NCBI RefSeq assembly: GCF_030730865.1
Contig: NZ_JAVALZ010000001.1
Span: forward strand, 682,001-746,000
Direction: 5' to 3'
Length of the DNA: 64,000 nt
Source: Uliginosibacterium sp. 31-16
GTDB taxonomy: Bacteria; Pseudomonadota; Gammaproteobacteria; Burkholderiales; Rhodocyclaceae
The notes under the pieces were generated by a model. That model did no database searches, had not been told where the DNA came from, and was given only the letters and a program-made list of their open reading frames with translations. A program made the position numbers and the translations under genes. Below are positions 1 to 64,000 of this stretch, piece after piece (the stretch's first letter is position 1; every line of letters starts with the position of its first letter).

Positions 1-1
1 C

Positions 2-1000
2 ATGAACGTGGCGCGCATCGGCCTTCTACTGGCAGGGTTTCCGGACACCATTCCGGGCATCACCATCAATCGTTTCTGCTCCTCCGGCGTCAATGCGGTC
101 GCCGATGCCGCCCGGCGCATTCAGCTCGGTGAAGCGGATGTCATGATCGGGGCAGGCACGGAGTCAATGAGCGCAATGCCTCAGATGATGGGCAACAAGG
201 TCGCGATGAACCCGGCGTTCTTCGAGCGCCGCGAAAACATCGCCATCGCTTACGGCATGGGTCTCACCGCCGAAAAGGTCGCGCAACAATACGGAATCTC
301 GCGCGAGGAGCAAGACGCCCTGGCCATGCGCTCGCATCAGAAGGCATGTGCCGCAATCGCAGCAGGACGTTTCCGCGGCGAAATTTCACCCTACCTGGTG
401 CGCGAGCATGTGCCCGACTTCGGCAGCAGCGCCGTACGCGTGGTCGAACGTCTGGTCGAGAGCGATGAAGGCCCTCGCCCGGACAGCTCGCCGGAAGGGC
501 TCGCCAAGCTGAAGCCGATTTTCTCCGTAAAAGGAAGCGTCACGGCAGGCAACAGTTCGCAGATGTCAGACGGGGCCGCAGCAGTACTGCTGATGAGCGA
601 ATCCGCACTCAAACGCTACAACCTGACCCCCGTCGCCAGATACTGCGGCTTTGAAGTAGCGGGCGTCCCGCCTGAAGTAATGGGTATCGGGCCTATCGCG
701 GCCATTCCAAAAGTGCTGAAAAGCGTAGGGATATCTCAGGAGGCACTGGACTGGATTGAACTGAACGAAGCCTTCGCCGCCCAGGCCCTCGCCGTAATGA
801 AGACGCTCGACCTTGATCCGGACAAGGTAAACCCGCTGGGCGGCGCGATTGCGCTCGGTCATCCACTGGGGGCCACCGGCGCAATCAGGGTGGCTACGCT
901 GGCAAGCGCCATGCAGCACGATCCGAAGCTGCGCTATGGCCTGATCACCATGTGCATTGGCACGGGCATGGGCGCTGCGGGGCTCTTCGAAAGGGTTTGA
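2..1000 (+). CDS. fadA: Acetyl-CoA acyltransferase (thiolase), 5' end outside the window
   Basis: Thiolase of the FadA/acetyl-CoA C-acyltransferase family, which cleaves 3-ketoacyl-CoA in fatty acid beta-oxidation or runs the reverse condensation. The fragment holds 332 residues. Family members have about 390-400, so roughly 60 N-terminal residues lie upstream and the first Met here is internal. Visible active-site parts are the nucleophilic Cys26 in NRFCSSG, the NEAFA segment, His287 in GHPLGATGA and the C-terminal acid/base Cys318 in [10 protein letters not shown]. Four genes follow in the same direction, including an acyl-CoA ligase, which supports fatty acid degradation. Biosynthetic thiolases look alike, so substrate chain length is not certain. 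Confidence 0.93.
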
Positions 1001-1004
1001 TGCA

Positions 1005-1520
1005 ATGAGAACGGACTGGATTCGCCGAATGCCTGCTGCATGGCAAGGGCGCTTGATCCGCTGGGGCTTCAATCTGCACCCGGCCTATCGAGCGACAGGC
1101 GGGCGGGTCGATTACGTATCGCCGGACATCACCCACATCCGTGTGCGCCTGCCACTGAACCGGCGTACACGGAATGTGGTGGGTTCGCTTTTTGGTGGCT
1201 CCCTGTTCGCCGTGACCGACGGCCCACACCCCACGCTTCTGATGTGGGCACTGGGGCCGGATTTCATCGTTTGGGACAAAAGCGCCAGCATCCGCTACCG
1301 CAGACCCGGACGCAGCACGCTGTACGGCGATTTCCGTATCCCGCCCGAAGAGATCGCCCGTATTCGCGCTGCGCTGGCAGAGAAGCCGGAGCTCGACTGC
1401 CAGTATCTGATCGAACTCAAGGATGACGCTGGCGAGGTGCATGCAGTTATCGAGCGCACGCTCTACATCGCAGTCAAACACCATTACAAGAGCAAGCTCC
1501 GGGGAGAAACAAGGAAATGA
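1005..1520 (+). CDS. DUF4442/PaaI-like hotdog-fold protein
   Basis: A 171-residue protein resembling the DUF4442 group of hotdog-fold thioesterase-like proteins, which often sit beside fatty acid oxidation genes. The start at 1005 is chosen because it follows the thiolase stop by four bases; an upstream start would lie inside the thiolase. The segment with VGSLFGGSLFAVTDG matches the hotdog helix region, and KSASIRYRRPGRSTLYGDF fits the following beta strands. It overlaps the next gene by ATGA, so translation is probably coupled. Hydrolysis of acyl-CoA esters is inferred from the family only. Confidence 0.75.
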   Translation: MRTDWIRRMPAAWQGRLIRWGFNLHPAYRATGGRVDYVSPDITHIRVRLPLNRRTRNVVGSLFGGSLFAVTDGPHPTLLMWALGPDFIVWDKSASIRYRRPGRSTLYGDFRIPPEEIARIRAALAEKPELDCQYLIELKDDAGEVHAVIERTLYIAVKHHYKSKLRGETRK

Positions 1521-2107
1521 CAATGCGCCAGATAAACCCCCTCCGTTACATCGTACTCACCTTGGTCATGGCTGCCTTGCTTGCGGGCAACGCAGGCAGA
1601 GCGGCCGAGATCGCCGGAATCCAGGTCGATGATCGTATCAAATCCGGCAGCACCGAAATGCAGCTCAACGGCGCCGGCCTTCGGACCAGACTCATTTTCA
1701 ATATCTATGTTGCAGCACTCTACCTGCCACAGAAAAGCAGTGATCCGGGCACGATCATTCAGAGCAGAGCCCCTCGCCGGATGGCTCTCAGAATGCTGCG
1801 TGATCTGGATGGAAGCACTCTGTTAAACGCATTGAAAGACGGCCTTCGTGACAATCACAGCGAAGCAGAGCTCGCTGCACTACAAGCGGATATTTCGCAA
1901 CTTGAAAAGGTATTCACGACTGTCGGCAGCACAAAAAGCGGCGACCTCATCGTCCTCGATCTAAATAACGAGGGTCTTGTCGTCACGGTAAACGGAAATC
2001 CGCGTGGCTCCGTGGCAAGCGAGGCGCTCGGGCGCGCATTACTGAAGATCTGGCTGGGAGAAAAACCGGTAGAAGCCTCACTCAAGAAGGCCTTGCTCGG
2101 AAACTAA
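1517..2107 (+). CDS. Secreted chalcone isomerase-like protein
   Basis: A 196-residue protein with an N-terminal hydrophobic signal segment (about residues 10-29, ending near AGNAGRAAE), followed by a domain like the bacterial chalcone-isomerase-like family (Chalcone_3 type). Typical are the opening GIQVDDRIKSGSTEMQLNG and the strand FNIYVAALYLPQKS. Bacterial members are periplasmic and of unknown activity; they probably bind fatty-acid-like ligands and do not isomerise chalcones. The start codon overlaps the preceding stop (ATGA). Its place between a hotdog protein and FadD fits a role in lipid handling, which is inference. Confidence 0.8.
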   Translation: MTMRQINPLRYIVLTLVMAALLAGNAGRAAEIAGIQVDDRIKSGSTEMQLNGAGLRTRLIFNIYVAALYLPQKSSDPGTIIQSRAPRRMALRMLRDLDGSTLLNALKDGLRDNHSEAELAALQADISQLEKVFTTVGSTKSGDLIVLDLNNEGLVVTVNGNPRGSVASEALGRALLKIWLGEKPVEASLKKALLGN

Positions 2108-2181
2108 CTTCGATGTCAAACCAGTCTTGCCTTGTCCTCACGACAAAGATTGTTTGACCCTGAATCAGGATGAGACAAAAC

Positions 2182-3846
2182 ATGAAAAAAACATGGCTGG
2201 AAAGCTATCCGCCCGGTGTCCCTGCTGAAATCGACCCTGCCCGCTACAGCTCGGTAGTCGCCATATTTGAAGAGAGCTGCAAACGCTTTTCAAACAAGAC
2301 TGCTTATATCAGCATGGGCGCTAGCATGAGCTACGCCGAACTGGACAGACAAAGTCGCAACTTCGCGGCCTGGCTTCAATCTACAGGCGTCCAGCGGGGC
2401 AGCCGCGTTGCCTTGATGATGCCCAATCTGCTGCAGTATCCGGTCTGTCTGTTCGGTGCCTTGCGCGCCGGCTGCACCATCGTCAATTGCAATCCTTTGT
2501 ACACCGCACCAGAGCTGGAGCATCAGCTCCAGGATAGTGGCGCTGAAGTTATCGTCATCGTTGAGAACTTCGCTCACACACTGCAGAAAATCGTCGCGAA
2601 TACAGCGGTGCGCCACGTGGTCACCACATCACTGGGCGAAATGCTCGGGGTTGTAAAAGGACGCGTGGTCAACTACGTTGTCCGCAAGGTCAAGAAAATG
2701 GTTCCCACTTGGCAACTGCCAGGTTCGATCAGCCTGGCTGCTGCCCTGAGAGCGGGACGCGCAAGGGAATTTAATGCTCCGCAGCTGAGCCATCAGGACA
2801 TTGCTTTCCTGCAATACACCGGCGGCACCACGGGCATATCCAAGGGCGCGATGCTGACTCACCGCAATATCGTCGCCAACGTACTGCAGGCCGACGCCTG
2901 GATCGATCCCGTCATAAAAATCGGTGAAGAATTCATCGTCACCGCGCTGCCGCTGTATCACATCTTCGCTCTAACGGCGAACTGCCTGACGTTCCTCAGG
3001 CTGGGCGCGACCAACCTGCTGATCGTCAATCCACGTGACATCCCCGGCTTCGTCAAGGAACTCGGCCGCTATCGCTTCACCGCGATCACGGGAGTGAACA
3101 CCTTGTTCAATGCCCTGCTGGCGAACCCGGATTTTGCAAAACTGAACTTCTCATCGCTGCGCCTCACGCTCGGCGGCGGCATGGCGGTCATGGCGCCCGT
3201 CGCCGAAAAGTGGCGACAAGTCACGGGCGTGCCGCTTGTACAAGCCTACGGACTGACCGAGACCTCGCCTGCGGTGTGCATCAATCCTTTCACTGAAACA
3301 GGTTTCTCCGGCTCCATCGGCCTGCCCATTTCATCAACCGAAGTATCGATCCGCGACGATGATGGTGAAGTCGAGGCGGGGAAATCAGGTGAAATCTGCG
3401 TGCGCGGACCGCAGGTCATGGCCGGCTATTTCAAACGCCCCGGCGAGACCGCGAATGTCTTCCACGCCGATGGTTTTCTCAAGACCGGTGACATCGGATA
3501 TATTGATGACAAGGGTTTCGTTTTCCTGGTTGATCGCAAGAAGGACATGATCCTTGTCTCCGGTTTCAACGTGTATCCGAACGAAGTCGAAGCCGTCGTT
3601 GCCATGATTCCGGCGGTCCAGGATGTAGCGTGCATCGGCGTCCCCGACGCTCGATCCGGCGAGGCGGTAAAAATCTTCGTCGTGCGCAGCGACCCGCGCC
3701 TCACCGCAGCCATGATCATCGAGCACTGCCACACCCAGCTCACGGGCTACAAAGTGCCCCACCACGTTGAATTCCGCGAAGATCTGCCGCGCACCAATGT
3801 CGGCAAGATCCTGCGCCGAGCCCTGCGGGAAGGAGTGCCGTCATGA
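2182..3846 (+). CDS. fadD: Long-chain fatty acid--CoA ligase
   Basis: AMP-forming acyl-CoA synthetase that activates free fatty acids with ATP and CoA for beta-oxidation. The 554 residues match FadD length. The P-loop-like motif YTGGTTGISKGAM is near residue 213, the AMP-binding motif YGLTETSP near residue 360, and the C-terminal lysine region GKILRRALRE lies at the end. An ATG also exists at 2170, but 2182 gives the family-typical N-terminus (MKKTWLESYPPGVPAEI) with an AGGATGAG stretch upstream. There is a gap of about 75 bp after the previous gene. The stop overlaps the next start (ATGA). Confidence 0.95.
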   Translation: MKKTWLESYPPGVPAEIDPARYSSVVAIFEESCKRFSNKTAYISMGASMSYAELDRQSRNFAAWLQSTGVQRGSRVALMMPNLLQYPVCLFGALRAGCTIVNCNPLYTAPELEHQLQDSGAEVIVIVENFAHTLQKIVANTAVRHVVTTSLGEMLGVVKGRVVNYVVRKVKKMVPTWQLPGSISLAAALRAGRAREFNAPQLSHQDIAFLQYTGGTTGISKGAMLTHRNIVANVLQADAWIDPVIKIGEEFIVTALPLYHIFALTANCLTFLRLGATNLLIVNPRDIPGFVKELGRYRFTAITGVNTLFNALLANPDFAKLNFSSLRLTLGGGMAVMAPVAEKWRQVTGVPLVQAYGLTETSPAVCINPFTETGFSGSIGLPISSTEVSIRDDDGEVEAGKSGEICVRGPQVMAGYFKRPGETANVFHADGFLKTGDIGYIDDKGFVFLVDRKKDMILVSGFNVYPNEVEAVVAMIPAVQDVACIGVPDARSGEAVKIFVVRSDPRLTAAMIIEHCHTQLTGYKVPHHVEFREDLPRTNVGKILRRALREGVPS

Positions 3847-4799
3847 GCCTGCCACCCCTGCTGCAGAATCGTCTGAGCCTGCCCGTCATCTGTGCCCCGA
3901 TGTTCATCCTGTCGTGCCCGGAGCTCGTCATCGCGCAGTGTCTGGGCGGTCTGGTCGGAGCCTTTCCGGCACTGAATGCGCGGCCCGAGCATGCTCTGGA
4001 AGAATGGCTCCAGACCATCGAAGCGGCGCTCGCTCAGGCTCGTGCGGCCAATCCGGAGCGGCGCATCGGCCCCTTTGCGGTCAACCAGATCATCCACCCC
4101 ACCAATGCGCGCCTTGAGCACGACATGGAGGTCTGCATCCGCCATCGCGTTCCCCTGATCATCACCAGTCTGCATGCGCCGGGCGAGATCGTGAAGAAAG
4201 TCCACGCCTACGGAGGTCTGGTTTTCCATGATGTGATCAGCGTGCGCCATGCCGAAAAAGCGCTGGAAGCCGGCGTGGACGGGCTCATCCTTGTTTGCGC
4301 CGGGGCCGGCGGTCATGCCGGCACGCTCAGCCCGTTCGCGCTGGTCAGCGAAGTCCGCCGCTTCTACAGCGGGCCGCTGGCGCTCGCCGGGGCGCTTTCA
4401 AGCGGCAGCGCCATCCTTGCGGCGCAAGCCATGGGCGCTGATCTGGCCTACATGGGCACACGCTTCATCGCCACTCAAGAGGCGAGAGCCAGTCAGGCCT
4501 ATAAGGACTGCATTGTTGCCAGCAAGGCCAGTGACATTTTGTACACGCCGTATTTCACGGGAGTGCCGGGCAACTATCTCAAGGCGAGCATTCGTGCCGC
4601 AGGTCTGGACCCTGACAAGATGCCCGACGCAGACACTGGCGGACTGAGCCTCACCAAGGACAGCGCCAAGGTGTGGCGCGACATCTGGGGCGCGGGTCAG
4701 GGCGTCGGCAGCATCGATGCTGTCCTGCCAGCGGCGGAACTCATCGCCCGTCTGCAACAGGAGTACGCGGCCGCGCGCCAGACGCTGGCAGGCCAATGA
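3843..4799 (+). CDS. Nitronate monooxygenase family protein (FMN-dependent)
   Basis: A 318-residue TIM-barrel flavoprotein of the nitronate monooxygenase/2-nitropropane dioxygenase family, which oxidises alkyl nitronates with FMN and oxygen. Seen in the sequence are the N-terminal PVICAPMFILSCPEL, the FMN phosphate-binding stretch GAGGHAGTLSPFALV, and MGADLAYMGTRFIATQEA near the C-terminal half. Translation is probably coupled to fadD through the ATGA overlap. Members beside fatty acid genes are sometimes annotated as enoyl reductase-like; the real substrate is unknown. A 107-bp repeat copy starts 12 bp after the stop. Confidence 0.88.
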   Translation: MSLPPLLQNRLSLPVICAPMFILSCPELVIAQCLGGLVGAFPALNARPEHALEEWLQTIEAALAQARAANPERRIGPFAVNQIIHPTNARLEHDMEVCIRHRVPLIITSLHAPGEIVKKVHAYGGLVFHDVISVRHAEKALEAGVDGLILVCAGAGGHAGTLSPFALVSEVRRFYSGPLALAGALSSGSAILAAQAMGADLAYMGTRFIATQEARASQAYKDCIVASKASDILYTPYFTGVPGNYLKASIRAAGLDPDKMPDADTGGLSLTKDSAKVWRDIWGAGQGVGSIDAVLPAAELIARLQQEYAAARQTLAGQ

Positions 4800-4810
4800 C
4801 GGAGCGTCCT

Positions 4811-4917
4811 GAAGAGCCGCCACTGGTGGGCTTCTTCAGCCATGCACCGCTATCAGCAATACGTAGAGCGGATCTTGCGTGCATACGGGTGAAGACTCAG
4901 GTGCGGTGAGGCTCTTC
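4811..4917 (+). repeat. Copy 1 of the 107-bp dispersed element
   Basis: Lies between two converging genes. It begins GAAGAGCCGCC and has GAAGA again at offset 80 (4891). It ends GAGGCTCTTC, complementary to the left end. It also contains a short perfect-looking hairpin, CTGAAGAGCCGCCA / TGGGCTTCTTCAG. The spacing matches the better copies at 23451, 50551 and 57455, although the middle part has diverged. Confidence 0.7.
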
Positions 4918-4923
4918 AGACAG

Positions 4924-5520
4924 CTATCGGCGCAGCACCTCGACCAGCAGCACGGATTCAAACATCGCCACCGGCGAGATCACCGGCTCGGCCAGCGGCA
5001 CTTTTTCGCCGTAGCGCTCGCGCATCTTGGCACGCACGGCGGCATCGTCCAGTTTGAAATCGCGCAGCTGCTGCAGCTCACCGATGCGGATGCCGAGCGC
5101 GCGGTCGTACAGTTTCCACACCAGCTCGGAGCAGTAGATGCGTTGATCCGACCACTCGAAAGTCAGGTCATACGGCCGCCCGACAAAAGCCCGCGCGGCG
5201 TTCTGCAGCTTGGCCTGCGCCCCCGCATCCGGCGCGGCTCGCAGGCGCTTGAGCACGAAATGTCCGCCCTCGCCGCGCGCGATCCAGTTTGCCAGCGGCG
5301 TGCAGCGCACCGTCTTGACCGCCTCGAACACGCAGGGCTGCCCGTTCTGCAGCAGGATCACGCCCATGTGGCTGTACGGCGAGCCGGTAGCTCGCTGCAC
5401 GGCCAGACTCTGCGCGGAGCGCGAAGTATGGAAGATCAGATCGCCGGTCTGCACGGCCGGCAGGCCCGCCGCCTGCAAGGTTGAAGAAGCCAGAAGAATC
5501 AGGAAGATGAGTGGGCGCAT
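4924..5520 (-). CDS. YiiX/YebB-like permuted papain-fold hydrolase, secreted
   Basis: A 198-residue protein with a cleavable signal peptide (MRPLIFLILLASSTLQA). The circularly permuted NlpC/P60-like fold of the YiiX/YebB group is recognised from QTGDLIFHTSRS, the catalytic His in GSPYSHMGVIL and the catalytic Cys in RIYCSELVWKLY. Family members are thought to cleave amide or lipid ester bonds in the envelope; the substrate here is unknown. The gene stands alone on the reverse strand, converging with the nitronate monooxygenase gene and separated from it by a repeat element. Confidence 0.85.
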   Translation of the reverse strand: MRPLIFLILLASSTLQAAGLPAVQTGDLIFHTSRSAQSLAVQRATGSPYSHMGVILLQNGQPCVFEAVKTVRCTPLANWIARGEGGHFVLKRLRAAPDAGAQAKLQNAARAFVGRPYDLTFEWSDQRIYCSELVWKLYDRALGIRIGELQQLRDFKLDDAAVRAKMRERYGEKVPLAEPVISPVAMFESVLLVEVLRR

Positions 5521-5589
5521 GGTGCAGAAGAAAATCTGGACGAGCGCCTACAATGAACGCAGCCGCCACTTTTCTCAACAGGATTCCCC

Positions 5590-6336
5590 ATGAATGGCAC
5601 TGACCGTTTCGTCGCCCTGTTCATCGATGCTGACAATGCACCGGCTTCACATGTCGATGTGATCCTCAACGAGCTGGCCAGCTTCGGCACGGTCAGCATC
5701 CGCCGGGCTTACGGCAACTGGAAGGGCGATCGCCTGAGTTCCTGGGAGAAACTGCTGCATGAATATGCCATTCAACCGATCCAGCAGTTCGATCTGACCA
5801 AGGGCAAGAACGCCACCGACATCGCGCTGGTGATCGACGCGATGGATGCGCTCTACAGTCGCCGCGTCGATGTGTTCGCGCTGGTCTCGTCCGACTCGGA
5901 TTTCACCCCGCTGGCCACCCGCCTGCAGGCCGACGGCAAGACTGTGGTGGGCTTCGGCGAACGCAAGACGCCCACGCCCTTCGTGAATGCCTGCTCGAAA
6001 TTCCTCTACCTCGACATGGAGGCCGCACCGCAGGAAAACAGCTCCGGCAGTGCCAATACAGTCAGCGTGAGGAAATGGGGCGTCAAGGAACTCAAGAGTG
6101 ACACCAAGCTTGTCACCCTGCTGCGCAATGCCGTGCAAGCCGCCGAAGCCGATGACGGCTGGTCGCCGCTGGGCCGTGTCGGCAGTCACATCGCCAATCA
6201 GGCCTCGTTTGATTCACGCAACTATGGCTACAAGAAACTGGTCGATCTGTTTCGCGCCAGCGAACTGTTCGATCTGGAAACCCGTGAAGACAAAGGCGTA
6301 TTCCTGCGCGACAAACGCAAGGCCAAAGGCACATAA
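5590..6336 (+). CDS. NYN-domain nuclease-like protein with C-terminal OST-HTH/LOTUS domain
   Basis: A 248-residue protein. Residues 1-140 form a NYN (LabA/DUF88, PIN-like) domain with the acidic residues of a metal-dependent nuclease: FIDADNAP near the start, ATDIALVIDAMD in the middle and VSSDSDFTPLA around residue 105. Residues about 165-240 (LVTLLRNAVQ through GVFLRDKR) match an OST-HTH/LOTUS RNA-binding module. The pairing implies RNA binding and possibly RNA cleavage; the target is unknown. It is a single gene with its own short upstream region. A truncated repeat copy follows the stop. Confidence 0.88.
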   Translation: MNGTDRFVALFIDADNAPASHVDVILNELASFGTVSIRRAYGNWKGDRLSSWEKLLHEYAIQPIQQFDLTKGKNATDIALVIDAMDALYSRRVDVFALVSSDSDFTPLATRLQADGKTVVGFGERKTPTPFVNACSKFLYLDMEAAPQENSSGSANTVSVRKWGVKELKSDTKLVTLLRNAVQAAEADDGWSPLGRVGSHIANQASFDSRNYGYKKLVDLFRASELFDLETREDKGVFLRDKRKAKGT

Positions 6337-6348
6337 AGACGCCTGCCT

Positions 6349-6415
6349 GAAGAATCGCACGCAGCTTGCCTGTGCAGCACAGCGTGCCGTACAGGCAATC
6401 CCGACGCGGCTTTCA
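6349..6415 (+). repeat. Copy 2 of the 107-bp element, left part missing
   Basis: Matches positions 41-107 of the consensus: GAAGAATCGC at the start, TGCAGCAC in the middle and CGACGCGGCTTTC at the right end. The left 40 positions would overlap the end of the NYN gene and are not recognisable. It lies between converging genes. Confidence 0.55.
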
Positions 6416-6427
6416 GGGCATGTCTGC

Positions 6428-6919
6428 TCAGTGCTCCTGCAGCAAGCTCAGTATGCCTTCCAGTGCCACCCGGGTTCCCGCCGTGCGCACGGCGGCACGA
6501 TCTCCATCCAGATGCAGGGTAAGGCAACGCGCCGGGTAGCCACGCCGCTGCCAGCCAAAGCACACGGTACCGACCGGCTTGTCTTCCGTACCACCGGCCG
6601 GGCCGGCAATACCGGAGATGGCCACGGCCACGTGCGCCACCGACCGGGCCAGCGCACCCGCCAGCATCTCGCGCACGGTTTGCTCCGAGACAGCGCCATG
6701 TGCATGCAGGGTCAGCAGCGAAACGCCCAGCAACTCGACCTTGGCCTCGTTGGAATAAGTCACGAAGCCCCGGTCAAACCATGCGCTTGATCCGGCGACC
6801 TCGGTGATTGCGGCGCTAATCAGCCCGCCGGTACAGGACTCGGCGGTCGCCAGCTGCCAGTTCTGCGCCAGCAACGCAGGGCCGATCTGTTCGGCCAGCA
6901 AACGGATTTCAGGTGTCAT
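6428..6919 (-). CDS. pncC: Nicotinamide-nucleotide amidase (CinA C-terminal family)
   Basis: A 163-residue stand-alone CinA C-terminal domain, the PncC amidase that deamidates nicotinamide mononucleotide to nicotinic acid mononucleotide in pyridine nucleotide salvage. Diagnostic segments are LATAESCTGGLISAAIT, which includes the catalytic Ser, then GFVTYSNEAKVELLGV, and AISGIAGPAGGTEDKPVGTV. The start at 6919 gives the usual MTPEIRLLAEQIG beginning. The end of the HD-domain gene overlaps this start by 11 bases, so the two are probably co-translated. In many relatives this gene follows pgpA; here pgpA lies 5 kb away. Confidence 0.93.
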   Translation of the reverse strand: MTPEIRLLAEQIGPALLAQNWQLATAESCTGGLISAAITEVAGSSAWFDRGFVTYSNEAKVELLGVSLLTLHAHGAVSEQTVREMLAGALARSVAHVAVAISGIAGPAGGTEDKPVGTVCFGWQRRGYPARCLTLHLDGDRAAVRTAGTRVALEGILSLLQEH

Positions 6920-7493
6920 CCCGGGCTCCTGCAAAAACGTTTTCAATCTGTGGCAGCACGATCTGCCAGACGCGTGGCAACACCTCGGCGATGAAGCCAT
7001 TGCGGGCCATGATCTGTCCCAGCGTCACGCCATTCTCGCGCCAGACCTTGCCGCCATGATGAATGTTGTGCAGCAGTGGCATCACGCGATCCAGTGCATT
7101 GGCGTAGCGCGCTTCCGGCGTCTCGCAGGCAGTGAACTCCTCCCACAGGCTGCGCAGACTTTCCGCAGTCTGCGCCGGCAATGTTGCCAGCAGATGCTGC
7201 AAGCCTTGTGCCTCCAGCGCGCTCGCATCCGCCCGCGCCGCCGCGTAGGCGAAAGTGTCACCGCATTCGATCTCGGGCACGTCGTGCATCAGGAACAACA
7301 GCGCCGCATGCTTCGCATCCACTGCAAAGGCGCACTCACTCTCCAGCAGCAACGCGCACAGGGCGCCGTGCCAGCTGTGCTCGGCACTGTTTTCCCGCCG
7401 GCTCAGCCCGGCCGGGCTGGTGCGCCGCTCGACGGCCTTGAGGCGATCAAGGTTCAGGATGAAATCAAGCAGGGATCGGGTCGCACTCACCAT
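6909..7493 (-). CDS. HD-domain phosphohydrolase (YfbR/HDDC2-like)
   Basis: A 194-residue HD-superfamily metal-dependent phosphohydrolase resembling YfbR/HDDC2 5'-nucleotidases. Metal ligands are visible in ENSAEHSWHGALCALLL, the HD pair in LFLMHDVPEIECGD, and the final Asp in NALDRVMPLLHNI. The start at 7493 (MVSATRSLLDFILN) is chosen because GGAG lies just upstream; longer readings have no domain support. The 3' end overlaps pncC, which links nucleotide dephosphorylation and pyridine nucleotide salvage, though this pairing is inference. Confidence 0.85.
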   Translation of the reverse strand: MVSATRSLLDFILNLDRLKAVERRTSPAGLSRRENSAEHSWHGALCALLLESECAFAVDAKHAALLFLMHDVPEIECGDTFAYAAARADASALEAQGLQHLLATLPAQTAESLRSLWEEFTACETPEARYANALDRVMPLLHNIHHGGKVWRENGVTLGQIMARNGFIAEVLPRVWQIVLPQIENVFAGARDDT

Positions 7494-7610
7494 TCGCTCC
7501 AGCACAGAAGAGCCCCGAGTTTGCCACCGAAAACGCCAGGCGTGCAGCCTGTCTTGCCAGCGGAATAAACTTTGCGCATGATGCCGCAACCCTGACTGCC
7601 CGCCACGCCC

Positions 7611-9993
7611 ATGCGCATCCGCCTTGCCTGCCTTGCTCACCTCCTGCTGGGCCTGTGCGCCGCTGCACAGGGCGCCGACCAGGCAGCATCAAACCAGCCC
7701 CTCTCCCCCCGCCGCGTTCCCTGGCTGCAAGCCAGCCCTGCCGATTTCACCCAGGCCTTTGCGTTTTCGGACATCGAGTTGCGCGATCAGGGACGCATGG
7801 TCGCCGTGAAAACACCGGAGGGTTTGTGGGGTTTGCTTGATCGCGATGGGCGCTGGCAGCTCCAACCCACGTATTCAGCAGATCAACCCTTTTGTTGGCG
7901 AAGTCGCTACGGTAGCCCTCCGGCAAGGAGACAAATTCCGCTGGGGGCTGATCAACCGGCAAGGACGGGTTCTGGTCGCACCACGCTTCGAGGAACTCAG
8001 CCCGGAGCTGAACGGCCGGGTGATCGCCCGGACGATGGATGAAATCGGTCTGGTTGACCTCCAGGGGCGCTGGCTGGCGCGTTTCAGCACGGCCGGCAAT
8101 CCGCCCTACCAGCCCATGCACGGTGCTTTCATTGGTGATCTGGTGGTTTTCCGCGTCAGCGGCCGCCATGGGCTGCTCGACAAGGATGGAAAGTGGCGTG
8201 TGGAGCCACGCTACACGGAGATCCGGCGCAGTGGCGATGGCTACGTGCTGCACGAGTTCCAGGGCGAAATTGCGGCCTTTGCCGATGCGAACGGCAAACT
8301 GCTGTTCAAGCCACCGGAGCTGTTTCGCGCCAAAGTCGACAATGGCATCGTGCACGCCGACGGCGTGGTCAGCCTGCAGATCGACGATGGGCGCTACGGC
8401 CTGACGGACCATCAGGGACGCTGGCTGATCCAGCGCAAACAGGACGCAGCAACGCGGAGAAACGGTGATTTGCTGACCTATCTCGGCGAACGCCTGGTCC
8501 TCGACAACGAGAACGGACAGCTCATTGATCTCACCGGCAGACTGCGCAGCAAGGATTTCCGCAGCGTCGAACCCTTCCTGAACGGATTGGCCAGGGCCGG
8601 CACAGACAAGGGCGTCGGACTGATCGACAATCGCCTCTCCTGGGTACTGCCCCCACGATACAGCGACGCGCAGGTACTCGGACCAGACCGTTTCAATGTG
8701 CTCGACGACAAGGGGCACTGGCATGAAGTTGATCGCCGCGGACAAGTCGTGGCTGATCAGGCGCCCAGCCTTCCGGCCCGCCGCCGCGAGGGTTGTCTGT
8801 ACGGTCTGGCTGACGCGCAGGGTGGCTGGCGGGTGGCACCGCGCTACACCGATGTCGAGGCGCTGCCTGAGGGCAGCAGCATCGCCTGGTACATCGACCA
8901 GGCGATGCTGCTGGATGCGCAGGGCAAGGCGCTCACGACACCGCTGATGCCCCGCCCCCAGATCCGCGAAGATGACCCACGCCCCGGACGTTTCGGCTTC
9001 ATCGACCCCAGCGGCCGGATGCGGATCGGGCCGCAGCTATGGGAAGCCGAGGATTTCAGCGAAGGGCTGGCACGCGTAAGCGGAGCAGGCTTTGTGGATC
9101 GGGACGGCTACTGGGTAATCCCGCCGACGTTCCAGGAAGCGCGCTCCTTCTCCGAAGGCCTGGCGGCCGTTATGATCGGTGGTGAAGGCTGGACTTACAT
9201 CGATCACAACTGCCGCCCCCTCGGCGAGGAGCGTTTCGAGAGTGCCAAGAGTTTCCACGCAGGTCTGGCGCGCGTCACCGACAAACAGAATCGCACCGTT
9301 TTCATTGATCGCCGTGGTCAGCGCATTACTGCGCCGGTTCCTGCAGCGACAACAGACACGTCACCCCGGCCGCTTGCCCTCAACGCGCGCTGGGGCTACG
9401 CAGACAGCTCGGGACAGTGGCTGATCGAACCACGCTTCGAAGACGCGGAACCTTTCTCTGAAGGGCTTGCGGCAGTCAAGAGCGGCGGGCGCTGGGGCTT
9501 CGTCGACAGCAGTGGCAAGCTCGTCATTGCGGCTCGCTTCGCGGAAACCCGCCCGATGCACGAAGGCTGGGCCGCGGTGGCGATGCCGGCAGCGAAAGGT
9601 GAGCCCATCCCTGAGTGGCGCCTGATCAATCGCCAGGGCAAACTCGGCGACCTCAGCTTCAGCAGCGCGCCGGGGCCATTCGTGAACGGCCTCGCCCCAG
9701 CGCAATCGGGGAATTTCTGGGGTTATATCCGGCGCGATGGCAGCTGGCAGATCGAGCCGCGTTTCAGCTCCGCCGAAGCGTTCCATGACGGACTCGCACG
9801 CATCACGCAGGAGCCGCAGAGCCCCCCCGTCACGAAGTCTGGACCGCTGGAATTGCCACCACGACCGCGCTCGATCACTCGTCTGGATACTGGCTTGCTC
9901 AAGGTCGGCATTCAGGAAAACCGCCTGTTTGCCTTGCTGCGCCCCGATGGCTCGCTGCTCATCCCCACCCCGCTGACCGGAACCCGCCGATGA
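7611..9993 (+). CDS. Secreted WG-repeat protein, interrupted by an apparent 1-base frameshift
   Basis: The gene runs in one frame from 7611, with signal peptide MRIRLACLAHLLLGLCAAAQ, through a first WG repeat (GLWGLLDRDGRWQLQPTYSA). It then continues in the +1 frame from about 7882 to 9993 with many further WG repeats, such as FRWGLINRQGRVLVAP and RWGFVDSSGKLVIAAR. Skipping one G near 7881 restores the repeat pattern exactly (PTYSA then INPFVGEVATVAL) and gives about 793 residues. WG repeats form beta-rich scaffolds of unknown function. The downstream frame has no signal peptide of its own, so the error or mutation affects a single gene. The stop overlaps the next start. Confidence 0.8.
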
Positions 9994-11255
9994 TTCACCG
10001 CCTCTTTTCCTGTCTGCTCGTGACAGCGCTGCCCGCGCTGGCGCATGCAGAAACCCTGAATGTCATTCGTGCCCATGCCCCGGTCTATGCAAACGCTGGC
10101 GACAAGACGCCCAATGGTGACGCCTTGCTGCTCGGAACCCGTGTCGAGCTGGCGAACCGGCGTGGCGAGTGGTGCGAAGTCCGCCCGGAAGGCGCGGGAA
10201 AATCCAGCTTCATGCGCTGTGCCGAACTGCGCGCCGCACCGTTGAGTGCCGAGGAGATCCGCAAGGCACTGCAAGCCGACAAGCTTGATCCGGCGGCCCG
10301 CTTTGAATGGACCGCACGCGCCTTCTGGCTGCAGCCCTCCCTCGGCGCCTGGCTGGCCAGCGCCCGCGCACTGGAAGGCTGGCAGCTCGATGACAAGACC
10401 CGCGAACGCGAATACCGCCTGACCAAACCTCTGCGCCCCCGGAATGCCGAGTTCGATGCGATGAAAGCACGCCTTGCCGAAGGCATTGTCGCCAGCCTGC
10501 CCAGCGTGCCGGGAGACGCCAACTGGCCTGCCGCCTCTTCTTTCGAGGGCAATGCCGGCCTGGCCCTGCAGCGTCTGGGGCTGCCGCAAGCGAAACCATC
10601 GTATTTTCATACCGGTGACATTCTGGCCGTGCTGCCGCGCATCAGGGACTGGCAATCCGCCGGGCTGGCTGATGCATTGTCGGCCTGGAACAAGGCGCCC
10701 ATGCGCGTGGCGCAGTTCAAACCTGCACATTACGCCATCAATGCCCCGCTCGACGGTTTCCGCCTCGTCGACACCGGTCTGGAAGCCGTGCTGGGCCACT
10801 GGGATGTCGCGGCACTAGCGCTGGAGTTCTACACCCCGGCGCTGTTTCAGGGCATCACTGCACAAGCCCGCCCCGTCACCGCACGCGTCCAGAAGATGAG
10901 CTTCGGCTTCGAGTATTTCGCCTGTCGGGGCTGGAGCACCGAGCTGCCCGGCAGTGCTTTCGTGCGCACCGAGCCTGGCTCCCCCCTTGTGAAGCAGGCC
11001 ATCGTGCGCTGGATCGGCAAACCTGCCACTGACAAGGCACGCATCCTCACCCGTAAATCCAGCGGCAAGGACATGTACGCCCTGCTCTACGTGGACGACA
11101 TCGACCTGGATGGCGACGGGGTTGCCGATCTATCGAACTGGCGGGGGCGCTATGAGCCGCAGGTAAGCGCCGAAGGCATCTGGAATGCGGTCTACGCCAA
11201 CATCGACGGAAAATGGTATCTGCTCAGCGCGGACGAAGACGAAGACTGCACATGA
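9990..11255 (+). CDS. Secreted protein with N-terminal SH3-like region, function unknown
   Basis: A 421-residue protein with a clear signal peptide (MIHRLFSCLLVTALPALAHA). Residues about 22-72 (LNVIRAHAPVYANAGDK to WCEVRPEGAGKSSFMRC) look like a bacterial SH3-type domain. The rest is not recognised. The C-terminal part contains DIDLDGDGVADLSNWRG, an acidic stretch like a calcium-binding loop, and FACRGWSTELPGSAF. Translation is coupled to the WG-repeat gene by an ATGA overlap, so the two probably act together in the periplasm or at the surface. The gene converges with the next one at a distance of 13 bp. Confidence 0.75.
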   Translation: MIHRLFSCLLVTALPALAHAETLNVIRAHAPVYANAGDKTPNGDALLLGTRVELANRRGEWCEVRPEGAGKSSFMRCAELRAAPLSAEEIRKALQADKLDPAARFEWTARAFWLQPSLGAWLASARALEGWQLDDKTREREYRLTKPLRPRNAEFDAMKARLAEGIVASLPSVPGDANWPAASSFEGNAGLALQRLGLPQAKPSYFHTGDILAVLPRIRDWQSAGLADALSAWNKAPMRVAQFKPAHYAINAPLDGFRLVDTGLEAVLGHWDVAALALEFYTPALFQGITAQARPVTARVQKMSFGFEYFACRGWSTELPGSAFVRTEPGSPLVKQAIVRWIGKPATDKARILTRKSSGKDMYALLYVDDIDLDGDGVADLSNWRGRYEPQVSAEGIWNAVYANIDGKWYLLSADEDEDCT

Positions 11256-11268
11256 ACCTGCCGCGCGA

Positions 11269-11844
11269 TCATTGCCGCAACTGCAACAGTGCCGAGAGGA
11301 ACAGGGCTTCAGCCAGGACTTCGCAGCCTTCCTCCAGAAACGCCAGCCATACCGGCGGCGAGCCCAGATCGACCCAGATGGCCAGCAGACCGACACCAAC
11401 CGCCGCGCGCAGCAGGCCGGTGGTGCTGCGCGGAAACCCGCAGCGGCCGGCAGCCCAGGCGAGCAGGACGCCACCGAAACCAACCAGCAGGACAGGCAGA
11501 TCAGCAAGCCCGCCCGGCGCACGCTGATGCAGCAGGCCCGGCAGGAAGGCATGCTTGAACCATTCGTGGAGCATGAACTGCTCATCGAGCGCCAGCGCCA
11601 ACAACGCCAGCGCCAGAGGCAGCCCCCACTTCAGGGGCAAGGCGCGTTCGGAGCACAGGCGCAGACATAGCATCGCGCCGGCGATCAGCAATGCCGATGA
11701 CAGCCAGGACACAGGGGAATCATCGGAGCGGAAAGCCTCTTCCCAGAACGGGGCATAGACCCAGGCAGCCAGCACCATGAAACCCAGCACGAAGAGCAAC
11801 AGCACGACGGACGGCAGCCAGTCCCGTGCGGAGCCCGGTTTCAC
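11269..11844 (-). CDS. Integral membrane protein, function unknown
   Basis: About 191 residues with roughly five or six hydrophobic segments, for example WLPSVVLLLFVLGFMVLAAW and LLIAGAMLCLRLC, plus a conserved-looking ALALDEQFMLHEWF. A GTG start at 11844 is chosen. It overlaps the pgpA stop as GTGA and has AAGG seven bases upstream; a second GTG at 11874 is possible. No family was recognised. Being fused to the pgpA transcript suggests a membrane or lipid context, but this is only position. Confidence 0.7.
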   Translation of the reverse strand: MKPGSARDWLPSVVLLLFVLGFMVLAAWVYAPFWEEAFRSDDSPVSWLSSALLIAGAMLCLRLCSERALPLKWGLPLALALLALALDEQFMLHEWFKHAFLPGLLHQRAPGGLADLPVLLVGFGGVLLAWAAGRCGFPRSTTGLLRAAVGVGLLAIWVDLGSPPVWLAFLEEGCEVLAEALFLSALLQLRQ

Positions 11845-12332
11845 GCAAGCGCCTTCGCGACCATGAGCAGGCACAACAAGGTGTAGCCTGCGGCAAGAAG
11901 ATCATCGAACATCACGCCCAAGCCATTCTTGAAACGACGATCCGCGATATGGATCGGCCATGGCTTGGTGATGTCAAAAACGCGAAAGACCAGCACGCCG
12001 GCAAGCTGCCAGAGGAAGCCTGTCGGAATGCAGGCAAGCACCAGCCACACCGCCACGAACTCGTCCCAGACGATCCCGCCATGATCGACTTCGCCAAGAG
12101 CCGCCCCTGTCCTTGCTATACAGGCAGCCCCTATGAAGAATGCCGCCAATAGCGCGGCTACGAGCACCCATGCTGCAAACACAGGCGGGACGCTGCTTTC
12201 CAGCATGGCATACACGCCCCACGCCACGAAACTGCCGACCGTGCCGGGCGCCTTGGGCGCCAGACCGGAGCCGAAGCCCAGCGAGATGAAATGGGCGGGA
12301 TGGGCGACAAGAAGTTTGAAAGTCGGGCGCAT
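11841..12332 (-). CDS. pgpA: Phosphatidylglycerophosphatase A
   Basis: A 163-residue inner-membrane phosphatase that converts phosphatidylglycerophosphate to phosphatidylglycerol. Family hallmarks are GFGSGLAPKAPGTVGSF near residue 20, the acidic DHGGIVWDEFVAVW near residue 80 and VFDITKPWPIHIADRR near residue 118. Membrane segments fill the remainder. The gene usually follows thiL directly; here a 200-residue membrane-anchored protein lies between them. The stop overlaps the start of the following membrane-protein gene. Confidence 0.95.
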   Translation of the reverse strand: MRPTFKLLVAHPAHFISLGFGSGLAPKAPGTVGSFVAWGVYAMLESSVPPVFAAWVLVAALLAAFFIGAACIARTGAALGEVDHGGIVWDEFVAVWLVLACIPTGFLWQLAGVLVFRVFDITKPWPIHIADRRFKNGLGVMFDDLLAAGYTLLCLLMVAKALA

Positions 12333-12390
12333 GGTGGCTTAGGTCTGATCGTTCCCGCGCAGATCGTAGGTGCGATCCGCTATTTGTTGG

Positions 12391-12993
12391 CTACTCTTGT
12401 ATCCCCAAAATCCGCAATTCGTCCGCACTCAACATGCTGGTCGCTGCGCGGCCTTTTTTGGCAAACGTATTGATGAGCTTGACCAAGGCATCAACCTCAT
12501 TTTTTGAAAAAAATGGGCAGAAGTCAGCCCTCGATTCGGGCAAAAGTTTTTCCCACAGATCGCGCTTGCCATCCACAAGCACTTCAAAATAATCATCGGC
12601 CTCAATCATCTGACGATCTTCGCCAGGAAAGCGCTCTTCCTCGATATGGATGGCTCGTGCCTTGATCTGCTGACAAGTACACGCTTGTCGTTGCCTTCGC
12701 CCGAGCATGCAATATCTGGTCATTGCAAGCACACAGGCATCACGCTGAGGCCTTATCTCTACGGCAACGGCTGTTGGGCGAAGACCAGCCCAGCGGGTCA
12801 TGATGCATCCCAAGCAGATAAACACTGCCCCACCCATCAATGCGCCTGCCCAATTTTCCCTGACCGGCACTTGGGAAAGAACAAAGGCGCCCAAGACGAT
12901 GAGTAGCACACCGAGCAGTATAAAAATCGCGATTTGACGGGAATAAACACGCACGACCAACGCATCCTTCTGGATTTTTACCGAAAAGCTCAT
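12391..12993 (-). CDS. Two-TM membrane-anchored protein, function unknown
   Basis: A 200-residue protein with two adjacent transmembrane segments (about residues 22-40 and 50-68: AIFILLGVLLIVLGAFVLS and AGALMGGAVFICLGCI), then a cytosolic domain of about 130 residues rich in charge and Cys (LGRRQRQACTCQQIK). ATG at 12993 has GAGGTG upstream and is preferred over a GTG at 12999. The gene is visibly poorer in G+C than its neighbours and sits between thiL and pgpA, which are usually adjacent. It may therefore be a later insertion. No family was recognised. Confidence 0.7.
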   Translation of the reverse strand: MSFSVKIQKDALVVRVYSRQIAIFILLGVLLIVLGAFVLSQVPVRENWAGALMGGAVFICLGCIMTRWAGLRPTAVAVEIRPQRDACVLAMTRYCMLGRRQRQACTCQQIKARAIHIEEERFPGEDRQMIEADDYFEVLVDGKRDLWEKLLPESRADFCPFFSKNEVDALVKLINTFAKKGRAATSMLSADELRILGIQE

Positions 12994-13093
12994 TGCCACC
13001 TCACAGAGAATTTAAAACTGTCTCCTGCAAGCGATTTGACTCATAGACCACCGCATACGCTGATTTTAGTGACGGAGTTTGCACTCCCTCCCC

Positions 13094-14050
13094 CTACGCA
13101 AAATGATCAAAGCCGCTCGCCGCAATAGCCTCCACCACCCCATCGCCGCGCTGCAGCCACAGGCCGGATTTGTCGAGGATGCGGCCGATACGATGCAGGG
13201 GTAATTCGAGGTGGCGGCCAAGGGCTTCGACCTGACCACGTTTTTCACGCGGCACGGTGAACAGCAATTCATAATCGTCACCGCCCCCGAGCAGGGCGGC
13301 CATTGCGGGCTCGGTGCGCTTGCAGGCGGCCAGCAGAGCGTCAAGCGGCAGCGCGGTTTCCTCGATCATCGCGCCAACCTGAGAACGCTCCAGGATGTGG
13401 GCCAGGTCACCGAGCAAGCCATCGGACACGTCCAGCATGGCGCTGGCGACACCGCGGAGCGCCATGCCCAGCGCCACGCGCGGAATGGGGCGGTGCAGGC
13501 GGTCGAGACAGGATTCACTCCAGCCGTCGAGCAGTTGCAGCTCGCCGCGCAAATGAGCCAGACCCAGCGCAGCCATGCCGGGCCAGCCGGAAATCCAGAT
13601 GTCGTCACCATGCCGCGCGCCATCGCGCCGCACGGCCGCGTCGGCAGGCACTTCACCGAACACCGTGGCACACAGGTTGAGCGGACCACGCGTGGTATCG
13701 CCACCGATCCAGTCCACGCAATAGGCTTCGCAACAATCACGGAAGCCACGTGCCAGTGCCCCAACCCACTCATCGTCAGCCTGCGGCAAAGCCAGGGCCA
13801 GCGTAATCCAGCGCGGCTCGGCGGCCATCGCCGCCATGTCGGAGATGTTCACTGCGGCGGCTTTCCAGCCCAGCAGGAAAGGGTCGGCCTGGGGAAAGAA
13901 GTGGTGGCCTGCAACCAGCATGTCGGTCGACACCACCAGCTGCATGCCAGGGCGCGGACGCAGCAGCGCACCATCGTCCCCCACGCCCAGATCGGTATGA
14001 CTGGTGGGGTAATGGAAGAAACGACGGATCAGGTCAAATTCGCCCGGCAT
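13094..14050 (-). CDS. thiL: Thiamine-monophosphate kinase
   Basis: A 318-residue enzyme that phosphorylates thiamine monophosphate to thiamine pyrophosphate, of the PurM-like ATPase fold. Family motifs are MPGEFDLIRRFF at the start, the metal-binding GVGDDGALL near residue 23, VSTDMLVAGHHF, WKAAAVNISDMAAMA near residue 65, CVDWIGGDTTRGP and the late MLDVSDGLLGDLAHIL. The start at 14050 fits the family; longer readings run into a hairpin repeat. It belongs to the ribB(A)-ribH-nusB-thiL order typical of proteobacteria. Confidence 0.95.
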   Translation of the reverse strand: MPGEFDLIRRFFHYPTSHTDLGVGDDGALLRPRPGMQLVVSTDMLVAGHHFFPQADPFLLGWKAAAVNISDMAAMAAEPRWITLALALPQADDEWVGALARGFRDCCEAYCVDWIGGDTTRGPLNLCATVFGEVPADAAVRRDGARHGDDIWISGWPGMAALGLAHLRGELQLLDGWSESCLDRLHRPIPRVALGMALRGVASAMLDVSDGLLGDLAHILERSQVGAMIEETALPLDALLAACKRTEPAMAALLGGGDDYELLFTVPREKRGQVEALGRHLELPLHRIGRILDKSGLWLQRGDGVVEAIAASGFDHFA

Positions 14051-14120
14051 AGGGAGCGGGGAGTGAGAAGTGGGGAGTGGGCGTCGTGTTTCCGACGCCC
14101 GACTTCCCACTGTCGACTCC
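14051..14120 (-). repeat. Hairpin repeat between nusB and thiL
   Basis: Contains purine-rich GGGAGTGAGAAGTGGGGAG followed by TGGGCGTCG / CGACGCCCGACTTCCCAC, which can fold back around TGTTTC. It resembles sequence near 53889 and 54603 on the same strand arrangement. It could stall or partly terminate transcription between nusB and thiL; no U-tract follows the stem. Confidence 0.5.
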
Positions 14121-14609
14121 CTAGCGGTTCCGCTGTTTTGCCGCGTGCTCGACTTCGGCAGCACGCAGTTTGGGCGCCAGCTTGTCGAGCACGCCGTTGA
14201 TGTAGCGATGGCCATCGGTACCGCCAAAAGACTTGGCGAGTTCGATGGCTTCGTTGATCACCACGCGATACGGGGTCTCGATGCGATGCGCCAGTTCGTA
14301 GGCGCCAAGCAGCAGGATGGCGCGCTCGATGGGTGAAACTTCGGTCAGCGGACGATCGATACAGCCGGCCACTTCGGTTTCCAGCGCATCCGCATTGGCT
14401 GCTGCACCACGCAGCAGCACCAGTGCCAACGGTTTATCAGCACGCGCCCATTCTTCGCTTTCCTGCTCCAGATGATCTTCGATCAGCGGCAGGGAGTTGC
14501 CGCTCATGCGCCACTGGTAGAGGCCCTGCATCGCGACTTCGCGTGCGAGCCGGCGCGGGGTCTTTTTGGGAGTTTCTTGCGGGATCAGTTCTTTGTTGTC
14601 GTCGCTCAT
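14121..14609 (-). CDS. nusB: Transcription antitermination protein NusB
   Basis: A 162-residue all-helical protein that binds BoxA RNA with NusE (S10) and supports antitermination on rRNA operons. The family pattern is present: RRLAREVAMQGLYQWRMSG at the N-terminus, the middle helix PLTEVSPIERAILLLGAYEL and the end TPYRVVINEAIELAKSFGGTDG. The start at 14609 overlaps the ribH stop (ATGA) and follows the usual nusB N-terminal extension (MSDDNKELIPQETPKK). Coupling to riboflavin genes is common in proteobacteria. Confidence 0.96.
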   Translation of the reverse strand: MSDDNKELIPQETPKKTPRRLAREVAMQGLYQWRMSGNSLPLIEDHLEQESEEWARADKPLALVLLRGAAANADALETEVAGCIDRPLTEVSPIERAILLLGAYELAHRIETPYRVVINEAIELAKSFGGTDGHRYINGVLDKLAPKLRAAEVEHAAKQRNR

Positions 14610-15079
14610 GCGCGGATCGTCCTCAGCAGGTTGGCCATTTCGATGGCGCACTGGGCGCATTCGCGGCCCTTCACGTCCATGCGGATTTCGGCCTGTTCAT
14701 CGGTGTTGGTGGTCAGCACGCCATTGGCGACGGGAATGTCCCAGTCGAGCTGCACGCGGGTGATGCCGGCAGCCATCTCGTTGGACACGATCTCGAAGTG
14801 ATAGGTGTCGCCACGAATTACCGCGCCCAGCGCGATCAGCGCGTCATATTCTTCGGTCTGCGCCAGGGTCTGCAGGGTCAGCGGCATTTCCAGCGCGCCG
14901 GGCACTTTGGCAATCAGGATGTCACTGGCGGCAACGCCGCGGGCGAGCAATTCCTCGACACAGGCACCGAGCAGGCCTTCGCCAACGTTGGCATTGAAGC
15001 GCCCGGCGACGATGGCCACGCGCAAACCCTTGCCGTCGAGACTCTGGGAAATTTCGGGAACGTTTTCAAAACGGGACAT
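14606..15079 (-). CDS. ribH: 6,7-dimethyl-8-ribityllumazine synthase
   Basis: A 157-residue enzyme that condenses 5-amino-6-ribitylamino-uracil with 3,4-dihydroxy-2-butanone-4-phosphate, the penultimate step of riboflavin synthesis. Clear motifs are VAIVAGRFNANVGEGLL near residue 21, the phosphate-binding VPGALEMPL near residue 58, and ALGAVIRGDTYHFEIVSNE near residue 85 with the catalytic His. It lies 15 bp downstream of the ribB(A) stop and overlaps nusB, so one transcript is likely. Confidence 0.97.
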   Translation of the reverse strand: MSRFENVPEISQSLDGKGLRVAIVAGRFNANVGEGLLGACVEELLARGVAASDILIAKVPGALEMPLTLQTLAQTEEYDALIALGAVIRGDTYHFEIVSNEMAAGITRVQLDWDIPVANGVLTTNTDEQAEIRMDVKGRECAQCAIEMANLLRTIRA

Positions 15080-15094
15080 GAATGGTCTTCCTTC

Positions 15095-16216
15095 TCAGGC
15101 CTTGGGTTCTTCGTAACCGGTCACTTCGAGACCAAAACCGGTCATGTTCGGGATGTGTCGCGCCTTGGCGAGTACGCGCATCTTGCCAACCCCCAGATCA
15201 CGCAGGATCTGCGCGCCGATTCCGAACAGGCGTGGGTCCCACTTGGCTGCGGGTTTTTGTTCATCCGCCTTGATGCCCAGCGCGGCAAGCATTTCCTCGC
15301 TGCTCTCGGGGCGGCGCAGCATGATCAGCACGCCGTTGCCATGCGCGGAGATACGCGCCAGCGCGTCGTCAATCGGAAAGCTGTGACGACTGTTGGCGGC
15401 ATCCAGAAAATCGAGCACCGAGATCGGCTCATGCACGCGCACCAGCGTATCCACTTCAGGCTTGATCTCGCCTTTATACATGGCCAGATGAAGGTCGCCG
15501 GAGGCACGGTCAGAGAAAGCCGCCAGACGGAATTCTCCATGCGCCGTCTGCACCGGCTTGTCGGCCACACGCTCAACCAGCTTTTCAACGGCGGAGCGAT
15601 AGTGGATCAGGTCGCGGATGGCACCGATCTTCAAGCCATGCTGCTGGGCAAAAGGCACCAGATCCGGCAGACGCGCCATGCTGCCATCTTCGTTCATGAT
15701 CTCGCAGATCACCGAGGCCGGCTCCAGCCCGGCCAACCCGGCCAGATCGCAACCGGCTTCGGTATGCCCGGCGCGCACCAGCACGCCCCCCGGCTTGGCC
15801 TGGATCGGGAAGATATGCCCCGGCTGCACGATATCGGCCGGGCGGGCGTTGCGAGCCACAGCGGCCTGCACGGTGCGGGCCCGATCCGCCGCCGAGATGC
15901 CGGTGGTGACACCTTCGGCGGCTTCAATGGAGACCGTGAAGGCCGTAGTGAACTGGCTGCGGTTGTCGCGCGCCATCGGGTTCAGGCCGAGCTGCCGACA
16001 GCGCTCTTCGGTCAGCGTCAGACAGATCAGGCCGCGCGCGTAGCGCGCCATGAAATTGATCGCCTCCGGCGTGATGTGCTGGGCAGCGATGACGATATCG
16101 CCCTCGTTCTCGCGGTCCTCATCATCAATGAGGATGACCATCTTGCCGGCGCGAATATCTTCGATGATGTCGCGAACCGGGGAAAGAACGCTGGCGCTTG
16201 CTGGATTCGTATTCAT
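15095..16216 (-). CDS. ribB: 3,4-dihydroxy-2-butanone 4-phosphate synthase with degenerate GTP cyclohydrolase II domain
   Basis: A 373-residue two-domain protein. The N-terminal half (about residues 12-210) is a full RibB domain that makes dihydroxybutanone phosphate from ribulose 5-phosphate: VILIDDEDRENEGD, ARGLICLTLTEERC and HTEAGCDLAGLAG are intact. The C-terminal half aligns with GTP cyclohydrolase II but lacks the zinc-binding cysteine cluster. Where SLRCDCG is expected there is NSRHSFPIDDA, and the GRGIGL stretch is also lost. Only the end (LFGIGAQILRDLGVGKMRVL) remains. It therefore resembles the RibBX type, in which the second domain is not a cyclohydrolase; a separate ribA is expected elsewhere. 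Start 16216 was chosen over 16234 for its better upstream GGAA. Confidence 0.93.
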   Translation of the reverse strand: MNTNPASASVLSPVRDIIEDIRAGKMVILIDDEDRENEGDIVIAAQHITPEAINFMARYARGLICLTLTEERCRQLGLNPMARDNRSQFTTAFTVSIEAAEGVTTGISAADRARTVQAAVARNARPADIVQPGHIFPIQAKPGGVLVRAGHTEAGCDLAGLAGLEPASVICEIMNEDGSMARLPDLVPFAQQHGLKIGAIRDLIHYRSAVEKLVERVADKPVQTAHGEFRLAAFSDRASGDLHLAMYKGEIKPEVDTLVRVHEPISVLDFLDAANSRHSFPIDDALARISAHGNGVLIMLRRPESSEEMLAALGIKADEQKPAAKWDPRLFGIGAQILRDLGVGKMRVLAKARHIPNMTGFGLEVTGYEEPKA

Positions 16217-16639
16217 TTTTCCGTACTCTTTCATTGCTGCATACAGCTCTGTGGGTGGCTCCCCGGTCAAGCCAGAATGGCGCTTTCTGCCAGTCCGCAT
16301 GGTCTGGAGAAACTGACGGCTTGAAAATCCGGTTTCCGCACCCAGTTAGTCAACACCAGGCCGGCGCTGCCGATGTGTCCATGCCCCCGTGCGCCGGCTA
16401 TCACCGATAGCTCCCGCATTCAAGGCAAGCACCCCGGCCACCAGATTCGCACGCCCAACAGCGTTGGCGACCGCAACAACATCCGAGTACCCGAGAGGAA
16501 GAAACCCAGTGGCCTGTCTTGCAAAGCTTGATTTTACGCGATTCGACGCCCCCCCGCCCGGGAAAGACTGCACTGTGCCGATTGGAGTACCATCGCCTGC
16601 CCGGCAAGCCGCCCAACCCTTCATGAAAAGAGGCTGACC
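16217..16639. other. 423-bp divergent intergenic region between ribB(A) and gshA
   Basis: No convincing gene. It must hold the promoters of both flanking operons, but no clear -35/-10 pair was recognised. On the reverse strand a frame stays open through 16346-16540 and reads LGYSDVVAVANAVGRANL and onwards, which looks protein-like and might be the tail of a decayed gene. A weak resemblance to an FMN riboswitch near 16300-16420 was judged insufficient. Confidence 0.4.
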
Positions 16640-17932
16640 ATGGTGCCCCACCTGACCACCGCCCTCTCCGGCCCCCTGCTCGCGCTGGAACAGGGCCTGC
16701 TCGACAACGCCTGTCGCATCGAACAATGGTTCCGCAGCCAGTGGATGGAGCACACCCCACCCTTCTACGGCTCGGTGGACCTGCGCAACAGCGGCTTCAA
16801 ACTGGCACCGGTGGACATGAATCTGTTCCCCGGCGGTTTCAACAACCTGAACCGGGATTTCCTGCCCTTGTGCGTGCAGGCCGCCCATGCAGCGGTCGAA
16901 CGCCTGTGTCCGAACGCCAGTGACCTGTTGCTGATACCCGAGAACCACACGCGCAACCTGTTCTACCTGCAGAACGTGGCGCAGATTGCCAACATCCTTA
17001 GCCTGAGCGGGCTGAATGTGCGTATCGGCTCGCTGCTGCCGGAAATCACTGCACCCACACCAGTAGACCTGCCTGACGGCAGCCAATTGATTCTGGAACC
17101 TCTGGTCCGCAAGGGTAACCGCCTCGGTCTGGCCGGCTTTGACCCCTGTGCCATCCTGCTCAACAACGACCTGTCGGCTGGCGCTCCAGCCATCATTCAA
17201 GGTCTGGACGAGCAATGGCTGCTGCCACCGATCCACGCCGGCTGGGCCACACGGCGCAAGTCGATCCATTTCGCGGCCTATGATCAGGTCGCCGCACGCT
17301 TCGCACGCCTGCTCGATATCGACCCCTGGCTGGTCAATCCATATTTCGGACGTTGTGGCGAGATCAATTTCCACGAGCGCACCGGCGAGGACTGCCTGGC
17401 GGCACAGGTGGATTCGCTGCTGACCATGATTCGCCAGAAATACGCCGAGTACGGCATCAAGGAAACCCCCTTCGTGGTGGTAAAAGCGGACGCCGGCACC
17501 TACGGCATGGGTGTGATGACCGTGCGTGATGCCTCCGAAGTGACCGGGCTGAACCGCCGCCAGCGCAACAAGATGAGTGTGATCAAGGAAGGCCAGCAGG
17601 TCTCCGAAGTCATCATCCAGGAGGGCGTGCATACCCTGGAAACCGTTAATGGCGGCGTGGCCGAGCCGGTGGTGTACATGATGGACCACTACGTGGTGGG
17701 CGGTTTCTACCGCGTGCATGGCGAACGCGGCCGCGACGAAAACCTCAACGCCCCGGGCATGCATTTCGAACCACTGGCGTTTGAAACCTGCTGCAACGTG
17801 CCGGATTGCAAACAGGCGCCGGACGCAGCCCCCAACCGCTTCTACGCCTATGGCGTGGTCGCACGCCTGGCTTTGCTGGCCGCATCGCTGGAGCTGGAGC
17901 AGACCGCTCCGGCAGAAGTGGCGCTGGCATGA
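16640..17932 (+). CDS. gshA: Glutamate--cysteine ligase (proteobacterial type)
   Basis: A 430-residue enzyme for the first step of glutathione synthesis, ATP-dependent joining of glutamate and cysteine. It belongs to the type found in beta- and some gammaproteobacteria, not the E. coli GshA family. Recognisable segments are PVDMNLFPGGFNNLNRDF near residue 57, LLIPENHTRNLFYLQNV near residue 95, and the ATP-grasp-like FVVVKADAGTYGMGVMTV near residue 275. The gene overlaps gshB by four bases (ATGA), so both steps are made together. ATG at 16640 is preceded by GAGG in AAAAGAGGCTGACC. Confidence 0.93.
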   Translation: MVPHLTTALSGPLLALEQGLLDNACRIEQWFRSQWMEHTPPFYGSVDLRNSGFKLAPVDMNLFPGGFNNLNRDFLPLCVQAAHAAVERLCPNASDLLLIPENHTRNLFYLQNVAQIANILSLSGLNVRIGSLLPEITAPTPVDLPDGSQLILEPLVRKGNRLGLAGFDPCAILLNNDLSAGAPAIIQGLDEQWLLPPIHAGWATRRKSIHFAAYDQVAARFARLLDIDPWLVNPYFGRCGEINFHERTGEDCLAAQVDSLLTMIRQKYAEYGIKETPFVVVKADAGTYGMGVMTVRDASEVTGLNRRQRNKMSVIKEGQQVSEVIIQEGVHTLETVNGGVAEPVVYMMDHYVVGGFYRVHGERGRDENLNAPGMHFEPLAFETCCNVPDCKQAPDAAPNRFYAYGVVARLALLAASLELEQTAPAEVALA

Positions 17933-18864
17933 AGATCGCGTTCATCGTCGATCCGCTGGACAAACTCAAGGCCTACAAGGATTCCAGCGTAGCCATGATG
18001 CGTGCCGCCCAGGCACGCGGGCATTCTGTTTTTGCCATCGCCCGGGACGGGCTGCTGGTGCGGGACGGCGAGGTGCATGCCCTGGCATCCGCACTGGACG
18101 TGAGTCTTGACGATGCCTGCTGGTACACCGCCGCTGCAAGCGCCTCGCAGCCACTCACCGCTTTCGACGCCGTGCTGATGCGTCAGGACCCGCCTTTCGA
18201 CGCGGAATACATCGCAGCAACATGGATGCTGGAACGCGCCGTCGCACAGGGAGCAAAGGTCTTCAATGATCCGCGGGCCATTCGCGATCATTCGGAAAAA
18301 GTATCCATCACTGAATTCCCGCAGTTCACGCCAACTACACTGGTCGCACGGGATTCGACAAGCATTCAGGCATTCATCGACGAGATGGGCGACGCCATCC
18401 TCAAACCGCTCGACGGGATGGGTGGCACAGGCATCTTCCGCGTGCGTGCGGACGACCCGAACCGCAACGCCATTCTGGAAACCCTGACCGACAACGGCCG
18501 GCGTTCCATCATGGCGCAGCGCTACCTGCCGCAGATCAGCGAGGGCGACAAACGCATATTGCTGATTGCAGGTCAGGTCATGCCCTACAGCCTGGCCCGC
18601 ATTCCCATGGCCGGCGAAACACGCGGCAACCTCGCCGCAGGCGGCAAGGGCGTCGCCATGCCATTGACTGCCCGCGAACGTGAAGTCGCCGAGGCGCTGG
18701 CTCCGGTCCTGTGGCAACGGGGTCTGCTCATCGTCGGACTGGACATGATTGGTGGACATCTCACCGAAATCAACGTCACCAGCCCGACCTGCATGGTCGA
18801 AATATTCCAGCAGACCGGCTGCGATATCGCAACCCGGCTCATCCAGGCTCTGGAACAGTTGTAG
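17929..18864 (+). CDS. gshB: Glutathione synthetase
   Basis: A 311-residue ATP-grasp enzyme that adds glycine to gamma-glutamylcysteine. The N-terminus MKIAFIVDPLDKLKAYKDSS is typical, as are VLMRQDPPFDAEYI near residue 83, the ATP-grasp glycine loop LKPLDGMGGTGIFRV near residue 155 and the end GLDMIGGHLTEINVTSPTC. The start at 17929 is fixed by the ATGA overlap with gshA. About 20 bp after the stop there is a short TGTAGGAGC / GGCGCTCC REP-like motif, with no clear terminator. Confidence 0.96.
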   Translation: MKIAFIVDPLDKLKAYKDSSVAMMRAAQARGHSVFAIARDGLLVRDGEVHALASALDVSLDDACWYTAAASASQPLTAFDAVLMRQDPPFDAEYIAATWMLERAVAQGAKVFNDPRAIRDHSEKVSITEFPQFTPTTLVARDSTSIQAFIDEMGDAILKPLDGMGGTGIFRVRADDPNRNAILETLTDNGRRSIMAQRYLPQISEGDKRILLIAGQVMPYSLARIPMAGETRGNLAAGGKGVAMPLTAREREVAEALAPVLWQRGLLIVGLDMIGGHLTEINVTSPTCMVEIFQQTGCDIATRLIQALEQL

Positions 18865-19089
18865 GAGCTTTGCGCCGCAGCAATGTAGGCGCTCCAGCCG
18901 CTGCCCTTCTTGGCCTACCGACCAATGGGCGTTTGGTCCGTCGGTGCTTGCCTGCTCCGCATAATTCAGAGCAACGGCAACCCCTTCCCCAGCCCGACGA
19001 ATATGCGTTTATTCTATTCACAACTACACCGCAGTCGGCTTGAAATACCATCATTCAAGCTTCCACATGCCTCACGCAAAAAAGGGGCG

Positions 19090-19887
19090 ATGCACAAGGC
19101 CGCCTCCAGCCTGTTGCCCGGGTCCGGCAAGCGCACCGAGGTTCATGGCTGGCTGCACCGTAACCGCATCAACATCCTGCTGTTGCTGCTGGCCTGTACC
19201 GCAGCATTGACGGCAGGTCTGCGCCTGATGACCCCCAACCTGGCCGAAGCCCTGGCCGACAGCCTTCCCGGCAGCTGGGTCCGCACCAGCTCTGAAAAAG
19301 TCCTGGCTCATCTGGAAACCGGCACACTGCTCGCTTCACAACGCCCTCTGGCGGAGCAGGACGCCCTGCGCGACCGCTTTGCTGCCCTGAATGCTGCTCC
19401 TGAAGGAGCCCCGCCATACCGCCTGCTGTTCCGGCGCAACCTCGCTTCCGACCGCATGCTGCTGACCCTGCCGGGCGGCGAGATCATCGTGACAGACCAG
19501 TTCATGCAAACCGTGCCAGATCCGGCAGAACAGCTGGCCTTGCTGTGCCACGAACTGGGTCATCTGTATTACCGCCACGCCCTGCGCAGCGCCATCGAGC
19601 ACAATCTGTTCTGGCTCGCCTCGGCGGCCTTTGTCGGCAGCAGCGAAAGCAGTGTGCGCGCCCTGGTCAACGGACTGGAGCACGCTGACTATGGGCGCGA
19701 GCACGTGCTGGAAGCGGATCGCTACGCACTGTCCATGCTGCGGACCAACGGACTGCCGGCACGCTTGCTGCAGGATGCCATCGAGCATGGTCAGGGACCA
19801 GCTGGTCCAGCGCAGATCCAGCGCGACCCGCTCACGCATCGGCAATACTTCAACGAGCGGATTCGCGCCCTGCAGAATTTGCTGTAA
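19090..19887 (+). CDS. Membrane-anchored M48-family zinc metallopeptidase
   Basis: A 265-residue protein. A single N-terminal membrane anchor (NILLLLLACTAALTAGLRLM, about residues 26-45) is followed by a gluzincin domain: zinc-binding HELGH at about residues 154-158 and the third ligand in EHVLEADRYAL. The family (M48, Oma1/BepA-like) degrades or checks envelope proteins. Start 19090 is preferred because AAAGGGG precedes it and the reading then begins just before the anchor; a start at 19003 is possible. No substrate can be named. Confidence 0.87.
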   Translation: MHKAASSLLPGSGKRTEVHGWLHRNRINILLLLLACTAALTAGLRLMTPNLAEALADSLPGSWVRTSSEKVLAHLETGTLLASQRPLAEQDALRDRFAALNAAPEGAPPYRLLFRRNLASDRMLLTLPGGEIIVTDQFMQTVPDPAEQLALLCHELGHLYYRHALRSAIEHNLFWLASAAFVGSSESSVRALVNGLEHADYGREHVLEADRYALSMLRTNGLPARLLQDAIEHGQGPAGPAQIQRDPLTHRQYFNERIRALQNLL

Positions 19888-19918
19888 TGCAACAGGCCGG
19901 CTGCCTTATCATTAGGGC

Positions 19919-20983
19919 ATGCCTGCCTGCAGTCCCCTCCTCTCCGTCGGCCATATCCTGCGTCATCTGCTCTGCATCTGCCTGATCAGCCTGTTGGCTG
20001 GCTGCGGCGACGGCCCGCTCGTCCGGCAGGAGTCGTTCGTCTTCGGCACGCGCGTGGAAGTTGTCACCCAGGGGGCTCCGGAAGCCCAGGCTCGTGACGC
20101 CATCGCCGCCGTGCTGCGGGAGTTCGACCGTTTGCACCGCACCTATCACGCCTGGCAGCCCTCCGAATTGACCCGCCTGAACGAGGCTCTGGCGCGTGGA
20201 GAAACCGCCAGCGTGCAACCCGAGATGCTCGGTCTGATCCGCTCGGCACAAACCTATTCCGAACTCGGCGAACATCTGTTCAACCCGGCCATCGGCCGAC
20301 TGATCCAGCTCTGGGGTTTTCATTCCGACACCTTCGTTGCCCGTCTGCCGGCCCCCGAAGCACTACGCCAGGCCGTCGCCACGCAGCCTCACATGAGCGA
20401 TCTGCAAATCGACGGCAACCAGATCCGCAGCCGCAATCCAGCGGTCGCTCTTGATTTCGGCGGTATCGCCAAAGGCTGGGCACTGGACAAGGCCGCAGCC
20501 ATCCTGCGCGAGCATGGCATCCACAACGCCCTGATCAACATCGGCGGCAACGTCATGGCGCTGGGAAGCAAGGGAAAGCAGCCATGGACCGTTGGCATCC
20601 AGCATCCGCGTGCCTCCGGCCCGCTGGCCACGCTGGCACTGTATGACGGTGAAGCCATCGGCACCTCCGGCGATTACCAGCGTTTCTTCGACCTGAACGG
20701 CCAGCGCTACAGTCACCTGCTCGATCCGCGCACCGGCGAGCCTGCCCGTCACACCCAGGCCGTCACCGTGCTGATCACCCCGCGCCCCGATGCCGGCATG
20801 CTTTCGGACGTAGCCAGCAAGCCGGTTTTCCTCGCAGCAGACGAATGGCGCTCAATGGCCCGACGCTTCGGCGTAGCCCACGTATTGCGGGTCGACGGAC
20901 AGGGAAAGATCATGTTGAGCACGGACATGCGGGCACGTCTGCGCTGGGCTCAAGGTGTCGAACCGGGGGAAGTGCTAGAGTAG
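19919..20983 (+). CDS. apbE: FAD:protein FMN transferase (lipoprotein)
   Basis: A 354-residue ApbE-family flavinyltransferase that links FMN to a threonine of target proteins such as NqrB/C or RnfG-like subunits. A lipobox (LISLLAGC) shows export and lipidation. Family motifs are FGTRVEVVTQG near residue 43, LDFGGIAKGWALDKAA near residue 180, NIGGNVMALGSKG near residue 202 and YSHLLDPRTGEPA near residue 263 with the metal-binding region. No obvious acceptor protein lies nearby. It starts 31 bp after the M48 gene and may share its transcript. Confidence 0.94.
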   Translation: MPACSPLLSVGHILRHLLCICLISLLAGCGDGPLVRQESFVFGTRVEVVTQGAPEAQARDAIAAVLREFDRLHRTYHAWQPSELTRLNEALARGETASVQPEMLGLIRSAQTYSELGEHLFNPAIGRLIQLWGFHSDTFVARLPAPEALRQAVATQPHMSDLQIDGNQIRSRNPAVALDFGGIAKGWALDKAAAILREHGIHNALINIGGNVMALGSKGKQPWTVGIQHPRASGPLATLALYDGEAIGTSGDYQRFFDLNGQRYSHLLDPRTGEPARHTQAVTVLITPRPDAGMLSDVASKPVFLAADEWRSMARRFGVAHVLRVDGQGKIMLSTDMRARLRWAQGVEPGEVLE

Positions 20984-21016
20984 GGCCGCCTTGCCCACCA
21001 CGCAGCACACACGCGC

Positions 21017-21412
21017 ATGATCGGCATCCTCATCATCACTCACGGCACCCTTGGCGAATCCTTGATCCAGTGCATCTGCCACGTGATCAACAAGCGTCCG
21101 CCACACATCGCCCAGCTTGGCATAGCCGAGCAGGATGCGCCGCAAGATGCTCTGGATGAAGCCCGGCGGCTGCTGGCCAGTGTGGATGACGGCGAGGGAG
21201 TTCTGATTTTGACGGACATCTATGGTGCAACACCGGCCAACATTGCCATGAAACTTCTCATCCCCGGTAAAGTCGAAGGCGTCGCCGGCGTCAGCATCCC
21301 GATGCTGCTGCGCGTCTTGACCTACCGGGAAAAGAGCGATATTCAAACCGTAGTACACAAGGCCATATCCGGCGGCTGCGATGGTGTGCTGCACATAAAA
21401 GGAGGCTTCTGA
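21017..21412 (+). CDS. PTS EIIA component, mannose/fructose (EIIA-Man) family
   Basis: A 131-residue EIIA-Man-type phosphocarrier. The phosphorylated His is His9 in GILIITHGTLGES; TDIYGATPANIAMKLL near residue 74 is the family switch region. EIIB and EIIC sugar-specific components are absent, while HPr and Enzyme I follow directly. The protein is therefore the terminal acceptor of a regulatory phosphorelay and not a transporter subunit. This arrangement after gshAB is typical of betaproteobacteria. Confidence 0.95.
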   Translation: MIGILIITHGTLGESLIQCICHVINKRPPHIAQLGIAEQDAPQDALDEARRLLASVDDGEGVLILTDIYGATPANIAMKLLIPGKVEGVAGVSIPMLLRVLTYREKSDIQTVVHKAISGGCDGVLHIKGGF

Positions 21413-21413
21413 A

Positions 21414-21683
21414 ATGCCCCGCGCGATGACTGAAATTGCCAACCGGCTGGGTCTGCACGCCCGCCCCTCTGCCAAGCTGACCCAGCTGGCCACCCAGTTC
21501 CGCAGCGATGTCTGGCTGGAACGTGAAGGCCGCCGCGTCAACGCCAAGAGCATCATGGGCGTCATGATGCTGGCTGCTTCACAAGGCACGAAACTCACCA
21601 TAGAGACCGAGGGTGAAGACGCCGAGGCTGCGCTCGCCGCCATCGTCGAACTGATTGCCAGCCGCTTCGGCGAGCGCGAATAA
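21414..21683 (+). CDS. ptsH: Phosphocarrier protein HPr
   Basis: An 89-residue HPr. The active-site His15 lies in NRLGLHARPSAKL and the regulatory Ser46 in NAKSIMGVMMLAAS, so both phosphorylation sites are kept. Retention of the Ser46 region suggests possible control by an HPr kinase, which is not in this window. It begins 2 bp after the EIIA stop. It accepts phosphate from Enzyme I and passes it to EIIA. Confidence 0.96.
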   Translation: MPRAMTEIANRLGLHARPSAKLTQLATQFRSDVWLEREGRRVNAKSIMGVMMLAASQGTKLTIETEGEDAEAALAAIVELIASRFGERE

Positions 21684-21700
21684 GGCGACAGTCTCGACCC

Positions 21701-23425
21701 ATGCCCTTCGTCATCCACGGACTGCCTGTCTCACATGGAATCGCCATCGGGCGTGCCCATCTGGTTTCCCATGCCTTGCTGGAGGTCGATCACCTGTTGA
21801 TCGCCCCACGCCATGTGGAGGCCGAAGTGATCCGCCTGGAAGACGCTGCCGCCAAGGTCCGTTTCGAGCTGCGAGCGCTGCGCGAGGCCTCGGCCAATGT
21901 GCAGTCAGAAGTCTCGGCATTTGTCGACCTGCACACCATGCTGCTCGACGACCCGATGCTGGTCAGCACTGCCTGCAAGCTGATCCGCGAGCGTCGTTGC
22001 AACGCCGAGTGGGCATTGGTGCAACAGATGGAATTGATCGTCGACGACTTTGACAACATCGACGATCCTTACCTGCGCGAACGCAAGGCTGACGTGATTC
22101 AGGTGGTCGAACGCGTACTCAAGGCTCTGCTGGGGCATCCCGGCCATGTCACCACGCGCCGCGGCAAGGACGACGGGCTGGACAGCATCGTCGTCGCTCA
22201 CGACCTTTCTCCTGCCGACACCATCCACTTCAAGGACAGCCAGGTCGCCGGCTTCGTCACCGATGTCGGTGGCGCCACCTCGCACACGGCCATCGTCGCC
22301 CGCAGCCTGGGCATCCCGGCGGTGGTCGGCCTGCGTCACATCCGCCACATCGCCCGCGACGACGACATCATCATCATCGATGGCGCACGCGGCGTAGCCA
22401 TCATCGATCCGGACGAACGCGTCCTTGAAGAATATCGCCTGCGCCGCAGTGCCATCGAACTGGAACGGACCAAGCTCAAGCGCTTGAAAGCCAACCGCGC
22501 CGCCACGCTCGACGGCATCGAGATTTCGCTGCAGGCCAATATCGAGTTGCCCCGGGACATTCCCGGAGTCAAGGACGTTTACGCCGACGGGGTCGGTCTG
22601 TTCCGCACCGAATTCCTCTTCATGAACCGCGACACGCTGCCCAATGAAGAGGAGCAGTTCGAGGCCTACAAAGCCGTCGCCAAAGCCATGGGTGGCAAGC
22701 CGGTCACCATCCGCACCCTGGATATCGGCGCCGACAAGAACCTCAATTCAGGTGGCCCACGCCCAGAAACCAATCCGGCACTGGGCCTGCGCGCCATCCG
22801 CTACTGCCTGGCCGAGCCGCAGATGTTCCTGACCCAGCTGCGGGCCCTGCTGCGTGCCTCGCTGCACGGCAAGATCAAGATCCTGATCCCGATGCTGGCG
22901 CATGCTCACGAAGTTGACGCCTCGCTGGCCGCCATCGAGCAGGCCAAGGCCCAGTTGCGCGCGGAAAAGATCAAGTTCGACGAAGCCATCCCCGTCGGCG
23001 GCATGATCGAAATCCCTGCCGCCGCACTGGCACTGGGCATCTTCGTCAAACGTCTGGACTTCCTCTCCATCGGCACCAACGACCTGATCCAGTACACCCT
23101 GGCCATCGATCGCACCGACGAAGCCGTTGCCCATCTCTACGATCCGCTCCACCCAGCCATCCTGCGCCTGATTTCGGCCACCATCCAGGCCGGCATCAAG
23201 GCCGAAATTCCGGTGTCGGTGTGCGGCGAAATGGCCGGCGACAAGAGCTTCACCCGCCTGCTGCTGGGCATGGGTCTGCAGCAATTCTCGATGCACCCGA
23301 CCCAGATTCTGGAGGTCAAGCAGGAAATCCTGCGCTCCAACAGCGCGGACCTCGCCCTCAAGGTCGCCAAGATCCTCAAGCTCGAAGAGCCGGACAAGAT
23401 TCGCGAAGCAGTGGAAAAACTCTGA
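21701..23425 (+). CDS. ptsI: Phosphoenolpyruvate--protein phosphotransferase (Enzyme I)
   Basis: A 574-residue Enzyme I, which takes phosphate from PEP and passes it to HPr. The phospho-His, about residue 195, is in GGATSHTAIVARSLGIPAVVG. The PEP-binding barrel shows GLFRTEFLFMNRDTLP, GGPRPETNPALGLRAI and FLSIGTNDLIQYTLAIDRTD, and the catalytic Cys region is VSVCGEMAGD. It lacks an N-terminal GAF domain, so it is the canonical form and not PtsP. It follows HPr by 17 bp. A 107-bp repeat copy starts 26 bp after the stop. Confidence 0.96.
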   Translation: MPFVIHGLPVSHGIAIGRAHLVSHALLEVDHLLIAPRHVEAEVIRLEDAAAKVRFELRALREASANVQSEVSAFVDLHTMLLDDPMLVSTACKLIRERRCNAEWALVQQMELIVDDFDNIDDPYLRERKADVIQVVERVLKALLGHPGHVTTRRGKDDGLDSIVVAHDLSPADTIHFKDSQVAGFVTDVGGATSHTAIVARSLGIPAVVGLRHIRHIARDDDIIIIDGARGVAIIDPDERVLEEYRLRRSAIELERTKLKRLKANRAATLDGIEISLQANIELPRDIPGVKDVYADGVGLFRTEFLFMNRDTLPNEEEQFEAYKAVAKAMGGKPVTIRTLDIGADKNLNSGGPRPETNPALGLRAIRYCLAEPQMFLTQLRALLRASLHGKIKILIPMLAHAHEVDASLAAIEQAKAQLRAEKIKFDEAIPVGGMIEIPAAALALGIFVKRLDFLSIGTNDLIQYTLAIDRTDEAVAHLYDPLHPAILRLISATIQAGIKAEIPVSVCGEMAGDKSFTRLLLGMGLQQFSMHPTQILEVKQEILRSNSADLALKVAKILKLEEPDKIREAVEKL

Positions 23426-23450
23426 AGATGAAGCGCGTCAGGCGGCGGCT

Positions 23451-23557
23451 GAAGAGCCGCTTCTGACAAGGCTTACCGGCACACCCACCTCAAAACCCGC
23501 GCCAGACAATCCTTCGCAGCACCACTGTCCGGAGAAGTCCGCCAGAAGAGGCTCTCC
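23451..23557 (+). repeat. Copy 3 of the 107-bp element (one of the best copies)
   Basis: Left end GAAGAGCCGCTTCTG, right end CAGAAGAGGCTCTCC: near-perfect 15-bp terminal inverted repeats. It is roughly 80% identical by eye to the copy at 57455 over the full 107 bp. Similar sequence may continue a few bases past the right end. It lies between ptsI and the SAM-II riboswitch. Confidence 0.85.
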
Positions 23558-23720
23558 GGGCATTCCTTGCAAGAGTAGTTTCTGACAGCAAGCACGCCTC
23601 CCGCCAGGCCTGCACCGACGTAAGCCCGCGTAAACTTCACTCCGCATGTGCTTTGGCTCTGTCACCAAAGGCGGCCGCTCCGTTTGACTTTCTCGCGCTC
23701 TGCGAGTAATTTCGACTCCA

Positions 23721-23772
23721 TTGCGCCGATTTGATTCAGCTTGCGGGCGCGTAACAAATACGGCTAAAGCGG
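23721..23772 (+). promoter_or_regulatory. SAM-II riboswitch upstream of metX
   Basis: Matches the compact SAM-II pseudoknot aptamer. Stem P1 is GCGCC (23723-23727) with GGCGC (23746-23750). It is followed by the conserved GATTT, TTGC, GCGCGT, an A-rich strand and finally GGCTAAA. Order and spacing of these blocks agree with the known alphaproteobacterial metX/metA element. An intrinsic terminator follows within 12 bp and metX starts within 60 bp. S-adenosylmethionine should therefore repress metX. The loop-loop pairing AGCU/GGCU is possible but was checked only by eye. Confidence 0.87.
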
Positions 23773-23783
23773 ATGGGCACCAC

Positions 23784-23817
23784 AAAACCCGATCACGCTT
23801 TGGCTGATCGGGTTTTT
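23784..23817 (+). terminator. Intrinsic terminator between SAM-II aptamer and metX
   Basis: AAAACCCGATCA and TGATCGGGTTTTT form a 12-bp stem with a 9-base loop followed by a T run. It ends only ten bases before the metX start, so it probably acts as the riboswitch expression platform. Confidence 0.85.
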
Positions 23818-23827
23818 GCTTTTGACG

Positions 23828-24961
23828 ATGACAAAGAATCCATCAGGTAGTGTCGGCATCGTAACGCCGCAATGTGCACACTTCACCGAGCCGCTCGCCC
23901 TGCGCAGCGGTGGCGTACTGCCCGCCTACGATCTGGTGTATGAAACCTACGGCACCCTCAACGCAGCCAGATCCAATGCGGTGCTGGTGTGCCACGCCCT
24001 GTCCGGCTCGCACCACGTCGCGGGGACCTATGCCGACAAGCCGAAAAGTACCGGCTGGTGGGATAACCTCGTCGGCCCCGGCAAGCCGCTGGATACCAAC
24101 AAGTTCTTCGTTGTCGGCGTCAACAATCTCGGTGGCTGCTTCGGCTCGACCGGACCACAGAGCATCAATCCTGCGACCGGCCGGCCTTGGGGCGCGAGCT
24201 TCCCCTTCGTGACGGTCGAGGACTGGGTCGATTCGCAGGCTCTGCTGGCGGATCGTCTGGGTATCGACGCCTGGGCTGCCGTTCTCGGCGGTTCGCTCGG
24301 CGGCATGCAGGCGCTGGCCTGGACCCTGCGCCACCCCGAACGTGTGCGTCACGGCATGGTGATCGCTGCCGCACCGCAACTCTCGACCGAGAACATCGCC
24401 TTCAACGAGGTCGCGCGCCAAGCCATCCTGACCGACCCGGACTTTCACGGCGGCAACTATTATCAGCATGGCGTGGTGCCCGTGCGCGGCCTGCGTCTGG
24501 CGCGCATGGTTGGCCACATCACCTATCTGTCGGATGACGCGATGGCCGAGAAATTCGGCCGCAAGCTGCGCCATGGCGAGCACAAGTACCATTTTGATGT
24601 CGAATTCGAGATCGAGTCCTACCTGAACTATCAGGGCGACAAGTTCGCCGGCTTCTTTGACGCCAACACCTATCTGCTCACGACCAAAGCGCTGGACTAC
24701 TTCGATCCGGCCTACGAATACGGTGGCGACCTGAAAGCCGCTCTGGCACGCGCCAAGGCCAAGTTCTTCCTCGCCTCCTTCACCACCGACTGGCGCTTCT
24801 CACCCGCACGTTCACGCGAACTGGTGTTCGCATTGCTGCACAACCAGCGCGACGTGAGCTACGCCGAAATCGCCAGCAGTGCCGGGCACGACTCCTTCCT
24901 GCTCGACGATCCGCATTACCACGCCGCGATGCGCGCGTACTTCCAGAACATCGAAGTATGA
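23828..24961 (+). CDS. metX: Homoserine O-acyltransferase
   Basis: A 377-residue alpha/beta-hydrolase enzyme that acylates homoserine in methionine synthesis. The nucleophile Ser, about residue 156, is in [25 protein letters not shown] forms the oxyanion region and the catalytic His is in [13 protein letters not shown]. Many proteobacterial MetX enzymes use succinyl-CoA in place of acetyl-CoA; this cannot be decided by eye. The ATG at 23828 has no good ribosome-binding site, since the preceding bases are the terminator stem. This fits control through the SAM-II element. metW follows after an unusual 202-bp insert. Confidence 0.94.
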
Positions 24962-25161
24962 GTCTGAATCCGCAGTCGACAGCTCGACTCTCCACATCAC
25001 TCCGCGCTTTCCGGACGATCGCTACGCACCCGATTGAAGCGCGCTGCAGCACGCTGGCCGCGTTGCTCCTCCTAGCGGGCATCAGCCCGCAGCGTCGTCG
25101 CGCCTCGCCAGCGCACAGCATCGCGCCCCACCCGGATGCGCCCAACTACGGATTCAGACTC
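24960..25161. repeat. 202-bp segment bounded by inverted repeats between metX and metW
   Basis: GAGTCTGAATCCG at 24960-24972 recurs as its exact reverse complement at 25149-25161 (16 of 17 when extended to GAGTCTGAATCCGYAGT). The segment starts on the metX stop codon and ends two bases before the metW start, two genes that normally touch. An internal hairpin GCGGGC-ATCA-GCCCGC lies at 25075-25090. It looks like a small non-autonomous insertion. A 70-codon frame from 24958 crosses it but resembles nothing. Confidence 0.6.
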
Positions 25162-25163
25162 TC

Positions 25164-25769
25164 ATGGTAAAAACCGGCCAACAAGACCGCCACGACTACG
25201 ACGTGATCGCCGGCTGGGTGCGTGAAGGCGCCCGCGTGCTCGACCTCGGCTGCGGCGACGGCGAATTACTGCAGCACCTGGCGGCCACCCGCAAGACCCT
25301 GGGCTATGGCGTGGAGCGTGACTCCGAGCGCGTTACCGCCTGCATCGCCAATCACATCAACGTGCTGCAGATCGATCTGGAACAGGGTCTCGCCGGTTTC
25401 GAGGACGGCCAGTTCGATTACGTGATCATGAGCCTCTCGCTGCAGGCCGTGCACAACACAGAGGGCATCCTCAGCGAAATGCTGCGTGTCGGTCGCGAGG
25501 CCGTGGTGAGCTTCCCGAACTTCGGTTACTGGCGCCATCGCGTGTCGATCAACGAAGGTCACATGCCCGTCTCTGACAGCCTGCCGCACCAGTGGTACAA
25601 CACGCCCAACGTGCGCTTCTTCACCATGGCGGACTTTGAGCAACTGTGCGAAAAACGCGGCATCGCCGTGCTGGAGCGCGCCGCATTCGACGAAGACCGG
25701 GCCATTGACATCGACCCGAACAACTTCGCCAGTGTGGCGCTGTACCGCTTGGGGCGCACTGCCGCCTGA
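25164..25769 (+). CDS. metW: MetW, methionine biosynthesis methyltransferase-like protein
   Basis: A 201-residue SAM-methyltransferase-fold protein of the MetW family, which pairs with MetX and is needed for its activity in several proteobacteria. Motif I is ARVLDLGCGDGELLQHL near residue 20, followed by YVIMSLSLQAVHN, the family-specific SFPNFGYWRHRV, and LPHQWYNTPNVRFFT. The start ATG lies right after the inverted repeat. The last three bases of the stop are inside a truncated 107-bp repeat copy. Confidence 0.94.
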   Translation: MVKTGQQDRHDYDVIAGWVREGARVLDLGCGDGELLQHLAATRKTLGYGVERDSERVTACIANHINVLQIDLEQGLAGFEDGQFDYVIMSLSLQAVHNTEGILSEMLRVGREAVVSFPNFGYWRHRVSINEGHMPVSDSLPHQWYNTPNVRFFTMADFEQLCEKRGIAVLERAAFDEDRAIDIDPNNFASVALYRLGRTAA

Positions 25770-25830
25770 GCCTTGCCTGACGCGGCTGTTCAGGCCCCCT
25801 GTCTGAAGAGTCGCGCCAGACAACACGCGC
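25765..25830 (+). repeat. Copy 4 of the 107-bp element, right part missing
   Basis: Matches roughly positions 1-65: CTGACGCGGCTGTTCAGGC in the first unit and GAAGAGTCGCGCCAGACAA at offset 40 (25805). No match remains at offset 80. The left edge covers the metW stop codon. Confidence 0.55.
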
Positions 25831-25993
25831 CGCCCGCCATTCATCGCGTTTTAGTGGTTTGCGCAACACATCTCCCCGCGTTTCTGCGGCATTCATTGTT
25901 CCCGGTCCCATATTGCGTTAGTTTGATGCTTGCACAAGCACCGGGGAGACTTGCGAAGCCCCCCCGGCAATAACACATCCGGTGGAGACTCTC

Positions 25994-28900
25994 ATGAAAT
26001 TCGCACTTGGTCGTGCCTGGGGCAAGGCATGTCTTGGAACCGTACTGCTCGCTCTGCTGGCAGGCTGTGGCGGGGGTGGCAGTGGTGGTGGCGCAAGCGA
26101 CTCCGGCGCATCGACCGGCAACTCATCCAGCAGCAGTTCCGGTGGCAATACGGTTCTGACGGTCAGCGCCACGCCTACGGGCTGGGCATCCGAAGACGGC
26201 GGCACGACTGGCGGCACCGGTGCGCCAGCCAGCAACATCTATGTGGTACACAACCGGGCAGAACTGCTCAACGCCCTGGCCAACAAGAACAGTCCGAACT
26301 ACTCGGCTACCAATGCGACCAACCTTGGTCTGGGCGCACCGGCAGCCAAAGAAGCCAAGATCATTTACATCGTCGGCACCATCTGGGGCACTGATCTGGG
26401 TAACGGCAAGTTCGCAGACGAGACCTATTACAAATCCACTAATACGACCGCAGCCAAGTGGGACTTTGAGCTTTATCTCCAGAGTCTCGACACCCAATGG
26501 GCCGCAGATCTGGCCACCGCTGTCGCGGCCGGAGACGCTGCGGCCATTGCGACCAAGAGCAAGGTCAGCGCCTTGTCCTCGGCACGCAGCACACTGGGCC
26601 GCCTCCAGAAAGCGCAGATCCAGTTCCAGATCCCGTCAAATACGACCATCATGGGCGTGGGCTCAGACGCAAAACTGATCGACGGCTACTTCTCGATCAA
26701 TGGCGGAACAAGCAAGGACCTGGGAACCAATATTGTCGTCCGCAACCTTGAATTTCAGGCACCTCAGGATCTGACCACGCAGTACGACACCAAAAAGCAG
26801 GAATGGAACGCCGCCTACAAGGCGTTCGGCATCGTCACTGGCAAGCATGTGTGGATCGACCACTGTACCTTCAGTGACGGCGCCCATATCGACTCGGCCG
26901 AGGTCCGCACCATCAACGGCTACACGCTGGAAGTGATGCGCCACGACGGCCTGCTCGACATCGAAGACAGCGCCGACTACATCACAGTTTCCTACTCCGT
27001 CTTCAAGAACCACGACAAAACCAACATGGTCGGCGGTTCAGGAGATCAGAACTACGCCAAGGAGCGGGACTTCAACCACCTGACCTTCAGCAACAACATC
27101 TGGCAGGATTCCGTGCAGCGCGCCCCGCGCGTGCGCTTTGCCAAAGCGCACGTTTATAACAACTACTACACAGGCGACACGGACAAGACCAGCTACGGCA
27201 CCAGCTATTACATTGGTATGGGCGCCGAGTCCAAGATCCTCTCCGAAGCCAACGTGTTCGACCTGACCGGCTCGAAAGCCAAGGTCAGCCAGGTGATCTC
27301 GAATCTGAACGGCTATCAGTTCAAGGATGTCGGATCCTGGTTCAACGGAGTACCCGCTTCGGCAGATCTGGAAGCTGCCGCCAAAGCGGCGCTGGAAGCG
27401 CGCTGGGCCTCGGCGCAGGCAGCTCAGGCAGGGACATCCGGCGGGTTCATCCTGGCCCCTTACACCAACGAACTGGGCTGGGCTCCTACCTACAGCTACA
27501 CGCGTGGCGCTTCGGCGGCACAGGTGCGCGAACATAATCTCGCCAATGCCGGCGCCGGCAAGCTGGTCGTTTCCCTGGCAACCACGGCAACACGCCCGCA
27601 ACTGGACGACACCTCCGCGACCAATTACACCGTAGCCAAGGCTTTGGCCGGAGCAGACACCTGGGCGCCCCAGACGGTGAACAGCGACCAGCCTAATGTC
27701 GGCCGCATCAATCTGACCGGCGTGACGCCGAACTACGTCGTGGCCCAAGATGGCACGGGCGGTTACACCACCATCCAGGCCGCGCTGAACGCTGCTTCCA
27801 TCGACACGTCGGGCGCAGCACGCCTGTATGTCCAGGTCAAAGCCGGGACATACAACGAGCAGCTCATCGTTGCCCACTCCACGACGCCGATCACCCTGTA
27901 TTCGATGGAAAGCGACGCCTCCAAAGTCGTGGTGAGTACCGCTCTGTACCAGAACAGCGCGGCGCTCGACTACACCACGATGCTGGGCGCAAGCTTTGCC
28001 ACCTCGGTCTACAGCACCAGCACCAACAGCACGATCAAGACCGACTACAACGGTTGTTATCGTGCGGCTGCCGTTGGAAAGCAGTGTTCCACCGCGATCC
28101 GCATCCACAACAAGGGCTTCAACGCAGTCAACCTGACCTTCCAGAACACCTGGGGAGACACTGACGCGAAAGGCAACAATCAGGCACTGGCCGCAATGGT
28201 CGACAAAGCCGACCAGGTCATGTTCGACGGCGTGCGCCTGATATCCAATCAGGACACCCTGTATGTCAACAACCCGGGCGCACGCGTGTATTTCGTCGCT
28301 GGCGAAATCACCGGGGATGTGGACTTCATCTTCGGAGCAGGCACCGCGGTGTTCGATGGCACAGCTGTTCGCTACACCGGCGCGCGCAAGCCTGCCGGTG
28401 GATACAACGGAGCACCGTCTACACTGACCGCACAAGCCTATGGCTTCATCTTCAACCGCTGCGTTTTCGTGGGCGACGATGCGACCACGGCAGACAGCGT
28501 CTTCCTCGCCCGTCAGTGGGATACCGATGCCAACTCGGTCGGCAAGATGATCGTGCGCAATTCCGTCATCGGCAAACACATCGCCACGACCAGCGGGCCG
28601 TGGAACGCCACCACGGTTAACAATGCCAGCACCAACTATGGAACGTCCGAGCGCTATCTGGCGGAATACCTGAACTGGGACGAAGCACAAAAGACCACCA
28701 GCGGCGGCAGCTCATCGAGTTCAAGCAGCTCTTCGAGCTCCAGCAGTTCTTCAAGCTCGTCCAGCTCGAGTTCATCCAGTTCGAGCAGCTCGTCCTCCAG
28801 CTCCGGTGGTTCCAGTTCGAGCTCATCGAGTTCGGGTGGTACCGATACTCCGATTACCGGCTCCGGCACCTTCACCAGTGCCTACGCTTCGGGCGGTCTA

Positions 28901-29485
28901 CCGGGCACGGTGACAACGACGTACGACAGCGTCAACGGCGTCTTCACGCTTGTGTCGGCAGGCAGCATCGGTACATCATCGATTCTCTATGACAATCTGC
29001 AGTTCGCTTACAAGCAAGTCACCGGCGACTTCACGATCAAAGCCCGCCTGACCTCGCTGGAGCTGCCGACAGGGCTGTCCACAGCAAATGTTCGCGCCGG
29101 CCTCCTGCTGCGCAACAGCCTCGCAGACAACTCGCGCTTCTTCGGCATCATGGTGCGCGGCGTGCCGCGTGTGCAGTGGGAGCAGCGCTTGTCGGACGGC
29201 GGCGGTGAGTCCTCAGCCTCTCTGGTCTCTCTGGCCGCGCAACCCTCCAGTGCCGCACCTGTGTGGCTCAAGCTGCAGCGCGTAGGACAAGTCATCAGCG
29301 TCTGGTACTCCATCGACGCCGGCGTCACCTACCTGCCTGCCACAGTGAAGTCACAAGACTTTTCGACCGCCGCCGGGGCCACCCTGCTCAGCGACACCGT
29401 GTATGTGGGCATGGCTGGGGTTTCGGGCAGCACCACCGTCACTTCCACCAGCATCTTCGACAACGTGACGCTGACAACCCCCTGA
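25994..29485 (+). CDS. Multidomain secreted pectinase: pectate lyase + pectin methylesterase
   Basis: A 1163-residue lipoprotein (lipobox LLALLAGC, then a Gly/Ser-rich linker). Residues about 60-490 are a PL1-type pectate lyase with HVWIDHCTFSDG near 287 and the catalytic-Arg segment RAPRVRFAKAHVYNNYY near 376. Residues about 580-890 are a CE8 pectin methylesterase: QDGTGGYTTIQAAL, NQDTLYV, catalytic GDVDFIFGAGTAVF near 774 and LARQWDTD near 838. A polyserine linker (about 903-952) leads to a C-terminal beta-sandwich domain (YDNLQFAYKQVTGDFTIKA), perhaps carbohydrate binding (DUF1349-like). De-esterification and cleavage of pectin are thus combined in one protein. ATG 25994 has GGAG six bases upstream. 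Confidence 0.93.
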   Translation: MKFALGRAWGKACLGTVLLALLAGCGGGGSGGGASDSGASTGNSSSSSSGGNTVLTVSATPTGWASEDGGTTGGTGAPASNIYVVHNRAELLNALANKNSPNYSATNATNLGLGAPAAKEAKIIYIVGTIWGTDLGNGKFADETYYKSTNTTAAKWDFELYLQSLDTQWAADLATAVAAGDAAAIATKSKVSALSSARSTLGRLQKAQIQFQIPSNTTIMGVGSDAKLIDGYFSINGGTSKDLGTNIVVRNLEFQAPQDLTTQYDTKKQEWNAAYKAFGIVTGKHVWIDHCTFSDGAHIDSAEVRTINGYTLEVMRHDGLLDIEDSADYITVSYSVFKNHDKTNMVGGSGDQNYAKERDFNHLTFSNNIWQDSVQRAPRVRFAKAHVYNNYYTGDTDKTSYGTSYYIGMGAESKILSEANVFDLTGSKAKVSQVISNLNGYQFKDVGSWFNGVPASADLEAAAKAALEARWASAQAAQAGTSGGFILAPYTNELGWAPTYSYTRGASAAQVREHNLANAGAGKLVVSLATTATRPQLDDTSATNYTVAKALAGADTWAPQTVNSDQPNVGRINLTGVTPNYVVAQDGTGGYTTIQAALNAASIDTSGAARLYVQVKAGTYNEQLIVAHSTTPITLYSMESDASKVVVSTALYQNSAALDYTTMLGASFATSVYSTSTNSTIKTDYNGCYRAAAVGKQCSTAIRIHNKGFNAVNLTFQNTWGDTDAKGNNQALAAMVDKADQVMFDGVRLISNQDTLYVNNPGARVYFVAGEITGDVDFIFGAGTAVFDGTAVRYTGARKPAGGYNGAPSTLTAQAYGFIFNRCVFVGDDATTADSVFLARQWDTDANSVGKMIVRNSVIGKHIATTSGPWNATTVNNASTNYGTSERYLAEYLNWDEAQKTTSGGSSSSSSSSSSSSSSSSSSSSSSSSSSSSSSSSGGSSSSSSSSGGTDTPITGSGTFTSAYASGGLPGTVTTTYDSVNGVFTLVSAGSIGTSSILYDNLQFAYKQVTGDFTIKARLTSLELPTGLSTANVRAGLLLRNSLADNSRFFGIMVRGVPRVQWEQRLSDGGGESSASLVSLAAQPSSAAPVWLKLQRVGQVISVWYSIDAGVTYLPATVKSQDFSTAAGATLLSDTVYVGMAGVSGSTTVTSTSIFDNVTLTTP

Positions 29486-29501
29486 TCCAGCGTCACCACA
29501 C

Positions 29502-29531
29502 AAAGCCCGCCCTCACCCGGCGGGCTTTTTT
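29502..29531 (+). terminator. Intrinsic terminator after the pectinase gene
   Basis: AAAGCCCGCC / GGCGGGCTTTTTT with a 7-base loop and a run of six T, 17 bp after the stop. Confidence 0.9.
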
Positions 29532-29551
29532 ACGTCCGCTACAATGCGCCC

Positions 29552-30298
29552 ATGCGCACTGAACACCCTCACGTCTACGCCGAACCACCCTGGACTGAAC
29601 GCATCCTGCTTGGCAGTTTCACGCCCGCATCCGATCACGACTGGCCGGGCCGTCGCGTGGCGACGATCTACCTGCTCGGCTGCCCCTGGCGCTGCGTCTA
29701 TTGTCACAACCCGCAACTGCAGAAACGCGGCACCGCTCCCATGCTCTCGTGGGCGCGCATCGCCGCAAAGCTCGAAGCCTCGCGCGGCAAGATCGATGGC
29801 GTGGTCTTCTCCGGCGGCGAACCAACCACCGATCGCACCCTGCCGGACGCCATCGCCGCAGTGAAAGCCTTGGGCTTCCCGGTCGGCCTGCACACCAGCG
29901 GCGCTTACCCGGAGCGGCTCGAAGCCATTCTGCCGCTGCTGGACTGGGTCGGCTTCGATCTCAAGAGCGATTACGAAAGCTACGAGCAACTCACCGGCAC
30001 GCCCGGCAGCGCTGCGCGTGCCACGCAGAGCGCCAGGCTGCTGGTCGCCAGCGGCGTGCCACATGAATTCCGCCTGACCTGGCATCACGAACTGATCAGC
30101 GAGGAATCCGCCCTGCTCGCTGCACACTTCGCGCAGCATCTGGGCGCGCAGAATTTCGTGCTCCAGCTCTTCCGCGAAGAGGGGGTTGATACCCCGTTGC
30201 CGGCCAGTGCGCAGCCTGGGCCGGCGCTGCTTGCGCAGCTGCGCGTGCTGTTTCCGGGCTTCGTGCTGCGCGGCGACAACTGTGGCCTGGCAGCCTGA
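29552..30298 (+). CDS. nrdG: NrdG-like radical SAM activase (anaerobic ribonucleotide reductase activator)
   Basis: A 248-residue radical SAM protein. The cluster-binding CxxxCxxC is in LLGCPWRCVYCHNPQLQ near residues 51-58; SGGEPT near residue 92 is the SAM-binding GGE motif. This is closest to the NrdG2-like group annotated as anaerobic ribonucleoside-triphosphate reductase activating protein. No nrdD reductase gene is in the window, so the partner is unproven, and another glycyl-radical activase role is possible. The stop codon falls at the left edge of a 107-bp repeat copy. Confidence 0.82.
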   Translation: MRTEHPHVYAEPPWTERILLGSFTPASDHDWPGRRVATIYLLGCPWRCVYCHNPQLQKRGTAPMLSWARIAAKLEASRGKIDGVVFSGGEPTTDRTLPDAIAAVKALGFPVGLHTSGAYPERLEAILPLLDWVGFDLKSDYESYEQLTGTPGSAARATQSARLLVASGVPHEFRLTWHHELISEESALLAAHFAQHLGAQNFVLQLFREEGVDTPLPASAQPGPALLAQLRVLFPGFVLRGDNCGLAA

Positions 30299-30403
30299 AG
30301 ACCCTCTCCAGGCGGACTTCTTCAGGCATCCTGCTTGTCAGACCTCGCCAGTCATTGCTTTCCAGCCAGCCTGCCTGAAGAAGCCCGCTACATGCGCCGG
30401 TGC
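30297..30403 (+). repeat. Copy 5 of the 107-bp element
   Basis: GAAGA at 30297 and GAAGAAGCCCGC at offset 80 (30377); CAGACCTCGCCAGTCATTGC fits the middle unit. An internal fold GGCGGACTTCTTCAGGCA / TGCCTGAAGAAGCCCGCT is strong. The first bases overlap the nrdG stop. Confidence 0.75.
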
Positions 30404-30477
30404 GGGCCAGCCCATTTCAGGCGGACGAACGTGGCTGCATCAGCGATAATCGCCCCACACCTCTCCGGACCCCTCAC

Positions 30478-31803
30478 GTGACCCACCGCCCTGCCTGGCT
30501 GGATGCCTTGCTCAATCGCCGGATGCTGATCTGCATCCTCACCGGCTTCTCCTCCGGCCTGCCGCTGTATCTGCTGCTGAATCTGGTGCCCGCCTGGCTC
30601 AAGACCGAGGGCCTGTCGCTCAAGATGATCGGTGCCTTCGCGCTGATCCAGTTTCCCTACACCTGGAAATTCCTCTGGTCGCCGCTGCTGGACCGCTACG
30701 CCCTGCCCCTGCTGGGTCGGCGCCGTGGCTGGATGCTGGTAACGCAACTACTGTTAATCGCTGGCATCGCCCTGCTCGGGCAGATCTCCGTCAAGGAACT
30801 GGCCGCCGCCGCGCCGCTCGACTCCGCTTTGCCGGACTGGCTGCTCAACGTGCAGCGCTACGCCCCGCTTTTCGCGCTGACCGGCCTGATCGCCTTTCTG
30901 AGCGCCACGCAGGACATCGTGCTCGACGCCTTCCGCCGCGAGCTGCTGCCGGAAGTCGAACTGGGGCTGGGCAATGCCATCCATGTGAACGCTTACAAGA
31001 TCGCCGGACTGGTGCCAGGCTCCATCTCGCTGATTCTCGCCGACCATCTGCCCTGGGGCACGGTGTTCCTGATCACCGCCCTGTTCATGCTGCCCGGTGC
31101 GGCAATGAGCCTGTTCAGCGTCGAACCCGCCGCCGCCAGCAGCGCTCCGCGCACCCTTCGCGCCGCCATCGTCGAGCCCTTTCAGGAGTTCTTCGGCCGC
31201 CACGGCGTGCAATCCGCCCTGCTGGTGCTGCTGTTCATCCTGCTCTACAAGCTCGGCGATTCGCTGTGCACCTCGCTGGCCACGCCCTTCTATCTCGACA
31301 TGGGTTTCACCAAGACGCAGATCGGCCTCGTTGCCAAGAATGCCGGCCTGTGGCCCAGCGTGATTGGCGGTCTGCTCGGCGGACTGTGGATGATCAAGCT
31401 CGGCATCAACCGTGCGCTGTGGATCTTCGGCTTCCTGCAATGGATCGCCATTCTCGGTTTTGCCTGGCTGGCCTGGCTGGGCCCGGCGGAAGCCGATGCG
31501 GCGCGGCTGGCCGTGCTGGCCACGGTGATCGGCGTCGAGGCCGCCGGCGTCGGGCTGGGCACCACCGCCTTCGTCGCCTGGATGGCACGCACCACTCACC
31601 CGGCCTACACCGCCACGCAACTCGCCCTGTTCACCAGCCTGATGGCCGTGCCGCGCACCTTCATCAACGCCAGCGCCGGCTGGCTGGTCGAGGCGCTGGG
31701 CTGGTTCGATTTCTTCATGTTATGCACCCTGCTGGCCGTGCCCGGCATGCTGCTGCTGTTCAAACTCGCGCCCTGGAATGAAGCGCCCAAGGAAACGTTA
31801 TGA
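30478..31803 (+). CDS. ampG: AmpG-type muropeptide transporter (MFS)
   Basis: A 441-residue major facilitator protein with about 12-14 membrane segments, of the AmpG family, which imports anhydro-muropeptides for cell-wall recycling. The opening LICILTGFSSGLPLYLLLNL and the early FKWSPLLDRY-like KFLWSPLLDRYALPLLGRRR are family marks; QDIVLDAFRRELLP is the conserved middle motif. A GTG start at 30478 is assumed, since longer readings begin inside the repeat. AmpG activity supplies the ligands sensed by AmpR; ampR and a beta-lactamase lie 6 kb downstream. The 3' end overlaps the next gene (ATGA). Confidence 0.88.
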   Translation: MTHRPAWLDALLNRRMLICILTGFSSGLPLYLLLNLVPAWLKTEGLSLKMIGAFALIQFPYTWKFLWSPLLDRYALPLLGRRRGWMLVTQLLLIAGIALLGQISVKELAAAAPLDSALPDWLLNVQRYAPLFALTGLIAFLSATQDIVLDAFRRELLPEVELGLGNAIHVNAYKIAGLVPGSISLILADHLPWGTVFLITALFMLPGAAMSLFSVEPAAASSAPRTLRAAIVEPFQEFFGRHGVQSALLVLLFILLYKLGDSLCTSLATPFYLDMGFTKTQIGLVAKNAGLWPSVIGGLLGGLWMIKLGINRALWIFGFLQWIAILGFAWLAWLGPAEADAARLAVLATVIGVEAAGVGLGTTAFVAWMARTTHPAYTATQLALFTSLMAVPRTFINASAGWLVEALGWFDFFMLCTLLAVPGMLLLFKLAPWNEAPKETL

Positions 31804-32516
31804 GCACCCAAGCCCTGATCACCGCAGCTCGCGCCCTCTCCGCTGCCGTCGCCCCGATGCGCTTCGCCGCGCCGATCACCCATGCCTACAACCCGCTGGA
31901 TTACGCCTGGGCGCCGCATGAGGAATATCTGCGCAAGTTCGGCGAGGGCAAAAAGAAGATCATCTTCGTCGGCATGAATCCCGGCCCCTTCGGTATGGTG
32001 CAGATCGGCGTGCCCTTCGGCGAGATTGCCGCCGCGCGCGACTGGATGGGCATTTCTGCAGCGGTCGTGAAACCCGCCGAGGAAACCCCGGCGCGCCCCA
32101 TCGAGGGCTGGGCCTGCGAGCGCTCCGAAGTTTCCGGCCGCCGTCTGTGGGGCCTGTTCGCCGAGCGCTTCGGCACGGCCGAGGCCTTCTTCGCGGATCA
32201 CTTCGTCGCCAACTACTGCCCGCTGGCCTTCTTTGAGGGCAAGCGCAATGTCACGCCGGACAAACTACCCGCTGCCGAGCAGGCCCCGCTGCTCGCCGCC
32301 TGCGACGCGCATCTGCGCGCACTGGTCGAAACGACGCAAGCAGAATGGGTGATCGGCATCGGCGCCTGGAGCGAGACGCGCGCGCGCGAAGCCTGCGCCG
32401 GCATGGCCGTGAAGTTCGGCCGCGTGCTGCACCCCAGCCCGGCCAGCCCGGCGGCGAATCGTGGCTGGAGCGAGGCCGCGACGAAGCAGCTCACCGCACT
32501 GGGCGTGTGGGCCTGA
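31800..32516 (+). CDS. SMUG-type uracil-DNA glycosylase family protein
   Basis: A 238-residue protein of the uracil-DNA glycosylase superfamily, SMUG1 type (single-strand-selective monofunctional glycosylase), which removes uracil from DNA. The water-activating loop IFVGMNPGPFGMVQIGVPFGE is near residues 55-75, FVANYCPLAFF lies in the middle, and the minor-groove motif HPSPASPAANRGW is near residue 213. The start overlaps the ampG stop. The pairing with ampG has no obvious functional logic. Confidence 0.9.
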   Translation: MSTQALITAARALSAAVAPMRFAAPITHAYNPLDYAWAPHEEYLRKFGEGKKKIIFVGMNPGPFGMVQIGVPFGEIAAARDWMGISAAVVKPAEETPARPIEGWACERSEVSGRRLWGLFAERFGTAEAFFADHFVANYCPLAFFEGKRNVTPDKLPAAEQAPLLAACDAHLRALVETTQAEWVIGIGAWSETRAREACAGMAVKFGRVLHPSPASPAANRGWSEAATKQLTALGVWA

Positions 32517-32521
32517 AGCCC

Positions 32522-32628
32522 GTAGAGCCGCGTGTAGCAATCTTCTGCAGGCACCCATGCCGCCAGACCGCATCCAGACTGACAGCACAGACGACATGCC
32601 TGCAGATGCCCGCCCCATGCGGCTTCGC
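32522..32628 (+). repeat. Copy 6 of the 107-bp element
   Basis: Left end GTAGAGCCGCGTGTAGCAA, right part GCAGATGCCCGCCCCATGCG at offset 80 (32602). The middle, GCCAGACCGCATCCAGAC, follows the 40-bp register. It starts six bases after the glycosylase stop. Confidence 0.7.
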
Positions 32629-32676
32629 GAGCTGGTCTGTCCTTACATCCATTATCTGAACACGGAACCTTCCATC

Positions 32677-34086
32677 ATGCTCCGTCTGCTTCGCCCGAGC
32701 TTGCTGCTTGCTCTCAGCCTTCTGTCCCCGCTCACGCAGGCAGAGGAAGGCGCTTTCAGGTTCGCCAGCCGCCCGGTGGCGATGCAGAAGAAGCCCGGCG
32801 CGGTCTGGGTCGAGCAGCCGACCCGCGTGCTCACCGCCACGCCGGACAAGGCCGACGCGATCAATCAATACGGCGGCAGTCTGGACTGGCCAGCCGAGAC
32901 GGCCAGCGGCTTCTTCCGCACCCAGAAAATCGACGGCCGCTGGTGGCTGATCGACCCGGAAGGGCGGCGCTTCATTCAGGCCGGCGTCGCGTCGGTCACG
33001 CCCATGGGCAACTCCGCCACAGCCAAGGCCGCGCTCGCGGCGCAGTTTGGCGACACGGCAGGTTGGGCCCAGACGACCAGCGCATGGCTGCGGGACAACG
33101 GCTTCAACGGCGCCGGCGCGTGGTCCAACAGCGCGTTCGCGAAAGCGGAATACCGCCTGCCGCACGCGCGCATCGTCAATTTCATGGGCGACTACGGCAA
33201 GCAGCGCGGCGGCGTTCGCCAGGTGCCCGGCCATCTCGGCTATCCGGAGAACGCGATCTTCGTCTTCGATCCGGAGTTTCCCGCCTTTGCCAAACAATAC
33301 GCCGAGGCGCTGGCGCAAGAAGCCGCCAACCCCTGGCTGATCGGCTGGTTCTCCGACAACGAAATGCCGCTCTACGACAAGACGCTGGACGGTTTCCTGC
33401 GCCTGCCGGCGGAGGATCACGGCGGCCGCGAAGCCCGCCGCTGGCTGGCCGAGCGCCAGCGGCGCGACACGCCAGACATCGCGGCGATCACCAAAGACGA
33501 CCGCCTCGCCTTCGTCGGCCACGTTTACGCCACCTACCTGCGCATCGTCAGCACTGCCCTGCGCCGTGCCGACCCGCATCACCTGTATCTGGGCTCGCGC
33601 CTGCATTCGGACGAGCTGCGCAATCCACAGGTCTGGCAGGCTGCCGGGCAATACGTCGATGTGGTAAGCGTGAATTTCTACCGCGACTGGGCTCCTGCCG
33701 CGAGCCTGCTCAAGGACTGGGAAGCCTGGTCCGGCAAGCCGCTGATGATCACCGAGTGGTACACCAAGGGCGAGGACAGCGGCCTGCCCAACACCACCGG
33801 CGCCGGCTGGGTGGTGAAGACCCAGGCCGACCGCGGCGACCACTACCAGAACTTCACCCTGGCCCTGCTGGAATCCACCAACGTCGTCGGCTGGCACTTC
33901 TTCAAGTATCAGGACAACGATCCGGCCGCCCTCAACCCCGAACCGTCGAACATCGACGCCAACAAGGGGCTCGTGGACGTTCGCTATCAGCCTTACGCCG
34001 AACTGGTTTCGCGCGCGCGCCGCGTGAATCAGCACAAGTACGGCCTGATCCGGCGGTTCTCTGCCGCGAGCCGTTCAGCACCATAA
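32677..34086 (+). CDS. Secreted clan GH-A glycoside hydrolase, GH50/agarase-like
   Basis: A 469-residue protein with a signal peptide (MLRLLRPSLLLALSLLSPLTQA). The body resembles a TIM-barrel glycosidase of the agarase/GH50 kind: GRWWLIDPEGRRFIQAGV near residue 87, the acid/base Glu in WLIGWFSDNEMPL near residue 227, YVDVVSVNFYRDW, the putative nucleophile in PLMITEWYTKGED near residue 360, and GWHFFKYQDNDP near the end. The true substrate is not evident; beta-linked galactans or related polysaccharides are possible. With the pectinase it suggests use of plant or algal polysaccharides. Confidence 0.7.
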   Translation: MLRLLRPSLLLALSLLSPLTQAEEGAFRFASRPVAMQKKPGAVWVEQPTRVLTATPDKADAINQYGGSLDWPAETASGFFRTQKIDGRWWLIDPEGRRFIQAGVASVTPMGNSATAKAALAAQFGDTAGWAQTTSAWLRDNGFNGAGAWSNSAFAKAEYRLPHARIVNFMGDYGKQRGGVRQVPGHLGYPENAIFVFDPEFPAFAKQYAEALAQEAANPWLIGWFSDNEMPLYDKTLDGFLRLPAEDHGGREARRWLAERQRRDTPDIAAITKDDRLAFVGHVYATYLRIVSTALRRADPHHLYLGSRLHSDELRNPQVWQAAGQYVDVVSVNFYRDWAPAASLLKDWEAWSGKPLMITEWYTKGEDSGLPNTTGAGWVVKTQADRGDHYQNFTLALLESTNVVGWHFFKYQDNDPAALNPEPSNIDANKGLVDVRYQPYAELVSRARRVNQHKYGLIRRFSAASRSAP

Positions 34087-34202
34087 CCGATTCACGGCAC
34101 CCGTCTCATCCATTTTCTGGCGAACTTGCCGCCCTGCGCATAGTCTCTCAGAGGTCAGGCGCTCCAGCGCCACATGATTCATACAAGAAAAGGACTCCCC
34201 CC

Positions 34203-34670
34203 ATGCCCCATTTCCGCTCTGTTCTGACAGCCTTCGCCCTCGGCCTGAGCCTGCACGCCATGCCTGCCAGCGCCGGACCGCAAGCCGAGGCGCTCGGTCA
34301 ATGCTTCGTGAATTCGACCACCGCCGCAGAAAAGGAAACCCTTTCGCGCTGGCTCTTCGTCGTGCTGGCACAACAGCCCGAGGTGCGTGATCTGGCCAGC
34401 ATTCCGGAAGCGACCAAAGTGGAAACCGACCGCGCCATGGCCAAGCTGGTCGAACGCATGGTCACCGCGGCCTGCCGCGCCCCCGCCCAGCAAACCCTGA
34501 TGCAGGAAGGGCAGGCCGGCCTCACCCAAAGTCTGGAGATCTTTGGTCAGGCCGCTGCGCGCAAGATTTTCGCCGAGCCCTCCGTGGTCAGCGCCGCGAA
34601 TGGCTTCACGCGTTACATCGACATGGCGCGCATCGTCCAGAGCTTCCTGATGCTCCAGTTCGGGCGCTGA
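34203..34670 (+). CDS. Small secreted protein, function unknown
   Basis: A 155-residue protein with signal peptide [24 protein letters not shown]. The mature part is largely helical, with two cysteines ([19 protein letters not shown] and [13 protein letters not shown]) that could form a disulfide. No family was recognised. The start has AAGGA eight bases upstream, and a separate intergenic region of 116 bp precedes it, so it may be transcribed independently of the glycosidase. Confidence 0.75.
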
Positions 34671-34717
34671 AGCGTCACGGCGCTGGCGGCGCACAAGACT
34701 CCGATTCGAGCCTGCCT

Positions 34718-34824
34718 GTACAGTCGCATGCAGCAAGCCTCTCCGGGCAGGCAGGCCAGAGAGGTGCGGATTGCCTAGTTGTCCCGCCCAGCAGGCTGAA
34801 GAAGCCCGTCCCATGCGGCTCTGC
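34718..34824 (+). repeat. Copy 7 of the 107-bp element
   Basis: Right part GAAGAAGCCCGTCCCATGCG at offset 80 (34798) followed by GCTCTGC; left part GTACAGTCGCATGCAGCAAG has diverged. It ends about 110 bp before trpS. Confidence 0.65.
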
Positions 34825-34932
34825 AGGCTGCCACTACACAAGATCGGCGGTGATCGCTGCAGGAAGAGCCAATCCACCGTACACTTGCGACTTCGTTCTG
34901 CCCTGCAAGGGCGTTTCCCACTGAATCCGATC

Positions 34933-36231
34933 ATGACTCTGCGCGTACTCACCGGCATCACCACCTCCGGTACTCCCCACCTCGGCAACTACGCCGGCGC
35001 CATCCGCCCGGCGATTGCCGCCAGCCGCCAGCCCGGCGCCGAGAGCTTCCTGTTCCTCGCCGACTACCACGCCCTGATCAAGTGCGACGACCCCGCGCGC
35101 ATCCAGCGCTCGCGCCTCGAAATCGCCGCCACCTGGCTGGCTGCCGGGCTCGACACGCAGCGCGTCACCTTCTACCGCCAGAGCGACATCCCCGAGATTC
35201 CGGAACTCAACTGGCTGCTCAGCTGCGTGACCAGCAAGGGCCTGATGAACCGCGCCCACGCCTACAAGGCCAGCACCGACGCCAACGAAGCTGCCGGTGA
35301 AGAGCTGGATGCCGGCGTGACCATGGGCCTGTACTGCTACCCGGTGCTGATGGCGGCGGACATCCTGATGTTCAAGGCCAACAAGGTGCCAGTCGGCCGC
35401 GACCAGATCCAGCACATCGAAATGGCCCGCGACGTCGGCCAGCGCTTCAACCACCTGTTCGGCGCAGGCCGCGAACTCTTCGTGCTGCCCGAGGCCGCCA
35501 TCGAAGACAACGTCGCGACCCTGCCGGGGCTGGACGGTCGCAAGATGTCCAAGAGCTACGACAACACCATTCCGCTGTTCGAAGGTGGCGCCAAGGCGCT
35601 GAAGAACGCTGTCGCGCGCATCGTCACCGACTCGAAGCTGCCCGGCGAGCCGAAAGACCCGGATAACAGCCATCTCGTCACCCTCTTCGACGCCTTCGCT
35701 ACGGCAGATGAACGCAGCCAGTTCCGCGCCGACCTGCGCAGCGGGCTGGGCTGGGGCGATGCCAAGCAACGTTTCCTCGGCGTACTGGAACGCGAGCTCG
35801 GCCCGATGCGCGAAAAGTACGACGCGCTGATCGCCAAACCCGAAGCCATCGAAGCGATGCTGCAGGAAGGTGCGGCCAAGGCCCGCGCCGTCGCCACTCC
35901 CTTCCTCGCCGAGCTGCGCGAAGCCGTCGGCCTGCGCCGCTTCAACGCGATTCCGGTCGCGGTCGAGAAGAAGGCGGAAGCCGCCGCGCCGCAGTTGCCG
36001 GTGTTCAAGCAATACCGCGAAGCCGACGGCAAGTTCTACTTCAAGCTCAGCAGCTATGATGGCCGCCTGCTCCTGCAGAGTCAGGGCTTCGACTCCGGCC
36101 GCGACGCTGGCCAGTGGGTTGGTCGCCTCAAGAGCGAAGGTGCCGCCGCGCTGGACGGCGTGCCGGCGAGCTTTGGCGAAGGCGTTGCCCGCGAGGATGT
36201 GGCTGCAGCGCTGGGGGCGTTTGCGCAATAA
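34933..36231 (+). CDS. trpS: Tryptophanyl-tRNA synthetase with YegP-like C-terminal extension
   Basis: A 432-residue class I tRNA synthetase charging tRNA(Trp). The HIGH-like motif is in [14 protein letters not shown] near residue 15 and the KMSKS loop in [13 protein letters not shown] near residue 203. The usual enzyme has about 330-350 residues. Here residues about 370-432 add a module ([20 protein letters not shown], then LLLQSQGF and DAGQWVGRL) like the YegP/DUF1508 fold, which is also known from some betaproteobacterial TrpS. Its role is unknown. Start 34933 gives the canonical beginning. A terminator follows. Confidence 0.95.
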
Positions 36232-36253
36232 GAGTCCCATCCACCGGCATACG

Positions 36254-36280
36254 AAACGCCCGCCTTTGGCGGGCGTTTTT
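36254..36280. terminator. Intrinsic terminator between trpS and the beta-lactamase gene
   Basis: AAACGCCCGCC-TTT-GGCGGGCGTTTTT, an 11-bp stem with A and T runs on either side, so it can serve both converging genes. Confidence 0.9.
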
Positions 36281-36297
36281 CGTGCACACGATGCGAA

Positions 36298-37167
36298 CTA
36301 GTCCTTCCGTATGCGCTCGCCCAGCCTGGCAATGACGGACTCCTGTGCGGCCAGCGGAGTCTGTGCCGTCGTGAGATATATGCACAGCACGATGGGCTTG
36401 CCGTCAGGTGTCCAGTAAACTCCGACGTCATTGGCCGTGCCGTTATAGCCGGTGCCGGTTTTGTCCGCCAGACTCCACCCCGCCTTCAACCCGGCGCGCA
36501 GACGCTTGCCGCTGGTACGGGTGGCCAGCATCCAGTCAGTCAGTTGCCGGCGCGAAGCAGCACTCAGGCCATCGCCCAGCAAGAGCCGGCGCAGGTCTGC
36601 CCCCATTGCAACAGGGCTGGTGGTGTCACGCACATCGTCCGTTCGAGCCTCGTTCAGCGCGGGTTCATAGCGGTCAAGACGGGTCGTCGCATCACCATGC
36701 TGGCGCAAAAATGCATTGAACCCGGACAGGCCACCAATGGCATCAAGCAGCAGATTGGCTGCGGTGTTATCGCTGTCAGCAATAGCTGCTTCGCATAAAC
36801 GCACGATACTCAGTCCTGGCCCGTCTGCATGCGAGCGGGTAACAGGGGAATAGTCCAGCACATCTTGCGCCCGGAACCGGATCTGGCGATCCAGACGGTC
36901 GCGCCCCATATCGACCTGCCCCAGTACAGCTGCCGCAGCCAGCCATTTGAAGGTACTGCACATTGGAAAGCGCTCGTGGCCGCGATAAAGAAATTCTTTA
37001 TCATTTCGTCCATCGAACAGATACACGCCAAGGCGCCCCCCGCTCTGTGTCTCCAATTCGCGGCACAGGGTTTCCAGCACTGGGAATGGAAGCGATTTGC
37101 TCAGAGCAAGCCGCGTACTGAGCATTAACGTGACTCCGCTCAAGATGAGAAAGGATCTGCGCTGCAT
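36298..37167 (-). CDS. Class A beta-lactamase
   Basis: A 289-residue serine beta-lactamase hydrolysing penicillins or cephalosporins in the periplasm. All class A elements are present: Ser71-x-x-Lys in PMCSTFKW, the SDN loop at residues 132-134, the omega-loop Glu168 in RYEPALNEA (E-x-x-L-N) and KTG at residues 236-238. A Cys directly precedes the catalytic Ser, as in CTX-M- and PenA-like enzymes, but the partner cysteine of carbapenemases is absent after KTG. The N-terminus MQRRSFLILSG carries a twin-arginine pair, so Tat export is possible. It is divergent from an AmpR-type gene, which suggests inducible expression. Confidence 0.95.
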   Translation of the reverse strand: MQRRSFLILSGVTLMLSTRLALSKSLPFPVLETLCRELETQSGGRLGVYLFDGRNDKEFLYRGHERFPMCSTFKWLAAAAVLGQVDMGRDRLDRQIRFRAQDVLDYSPVTRSHADGPGLSIVRLCEAAIADSDNTAANLLLDAIGGLSGFNAFLRQHGDATTRLDRYEPALNEARTDDVRDTTSPVAMGADLRRLLLGDGLSAASRRQLTDWMLATRTSGKRLRAGLKAGWSLADKTGTGYNGTANDVGVYWTPDGKPIVLCIYLTTAQTPLAAQESVIARLGERIRKD

Positions 37168-37296
37168 GTCTCGGACTCCGTGGTGTAAGGTCAGGTGCAT
37201 GCTAACGAGGCATGGCGTGCTCATTCAAACGATGTTTTTGATGAGATTGCACAAGAAAATCCAGGCCTCAACCAACAGACAACGGACAATCCGGCC
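37168..37296. promoter_or_regulatory. bla-ampR divergent control region
   Basis: The 129-bp divergent intergenic region contains the imperfect dyad TCAAACGATGTTTTTGA (37225-37241), which has a T-N11-A core of the LysR/AmpR type. By analogy with other bla-ampR pairs, AmpR bound here should activate bla and repress itself. No protein-binding evidence is available from the sequence alone. Confidence 0.5.
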
Positions 37297-38169
37297 ATGA
37301 ATCTCCCGCTGAATGCACTGCGAGCCTTCGAAGTAGCGGCCCGCCACCTGAGCTTCACCCTGGCAGCACAGGAGCTGAACGTCACGCAGGCGGCGGTCAG
37401 CCAGCAGGTCAAGAACCTGGAGGCACGCCTCGACATGACGCTGTTCCGCCGTCTGCCGCGTGGCCTTGTGCTGACCGATGAAGGTCAGGCACTGCTGCCG
37501 GTTCTGGCCGACACCTTTGGTCGCCTGAGTTCGGTCTTGCAGCAGTTCGAGGGCGGACGCGTGCGTGAGGTACTCAACCTTGCGGTGGTCGGTACCTTCG
37601 CCGTGGGTTGGCTGATGCCCCGCCTGGCCGCGTTCCGCCAGACCAATCCCTTCATCGACCTGCGCCTGTTCACGCACAACAACCGCGTCGACCTCACAGC
37701 AGAAGGGCTCGATTTCGCCATCCGCTTCGGCGACGGAGCCTGGCGTGGCATGGGTGCGGAGATGCTGGTGGAAGCAGAGATGGCGCCGCTGTGCGCCCCG
37801 CGACTTGCAGCCCAGCTGCAGGGCCCCTCCGACCTGCTCGCTTGCGAACTGTTGCGCTCTTACCGTGCGGATGAGTGGTCACACTGGTTCGCGACAATCG
37901 GCTTGCCCGCACCCTTGGTTCACGGCCCGGTATTTGACTCTTCGCTAGCCATGGCAGAGGCCGCAATGCAAGGGCTGGGGGTCGCACTGTTGCCCGTGGC
38001 GATGTTCCAGCGCCACTTGCGGGAAGGATTGCTCGTGCAAGCCTTCGACACCACGGTCACGACCGGCCAGTACTGGCTGACCTGGGTGAAATCGCGCCCG
38101 CATACCCCTGCGATGCGCGATCTGCATGACTGGTTGCTGCAGCAGGCACGAGTCAACAGCACTCCATGA
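37297..38169 (+). CDS. ampR: AmpR-type LysR-family transcriptional regulator
   Basis: A 290-residue LysR regulator with unusually close resemblance to AmpR: LPLNALRAFEVAARHLSFTLAAQELNVT begins the winged helix-turn-helix, followed by VVGTFAVGWLMPRLAAF, LRLFTHNNRVDLTAEGLDFAIRFGDG and LLRSYRADEWSHWF. AmpR switches between repression and activation according to bound UDP-MurNAc-pentapeptide or anhydro-muropeptides. The gene is divergent from the class A beta-lactamase. The start at 37297 gives the standard AmpR N-terminus; two in-frame upstream ATGs would add unrelated residues. Confidence 0.93.
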   Translation: MNLPLNALRAFEVAARHLSFTLAAQELNVTQAAVSQQVKNLEARLDMTLFRRLPRGLVLTDEGQALLPVLADTFGRLSSVLQQFEGGRVREVLNLAVVGTFAVGWLMPRLAAFRQTNPFIDLRLFTHNNRVDLTAEGLDFAIRFGDGAWRGMGAEMLVEAEMAPLCAPRLAAQLQGPSDLLACELLRSYRADEWSHWFATIGLPAPLVHGPVFDSSLAMAEAAMQGLGVALLPVAMFQRHLREGLLVQAFDTTVTTGQYWLTWVKSRPHTPAMRDLHDWLLQQARVNSTP

Positions 38170-38364
38170 AATGATCGAGCCGGCGGACTGGTCATGGATT
38201 CGGCGGCGCCGATCATGCGCTCGGGGGCTCGGGGGTCTTGGTCAGACGCCGGAATTGCCAAAGCCGCCCGCACAGGCTGCCCGGCAAGGCAGTTTGCGTG
38301 GCGCTATAGGTCTGTCCGGTCCGGCCGTAAACCCTGTCTGGATCGAATCATTCCGGGGGCCAGC

Positions 38365-39429
38365 ATGAAAGCCTACGAAGACCACTCTGCGGCAAAACAG
38401 GAAGGCCATGTTCTGGTGGTCGACGACGTGGCGACCACACGCGCGATCCACAACCTGATTCTCGCCCGCAACTTCGAGGTGAAGAACGCCGCCTCGGGTC
38501 AGGAGGCGCTGGACCTGTGCGCCGAACGCATACCGGACCTCATCCTGTTGGATGTCGAGATGCCGGGCCTCAATGGCTTTGAGACCTGCCGCAAACTGCG
38601 CGAACACTACGACATCCCGATCATCTTTGCGACCGCGCATGAATCGCTGGAGGAGCACCTCAAGGCTTTCGACGCAGGTGGTACCGATCTCTGTGTCAAA
38701 CCTGTTTCAGCGGAAATCCTGATCCGCAAGGTGCGTCTGGCCATCCGCCAATGGCGCGAGCGCACCGAGCTCAAGACCCGGCAGGAGTCGCTCAAGGCCC
38801 AGGCAGATCTGTATCAGTCCGGCATGAGTGATCGCCGTCTGTTGCTCCAGTTCACCCGCATCGCCCTTGGCTGCGACAACTACGAGCAGCTCGCCCGGAA
38901 TTTTCTGCACGCCTGCCGGCTTTTCGGCGCGCAATGCTGCATTGCCATTCGCCACGATGACAGCGAATCCGCCTGGAGTGCCGAAGGCTCGGCCACGGCC
39001 CTGGAGCGCTCCGTCCTCACCCAGATAGCCGGCATGGGACCTCTCGTACAGTTCAAGAACCGCCTTGCGATCAATCAGGATCGTCTATCGGTCGTGGTCA
39101 GCAACATGCCGGAAGAAAATTCCGACGAGGCCGTTCGCATCCGCGACAACATGTCCATGCTTGTCGACATGGCCGCCGCCATTGCCGACAAACTCGCCCA
39201 GCAGCACACTACCCCGGTCAGCAGCAAGGACACTCCGGATCACCAGCGCAAGACGCTTGCCGACGCACGCCTGCTGGTTCAGGAATTATTCGACCGCCTG
39301 GACAATGCCTATGACCTGATGGCGACGGACAAGCAGCAGGAGGAGCGCATCACCGAAGCGGTGCGCGTTCCGCTCGAGCGTCTGATCGCCCTGCTGGAGG
39401 AAAGCTTCGGCCTGGACCCCGCGGCCTAG
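38365..39429 (+). CDS. Response regulator with N-terminal receiver and unrecognised output region
   Basis: A 354-residue protein. Residues about 15-130 are a CheY-like receiver: acidic pair VVDDVATTRAIH at 19-21, phosphoacceptor Asp63 in LILLDVEMPGLNGF, and the late KPVSAEILIRKVRLAI. The rest (about 140-354) is not an HTH, GGDEF or EAL domain. It begins with a charged helix (QWRERTELKTRQESLKAQAD) and ends in a long helical stretch, so protein-protein signalling is likely. It stands alone with no adjacent kinase. The 195-bp upstream region is GC-rich and no promoter was recognised. After the gene, 39430-39705 holds nothing recognisable. Confidence 0.85.
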   Translation: MKAYEDHSAAKQEGHVLVVDDVATTRAIHNLILARNFEVKNAASGQEALDLCAERIPDLILLDVEMPGLNGFETCRKLREHYDIPIIFATAHESLEEHLKAFDAGGTDLCVKPVSAEILIRKVRLAIRQWRERTELKTRQESLKAQADLYQSGMSDRRLLLQFTRIALGCDNYEQLARNFLHACRLFGAQCCIAIRHDDSESAWSAEGSATALERSVLTQIAGMGPLVQFKNRLAINQDRLSVVVSNMPEENSDEAVRIRDNMSMLVDMAAAIADKLAQQHTTPVSSKDTPDHQRKTLADARLLVQELFDRLDNAYDLMATDKQQEERITEAVRVPLERLIALLEESFGLDPAA

Positions 39430-39705
39430 ACCGGACAGCAGCACGCATCGCCAGCGTTTGCCCATATCAGCCGAAAACTCCGGCAACGCCGAAACAGCCC
39501 CAGACAGAGCTCATCGGAGGCCTGACCTGGTCAATACGTACTTCGCTGGAGTCAGCCGCTGCGTCGGCCTGCCGGCCGCCCTTCAGCTTGCGCAACCGGG
39601 AGCCGGTCTTGCCCAGACGCGCAATGGCTTTTTCATCCCACGTCGCAGCACCTCGGCCATCACCAATTCCTGCGATCCGGCAATGCCCTTCGTGCGATGG
39701 GCGCT

Positions 39706-40674
39706 CTACACCTGCGGTGTATTCCCCCGCGCCTGGCCTAATGCCTTGAACAGCAGGTTCAGGCTGCGCAATGCCAGGTAAGCGATGAAAGCGTTAGCAC
39801 CGACGAAGATCGGAATGGCCAGTTGCCGTGCGGGGGCGACGCCAGCAACAGCAAGTTTGAGACAGCACACGGTGGTGGCGGCGATGCCGAAGGTATAGGC
39901 CCAGTAGGAAGGGGCAAAGGGCTCCTCGCCCAGCCAGCGCCCGAGGCGCAGCCCGAGCAGAAGCTGGAACAGGCCATAGCCCCACAGCATGAGGATCCAG
40001 TGTTCGGTGCTGCCCGGTGCCAGCATCAACCAGGCCATGGCGCACACCACGGGCGGGGCAAACTGGATGCCCAGCAGGGGACGTTGCCGGACCGGTACGG
40101 CGCTGGCGTGCCATAGACGCCCGATGATCAAGGATTCGAGTGCCAGCCAGGAGAACATGCCTGCGCCTAGAAACAACCAGCCCCATTCCGCCAAACCAAG
40201 TCCGCCCAGCGCAGCGGCGCTGGTGAAGTTGCCGGCCACCGTCGGCAGATAGAGGGTCGGCACCGTATCCAGTGCATCACGCCCACCTTGCCACAGCGCC
40301 CCGGTGTGCCACAGGGAGAAGCCGAGGTGCCAGGCGATGCCGGCCGCAGTCAGGCAGATTGCGACGGTGTGGGACCAGGGCAGCACGGCCAGCGCGATCA
40401 ACAGCGTTGCCACACCGAGCAATGCCGGTGTGCCGCCCTGTACCGGGTGGCTGAACTCCTGCCGGACCCGTTCTGGCTGGCGCAGAGCTTGCACGAGGTA
40501 GAGAGCAAGCAGAGCCGCCCACACCAGAGCGGCGATTCCCAGCAGAGCCTCACCGATCAGGATGGGCAGCCCCCACAGGGCGTGGGCGACGCGCCAAGCC
40601 TGGCCAAGCCCGGCAAGACCGAGCACGATGCCGAAAAACGAGGCGGGCAGCGAACGCTGTTTCAAGACGATCAA
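39706..40674 (-). CDS. TehA/SLAC1-type (TDT family) membrane transporter
   Basis: A 322-residue integral membrane protein with about ten hydrophobic helices, of the tellurite-resistance/dicarboxylate transporter (TDT) family related to TehA and plant SLAC1 anion channels. Typical are the opening LPASFFGIVLGLAGLGQAWR, the central PTLYLPTVAGNFTSAAALG and SYWAYTFGIAATTVCCLKLA. Substrate could be small anions or C4-dicarboxylates. It starts 13 bp after the stop of the 438-residue gene, so it is probably its second cistron. Confidence 0.85.
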   Translation of the reverse strand: MIVLKQRSLPASFFGIVLGLAGLGQAWRVAHALWGLPILIGEALLGIAALVWAALLALYLVQALRQPERVRQEFSHPVQGGTPALLGVATLLIALAVLPWSHTVAICLTAAGIAWHLGFSLWHTGALWQGGRDALDTVPTLYLPTVAGNFTSAAALGGLGLAEWGWLFLGAGMFSWLALESLIIGRLWHASAVPVRQRPLLGIQFAPPVVCAMAWLMLAPGSTEHWILMLWGYGLFQLLLGLRLGRWLGEEPFAPSYWAYTFGIAATTVCCLKLAVAGVAPARQLAIPIFVGANAFIAYLALRSLNLLFKALGQARGNTPQV

Positions 40675-40687
40675 ACGCCGAACCGGA

Positions 40688-42004
40688 TCACCCGTGCAGC
40701 TTGGCCAGCTGCTTGGCGATCACGTCGTGGCTCAGCCACAGCACCGGGCCGGAAGGCTGAGCGGCTTCGTTGAACATCAAGGGGCCGGTCGCTTCGATCA
40801 CCACACTGGAGAGGTGATCGGTGATCAGCGCGCTGCGCTCCTTGTGCATGGCGGTGATGGCTTCGGAGGTGCCGATCATGCGATCTGCCAGTTCCGGGGT
40901 GTTGTTCATCGGCCAGGCGTCGAAATTGCGGAAGCCGACCATCACCGGGTCCTGATTGTAGGTGTCGAGTTGGGCGAGCACGGCCGCCAGCGAGTTGCCA
41001 TCCTGCAGCAGCGCTTCGCAAGCGGCCCACTGGGCTTCGCCCCAGGCGCCACAGCCTTCGCGCTTGAGTGCATTGAGCAGCGGCACCAGCGACAGCTCCA
41101 CGCCGACGAAGATGTCCGACGAGTTGGTGCGGATCTCCGGGCAGTTGAACACGGTGGCCTTCACGCCCTTTTCCCAGGCTGCGCGGGCAATGTCTTCCAG
41201 ACGCTTCTTGGCGTAGCCCTGGGTGTAGTTGGTGTAGGTCTGCCAGTGGTACTCGCCGCCGATCAGGATCTCGGTACCGTGGTAGCCGTAGGCGGTATAG
41301 CGGGCTGCGCCACCGGTCTTTTCGATGCGGGCGCGGATCGCGGCCGAGCCTTCGATCAGGTAACCGAAGGTGTTGGCGGTGACTTCGTCGAAGTTCATCA
41401 GGTTGAGCTTGCCGAGGTCAGACTCGATCAGCGCCTGCGAGGACATGAAGCGGTCGCCACGGCCCTTGTAGATGCGGTTGGCAATCGCCAGGAACACCTT
41501 GGCCTTCACCAGACCACCGGCCATGGTGTGGGCGAAGAACACGTTCGCACCATCCGGAATCATGCCGTCGAGCTGCGCCATCGCTTCGCTTACAGCGGCC
41601 TTGAAGCGGGCCACGCCGACTGCGCGGCAGGCCTCCACATGCGCCCAGTCGAGCTTGTCTTCCTGCCAGGTCTTGAGGCCCATCTCGTTGACCAAGGTGG
41701 TCACGGTCGGCGTGCCGGCGGGCGAATCCATGTCGAAACCGGCCATCATCGGCACGTTGATGATCTTGCCGCCGAGGTTGGCTTCGGCGGTGGCGAGCTC
41801 TTCCTCAGTCAGCTTGCGCAATAAGCCATCGGCCTCGCGGCGGCCCACGGTCATGCCGATCAGGGTCAGGCCGGCAGCGCGGGCTTCATTCACCAGGCCA
41901 TTGGCGTAGCCGCGCCCGAACAGTTCGCCGAACAGGACGAACACATCGCCCTTCTTGAACAGGGTTTGCTGGCTCAGGTTTCTCAATCCGGTCGGTGCGC
42001 TCAC
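40688..42004 (-). CDS. Conserved 438-residue protein, possibly of an enoyl-ACP reductase-like (FabMG) family
   Basis: The N-terminal part reads KKGDVFVLFGELFGRGYANG with a glycine-rich turn after a beta strand, as in Rossmann-fold enzymes, and then LVNEARAAGLTLIGMTVGRR. Further conserved-looking segments are VFFAHTMAGGLVKAKVFLA near residue 160, AYGYHGTEILIGGEYHWQ and VFNCPEIRTNSSDIFVGVEL. I recall similar betaproteobacterial proteins annotated as enoyl-ACP reductase FabMG family, but cannot confirm this by reading. GTG at 42004 is chosen because CGAGGAAAAC lies just upstream; a longer reading to 42112 adds a Cys-rich, low-complexity lead. Confidence 0.65.
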   Translation of the reverse strand: MSAPTGLRNLSQQTLFKKGDVFVLFGELFGRGYANGLVNEARAAGLTLIGMTVGRREADGLLRKLTEEELATAEANLGGKIINVPMMAGFDMDSPAGTPTVTTLVNEMGLKTWQEDKLDWAHVEACRAVGVARFKAAVSEAMAQLDGMIPDGANVFFAHTMAGGLVKAKVFLAIANRIYKGRGDRFMSSQALIESDLGKLNLMNFDEVTANTFGYLIEGSAAIRARIEKTGGAARYTAYGYHGTEILIGGEYHWQTYTNYTQGYAKKRLEDIARAAWEKGVKATVFNCPEIRTNSSDIFVGVELSLVPLLNALKREGCGAWGEAQWAACEALLQDGNSLAAVLAQLDTYNQDPVMVGFRNFDAWPMNNTPELADRMIGTSEAITAMHKERSALITDHLSSVVIEATGPLMFNEAAQPSGPVLWLSHDVIAKQLAKLHG

Positions 42005-42491
42005 TTCGTTTTCCTCGGTTTTATGCCGGCAAACAGGCATGTCGCCGTTCGCTCCGGGCGTCGCACAGTGGGGGCAAAGCGCCGGATACACGCTGGCATG
42101 CTTCGCCTTCATTCACTGCGTTCATGGCGCTCGGCACAAACGGTATTGAACAGGTCAGGGCGCGGATTCTACCGCAGCCACCCCGCCATACCGACAGGTA
42201 TGGGCCTGTCAGCGCCGTGGCGGCGTCCGGCGGCAGCGCTGGAGCACGCCCCGGAACCGTGTCATTCCGTCTTGTCCCCTTACCTTGTACCTGCTGAAGA
42301 GCCGCCTCCAGCCTGCATCTGCAGCATGCATGCCGCGCACATGGCGCTCCGCAAGGATCTTCACTGCATCAGGCTGAAGAGCCAGTCCCCGCGAGCCTCG
42401 GCAGGCAGCCCCCTGCGCTGCGGGGCATGGCTGGTCAGTTTGCCTGTGACAGGCGGATAATCCCCCCAACCCTGCAGCCGGAAATCCCCTC
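42005..42491. other. 487-bp divergent intergenic region
   Basis: No gene recognised. It separates the reverse 438-residue gene from the forward exporter operon and contains a diverged 107-bp repeat copy. The exporter start at 42492 has CCGGAAATCC just upstream. Promoters for both directions should lie here but none was convincing. Confidence 0.4.
42296..42402 (+). repeat. Copy 8 of the 107-bp element, diverged
   Basis: GAAGAGCCGCC at the left (42296) and GAAGAGCCAGTCCCC at offset 80 (42376). The right inverted repeat is poorly kept. It is the only copy that does not follow a forward gene. Confidence 0.5.
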
Positions 42492-43658
42492 ATGCGCCTG
42501 CTCCATCGTCGTCTTCTTGTTGCTGCCCTCGTGATCGCTGCGCTCGCCGCCGGCATCGGCTGGTTCAAACGCCCGCAGCCCATCGCGGTCACCGTGAAAA
42601 CCGTGGAAAGCGGCAAGGTCGAGGCGAGCATTGCCAACACCCGTGCCGGCTCGGTGGAAGCCTGCCAACGCGCCAAAATGGCGCCGATCATGGGCGGGCG
42701 CATCGAATACATCGGCGTGAAGGAAGGCGATCACGTCAAGGCCGGACAGGTGCTGATGCGCCTGTGGAACGAGGATCAGCAAGCCCAGGCAGGCCTCGCC
42801 TCCGCCCAGCTCGAAACCGTGCGCCGCCGGGTCACCGAAATCTGCACCGCGGCCGACAGTGCCGTGCGCGAGGCGGCACGCAACAAACAGCTCTTCCAGC
42901 AGGGCTTCGTCTCAGCAGGGCGCGAGGAAACAAGCCGCCTAGAAGCCGATGCCAGGCGCGCCGCCTGCGAAACAGCGCGGGCCGAAGTCAAAAGCTCGGA
43001 CGCCAAACTGGCCTCTGTGAAGATAGAACAACGCCGGACCGTGCTGATCGCGCCTTTCGCTGGTACGGTGGCGAAGATCGTTGGCGAAGTTGGCGAATAC
43101 ACCATGCCCTCGCCACCAGGCATCGTCACCCCGCCCGCCATCGACCTGATCGATGATTCATGCCTGTACGTGAAGGCGCCGATGGATGAAGTCGACGCGC
43201 CGCGTCTCGCCAAAGGCCAGAACGTGCGCATCACGCTGGACGCCCTGCCCGGCAAGCCCTTCGCCGGCCACGTGCGGCGCATCGCGCCGTATGTCTCGGC
43301 CGTGGAGAAGCAGGCGCGCACGGTGGATATCGAAGTCGATTTCGACCAGACGCCCGAGGCACGTGGCCAATTGCTGGTGGGCTACAGCGCCGACGTGGAA
43401 GTGGTGCTGGCCAGCCATGAAAACGTGCTGCGCATCCCCACCGCGGCGATCCTCGAGGGCAACCGGGTGCTGATCCTCCGCAGCAGCGACAGCAAACTCG
43501 AAGAACGCAAGATCAAGCCCGGCATCGCCAACTGGGAATACACCGAAGTGCTGGAAGGGCTTTCCGCAGGCGAGAAGATCGTCACCTCGCAGGAACGTGC
43601 CGGGGTCAAGGCAGGCGTACTGGCCGAGGCCGAAGAAGACAGCCCGGTCACAAAATAA
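42492..43658 (+). CDS. Periplasmic adaptor subunit of an ABC exporter (HlyD/MacA-like)
   Basis: A 388-residue membrane fusion protein. One N-terminal membrane anchor (LLVAALVIAALAAGIGWF) is followed by a biotinyl-lipoyl domain (GGRIEYIGVKEGDHVKAGQVLMRLW near residue 65), a helical hairpin of about residues 95-170, the second lipoyl half (VLIAPFAGTVAKIVGEVGEY) and beta-barrel/membrane-proximal parts (RIPTAAILEGNRVLIL). It links the inner-membrane ABC transporter encoded next to an outer-membrane channel, which is not in this window. MacA is the nearest well-known relative. Confidence 0.9.
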   Translation: MRLLHRRLLVAALVIAALAAGIGWFKRPQPIAVTVKTVESGKVEASIANTRAGSVEACQRAKMAPIMGGRIEYIGVKEGDHVKAGQVLMRLWNEDQQAQAGLASAQLETVRRRVTEICTAADSAVREAARNKQLFQQGFVSAGREETSRLEADARRAACETARAEVKSSDAKLASVKIEQRRTVLIAPFAGTVAKIVGEVGEYTMPSPPGIVTPPAIDLIDDSCLYVKAPMDEVDAPRLAKGQNVRITLDALPGKPFAGHVRRIAPYVSAVEKQARTVDIEVDFDQTPEARGQLLVGYSADVEVVLASHENVLRIPTAAILEGNRVLILRSSDSKLEERKIKPGIANWEYTEVLEGLSAGEKIVTSQERAGVKAGVLAEAEEDSPVTK

Positions 43659-43659
43659 G

Positions 43660-44358
43660 ATGGCGCTGATAGAACTTGCCAGCATCGAACGCCGCTTCAC
43701 CCTCGGCGACAGCGTGGTGCACGCCCTGCGCGGGGTGAATATCAGCATCGAAGCTGGTGAATACGTGGCGGTGATCGGCCCCAGCGGCTCGGGCAAATCC
43801 ACCCTGCTCAACCTGCTCGGTCTGCTTGACCGGGCGGATGCCGGCACCTACCGGCTCGACGGCCGCGACACCACAGGCCTCAGCCCTGACGAACAAGCCG
43901 CAATGCGCAGCCGCCATATCGGCTTCGTATTCCAGAGTTTCCACCTCGTGCCGCGCCTCACCGCTGCCGAAAACATTGCTCTGCCCATGGTGCTGGCCGG
44001 GATCGACGCCGCCGAGCGCAAACGCAGCGTGCAAAAGGCGCTGGCGGCCTTCGGCCTGGCTGATCGCGCCCACCACCGCCCCAACGAACTCTCTGGCGGT
44101 CAGCGCCAGCGCGTGGCGATTGCCCGTGCCACGGTGATGCAGCCCGCCGTGCTGCTGTGCGACGAACCCACCGGCAACCTCGACCGCCACACCGGGCAGG
44201 AAGTTACGCATCTGCTCGAATCGCTCAATGCCAATGGCGTGACCCTGATCGTCGTCACCCACGATCCAGCGATGGCCGAGCGCGCCCGCCGTCAGATCCG
44301 CATGGAAGATGGCGCAGTGCTTTCCGATAGCGCATCGAGCGTTGGAGTGGCGGGGTGA
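43660..44358 (+). CDS. ABC transporter ATPase, MacB/LolD type
   Basis: A 232-residue nucleotide-binding protein. Walker A GPSGSGKST near residue 40, Q-loop VFQSFHLVPRLTAAEN, signature ELSGGQRQRVAIARA near residue 142, Walker B VLLCDEPTGNLD and H-loop VVTHDP are all intact. The GNLD sequence and length are those of the MacB/LolD/FtsE group, which drives mechanotransmission rather than transport through the membrane. It follows the adaptor gene by one base and overlaps the next start (GTGA). Confidence 0.95.
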   Translation: MALIELASIERRFTLGDSVVHALRGVNISIEAGEYVAVIGPSGSGKSTLLNLLGLLDRADAGTYRLDGRDTTGLSPDEQAAMRSRHIGFVFQSFHLVPRLTAAENIALPMVLAGIDAAERKRSVQKALAAFGLADRAHHRPNELSGGQRQRVAIARATVMQPAVLLCDEPTGNLDRHTGQEVTHLLESLNANGVTLIVVTHDPAMAERARRQIRMEDGAVLSDSASSVGVAG

Positions 44359-45563
44359 AACCCCTCGATATCCTGCGCTTCGCCCTGCGGGCGGTCACCG
44401 CCTACCCGCTGCGCACCGCACTGATGCTGCTGGCCATGTCGATCGGTGTGGCCGCCGTGGTGATGCTCACGGCATTGGGCGACGGCGCGCGGCAATACGT
44501 GGTGAATGAATTCAACGCGCTCGGCAGCAACCTGCTGATCGTGCTGCCGGGGCGCTCCGAAACCCGTGGCGTGAATCCGGCCAACTTCTTCACCGAAACC
44601 CCGCGCGATCTGAGCATTGGTGACGCCGACGCGATGCATCGCGTCGCCGGCGTGGTGCGTGTCGCGCCGATGGTCGCCGGCACCTCGGAGGTCGCCTTCG
44701 GCGGGAAACTGCGTGAAGCCATGGTCGTCGGCACGGCGCACGATTATCTGGCGCTGCGCCGCTTCCAGCTCGCTCAGGGGCAATTCCTGCCAGACGAAGA
44801 AGGGCAACGCAACGCTGCCGTCGCCGTACTTGGCAGCAAGCTGCGCAGTGAGCTCGCCGGCAGCGAACCGGTGATTGGTCGGATGGTGCGCATCGGCGAC
44901 CGGCGCTACCGCGTAATCGGTGTGCTGGCTCCTACGGGCAATGCAATGGGCATGGCGGTGGACGAGATGGCCTACATCCCGACAGAACAGGCTTTCGCGC
45001 TGTTCAACACCAGCACCCTGGTGCGCATCTTCATCGAAACGCGCGACCGCGCCGCCATCGAAGCCACGCGCACGCGCGTGGTCAATACGCTCAAGGCGCG
45101 TCACGATGGCGAGGAAGATGTCACCACGATCACCCAGGATGCGGTGCTCGGCACTTTCGACAAGATCCTCAGCGCGATCACCTTCGGTGTCGCCGGCATC
45201 GCCGCGATCAGCCTGGGCGTCGCCGGCATCCTTGTCATGAACGTGATGCTCGTCGCGGTGACCCAGCGCACGCCCGAGATCGGCCTGCTCAAGGCCCTCG
45301 GTGCCAGCGGTGCGGTGATTCGCCTGGCCTTCCTGACCGAGGCCGTGCTGCTCTCGCTGGGCGGTGCCATCGTCGGCGTGGCGCTCGGCCAGCTAGGCGC
45401 CTGGGGATTGCGGCTGGCCTATCCGGTGCTGCCCGCCTATCCGCCGTACTGGGCGGTGGCTGCCGGGCTGGGTACGGCGATGCTGACCGGCGTGCTCTTC
45501 GGCTTCCTGCCCGCCCGCCGGGCTGCCGGGCTGCATGTGGTGGATGCACTGGGGCGGCGCTGA
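44355..45563 (+). CDS. ABC exporter permease 1, MacB_PCD/FtsX type
   Basis: A 402-residue permease. The N-terminal membrane segment (PLRTALMLLAMSIGVAAVVM) precedes a periplasmic core domain of about 230 residues (NALGSNLLIVLPGRSE, then SEVAFGGKLREAMVVG), followed by three C-terminal FtsX segments ending ALLGVALGQ-like and the cytosolic PARRAAGLHVVDALGRR. A GTG start overlaps the ATPase stop. In MacB the ATPase and permease are one polypeptide; here they are separate and a second permease follows. Confidence 0.9.
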   Translation: MKPLDILRFALRAVTAYPLRTALMLLAMSIGVAAVVMLTALGDGARQYVVNEFNALGSNLLIVLPGRSETRGVNPANFFTETPRDLSIGDADAMHRVAGVVRVAPMVAGTSEVAFGGKLREAMVVGTAHDYLALRRFQLAQGQFLPDEEGQRNAAVAVLGSKLRSELAGSEPVIGRMVRIGDRRYRVIGVLAPTGNAMGMAVDEMAYIPTEQAFALFNTSTLVRIFIETRDRAAIEATRTRVVNTLKARHDGEEDVTTITQDAVLGTFDKILSAITFGVAGIAAISLGVAGILVMNVMLVAVTQRTPEIGLLKALGASGAVIRLAFLTEAVLLSLGGAIVGVALGQLGAWGLRLAYPVLPAYPPYWAVAAGLGTAMLTGVLFGFLPARRAAGLHVVDALGRR

Positions 45564-46762
45564 TGATCTGGGCCGATTTCCTCCAGCTCGCCACCCGCGC
45601 GATCACCGCCCACCGCCTGCGCAGCGCACTGACCTTGCTGGGCATCGCCGTGGGCATCGCCGCAGTGATCCTGCTGACCAGCATCGGCGAAGGCGTGCAT
45701 CAGTTCGTACTCGGCGAATTCACCCAGTTCGGCACCAACGTGGTCGAGATCACGCCGGGCAAGGTGTCCACCGGTGGCGCACCGCAAGGCCTGCCGACGT
45801 CGGCCCGGCCCCTGTCGCTGGAAGACGTCAGCGCCCTCACCCGCATTGCCGGCGTCACCGGTGTCACACCGATGGTGTGGGGCAACTCGGAGGTCGAAGG
45901 CGAAGGCCGGCTGCGCCGCACCACCGTCTATGGCGTTGGCGCCAACATGACATCCGTGTTCAAGATGAACGTGCGCAGCGGCCGCTTCCTGCCCACCGAT
46001 GACGAAGCCGCCGCACGCGCCTTCGTGGTTCTCGGCTCGACACTCAAGCAGGAGCTCTTTGGCAGCAGCAACCCGCTGGGCGCCCGCGTACGCATTGCCG
46101 GCCAGCATTTCCGGGTGATCGGCGTGATGGAAAGCAAGGGCCAGTTCGTCGGCATGGATCTGGACGACACGGCCTACATTCCCGCCAGCCAGGCGCTCGC
46201 GCTCTACAACCGCGAAGGCATGATGAAGGTGGACGTGGTCTACCGCGAAGGCCTGCCCTCCGCCCTGATCGCCGAGCGCGTCAAAACGCTGCTGAAGACG
46301 CGCCACGGCAGCGAGGATTTCACCATCACCACGCAGGAAGACATGCTGCGGACGCTGGGCAAGATCCTCGATGTGCTGACGGCGGCGGTGGCCGCCATCG
46401 GCAGCATCTCGCTGCTGGTCGGCGGTGTGGGCATCGTCACCATCATGAGCATTGCGGTGGCCGAACGCACGCAGGAGATCGGCCTGCTGGTGGCGCTGGG
46501 CGCCACGCACCGGGCCATCCTTGGCCTCTTCCTCGGTGAGGCAGTCATGCTCTCCGCCGCCGGTGGCGTGATCGGTCTGGTCGTGGGCATGAGCATGGCA
46601 CAATTGCTGCGCCTTGCCGTACCCGCCATGCCGGTACATACGCCGCTGCTTTACGTATTTCTGGCCGAGGGAGTGGCGATTGCCATCGGACTGGCCGCCG
46701 GAGTCTTGCCGGCACGACGGGCCTCGCTGCTCGACCCGGTGGACGCCTTGCGCACGGAGTAG
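45563..46762 (+). CDS. ABC exporter permease 2, MacB_PCD/FtsX type
   Basis: A 399-residue paralogue of the preceding permease with the same plan: RLRSALTLLGIAVGIAAVILL anchor, periplasmic core (GTNVVEITPGKVSTGG), three C-terminal membrane segments, and the end PARRASLLDPVDALRTE. TGATG overlap joins it to permease 1. The two permeases probably form a heterodimer driven by the single ATPase gene product. The substrate cannot be read from the sequence; drugs, peptides or lipids are all exported by relatives. Confidence 0.9.
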   Translation: MIWADFLQLATRAITAHRLRSALTLLGIAVGIAAVILLTSIGEGVHQFVLGEFTQFGTNVVEITPGKVSTGGAPQGLPTSARPLSLEDVSALTRIAGVTGVTPMVWGNSEVEGEGRLRRTTVYGVGANMTSVFKMNVRSGRFLPTDDEAAARAFVVLGSTLKQELFGSSNPLGARVRIAGQHFRVIGVMESKGQFVGMDLDDTAYIPASQALALYNREGMMKVDVVYREGLPSALIAERVKTLLKTRHGSEDFTITTQEDMLRTLGKILDVLTAAVAAIGSISLLVGGVGIVTIMSIAVAERTQEIGLLVALGATHRAILGLFLGEAVMLSAAGGVIGLVVGMSMAQLLRLAVPAMPVHTPLLYVFLAEGVAIAIGLAAGVLPARRASLLDPVDALRTE

Positions 46763-46871
46763 GCTGAGGAAGCCACCAGGCACACAGCCCGCTGCGCCCG
46801 GACAGCCCGCGCCGGCAATGCCAGCGGAGGCTTTTAACCCGCGACGCAGTCCTGCGCCGCAGGTGACAAGA

Positions 46872-47585
46872 TCAGTGCAGCTTCTCCGGCGAGCCGCAGC
46901 ACTTCTTGTATTTCTTGCCACTCCCGCACGGGCATTCTTCGTTGCGCCCCGGCGTGTCATCAGCCCGCAGCGGTTCGCGTGGCGCGTTCACCACATTCAG
47001 GTAGCGGCGCCAGAACACGTAGATGTACTGCAGCCCGGCGACCAGCAGGCTGATGACTTCGTCACGCTCCTGCTCGGTGATCGGGTGGCCCGGTGACTTC
47101 TCACCGGTGTCGAAGGCAGCAATCAGATTGAGCACGGCAACGCACTCCTCGTCCTGCTCCAGAGCGTCCCAGTACTGGTCTTCCAGCCAGTCCAGCCCGT
47201 CGCGGAAACCACGTGCCCAGCCTTCGGCCAGCGGGCAACCGCTCTCGGTCGGATCGTCGAGAAAGGGGAAATACATCAGCTCGGAACCTTCTTCGGCCGA
47301 CATGCCGGACCAGTCTTCGCGAAAGCCGGATTCCACCGTATTCCAGTGGCGCAGCAGCAGTTCGAAAACACGGCGTGTATCTTCCTCGCTGATGTCCTCT
47401 TCCTCCTCCTCGCCCAGCACCACCGGCAGCCACTCGCTGGGCATGATGGTTTCGGGGCCGATGATCAGGGCACAGAACAGGCCGTCAAGTTCTTCGATCG
47501 CGCAGGAGCCGGGATAACGGTCCAGCAGGGTATCGAGTTCGGCGAAGTCCGCATCGGACAGGGGAATCTGGAGGTCGGGATTCAT
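46872..47585 (-). CDS. UPF0149 (YecA) family protein with C-terminal SEC-C motif
   Basis: A 237-residue protein. The N-terminal acidic helical region ([32 protein letters not shown], then an acidic [12 protein letters not shown]) belongs to UPF0149. The end carries a zinc-binding SEC-C motif, [18 protein letters not shown], as in SecA. The protein probably binds zinc and may interact with the ribosome or protein export; a defined function is unknown. Start 47585 gives the family-like N-terminus. It converges with the exporter operon. Confidence 0.88.
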
Positions 47586-47650
47586 GGCAGGATCAGTAAG
47601 CGTACAGGTTCGTATTGTCTCCCAGAAGCGCTTTCCGGGGGTCAGGAAAT

Positions 47651-48319
47651 TCAGTGGCCGGTCCCTGCGTCCGGATTCCGGGCGCGCAAGGGAGATGGCT
47701 GGGTGATGCCCATCGACAGGTAGATGCTGCTGAGTTGTTCGACGCCAATTTCGGCTGGCTGCACCCATTCTGCCGGCACGTACAGCAGGCCGCCGCCGAC
47801 CGGAATCGGCGCAGTCGGCACCAGCACCGCGCGGTAGGACTTGCCGTTCAACTCGATCGGTGCGGGGTTGGGCATCAGGGCCAGCACGGCTGTGCCACCC
47901 TCGCCGCCAAAGAAACACCAGACCGGACTCATTGCCGCCAGATCGGCCTGCTGGTTGCGGTCGAACATGCCGACGAAACGGTCGGTTGCGTCATACAGGG
48001 TGCCGATCAGCGGCAGGCGCTTGATGCTGCGATCCACCAGCGCCCGGACGTGACGCTGCAGACTGGTCTGCACCACGATGCCCAGCAGGAAGATCGCCCC
48101 GGCAAGAACCAGTGCGCCAAGCAGGTAGGCCTGCCACTCGTCTTCCACCATGCGCAGGCCGATGGCTGACAGCAGGCGCCCCGGCAGGCTGCCCGGGCCA
48201 AGGAACTGCTTGAGCAGGTTGGCCACCCAGCCCAGCAGGAGGAAGGTCAGGATCAGCGGCAGGGAAGCCAGCAAGCCGGCCAGGAAGGTATTCAGCGGCG
48301 CACGCAGGATCCGCTTCAT
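47651..48319 (-). CDS. DUF502 family membrane protein
   Basis: A 222-residue protein with two N-terminal membrane segments ([22 protein letters not shown] and [20 protein letters not shown]) and a conserved soluble tail ([40 protein letters not shown]). These are marks of DUF502, a widespread family of unknown function. The start at 48319 overlaps the ruvB stop (ATGA), so it is co-translated with ruvB. DUF502 genes commonly sit near aspS in other betaproteobacteria, so the context is slightly different here. Confidence 0.9.
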
Positions 48320-49380
48320 TGGCCGCCACCGAACAGGTCGGCAGCACCCGTCTTCGGCTGGATCAGCCCGAAGTGCCGCCACATGACCGGCGTGGCGACC
48401 CGCCCGCGCGGCGTGCGCTGCAGGTAGCCCTGCTGGATCAGATAAGGTTCAAGCACGTCTTCGATGGTGTCCGGCGCCTCGCCGATGGCGGCGGCGAGAT
48501 TGTCCAGCCCGACCGGGCCGCCGCCGAATTTCTCCAGCATCGCACTGAGCATCTTGCGGTCCATGATGTCCAGCCCGAGGTGGTCGACATCCAGCATCGA
48601 CAGCGCCGCGTCGGCCACGGCCTTGGTGATGCAGCCATCGGCCTTGACCTCGGCGTAATCGCGGCAGCGGCGCAGCAGGCGGTTGGCGATACGCGGCGTG
48701 CCGCGCGCACGACGGGCAATTTCCAGCGCACCTTCGTCTTCGATCTCGACATTGAGCAGGCGCGCCGAGCGGCTGACAATGAAGCCGAGTTCCTCGGGCG
48801 TGTAGAACTCCAGCCGGGCGTTGATGCCAAAGCGGTCGCGCAGCGGGTTGGTGAGCATACCGGCCCGCGTGGTCGCGCCGACCAGGGTGAAGGGCGGCAG
48901 ATCGAGCTTCACCGAGCGGGCGGCCGGCCCTTCGCCGATCATGATGTCGATCTGGTAGTCCTCCAACGCCGGGTAGAGGATTTCCTCAACTACCGGCGAG
49001 AGGCGGTGAATCTCGTCGATGAACAGCACATCGTGCGGTTCCAGATTGGTCAGCAGTGCGGCCAGATCGCCGGCGCGCTCCAGCACCGGGCCGGAGGTCT
49101 GACGCAGATTCACCCCCATCTCGGCGGCGATGATGTGCGCCAGGGTGGTCTTGCCCAGCCCCGGCGGGCCGAAGAGCAGCACGTGGTCGAGCGCTTCAGA
49201 GCGGTTCTTGGCTGCGTGGATGAAAATCTCGAGCTGTTCGCGGATCTTCTGCTGGCCGACATATTCGGCGAGCCGTTTGGGGCGCAGCGCGCGCTCGATG
49301 GCGTCTTCCTGCGGCGTGGTGGTGGCGGCAGAAACGATGCGCGGGCCCTGTGCGCTGCTGAGCTGGTCGGTCTGGATCAT
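48316..49380 (-). CDS. ruvB: Holliday junction branch migration helicase RuvB
   Basis: A 354-residue AAA+ motor that drives branch migration with RuvA. Walker [12 protein letters not shown] near residue 65, Walker [10 protein letters not shown] near residue 115, sensor 1 [19 protein letters not shown], and the C-terminal winged helix ([21 protein letters not shown]) are complete. The start at 49380 gives the usual MIQTDQL beginning; a longer reading has no support. ruvA is 3.4 kb away and separated by other genes, so they are not in one operon. Confidence 0.97.
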
Positions 49381-49501
49381 GGCCTGAACATAGCACAGCC
49401 GCAGGGAGTGTTGGCATCCCTTCGCCCGATCACGAATCGGTGATGCCAACGCCCCCCGGATGGCGTACCCTTGAATCTGACTGAAAGACTGGGTTTTCAC
49501 C

Positions 49502-50527
49502 ATGGGATTGCTGGACTGGTTTCGCCAAAGTACGCCACAACTCAACGAGGAGCGCATTTCCGATACGCTGGTCGATGAGACCATCGATTACGTGGTCAAG
49601 ATGACGGATTCCCGCCTGGCGCTGGTGCATCATCACCGCCAGCGCCTGACCGGCCCGGTCACCCGCACCCTGCAGTACCTGAACACGCTGCGCGGCAGCG
49701 GCCCCGGCACCCATGAGGCGGGGCCGTTGTCCTGGTCGGTAGACCCTTCAATGCGGGCCTTTTTCGGCCAGCCCGGCGATCTGCTCGACACCTTTGCCCA
49801 CTGCCAGAAACTCAAGGATTACGCCGTCACGGCTTCGCCGCTGGACCCCATCTATGCCTTGCTGGCCATGGAGATAGAGGAGCAACCGCGCTTCGGCGTG
49901 GGCATACAGGGCGACATGGTGGTGCGCGACGTGGCGCAGACAGCGCTGTCCTTCAGCCAGCACCGGCTGCGCCTGTTTGCGCGCAACGAACAGGAGCTCT
50001 GGCGCTCGGTCGCCCGTCGCCTGCTCGACGAACTGGCCCTGATCGCCCTCGAACACATGCAGCACGAGCACGCCCAGCGCCGCGAACTGGAGGAGCACCG
50101 CAACCTGCTCACCGCGCGTCTGGCGACCTTCACCCGACGCGGCGCCGGGGTGGACTCCTTCCTTGGTGAAGCCGGTGTGCTGGTCGGCAGCGAAGAATCC
50201 AACGCCCTGCTGCAGAAACTCGAAGACAACGAAACCGCCCTCGCCGCCCTGGGCTGCCCGACCGAGACGCTGGACCGCCAGCTCGACTATCTGGCCGAGG
50301 TGCTGGCCGAGCCGATGCGCTTCATCCAGATCGAGCACCGCCGCCTGCATCTGGACAGCATGAATGTGGTGGTGGACGCCCGTCATGGTGAAAGTGTCGA
50401 ATTCGGCATTGTCTGCTTCGAGCGGCATCCGCCGCAGCGCCGCGCCTTCCTGCCCGTACGCGTGGATCGTGCCCTAATCGGCGAAGGTCGCAAGCTGCGC
50501 CTGGATAACGCCGAGCGCTGGCTGTAA
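49502..50527 (+). CDS. Conserved protein of unknown function
   Basis: A 341-residue soluble protein with no signal peptide or membrane segment. Residues about 160-215 form a charged helix ([20 protein letters not shown]) likely to coil. The end [17 protein letters not shown]-like [12 protein letters not shown] segment suggests a PilZ-like or small beta fold but this is not certain. No family recognised. A 107-bp repeat copy starts 24 bp after the stop. Confidence 0.75.
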
Positions 50528-50550
50528 GCTGAGCCCTGAGGAAGATGGCC

Positions 50551-50657
50551 GGAGAGCCGCACAGGACAAGGCTTTTCAGAACATGATCTTCAAGACCCGC
50601 TCTGTACAACACTCCTCAGCATGCCAACCTGAAGAAGTCCGCCAGAAGCGGCTCGCC
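50551..50657 (+). repeat. Copy 9 of the 107-bp element (one of the best copies)
   Basis: GGAGAGCCGC at the left, CAAGACCCGC at offset 40 (50591), GAAGAAGTCCGCC at offset 80 (50631) and CAGAAGCGGCTCGCC at the right end. Similarity may go on with AGACAACCCCTGCAGGA. Confidence 0.85.
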
Positions 50658-50911
50658 AGACAACCCCTGCAGGAGCTGATTCATCAGCACAGCACGCGTC
50701 AATGGCCGGATGAATCCGGCCCTGCTAACACTGCGTCAACGTACGCCAGCGGAAACCTCCACTCAGAACTCAGCACACCGCTGCAGGCGGTAACCGTCAG
50801 CTTCGTGCAAGCTTCGCCTCAGGCTTCGGTCAGCTTCGCCTCATAAGATGAACTCGTCGGACAAACAAACCGTGTCTTGCCCGCCCTTCAACCTGAATGA
50901 GGAATCGAAAA
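50658..50911. other. Intergenic stretch with short direct repeats
   Basis: Together with the preceding element this makes 384 bp without a gene. GCTTCGCCTCA occurs twice near 50812-50843, within a TCAGCTTCG-rich run. No promoter was recognised. Confidence 0.35.
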
Positions 50912-51139
50912 ATGACCAAGACTCTCCTGACCGCCCTGATCGCCACCCTGACTACCGCTTCGGCTTTTGCTGCCGACGCGCCCGCCGCCAGCAGCACCCC
51001 GGTCGCCACCCCGGTGAAAGCCGAGCAGCCTGCTCAGACCCAGACATCGCACAAGGCCGCGCCGAAGAAAACCAGCAAGGCCCACAAGGCGGAAGCTGCG
51101 CCTGCCGCTCCGGCCTCCGCGCCGGCAGCGCAAAAGTAA
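50912..51139 (+). CDS. Small secreted Ala/Lys/Pro-rich protein
   Basis: A 75-residue protein with signal peptide MTKTLLTALIATLTTASAFA followed by a low-complexity tail rich in Ala, Lys and Pro (KAAPKKTSKAHKAEAAPAAP). GAGGAA lies upstream at a good distance. Such tails are seen in many small periplasmic proteins of betaproteobacteria; no function can be assigned. A terminator-like hairpin lies about 50 bp downstream. Confidence 0.7.
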   Translation: MTKTLLTALIATLTTASAFAADAPAASSTPVATPVKAEQPAQTQTSHKAAPKKTSKAHKAEAAPAAPASAPAAQK

Positions 51140-51191
51140 GCCGTTCATCAAGCAGCCTCAGACTCGTCCCCCTCCATCGGGTCTGAAGCCG

Positions 51192-51220
51192 GTGCCGTCC
51201 GTGACCTCCACGGGCGGCAC
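51192..51220 (+). terminator. Hairpin downstream of the small secreted protein gene
   Basis: GTGCCGTCCGTG and CACGGGCGGCAC form a 12-bp stem with a 5-base loop. The following TGTCATTTGT has only a weak T tract, so termination may be partial. Confidence 0.6.
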
Positions 51221-51283
51221 TGTCATTTGTGCGCGCACAAATTCCCTTATCATGGCCGCTCTGCCTGCTCCGGAGCCCCGCTC

Positions 51284-52402
51284 ATGCCGACCCGCCGCAC
51301 CGACCTCGCCCGCACCCTGCTCAGCATCACCATCACGGGCATGCTGCTGCTCGCATCACTGTGGGTGCTGTCACCTTTCGTTCTGGCCATCACCTGGGCG
51401 ACGATGATCGTGGTGGCCTCCTGGCCGCTGCTGCTCCTGCTGGAACGCCGCCTGTGGGGCCGCCGCTGGCTGGCAGTCACGGTGATGATCAGTGCCTTGC
51501 TGACCCTGCTGTTCCTGCCTTTCACCCTGGCTACGGCAACCCTGATCGACAACGCCGACCAGATCATCGCGCTGGCCGGTTCGCTCAAGAGTCTGGCGGT
51601 GCCCGAAGCGCCGGGCTGGCTGAGCGGCTTGCCCTACGTGGGCGAAAAAGCCGCCCAGCTGTGGGCACAGGGCGCTGCACTCGGCTTGCAGGAACTGGCC
51701 GGCAAGGCCGCGCCCTACGCCGGCGACATGACCCGCTGGTTTGCTACCAAGATTGGCCACATCGGTCTGCTGCTGGTGCAGATTGCGCTGGCCATCGTGA
51801 TCTCGGCCATCCTCTATGCGCAGGGTGAGGTCGCCGCCGCCGCGCTGCGCCGCCTGGCACACAAGCTGGGAGGGCAGCGGGGTGAGGAAATGATCGTGCT
51901 CGCCGCTGGAGCCATTCGTGGCGTGGCGCTCGGCGTGGGCGTCACGGCGCTGGTGCAGGCCATCCTCGGCGGCATCGGCCTGGCCTTGACCGGCATTCCC
52001 TTCATTGCCGTGCTCACCGCCCTGATGTTCATGCTCTGCATCGCCCAGCTGGGCGTCCTGCCGGTGCTGGCTCCGGCCGTGATCTTTCTGTACTGGAACG
52101 ATCAGCCGGCGTGGGCCACCTTCCTGCTGATCTGGATGCTGGTGGTGGTGAATCTGGACAATTTCCTGCGCCCCTGGCTGATCAAGCGCGGCGCCGATCT
52201 GCCTCTGCTGCTGATCCTGGCCGGGGTCATCGGCGGCATCATCAGCTTCGGTCTGGTCGGAATCTTCCTTGGCCCGCTGCTACTGGCGGTGAGCTACACC
52301 TTGCTCGGTTCATGGCTGGGCGAAGAAGATCCACCCGTCCGCAAAGCCGCGCCTGACAAGGATCTTCAGGAAGACCTCCCCGAAACCGGCGCACAGAATT
52401 GA
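51284..52402 (+). CDS. AI-2E family (PerM-like) membrane permease
   Basis: A 372-residue membrane protein with about seven or eight membrane helices. The family pattern is seen in the central LYAQGEVAAAALRRLAHKLGG and GVALGVGVTALVQAILGGIG, then NFLRPWLIKRGADLPLLLI and ISFGLVGIFLGPLLLAVSYTL. Such permeases near ruvAB are frequent in betaproteobacteria. Start 51284 has GGAG nine bases upstream. The last about 20 residues (RKAAPDKDLQEDLPETGAQN) are encoded by sequence of the 107-bp repeat at 52341, so the native C-terminus has been replaced or extended. Confidence 0.87.
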   Translation: MPTRRTDLARTLLSITITGMLLLASLWVLSPFVLAITWATMIVVASWPLLLLLERRLWGRRWLAVTVMISALLTLLFLPFTLATATLIDNADQIIALAGSLKSLAVPEAPGWLSGLPYVGEKAAQLWAQGAALGLQELAGKAAPYAGDMTRWFATKIGHIGLLLVQIALAIVISAILYAQGEVAAAALRRLAHKLGGQRGEEMIVLAAGAIRGVALGVGVTALVQAILGGIGLALTGIPFIAVLTALMFMLCIAQLGVLPVLAPAVIFLYWNDQPAWATFLLIWMLVVVNLDNFLRPWLIKRGADLPLLLILAGVIGGIISFGLVGIFLGPLLLAVSYTLLGSWLGEEDPPVRKAAPDKDLQEDLPETGAQN

Positions 52403-52447
52403 TCTGCACGGCCCCCGGCTCAAGACCCACGTCAGGAGCCGGTCTGC
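52341..52447 (+). repeat. Copy 10 of the 107-bp element, captured by two converging genes
   Basis: GCAAAGCCGCGCCTGACAAG at the left, CGAAACCGGCGCACAGAATT at offset 40 (52381) and CAAGACCCACGTCAGGAGCC at offset 80 (52421). The forward permease stop lies at 52400-52402 and the reverse DUF3592 stop at 52432, both inside the element. Confidence 0.7.
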
Positions 52448-52812
52448 AGCACGCTTGAGGATGGGTTGGCCGGGTCGTAGAACACCTCGACGCGAGCCCC
52501 CACCGGATAGCGCAGCAGCTCGGCCTGCGCCGCCGCCGCATCACGATGCCCCGTTGCCACGATGCGGATGCGTGTGCCGCGCAACGCCACGCCGGCCACG
52601 CTGTAGCGGTAGACCAGCTCGACCGTGAAACGCCGGCTGCCCTCGCCATTATTGCTGCCGTCATCGCTCTCGACGATCTGCGCCGACTGGATCTCGCCCG
52701 GCACGGAAGGCCAGTTCCGGCTCGCCTGCTGTTGCTGCCAGACGTGCCACACGCCCGCGGCAATCAACCCGAGCACAACCGCCATCAGCAACCCGATCAT
52801 GGCTTTGCGCAT
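52432..52812 (-). CDS. DUF3592 domain membrane-anchored protein
   Basis: A 126-residue protein with one N-terminal membrane segment (MIGLLMAVVLGLIAAGVWHV) and a DUF3592-type domain: WPSVPGEIQSAQIVE, ELVYRYSVAGVALRGTRI and YPVGARVEVFYDPANPSSSVL, the diagnostic end. Its function is unknown. It lies 8 bp after the ruvA stop. The last few codons fall within a repeat element. Confidence 0.88.
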   Translation of the reverse strand: MRKAMIGLLMAVVLGLIAAGVWHVWQQQQASRNWPSVPGEIQSAQIVESDDGSNNGEGSRRFTVELVYRYSVAGVALRGTRIRIVATGHRDAAAAQAELLRYPVGARVEVFYDPANPSSSVLQTGS

Positions 52813-52820
52813 CCTTCCGC

Positions 52821-53408
52821 TCAGGCTTTTGACAGCAGCTTCAGCGCCGCCCGGATCCCCTCGGACACACCGATCTCCGCCGGCAGCTGCTTGAGCGCAG
52901 CGGCCGCCTCCTTCTCGTTGTACCCCAGAGCCAGCAGGGCGTGCACGATGTCGCTCTGGGCCGCATGTTGCGGTGACAGGCTGGCAGCATTGACGCCCGG
53001 CAGCACCTTGGCAAACTTGTCCTTCAGCTCCAGCAGCAGGCGCTCGGCCGTTTTCTTGCCAATGCCCGGCACCTTCACCAGACGGCCAGACTCCTGCAAC
53101 GCCACGGCACTGGCCAAGTCGGCAATCGACATGCCCGAGAGCACCGCCAGCGCAGTACGCGCGCCGATGCCGGAGATTTTCAGGAGCTGGCGGAAGGTAG
53201 CGCGCTCATCTTCGGAACCGAAGCCGTAGAGAAAGTGGCCGTCTTCGCGCACCGCCAGATGCGTCACCAGCACCACCCGCTCGCCAAGATTCGGCAGGTT
53301 GTAGAAGGTGCTCATCGGCACCTCGACCTCGTAGCCGACGCCATTCACGTCCAACAGGATCTGGGGCGGGTTCTTTTCGAGCAGGGTTCCGGTAAGGCGG
53401 CCGATCAT
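52821..53408 (-). CDS. ruvA: Holliday junction branch migration protein RuvA
   Basis: A 195-residue junction-binding protein that loads Ruv[21 protein letters not shown] is the standard start; [16 protein letters not shown] belongs to domain I, and the helix-hairpin-helix motifs [18 protein letters not shown] and [20 protein letters not shown] to domain II. The C-terminal RuvB-binding three-helix part is [20 protein letters not shown]. No ruvC lies just upstream in this window; instead there is a small unknown gene. Confidence 0.97.
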
Positions 53409-53439
53409 GGTGTGTATTCCATATTGGTGGAACATGGAG

Positions 53440-53865
53440 TCAGGAGCGATTGCTCCTGTTTTCCCAAGCGTCCCAGTAATTTTCACAAGCTTTCACGAGC
53501 TGCACATAATCCACCAACTCGCCGCTATCAAGTGCAACAGTGGCTGCATGGTATTTCATCCTCAGTGTCCCACCTGCACAATCGATGATGGTCGACGAGG
53601 AGTCCTGCAGATAAAGGATTTCGGGTCTCGCTAACGCAATCTCGCTTAGAACCGAAGTAGCCGACTCGTCAAAAGGCTGATAGCTGATCGCTGAACAAGC
53701 ATCCAGCGTCACCACAAAACCTTCTCCCTCACCCGGAAACATCCTGCGCAGATAGGGGATCCGGATTCGGAGACTCACAGCTCCCGGAACGACGCCAGCT
53801 GCAGTGATGATTTTTCCATCGTGAAAAATGCCCCAGAAATCCCGCTCTATCGCCTCCTTTGTCAT
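53440..53865 (-). CDS. Small soluble protein, function unknown
   Basis: A 141-residue protein beginning [19 protein letters not shown], with [19 protein letters not shown] in the middle and [18 protein letters not shown] at the end. No family recognised. Its base composition is lower in G+C than ruvA and the HAD gene on either side, so it may be a recent acquisition in the ruvC-ruvA position. ATG 53865 has GGGAGA a few bases upstream; the frame is open further to 53940. Confidence 0.6.
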
Positions 53866-53888
53866 TTCTCCCAAGCTATTCCTCCTCG

Positions 53889-53939
53889 CGCGAGAACGGA
53901 CTTTCCGACTCCCACTCCCAACTTCCCGCACCCGACGCA
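53889..53939 (-). repeat. Relic of a second, purine-rich repeat family
   Basis: Reverse-strand GGGAAGTTGGGAGTGGGAG followed by TCGGAAAGTC, resembling the region at 14051 and 54603. It lies between the HAD gene stop and the small gene start. Confidence 0.4.
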
Positions 53940-54599
53940 CTACATCAACGCCACCAGCACATCCTTCAGCGATTCCAGCACCGACACGCCATAGCGCCGG
54001 ATGTCGGCATCGGGCTTGAGCAGGTCCGGCACCATCACGACATTCATGCTGGCCGACACAGCCGCACGCACACCGGCATTCGAATCTTCCAGTGCCAGAC
54101 AGTCGCGCGGTTCGACGCTCAGACGTGCGGCGGCCAGTTCATAGATATCCGGCGCCGGCTTGCCGCGGGACACTTCGTCACCACACGCCAGCGCCTGGAA
54201 ATGCTGCAGCAGATGGGCCCGCATCAGCTTGGCCTCGGCACGCGTCCGTCGCGTCGACGTCGCCACCGCACACGGGATGCGCGCACCAGCCAGATACTCC
54301 AGCAACTCGCGCGCAAACGGCTTGAGCGGAATGTCTCCAGCCACGATGGCCGCCTCATAGAGTTCGCCGAAACGCTGACGATGCGCCTCGATCGGAAAGT
54401 CTGCGCCGAAGGCCTGCAGGATCAGCTTGTCCGAGTCCTTCGAGTTGAGGCCCACCATCGACAGGCCGACCTCCTGCGACCAGGCTACGCCAAGCTCGCG
54501 GGAAGCCTGCTCGAAGAAACCCAGGGCAACGCGCTCGGAATCGAGCAGCAGGCCGTCCATGTCAAAGATGACGGCGCGGGGGCGAGTGAGAGTAAGCAT
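53940..54599 (-). CDS. HAD-superfamily hydrolase (subfamily IA, beta-phosphoglucomutase-like)
   Basis: A 219-residue phosphatase or mutase. Motif I with the nucleophile Asp is AVIFDMDGLLLDSE near residue 10, motif II is AVATSTRRTRAEAK, motif III has Lys in CGDEVSRGKPAPDIY and motif IV is CLALEDSNAGVRAA. The inserted four-helix cap between residues about 20 and 85 places it with sugar phosphatases and beta-phosphoglucomutases. The true substrate is unknown. Confidence 0.9.
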   Translation of the reverse strand: MLTLTRPRAVIFDMDGLLLDSERVALGFFEQASRELGVAWSQEVGLSMVGLNSKDSDKLILQAFGADFPIEAHRQRFGELYEAAIVAGDIPLKPFARELLEYLAGARIPCAVATSTRRTRAEAKLMRAHLLQHFQALACGDEVSRGKPAPDIYELAAARLSVEPRDCLALEDSNAGVRAAVSASMNVVMVPDLLKPDADIRRYGVSVLESLKDVLVALM

Positions 54600-54698
54600 G
54601 AGAACCAGAAGTAGAAAGTGGGGTTGGAGGGGAGTGAAGTTTCCGTCGGTTTCGCCAGCGCTGATCTGGCCGACACCCGACTATCCACGCCCCGCGCC
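54600..54698 (-). repeat. Second copy of the purine-rich hairpin repeat
   Basis: GAAAGTGGGGTTGGAGGGGAG, TTTCCGTCGG, and CCGACACCCGACTATCCAC repeat the arrangement seen at 14051-14120. It lies between rng and the HAD gene. Confidence 0.4.
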
Positions 54699-56153
54699 CT
54701 ATAACAAAACAATATCGAACTGCTCCGGTGTATAGCTGGACTCGGCATGGAAGGAAATCGGCTTGCCGATGAAATCCTGCAGATTGGCAATCGCTTGGGC
54801 TTCTTCATCGTGAAACAGGTTCACCACACTCGGCGCGGCGAGAATGCGGAATTCTTTCGCGGTGAACTGGCGGGCCTCGCGCACCACTTCACGCATCACT
54901 TCGTAAGCCACCGTGCGTGCGGTCTTCACTTCGCCACGTCCGCCGCAGGTGGGACAGGCTTCGCACAGTACGTGCGCAAGGGATTCGCGGGTGCGCTTGC
55001 GCGTCATTTCCACCAGTCCCAGCGAGGTAAAGCCACCGACCGAGACCTTGGTGTGGTCACGCACCAGCGCCTTGGTGAGCTCGGCCAGCACGGAGAGGCG
55101 ATGTTCTTCGTTCTCCATGTCAATGAAGTCGAGCAGGATGATGCCGCCCAGATTGCGCAGGCGCAGCTGACGGGCGATGGCCTGCGCGGCCTCCAGATTG
55201 GTCTTGAAGATGGTGTCGTCGAAGGTGCGCGCACCGACGAAGCCGCCGGTATTCACGTCGATGGTGCACAGGGCTTCGGTCTGGTCGATGATCAGGTAGC
55301 CGCCACTCTTGAGGTCAACGCGCCGGGCCAGCGCCTTCTGGATCTCGTCTTCCACGCCATGCAGGTCAAACAGCGGGCGCTCGCCGGAATAGTGGTCCAG
55401 CAGGCCGGCTACGCGCGGCATGTAATCGGCGGCAAACTGGCAGAGTTTCTGGAAGTTCTCACGCGAGTCGATCACCACCTTTTCGGTGTCGGCGCCGATC
55501 AGGTCACGCAGCACACGCTGCGCCAGATTCAGATCGCGGTACAGCAGGGTCGGCGGCTTGCCATCCATGCGCTTTTGCTGGATTTCGGCCCAGGATTTGC
55601 TCAGATAGGCGATATCGGCAGCCAGTTCCTCGTCTCCCGCCTGCTCCGCCTGGGTGCGCACGATGAAACCGCCCTTCTCCTCGACCGGCAGCAAACCCTG
55701 CACGCGTGCGCGCAGCGCCTCACGCCCCGCCTCGCTCTCGATGCGCTGGGAGATGCCGATGTGCTTGTCCTGCGGCAGATACACCAGCAGGCGGCCGGCA
55801 ATCGAAATCTGCGTGGACAGACGCGCGCCCTTGCTTCCGATCGGGTCCTTGAGCACCTGCACGATCAGCGACTGACCTTCGTTGAGGATGCGTTCGATCG
55901 GACGCTGCGCCTCGCCCGCAGCACGGTCCAGCCAGATATCGGCAACGTGCAGGAAGGCCGTACGCTCCAATCCGATGTCGATGAACGCCGACTGCATGCC
56001 CGGCAGCACGCGGACCACCTTGCCCAGATAAATATTGCCGACGAAACCGCGCGAATGCTCGCGCTCGATGTGCAATTCCTGCACCACGCCGTTGTAAAGC
56101 AGCGCAACGCGCGTCTCCTGCGGCGTGAAATTGATGAGATAAGCCTCGCTCAT
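54699..56153 (-). CDS. rng: Ribonuclease G
   Basis: A 484-residue endoribonuclease of the RNase E/G family, acting in 16S rRNA 5' end maturation and mRNA decay. An S1-type RNA-binding domain is at residues about 36-125 (GNIYLGKVVRVLPGMQSAFIDIG). The catalytic core has CTIDVNTGGFVGARTF and ILLDFIDMENEEH with the metal-binding Asp residues, and the zinc-link CPTCGGRG follows. Length fits RNase G, not the much longer RNase E. The start at 56153 has the usual MSEAYLINFTPQE. Confidence 0.95.
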   Translation of the reverse strand: MSEAYLINFTPQETRVALLYNGVVQELHIEREHSRGFVGNIYLGKVVRVLPGMQSAFIDIGLERTAFLHVADIWLDRAAGEAQRPIERILNEGQSLIVQVLKDPIGSKGARLSTQISIAGRLLVYLPQDKHIGISQRIESEAGREALRARVQGLLPVEEKGGFIVRTQAEQAGDEELAADIAYLSKSWAEIQQKRMDGKPPTLLYRDLNLAQRVLRDLIGADTEKVVIDSRENFQKLCQFAADYMPRVAGLLDHYSGERPLFDLHGVEDEIQKALARRVDLKSGGYLIIDQTEALCTIDVNTGGFVGARTFDDTIFKTNLEAAQAIARQLRLRNLGGIILLDFIDMENEEHRLSVLAELTKALVRDHTKVSVGGFTSLGLVEMTRKRTRESLAHVLCEACPTCGGRGEVKTARTVAYEVMREVVREARQFTAKEFRILAAPSVVNLFHDEEAQAIANLQDFIGKPISFHAESSYTPEQFDIVLL

Positions 56154-56242
56154 GGGAGCACCCGGAATTTTGTAAGTCCCGTCATTCTACCGGCAAGGGC
56201 TTGATCACCCGTTATCATCCTGCCCATTCAGGAGATGCGGCA

Positions 56243-57421
56243 GTGACAGACAACTACGATGTGGTGGTAATCGGCGCCGGCGCGGCCGGCATGATGTGCG
56301 CGGGCGTGGCCGGGCAACGTGGCCGACGCGTGCTGGTCATCGACCACGCCGAAGCGCTGGCCGAGAAGATCCGCATCTCCGGTGGCGGGCGCTGCAATTT
56401 CACCAACCTGCAGGCCGGACCGGCGAATTACCACTCCACCAACCCGCATTTCTGCCGCTCAGCCCTGTCACGCTACACGCCGCAGGATTTCCTGGGCCTG
56501 ATGCAGCGCCATGGCATCCGCTGGAACGAGAAGCACAAAGGCCAGCTGTTCTGCGACAACTCCGCGCAGGACATCATCGACATGCTGGTCGCCGAGTGCA
56601 ACGCCGGCAACGTGGCTTGGCGCCGGCCCTGCAAGGTGGAATCGCTGCGCCGCGAAGCGACGTGCTGGCAGCTTGCCACCAGCACTGGCGCGGTGACGGC
56701 AGAGTCGGTCGTGATCGCCACCGGCGGCCTGTCGATTCCGAAAATTGGCGCCACCGATTTCGGCCACCGCATCGCGCGCCAGTTCGACATCCCGGTGATT
56801 GCGCCACGCCCCGGCCTCGTGCCGCTGACCTTCGACGCCGACAGCGCCCCCTTTGCCGAACTGGCCGGGATCGCCCTGGAGGTGGAACTCTCCTGCAACG
56901 ACGGTTTCTTCCGCGAGGATCTGCTGATCACCCATCGCGGCCTCTCGGGTCCGGCGATCCTGCAGATCTCCTCGTACTGGACGCCCGGTGACGCCCTGCG
57001 CATCAATCTGCTGCCCGAACTGAAAGTGGAGGACGAACTGCTCGCCGCCAAGCAGGGTGCGCGCCAGCACGTCGTCAGCGTGGTGGCGCAATGGCTGCCG
57101 CGGCGCATGACGGAGTTGCTGGTGGAGCGTGCGGGGCTGGCGGGACGACCGATTGCCGAAGCCAGCGACAAGGCCCTGCGGCTACTTGCCGCCAGCATCA
57201 ATCGCTGGGAACTCACCCCCTCCGGCTCGGAAGGCTACCGCAAGGCAGAAGTCACCTTGGGCGGCGTCGACACCCGCGCGCTGGACCAGAAAACCATGAT
57301 GGCACGCAGCCAGCCGGGGCTGCATTTTGTTGGCGAGGTCATGGACGTGACCGGCTGGCTCGGCGGCTACAACTTCCAGTGGGCCTGGGCCAGTGGCTAC
57401 GCTGCAGGAATGGCGGTTTGA
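56243..57421 (+). CDS. BaiN/HI0933-family FAD-dependent oxidoreductase
   Basis: A 392-residue flavoprotein. The N-terminal dinucleotide-binding motif VVVIGAGAAGMMCAGVAG is near residue 6; EKIRISGGGRCNFTNL near residue 42 is the family signature. ATGGLSIPKIGATDFGHRIA lies in the middle, and the end is GGVDTRALDQKTM plus TGWLGGYNFQWAWASGYAA. The family includes BaiN-like reductases and proteins of unclear substrate. GTG at 56243 is preceded by AGGAG at eight bases. It is divergent from rng. Confidence 0.9.
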   Translation: MTDNYDVVVIGAGAAGMMCAGVAGQRGRRVLVIDHAEALAEKIRISGGGRCNFTNLQAGPANYHSTNPHFCRSALSRYTPQDFLGLMQRHGIRWNEKHKGQLFCDNSAQDIIDMLVAECNAGNVAWRRPCKVESLRREATCWQLATSTGAVTAESVVIATGGLSIPKIGATDFGHRIARQFDIPVIAPRPGLVPLTFDADSAPFAELAGIALEVELSCNDGFFREDLLITHRGLSGPAILQISSYWTPGDALRINLLPELKVEDELLAAKQGARQHVVSVVAQWLPRRMTELLVERAGLAGRPIAEASDKALRLLAASINRWELTPSGSEGYRKAEVTLGGVDTRALDQKTMMARSQPGLHFVGEVMDVTGWLGGYNFQWAWASGYAAGMAV

Positions 57422-57454
57422 GCGCGCCGCGGTAAAGGCTTCAGGCGAATGGCT

Positions 57455-57561
57455 GGAGAGCCGCTTCTGACAAGGTTTTCCGGCACACCATCCTGAAGAC
57501 CCTTACCAGCCAATCCTCTGCAGCACTGCCGCCCGAAGAAGCCCGCCAGATGCGGCTCTCC
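57455..57561 (+). repeat. Copy 11 of the 107-bp element (best copy)
   Basis: GGAGAGCCGCTTCTG at 57455-57469 and its inverted counterpart CAGATGCGGCTCTCC at 57547-57561 differ at one position. GAAGA anchors are at offset 40 (57495) and offset 80 (57535). It lies between converging genes. Confidence 0.88.
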
Positions 57562-57588
57562 GGGCCCCATCCCGCGTAGCCCTGCTAT

Positions 57589-59487
57589 TCAAACCTCGCC
57601 GATTTCTTCCAGCTCGGTCTGGATTTCCAGCCAGCGCTCTTCGCCCGCATCGATACTGCTGGCGAGCTCGCCCTGGCGCTTGAGCAGACTCTGCACCAGC
57701 GCGTTGTCGCCCGCCGCGTAGAGCGCCGGATCGGACACGCGCTCGTCGAGCAGCTTCTTCTCGCCCTGCCAGCCCTGCAGCTTGCGTTCGAGCTGTTCGA
57801 GTTCCTTCACCAGCGGGCGGCGGCGAACCAGCTTTGCCTGCCGATCCGCCTTGTCGGCTTCGCGCGCAGCAATCCGCGCAACCTTGTCGCTATCCACATT
57901 CGCCGCCGCTTCGCGGTTGCGGCGTGCATCCAGCCACACGAGGTAGTCCTCGATGTCGCCATCGAAAGGCACGGCGGCACCATCCGCGACCAGCAGGAAG
58001 TCGTCGCACACCGTACGCAGCAAGGCGCGGTCGTGACTCACCAGCACCATGCTGCCTTCGTACTCGGCCAGCGCCAGCGTCAGCGCGTGGCGCATTTCCA
58101 GATCGAGGTGGTTGGTCGGCTCATCGAGCAGCAGCAGATTCGGTTTGTGGCGGATAAGCAGGGCCAGCGCCAGACGCGATTTCTCGCCGCCCGAAAACGG
58201 CCCGACCTTGGCGTCCGCCATCGGCCCGCGAAAATCGAAACCGCCGAGGTAGTCGCGCAGATCCTGTTCGCGCGTCAGCGGTTCCTGGCGGACCAGATGC
58301 TGCAGCGGTGATTCATCCGGACGCAGCTGTTCGAGCTGATGCTGGGCGAAGTAGCCGAGCACCACGCCCTTGCCGAGCAAGAAGGTGCCGCTTTGCGTGG
58401 CCAGATCACCGGCGAGCAGCTTGATCAGGGTGGACTTGCCGGCGCCGTTCGGGCCAAGCAGGCCAAGACGCGCACCAGGGCGCAATTCGAGTTTCACGCG
58501 CTCGAGAATGGTCTTGTCGCCATAGCCGAGCTTCACATCCTTGATCGTCACCATCGGGTCCGGCGCCCGATCCGGCACCGGGAAGGCGAAGTCGAACGGC
58601 GTGTCGACGTGGGCGGCGGTGATGCGCTCCATGCGCGCCAGCGCCTTGATGCGGCTCTGCGCCTGACGGGCCTTCGTCGCCTGCGCACGGAAGCGGTCGA
58701 TGTACTTCTGCAGGTGCGCCACCTCGCGCTGCTGCTTCTCGAACAGGGCCTGCTGCTGGGAAAGCTGGGCGGCGTGCTGGTCTTCGAAGGAGTCGTAATC
58801 GCCCGTATAGAGCGTGAGCTTCTGCGATTCGAGAAAAGCGATGTGGGTGACGCAGGCATCGAGGAAATCCCGGTCGTGCGAGATCAGCAGCAAGGTGCCG
58901 CGATACGCCGCCAGCCACTTCTCCAGCCACACCACGGCATCCAGATCGAGGTGATTGGTCGGCTCATCGAGCAGCAGCAGGTCGGAGCGGCACATCAGGG
59001 CCTGCGCGAGGTTCAGGCGCATGCGCCAGCCGCCGGAGAAATCCGACACCGGCCGCACGAAATCCGCATCGCCAAAGCCGAGGCCGTGCAGCAGCGTCGA
59101 AGCCCGCGCATTCGCCGAATAACCTTCGATTTCCTGCAGGCGGGTGTGCAGCTCACCAATGCGATGGCCGTCATGGGCGGCTTCGGCCGCCGCCAGATCG
59201 CGCTCGACGCGGCGCAGCTCGGCGTCGCCATCCAGCACGTATTCCAGCGCCGTGCTGGTTAGCGCCGGGGTTTCCTGCGCCACATGGGCGATAGTCCAGC
59301 CGGAGGGGATGTCGAGGTCGCCCATGTCCTGATGCAGCTCGCCACGCAGCAGGGCGAACAGGCTGGACTTGCCCGTGCCGTTCGCGCCGACCACGCCAAC
59401 GCGCCAGCCGGGGTGAATCTGCAGGGAGAGGTTTTCGATCAGGCGGCGGGCGCCGCGGGCGAGAGCAAGATTACGGAACTGGATCAA
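57589..59487 (-). CDS. ABC-F family ATPase (YheS-like)
   Basis: A ribosome-associated type ABC-F protein of about 632 residues with two ATPase domains and no membrane part. Domain 1 has GANGTGKSS and LLLLDEPTNHLDLDAV; the linker is rich in Gln/Lys (QQQALFEKQQREVAHLQKY). Domain 2 has GPNGAGKST and a second LLLLDEPTNHLDL. The C-terminal coiled coil is rich in Lys/Glu. The proposed TTG start at 59487 gives the family opening LIQFRNLALARGARRL; an ATG at 59547 would add 20 unrelated residues. ABC-F proteins ease ribosome stalling. Confidence 0.92.
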   Translation of the reverse strand: MIQFRNLALARGARRLIENLSLQIHPGWRVGVVGANGTGKSSLFALLRGELHQDMGDLDIPSGWTIAHVAQETPALTSTALEYVLDGDAELRRVERDLAAAEAAHDGHRIGELHTRLQEIEGYSANARASTLLHGLGFGDADFVRPVSDFSGGWRMRLNLAQALMCRSDLLLLDEPTNHLDLDAVVWLEKWLAAYRGTLLLISHDRDFLDACVTHIAFLESQKLTLYTGDYDSFEDQHAAQLSQQQALFEKQQREVAHLQKYIDRFRAQATKARQAQSRIKALARMERITAAHVDTPFDFAFPVPDRAPDPMVTIKDVKLGYGDKTILERVKLELRPGARLGLLGPNGAGKSTLIKLLAGDLATQSGTFLLGKGVVLGYFAQHQLEQLRPDESPLQHLVRQEPLTREQDLRDYLGGFDFRGPMADAKVGPFSGGEKSRLALALLIRHKPNLLLLDEPTNHLDLEMRHALTLALAEYEGSMVLVSHDRALLRTVCDDFLLVADGAAVPFDGDIEDYLVWLDARRNREAAANVDSDKVARIAAREADKADRQAKLVRRRPLVKELEQLERKLQGWQGEKKLLDERVSDPALYAAGDNALVQSLLKRQGELASSIDAGEERWLEIQTELEEIGEV

Positions 59488-59552
59488 GGCGCAGGTGTCT
59501 GGGACAATTGGAAGCGAACCGCATTTTACAGGCCCGCGCGGCCACATCGACC

Positions 59553-60245
59553 ATGTCCATCAAGAAGCTGTGCTTTCTTCTGCTGCTGCCGCTCTGCGCC
59601 CAGGCTGAAAACGCCGTGCCAAAACCTTCGGCCTCGCTGCCTGCTGCTCCGCTGACCATCGAAGAGGCGCGTGCCCAGCAAGAGCGCGCCGCCGGCATGC
59701 GGCGTGAAGCCGACCGCCTGCGTGCCGAAACCGAAGCCACGCGGGCACGCGACGATGCAGCCTGCCTCCCGAAAATTCTGGTCAATGCCTGCCACGATGA
59801 TGTGCGCAAAGCCTATATCCAGCGCATCACGGTCGTGCGTCAGCTGGAGATCGATGCCAACCAGATCGATCGTATCGCCAAGAGCCGTCAGCTCGAACTG
59901 GAGTCCGCGCTCAAGCAGCCCCCCTCCCCGACTGTTGCGCCCATGCCGGCCAGCAGCCAGCCAGCAGGCCAGCCGCCAAAGCCGGGCGCCAAGCCACTCA
60001 GCAACTCCTCCACTGTGAAAACGGCGCCTGCCGCAACGGTCACCCCGGCAACCCAAGCCAAGGCCGATGCCGCACGGAGCCAGCGCATCAGCGAAGCCGA
60101 GCGCCAGAGACAGACCCGCACCACCGCCGCGGCCGAGCGGGCACGCAAGGCCAGGGAAGATGCAGAGCGCTACGCCCAACGCGCACGCGAACACGCCGAG
60201 AAGAAAGCGCGCAAGGCCAGCGCCTCAACTCCAGCCGGGCAGTAA
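59553..60245 (+). CDS. Secreted coiled-coil protein, function unknown
   Basis: A 230-residue protein with signal peptide MSIKKLCFLLLLPLCAQA. A helical part (residues about 38-110, EEARAQQERAAGMRREADRL and onward) contains two Cys (AACLPKILVNACHDD). A Pro/Ala-rich hinge follows, then a strongly basic helical tail (QRISEAERQRQTRTTAAAER). It may contact peptidoglycan or nucleic acid in the periplasm, which is only inferred. Its stop is one base from the stop of the converging regulator gene. Confidence 0.75.
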   Translation: MSIKKLCFLLLLPLCAQAENAVPKPSASLPAAPLTIEEARAQQERAAGMRREADRLRAETEATRARDDAACLPKILVNACHDDVRKAYIQRITVVRQLEIDANQIDRIAKSRQLELESALKQPPSPTVAPMPASSQPAGQPPKPGAKPLSNSSTVKTAPAATVTPATQAKADAARSQRISEAERQRQTRTTAAAERARKAREDAERYAQRAREHAEKKARKASASTPAGQ

Positions 60246-60246
60246 A

Positions 60247-61089
60247 TCAAGGCAGCAGACTCTGCCGCAGGGATTGCAGTGTATCGCCGGGTACGGCATG
60301 CAACTCACGCCCCAACTGATCCTGAAGGGTGTCAAACACATTCAAGGCAGCACGACGGGCTCCCGATTCACGCAGCAAAGTAATGAGCGTGGCCGCTGCG
60401 TGCTCGTCCAGCGGGTTCTGCTGCGCCAGACGATGTGCGGTCCGGATCGCCTCTGGGGACTGTGGCTGGCGTTGCTGATGCAGGCAACGCGCTTCCATCA
60501 GAGTCAGAAAACAATTGCGCAGGTGTTGCCGGGTCAGATGCAGCCAGCTATCAAATTCATCGCCATCAGAAACCTCGACCCCTTCCAGAAAATCTCCACC
60601 CAGACTTTCCGGCTCCACGCACGCGTGGTGCTGTGACGACTCGGCCAGCTGCAGCTTCGTGAGCCAAGCCACATCCAGGCAGCATCCCGGGGTATGGAAA
60701 AAGCCCAGCCAGGTTCTGTCACTGCGGATGATGTCCGCCACCCCACAGGTGTTCAGCACGGCACGCAGGTTATTGAGTACCTGTCGCAGATTGGTCAAGG
60801 CTGCGGCGTGATTGAGGCGAGGCCACAGAAGACTGGCCAGCTGCTCACGACGCACCCATGTGTTTGCATGTACCGCAAGATAACCAAGTGCCGCGAAGCC
60901 CTTGCGGTACTTCACCTCCCGGCTGACATCCTGTCCATGCACAAGGATCTGCGGACGACCCAGCAATCGAACCGACAGAACTGGCTCGGCAGTGTTCGCA
61001 GACGCTGATATCGCGTCATCCCCTTGCAATAAAATGGCAAACGCATTGTCATCCACACTCGCCTCCGAACCACCGTCTTCTTCAACCAT
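60247..61089 (-). CDS. BTAD/SARP-like transcriptional regulator
   Basis: A 280-residue regulator. Residues about 38-125 resemble an OmpR/SARP winged helix (VRLLGRPQILVHGQDVS, RREQLASLLWPRLNHAAALTNLRQVLNNLRAVLN in part). Residues about 135-280 form a helical bacterial transcriptional activation (BTAD) domain ending AALNVFDTLQDQLGRELHA. Such proteins are common in actinobacteria and less so in betaproteobacteria. No receiver domain or ATPase is attached. It is downstream of a NarL-type regulator and its kinase, and a CRP-like site lies 82 bp before its start. Confidence 0.82.
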   Translation of the reverse strand: MVEEDGGSEASVDDNAFAILLQGDDAISASANTAEPVLSVRLLGRPQILVHGQDVSREVKYRKGFAALGYLAVHANTWVRREQLASLLWPRLNHAAALTNLRQVLNNLRAVLNTCGVADIIRSDRTWLGFFHTPGCCLDVAWLTKLQLAESSQHHACVEPESLGGDFLEGVEVSDGDEFDSWLHLTRQHLRNCFLTLMEARCLHQQRQPQSPEAIRTAHRLAQQNPLDEHAAATLITLLRESGARRAALNVFDTLQDQLGRELHAVPGDTLQSLRQSLLP

Positions 61090-61170
61090 ATGCCATGGTC
61101 ACAGGTGGAAATATTAGGGAGGGGGAGAACACTGGTATGCGCGGGATTTCCCGGTCAAAAATAACAAAAC

Positions 61171-61186
61171 CGTGATTTCCGTCACA
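61171..61186. promoter_or_regulatory. CRP/FNR-type palindromic site upstream of the BTAD regulator
   Basis: CGTGATTTCCGTCACA matches the CRP consensus TGTGA-N6-TCACA at 9 of 10 fixed positions. It is 82-97 bp upstream of the BTAD gene start and behind the NarL-type gene stop. A second palindrome, GGGATTTCCC, lies at 61143-61152, and TTGACC reads toward the gene. Binding by a cAMP-receptor-like protein is inferred. Confidence 0.55.
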
Positions 61187-61257
61187 ATGGTTCACAAGGT
61201 TTTGATGTTGCACAGACGGAATCGGCCACACGTCGTACTGTCCTTGACAGAAAATCC

Positions 61258-61911
61258 TTATACCCGATGACGAATGGCATACTGTCGCAACTCTTTCATG
61301 CCGGACAGTTTGAGTTTTTCAATGATGCGGGCGCAGTATGACTCCACCGTGCGCACGCTGATCGTCAGGGCGTTAGCCATTTCTGTAAGACTCTGCCCGG
61401 CCCCCAGTGCGTCAAGGATCTGGACTTCACGCTCGCTGAGTTGTTCTGACCGATGCGTCCCGTTCGGCAGCGCCGCCCGGCAACCCAGAACTTCAGCTCC
61501 GCGCGGGCTGACAAAGCGGCGTCCAGCCAATACTTCAAGTACTCCCTTGCGCAGCACCCCGGACTCTTCCCGCTTGCTCAGATAACCGTCCGCACCAGAC
61601 CGGAAACCACGCTCGATACTGACTACATCCTCGTGCATGGAATACACCAGAACCCGGATTCCACGTGCCCGCAAAACTCCGATCAGATCAAAACCGGTTT
61701 CCCCGCCCAAAGACAGGTCCACCAAGGCCAGGTCCGCCTGCACCCCGGTAATGGCTGACAAGGTCTCGGCCAAACTGGCGGCCTCGCCGCACACCACATG
61801 ATGGTCCTGTGCCAGTAACAGACTCAGGCCCTGTCGCACAGCCGGGTGATCATCAACCAGCAGTATCCTGGCCCCTTGTCCCGGAATTTTTTCTTGCCGC
61901 ATTGCATCCAT
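61258..61911 (-). CDS. NarL/FixJ-type response regulator
   Basis: A 217-residue two-component regulator. Receiver domain at residues about 14-130: acidic pair LLVDDHPAVRQG, phosphoacceptor Asp65 in LALVDLSLGGETG and Lys in GYLSKREES. A LuxR-type helix-turn-helix is at about 155-215 (LSEREVQILDALGAGQSLTE, then TISVRTVESYCARIIEKL). The start at 61911 has AAGGAG seven bases upstream. It follows the kinase gene by 48 bp in the same direction, so it is the likely partner. Confidence 0.93.
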   Translation of the reverse strand: MDAMRQEKIPGQGARILLVDDHPAVRQGLSLLLAQDHHVVCGEAASLAETLSAITGVQADLALVDLSLGGETGFDLIGVLRARGIRVLVYSMHEDVVSIERGFRSGADGYLSKREESGVLRKGVLEVLAGRRFVSPRGAEVLGCRAALPNGTHRSEQLSEREVQILDALGAGQSLTEMANALTISVRTVESYCARIIEKLKLSGMKELRQYAIRHRV

Positions 61912-61959
61912 TCACGCTCTCCTTGAGCACTGCACCTGCAACATGCGCCGCGCAGCTTT

Positions 61960-63939
61960 CTATTCAGCCACGTCCAGAGTGGCATCCTGAGGACGAAACC
62001 ACGTACTGCAGGGAACAATACACTCGACCACCGTGCCGCCCCCGGCACGATCGGAAATCGACAGCAGCCCTCCGATGATCCGGGCTCGGTGCGCCATGAT
62101 GCGGGTTCCCAACCCACCCCTGGAAAGACTTTTCACCTGCCGTCCAACACCATCATCCTCAACACGCAGGATCAGGTTTGATGGACTGCTACAACAGTCG
62201 AGCGTCATCCGGATGCTTTGTGCGCTGGCGTGCTTGAGCGAATTCAGCAAGGCCTCCTTGGCTATGCTGTAGATCTGATTGGAATTCGAATTACAGCAAT
62301 TCCCACAGTTCAACTCGCACTGCAAGGCAATCTTGTCGCCCTGCGATACCTGGATTCGCCCGGCCAGCTCCTCCAGAGAGGAAACCAGACTGCGCGCATC
62401 GTGTTCAACAGGCCACAAGCCCCGTGAAAGTTCATATGCCTGATCTACAGACTCCTCCAGCAATATCGCCAGCTTCGCGATCTCGGCACCTTCCGGACCT
62501 GACCCGGCGTAACGGCTCTCCAGGACCGAGCAATGCAGGCGTGCTGCAGTCAGCTGCTGACACATACCGTCGTGCAGATCCCGGCTGATGTTGCGCCGCT
62601 CCTCCTCGCTGACATGTACGATCTCCCGCTCCAGACGCGTGCGCTCAGCCATTTCATCCTGCAGATCTGCATTCTGCTCTTCGAGCTTGTCCGACAGATT
62701 TTCTATGGATTGAAATGCCATCGAATAGCGATGGGCTAGCGCAAATGCCTGGAACAATACAAAGATGAACATCCCTGCCGGAATCATCCACGGCGTGTGG
62801 ATAATCTGCATATCATTAAACATATCGTTCATTCCTGCAGCACCGACAAACAGGAATCCGCACAGGATCAGTCGGGCACCATCCCGCTTCAACCGGGCTG
62901 CCTTGAACAGACGGATCAATGCATATCCCATGACCCCCATCGAAAAAATGTAAAACCAGGGGACCGCTCTGGATAGCGCCAGTGGCGACGCCACCAGGGC
63001 AAACAGGGAAAACACCGCCGCTGCTGCTGCCGCGAAAAGCCTGAGTCGGGCTGAAAATTCCTGCGGATAGAGACTGTGGAAAAAAGCATACCCAACCGGA
63101 ATGGACACAAATAGACTGATCATCTCCAGCGGATACAGAAAACCCGTAGTCAGGTTTGGCAGATAGACACGAATGATCCAGTCACTGGCGCTTGAACAAA
63201 GGCTGCTGATCGTCCACAACAGACAATAGAACCCGAAATAAAGGGGCGAAACCATGCAGCGGCGGGTGAGGTAGAGCACCAGATGATAGATCCCCATCAC
63301 CAGCAAACAGCCGATAACAACGAAAATCAGCCCCCAGCGCATCACCTGTGCGACATCAAGAATCCGCGATGCTCCGAACTGAATCGGCACTACCAGACCA
63401 CCATATCGATAGTGGTAATTGGAGACCTGCATCAGCAGCTCGATCGGTTCGCCATTGCTGACAAAACGGGGAATCCGCAAAGCGCGGTATTCCGTTTCGG
63501 TCCGCAAGCTGTCACCCACGATCCCGTTTTCCATGACCAGCCTGCCATTTACCCAGAGCTTGAAGGCCGAGCTGACATCCGCCATTCGCAAGCCGAACTC
63601 CTGCTTGCCTGGCGGGGGGATGATTTTCAGACGATAGGTTGCATGACCCAGGGTTGGCAGCTCCTGAGCGCCGAAGGACGTATCCGACCAGGAGGAAGGT
63701 ACGTGCAGCATGGTGCGCACCGCAGGCAAGCGCCCTTCGGCGAAGTCCGCGGGCTCGAGCAAGTGCCCCCAGTAGAACTCCCACTCGCCGTCCAGATAGG
63801 CGGTTTCACCTTTGGCAGTGTCAACCGAGCGCAGATCAATCTCGCCCTGCATTGCTTTTGCGGCGGCTACTTCGACAGAAGTGCCAACACAGAAAAATGC
63901 AAACAGGCAAAGCCCGGTGAGGTACCAGAATCGTCTCAT
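61960..63939 (-). CDS. 7TM (7TMR-DISM) sensor histidine kinase, NarX-type core
   Basis: A 659-residue sensor kinase. After a signal peptide comes a periplasmic beta-sandwich (7TMR-DISM extracellular domain, about residues 35-185, YLDGEWEFYWGHLLEP). Seven membrane helices (about 195-410), a short coiled coil, the HisKA_3 dimerisation helix with His about 456 in NISRDLHDGMCQQLTAARL, and a C-terminal HATPase (VEDDGVGRQVKSLSRGGLG) follow. A cluster of cysteines near residues 540-552 (CELNCGNCCNSNSN) plus a CC near 580 is unusual and could sense redox state or metal. It pairs with the NarL-type regulator downstream. Confidence 0.9.
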   Translation of the reverse strand: MRRFWYLTGLCLFAFFCVGTSVEVAAAKAMQGEIDLRSVDTAKGETAYLDGEWEFYWGHLLEPADFAEGRLPAVRTMLHVPSSWSDTSFGAQELPTLGHATYRLKIIPPPGKQEFGLRMADVSSAFKLWVNGRLVMENGIVGDSLRTETEYRALRIPRFVSNGEPIELLMQVSNYHYRYGGLVVPIQFGASRILDVAQVMRWGLIFVVIGCLLVMGIYHLVLYLTRRCMVSPLYFGFYCLLWTISSLCSSASDWIIRVYLPNLTTGFLYPLEMISLFVSIPVGYAFFHSLYPQEFSARLRLFAAAAAAVFSLFALVASPLALSRAVPWFYIFSMGVMGYALIRLFKAARLKRDGARLILCGFLFVGAAGMNDMFNDMQIIHTPWMIPAGMFIFVLFQAFALAHRYSMAFQSIENLSDKLEEQNADLQDEMAERTRLEREIVHVSEEERRNISRDLHDGMCQQLTAARLHCSVLESRYAGSGPEGAEIAKLAILLEESVDQAYELSRGLWPVEHDARSLVSSLEELAGRIQVSQGDKIALQCELNCGNCCNSNSNQIYSIAKEALLNSLKHASAQSIRMTLDCCSSPSNLILRVEDDGVGRQVKSLSRGGLGTRIMAHRARIIGGLLSISDRAGGGTVVECIVPCSTWFRPQDATLDVAE

Positions 63940-64000
63940 GCTGTCCGCAACCGCGAGTCCATGCTTAAGGGGGAGAAAGTCAATGACGCCAAACTATCGA

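Follow-up and report, generated by a model that had tools for sequence, protein, structure and literature searches.

What decides whether metX is transcribed in Uliginosibacterium sp. 31-16, when an apparent S-adenosylmethionine (SAM) aptamer and an apparent intrinsic terminator are packed together just before its start codon? A preliminary description of the window (the whole stretch of 64,000 nucleotides that was analysed) had placed a SAM-II aptamer at 23721-23772 and a strong terminator at 23784-23817, and had treated the resulting transcriptional platform as a departure for SAM-II. Judged from its sequence and from comparison with relatives, the element is very likely a transcriptional OFF riboswitch for SAM that controls metX and probably metW, the downstream partner gene (Table 1).

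The element occupies the interval between a ptsI-like gene (named by eye, ending at 23425) and the metX ATG at 23828. The closest MetX relatives among titled records come from the metagenome-assembled genome (MAG) CTSoil_126 (92%) and from Uliginosibacterium gangwonense and U. aquaticum (87%). Just 5' of the leader stands a run of PTS genes (21017-23425, + strand) that appear by eye to encode EIIA-like, HPr-like and enzyme I-like proteins, and 25982-29485 (+) holds a long open reading frame (ORF) that reads by eye as a putative secreted pectate lyase/pectinesterase fusion with poly-serine linkers.

Table 1. Features of the metX leader and of the genes that follow it, in window positions.
Feature	Position	Strand	Details
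Sigma-70-like promoter, probable	23684..23712	+	-35 TTGACT 23684-23689; -10 TAATTT 23707-23712 by eye; 17-nt spacer
RF02424 'Burkholderia sRNA Bp2_287' match	23691..23818	-	39.5 bits, cut-off 70; reverse complement of riboswitch and terminator
SAM-II aptamer	23722..23771	+	RF00521 match; P1 23723-23727/23746-23750 plus U23722-G23751
Aptamer L1	23728-23736	+	GAUUUGAUU; SAM-II part
Aptamer P2 5' strand	23737-23742	+	GCGCAAGCTG; pseudoknot strand
Aptamer L3	23751-23762	+	SAM-II part
Aptamer P2 3' strand	23763-23771	+	Within GCUAAAGCG; pseudoknot strand
Antiterminator hairpin, predicted	23761..23806	+	17 bp; 23761-23777 with 23788-23790, 23792-23794 and 23796-23806
Intrinsic terminator	23784..23817	+	12-bp stem 23784-23795/23805-23816; loop 23796-23804; U run 23813-23817
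metX	23828..24961	+	Homoserine O-acyltransferase, succinyl type by NCBIfam; NF047916 MetX_succinyl 666 bits, cut-off 560
metW	25164..25769	+	TIGR02081 metW 249.6 bits, cut-off 189.5

The aptamer and its probable promoter

At gathering scores, no Rfam family reaches its cut-off anywhere in the window. With permissive filters applied to 23426-23960, RF00521 (SAM_alpha) gives a full-length match at 23713-23788 (+) with 34.7 bits and an E-value of 3.5e-6 in this 535-base search against Rfam; the score lies 1.3 bits below the curated gathering score of 36, which counts against the aptamer assignment. Across the whole 3.9-Mb genome, the match in the window is the best of nine at E<=10 (E 6.0e-6), the runner-up reaching 15.6 bits (E 0.94), and in 14 control genomes, all of which have matches at E<=10, none rises above the cut-off and none is found at E<=0.001. 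Given this genome-wide E-value and the empty control genomes at E<=0.001, the RF00521 covariance search that the preliminary description had proposed as a check is taken to be significant, though below the curated threshold of Rfam, and the SAM-II aptamer that it had called is borne out. Other SAM families fared poorly: SAM-II long loop (RF01726) scores 17.1 bits on the leader (E 1.4), below its 44-bit cut-off, and SAM-V is absent from the seven Rfam matches at E<=10 in 23426-23960. A match to the rnk leader family (20.9 bits, cut-off 55) was set aside as a chance product of the terminator.

The window carries the GAUUUGA, GCUUGC and GCUAAAG blocks as in the RF00521 consensus, and across 47 aligned sequences the GATTTG, TTGC and GCTAA blocks are invariant or nearly so; the conserved blocks of SAM-II are described as forming the ligand pocket (Huang & Lilley 2018). 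In these 47 sequences, the window included, 96.1% of the cells belonging to P1 and P2 remain paired, and pairs altered on both sides number 21 against a shuffled mean of 8.0, a figure reached by none of 500 shuffles. This covariation is confined to P1 and its closing pair, the latter kept in only 78.7% of sequences; P2, which is too conserved to covary, shows no compensatory change, with 10/235 cells unpaired; the behaviour of P2 and of the closing pair weighs against the assignment. G-U cells outnumber A-C cells by 10 to 1, which fits an RNA read from the + strand. In isolation, the segment 23715-23780 folds with a stability similar to that of its shuffles (z -0.31); the folding program draws no pseudoknots, and the aptamer pseudoknot is thus not visible in its folds.

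Upstream of the aptamer, a promoter is suggested by recurrence: of 173 related leaders, 145 carry TTGAC in the 70 nt that precede P1, most often at a distance of 35-42 nt, and the best promoter consensus score is at least 9 of 12 in 129/173 leaders versus 9/173 shuffled ones. The -10 assignment in the window is uncertain because the promoter scorer preferred AGTAAT, with a 15-nt spacer, over the TAATTT chosen by eye, and a generic promoter scan of the window called none at 23684-23712. Transcription would be expected to start a few nucleotides 5' of P1.

The terminator and the start of metX

The hairpin that had been described as a strong intrinsic terminator just before metX lives up to that description: its arms, AAAACCCGATCA and TGATCGGGTTTT, fold at -19.4 kcal/mol (z -6.7; 0/200 shuffles equally stable), the G+C-rich hairpin and U run that characterise an intrinsic terminator are both present, and the T run is followed by 10 nt to the ATG. 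A simple terminator pattern scan of the window missed it, a likely consequence of the 9-nt loop, which is longer than the 8 nt that the scan allows. In a set of 194 elements that is biased to high scores, mutually related and inclusive of the window (66 of 67 search hits, the partial L126 having been dropped, plus 40 MetX loci, 28 family loci without L026 and 60 fetched regions), a terminator lies within 130 nt after 184, versus 22/192 downstream and 6/130 upstream control windows.

No Shine-Dalgarno-like sequence is found near the metX ATG, in agreement with the earlier remark that the gene has no good ribosome-binding site; the anti-SD duplex is -3.2 kcal/mol, and the median over 46 metX leaders is likewise -3.2 kcal/mol, a weak site being the norm among these leaders. 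In an alternative reading, the terminator would play no part and P2 would hide a ribosome-binding site, the mechanism put forward for the metX aptamer that was crystallised. The crystallised SAM-II is of the translational type, and the metA SAM-II of S. meliloti is reported to control a Shine-Dalgarno sequence that lies 74 nt downstream and matters for initiation (Scheuer 2022); nevertheless, translational control is very unlikely at this locus, where 56 nt, including a strong terminator, separate the end of the P2 3' strand from the ATG, and where terminators follow nearly all of the elements collected, with a loop matching the P2 strand. The transcriptional platform envisaged before metX is, in this respect, supported.

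A predicted competing antiterminator

The P2 3' strand, GCUAAAGCG, is complementary to the terminator loop, and the predicted antiterminator takes six left-arm bases, the whole loop and two right-arm bases of the terminator, thereby excluding it. The preliminary description mentions neither an antiterminator nor the links to the metXZ element and to RF02424 that are set out below. The segment 23759-23806 folds as this antiterminator at -22.7 kcal/mol (z -5.9; 0/200 shuffles). For nascent transcripts with 3' ends at 23804, 23808 or 23812, the minimum-energy fold consists of P1 and the antiterminator, and from 23814 the terminator wins. Over 23719-23817, the terminator state (-36.1 kcal/mol) is more stable than the antiterminator state (-32.9 kcal/mol), which counts against the proposed switch and implies that the ON state would need kinetics or other factors; when P1 is required, the order reverses (terminator -31.2, antiterminator -32.9 kcal/mol, with P2 and ligand not counted). 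Selection between the two folds therefore probably takes place while the RNA is being transcribed.

Such complementarity recurs in relatives. Among 166 distinct hairpins with dG<=-10, the P2 3' strand pairs with its terminator at a median of -13.0 kcal/mol, versus -9.8 for 348 unrelated terminators that were drawn from the same loci and not composition-matched (p 2.2e-21); in the window the duplex reaches -19.6, and the same strand attains at best -17.4 with the 348 unrelated terminators. Pairing with the element's own terminator averages -14.81 versus -13.2 (sd 0.16) under permutation, a value equalled in none of 300 permutations. Swaps within genomes lend modest support, own pairing being better in 12/17 pairs (p 0.025; a single genome contributes three of the 17). 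In nascent folds of 160 elements (six with too short a lead having been dropped), at least five of the nine nucleotides of GCTAAAGCG pair into the terminator in 137/160, versus 361/800 with unrelated terminators; this looser criterion is thus also passed by 45% of unrelated terminators, which counts against specificity.

Two further pairings were considered and rejected. The alternative pairing of Leyn, region 5 with regions 1 and 2, corresponds here to GCCGAUUU with AAAUaCGGC; a number of folds contain it, but by eye it goes uncompensated where CGGC becomes CAGC. Complementarity between the terminator and the P2 5' strand is striking in some relatives and is not claimed as general because, overall, it barely exceeds that of unrelated terminators (p 0.011).

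An aptamer followed by a constitutive terminator, which would set a low basal level or release a short RNA without any coupling to SAM, a possibility raised for metA of S. meliloti, would account for the terminator being the full-length minimum-energy fold in the window, and no SAM-II-driven antiterminator could be predicted at metA (Scheuer 2022). Such uncoupling is likewise very unlikely, given that own-strand complementarity beats every permutation and that the 17-bp antiterminator is far more stable than its shuffles.

The reading preferred here, SAM-dependent termination, may be set out as follows. RNA polymerase would start just 5' of P1. With SAM present, the L1/P2 pseudoknot would close and hold the P2 3' strand, leaving the terminator free to form and transcription to stop before metX. 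When SAM is scarce, P2 would stay open and its 3' strand would capture the terminator as it emerges, pairing with some of the left arm, the loop and the first right-arm bases, and the antiterminator hairpin so formed would allow metX to be read. SAM, by closing P2, would tip a kinetic, co-transcriptional choice to termination. The aptamer, the terminator, the mutually exclusive antiterminator and their recurrence in relatives all emerge from sequence and comparison, and from them we infer SAM as the probable ligand, the promoter and start site, the sign and size of the effect and the kinetic choice.

Distribution and regulated genes

A lineage model, R1, was built from the 47 sequences, the window included; its score of 76.5 bits for the window is circular because the window was among its training sequences. 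By this model, the element lies upstream in 40 of the 80 MetX relatives kept from 199 found, and no R1 match was obtained at the other 40 metX loci, which include Massilia, Duganella, Rugamonas, Janthinobacterium, Nitrosomonas and Methylotenera records, an absence that weighs against the switch reading. RF00521 is found at E<=0.001 in 38/61 genomes of the GTDB family (11 over the cut-off) and in 137/300 sampled Burkholderiales genomes (51 over the cut-off), and R1 matches 231 of 300 at E<=0.001, a count taken without a control-genome baseline. The Rfam SAM_alpha cut-off thus appears to miss most of the beta-proteobacterial genomes that bear the element.

Sorted by motif, the first ORFs downstream of the 194 elements comprise metX (60), metZ (32), metH (17), a small protein with an MFDC or MYDC motif (13), metK (5) and others (64), with none at three elements; metX, metZ, metH or metK make up 114 of the 127 motif-classable ORFs, and inspection by eye suggests metX or metZ for many of the 64 others. 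When the ORFs were clustered by BLAST, one group held 72 (metX) and another 52 (metZ/metY-like), the ORF picker having taken wrong frames at some loci. Among representatives checked with Pfam and NCBIfam, the protein downstream at L232 has MetN (TIGR02314) as its best match, below cut-off.

Several loci depart from the plain arrangement. Tandem SAM-II aptamer matches, 20 to 87 nt apart, occur at L208, L228, L144, L139, L135, L244 and L245, in several Burkholderiales families; at L208 and L228 the genes that follow encode a small protein of the MYDC type and a transporter resembling MATE, and at L228 the small protein has no Pfam family and the other is MATE. SAM-II elements also lie 5' of metK-like (SAM synthetase) genes at L132, L143, L146, L234 and L237; the gene at L132 is confirmed by profile, and that locus also holds, further downstream, a SAH riboswitch over its cut-off. 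An extra hairpin-like insertion in L3, between P1 and GCTAAA, is present at L096 (2802-2893), L115 (2857-2935) and L239 (1575-1645, - strand), the carriers being Oxalobacteraceae records and a genome with a copy above the RF02424 cut-off.

The range of targets also informs the identity of the ligand. A ligand is not readable from homology alone, and an aptamer with the SAM-II fold might respond to SAH or a related compound; that it does so here is scarcely credible, since the conserved sequence blocks are kept, the targets are largely methionine or SAM genes, and the SAM-II aptamer tested earlier rejects SAH (Corbino 2005).

The match on the opposite strand

The RF02424 match on the - strand is unlikely to represent a separate RNA. 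At E<=0.001, RF02424 is found at 61 places in 57 of the 300 Burkholderiales genomes, three of which exceed its cut-off; among the matches listed, 41 of the 61 places overlap SAM-II, all 41 on the opposite strand. All 12 of the best RF02424 loci that were fetched, the three over the cut-off included, carry an opposite-strand R1 match, and three of these lie outside the 41. Least credible of all is a functional - strand sRNA antisense to the metX leader: it draws on the RF02424 score, on the short T runs that the hairpin has on both strands and on detection of the Burkholderia candidate by RT-PCR (Khoo 2012), but the score is far below cut-off, the G-U cells and the TTGAC box favour the + strand, and oligo(dT)-primed cDNA followed by PCR, as described, leaves the strand unsettled.

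Relation to known systems

The expectation that a transcriptional platform would set this locus apart from other SAM-II elements is reversed by the literature: putative terminators precede the gene after many SAM-II aptamers (Corbino 2005), transcriptional platforms were already noted in beta-proteobacteria in 2007, and most SAM-II riboswitches are described as transcriptional, the translational metX SAM-II being a rare case (Huang & Lilley 2018). The element of the window would thus be an ordinary transcriptional SAM-II riboswitch, a view well supported by comparison. Beyond this locus, it is likely that the metXZ element of Leyn 2014, RF02424 (modelled on the wrong strand) and SAM-II are one and the same; that SAM-II is a near-universal methionine regulator in beta-proteobacteria, acting on metX, metZ, metH, metK and a MATE-linked operon; and that its members share one antitermination mechanism, the terminator loop and the P2 5' strand being rivals for GCUAAAGCG. 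In the openly readable literature, no publication joining the metXZ element, RF02424 and SAM-II was found; metXZ in connection with riboswitches turned up only in Leyn 2014, Bp2_Cand287 only in Khoo 2012, and RF02424 only in a paper that, to judge by its title, is on another subject.

Such a union would give the orphan metXZ RNA element a likely ligand and would allow RF02424, seemingly a mis-stranded sRNA family, to be corrected; also useful is that the Rfam cut-off admits 51 of 300 genomes versus 231 by R1. Studies of SAM-II have centred on the translational example (Huang & Lilley 2018), and a compact leader of ~135 bases that appears to combine a probable promoter, aptamer, antiterminator and terminator would lend itself well to work on the transcriptional type that predominates.

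Compared with RF00521 (Corbino 2005; Barrick & Breaker 2007), the element shares P1 and the P2 pseudoknot, the GAUUUGA, GCUUGC and GCUAAA blocks, the place 5' of methionine genes and the terminator between P2 and gene; it differs in scoring just under the cut-off, in having a P1 inter-strand loop three positions shorter than the consensus, and in the antiterminator of P2 3' strand and terminator loop worked out here. The metXZ element of Leyn 2014, introduced there as new and found in beta-proteobacteria in front of metXW or metZ, is very probably the same element, as compared by description (position, lineage, pseudoknot order and terminator): its six conserved blocks form a pseudoknot in which regions 1-4 and 2-6 pair, and its terminator is trailing and poorly conserved. 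That study differs in naming no ligand in the passages compared, in offering a speculative antiterminator from regions 3 and 4, and in confining SAM_alpha to Rhizobiales and Rhodobacterales. Bp2_Cand287, the source of RF02424 (Bp2_287), is of the same locus kind, recorded on the minus strand and 5' of methionine genes in most genomes, and was suggested to be a cis-acting methionine element (Khoo 2012); it differs in being filed on the opposite strand, as an sRNA. Also similar is the metZ SAM-II of S. meliloti, for which termination is likewise predicted and a ~100-nt RNA, higher in rich medium, is reported (Scheuer 2022): the length fits a terminated transcript, rich medium is taken as high SAM, and the difference lies in the host, an alpha-proteobacterium.
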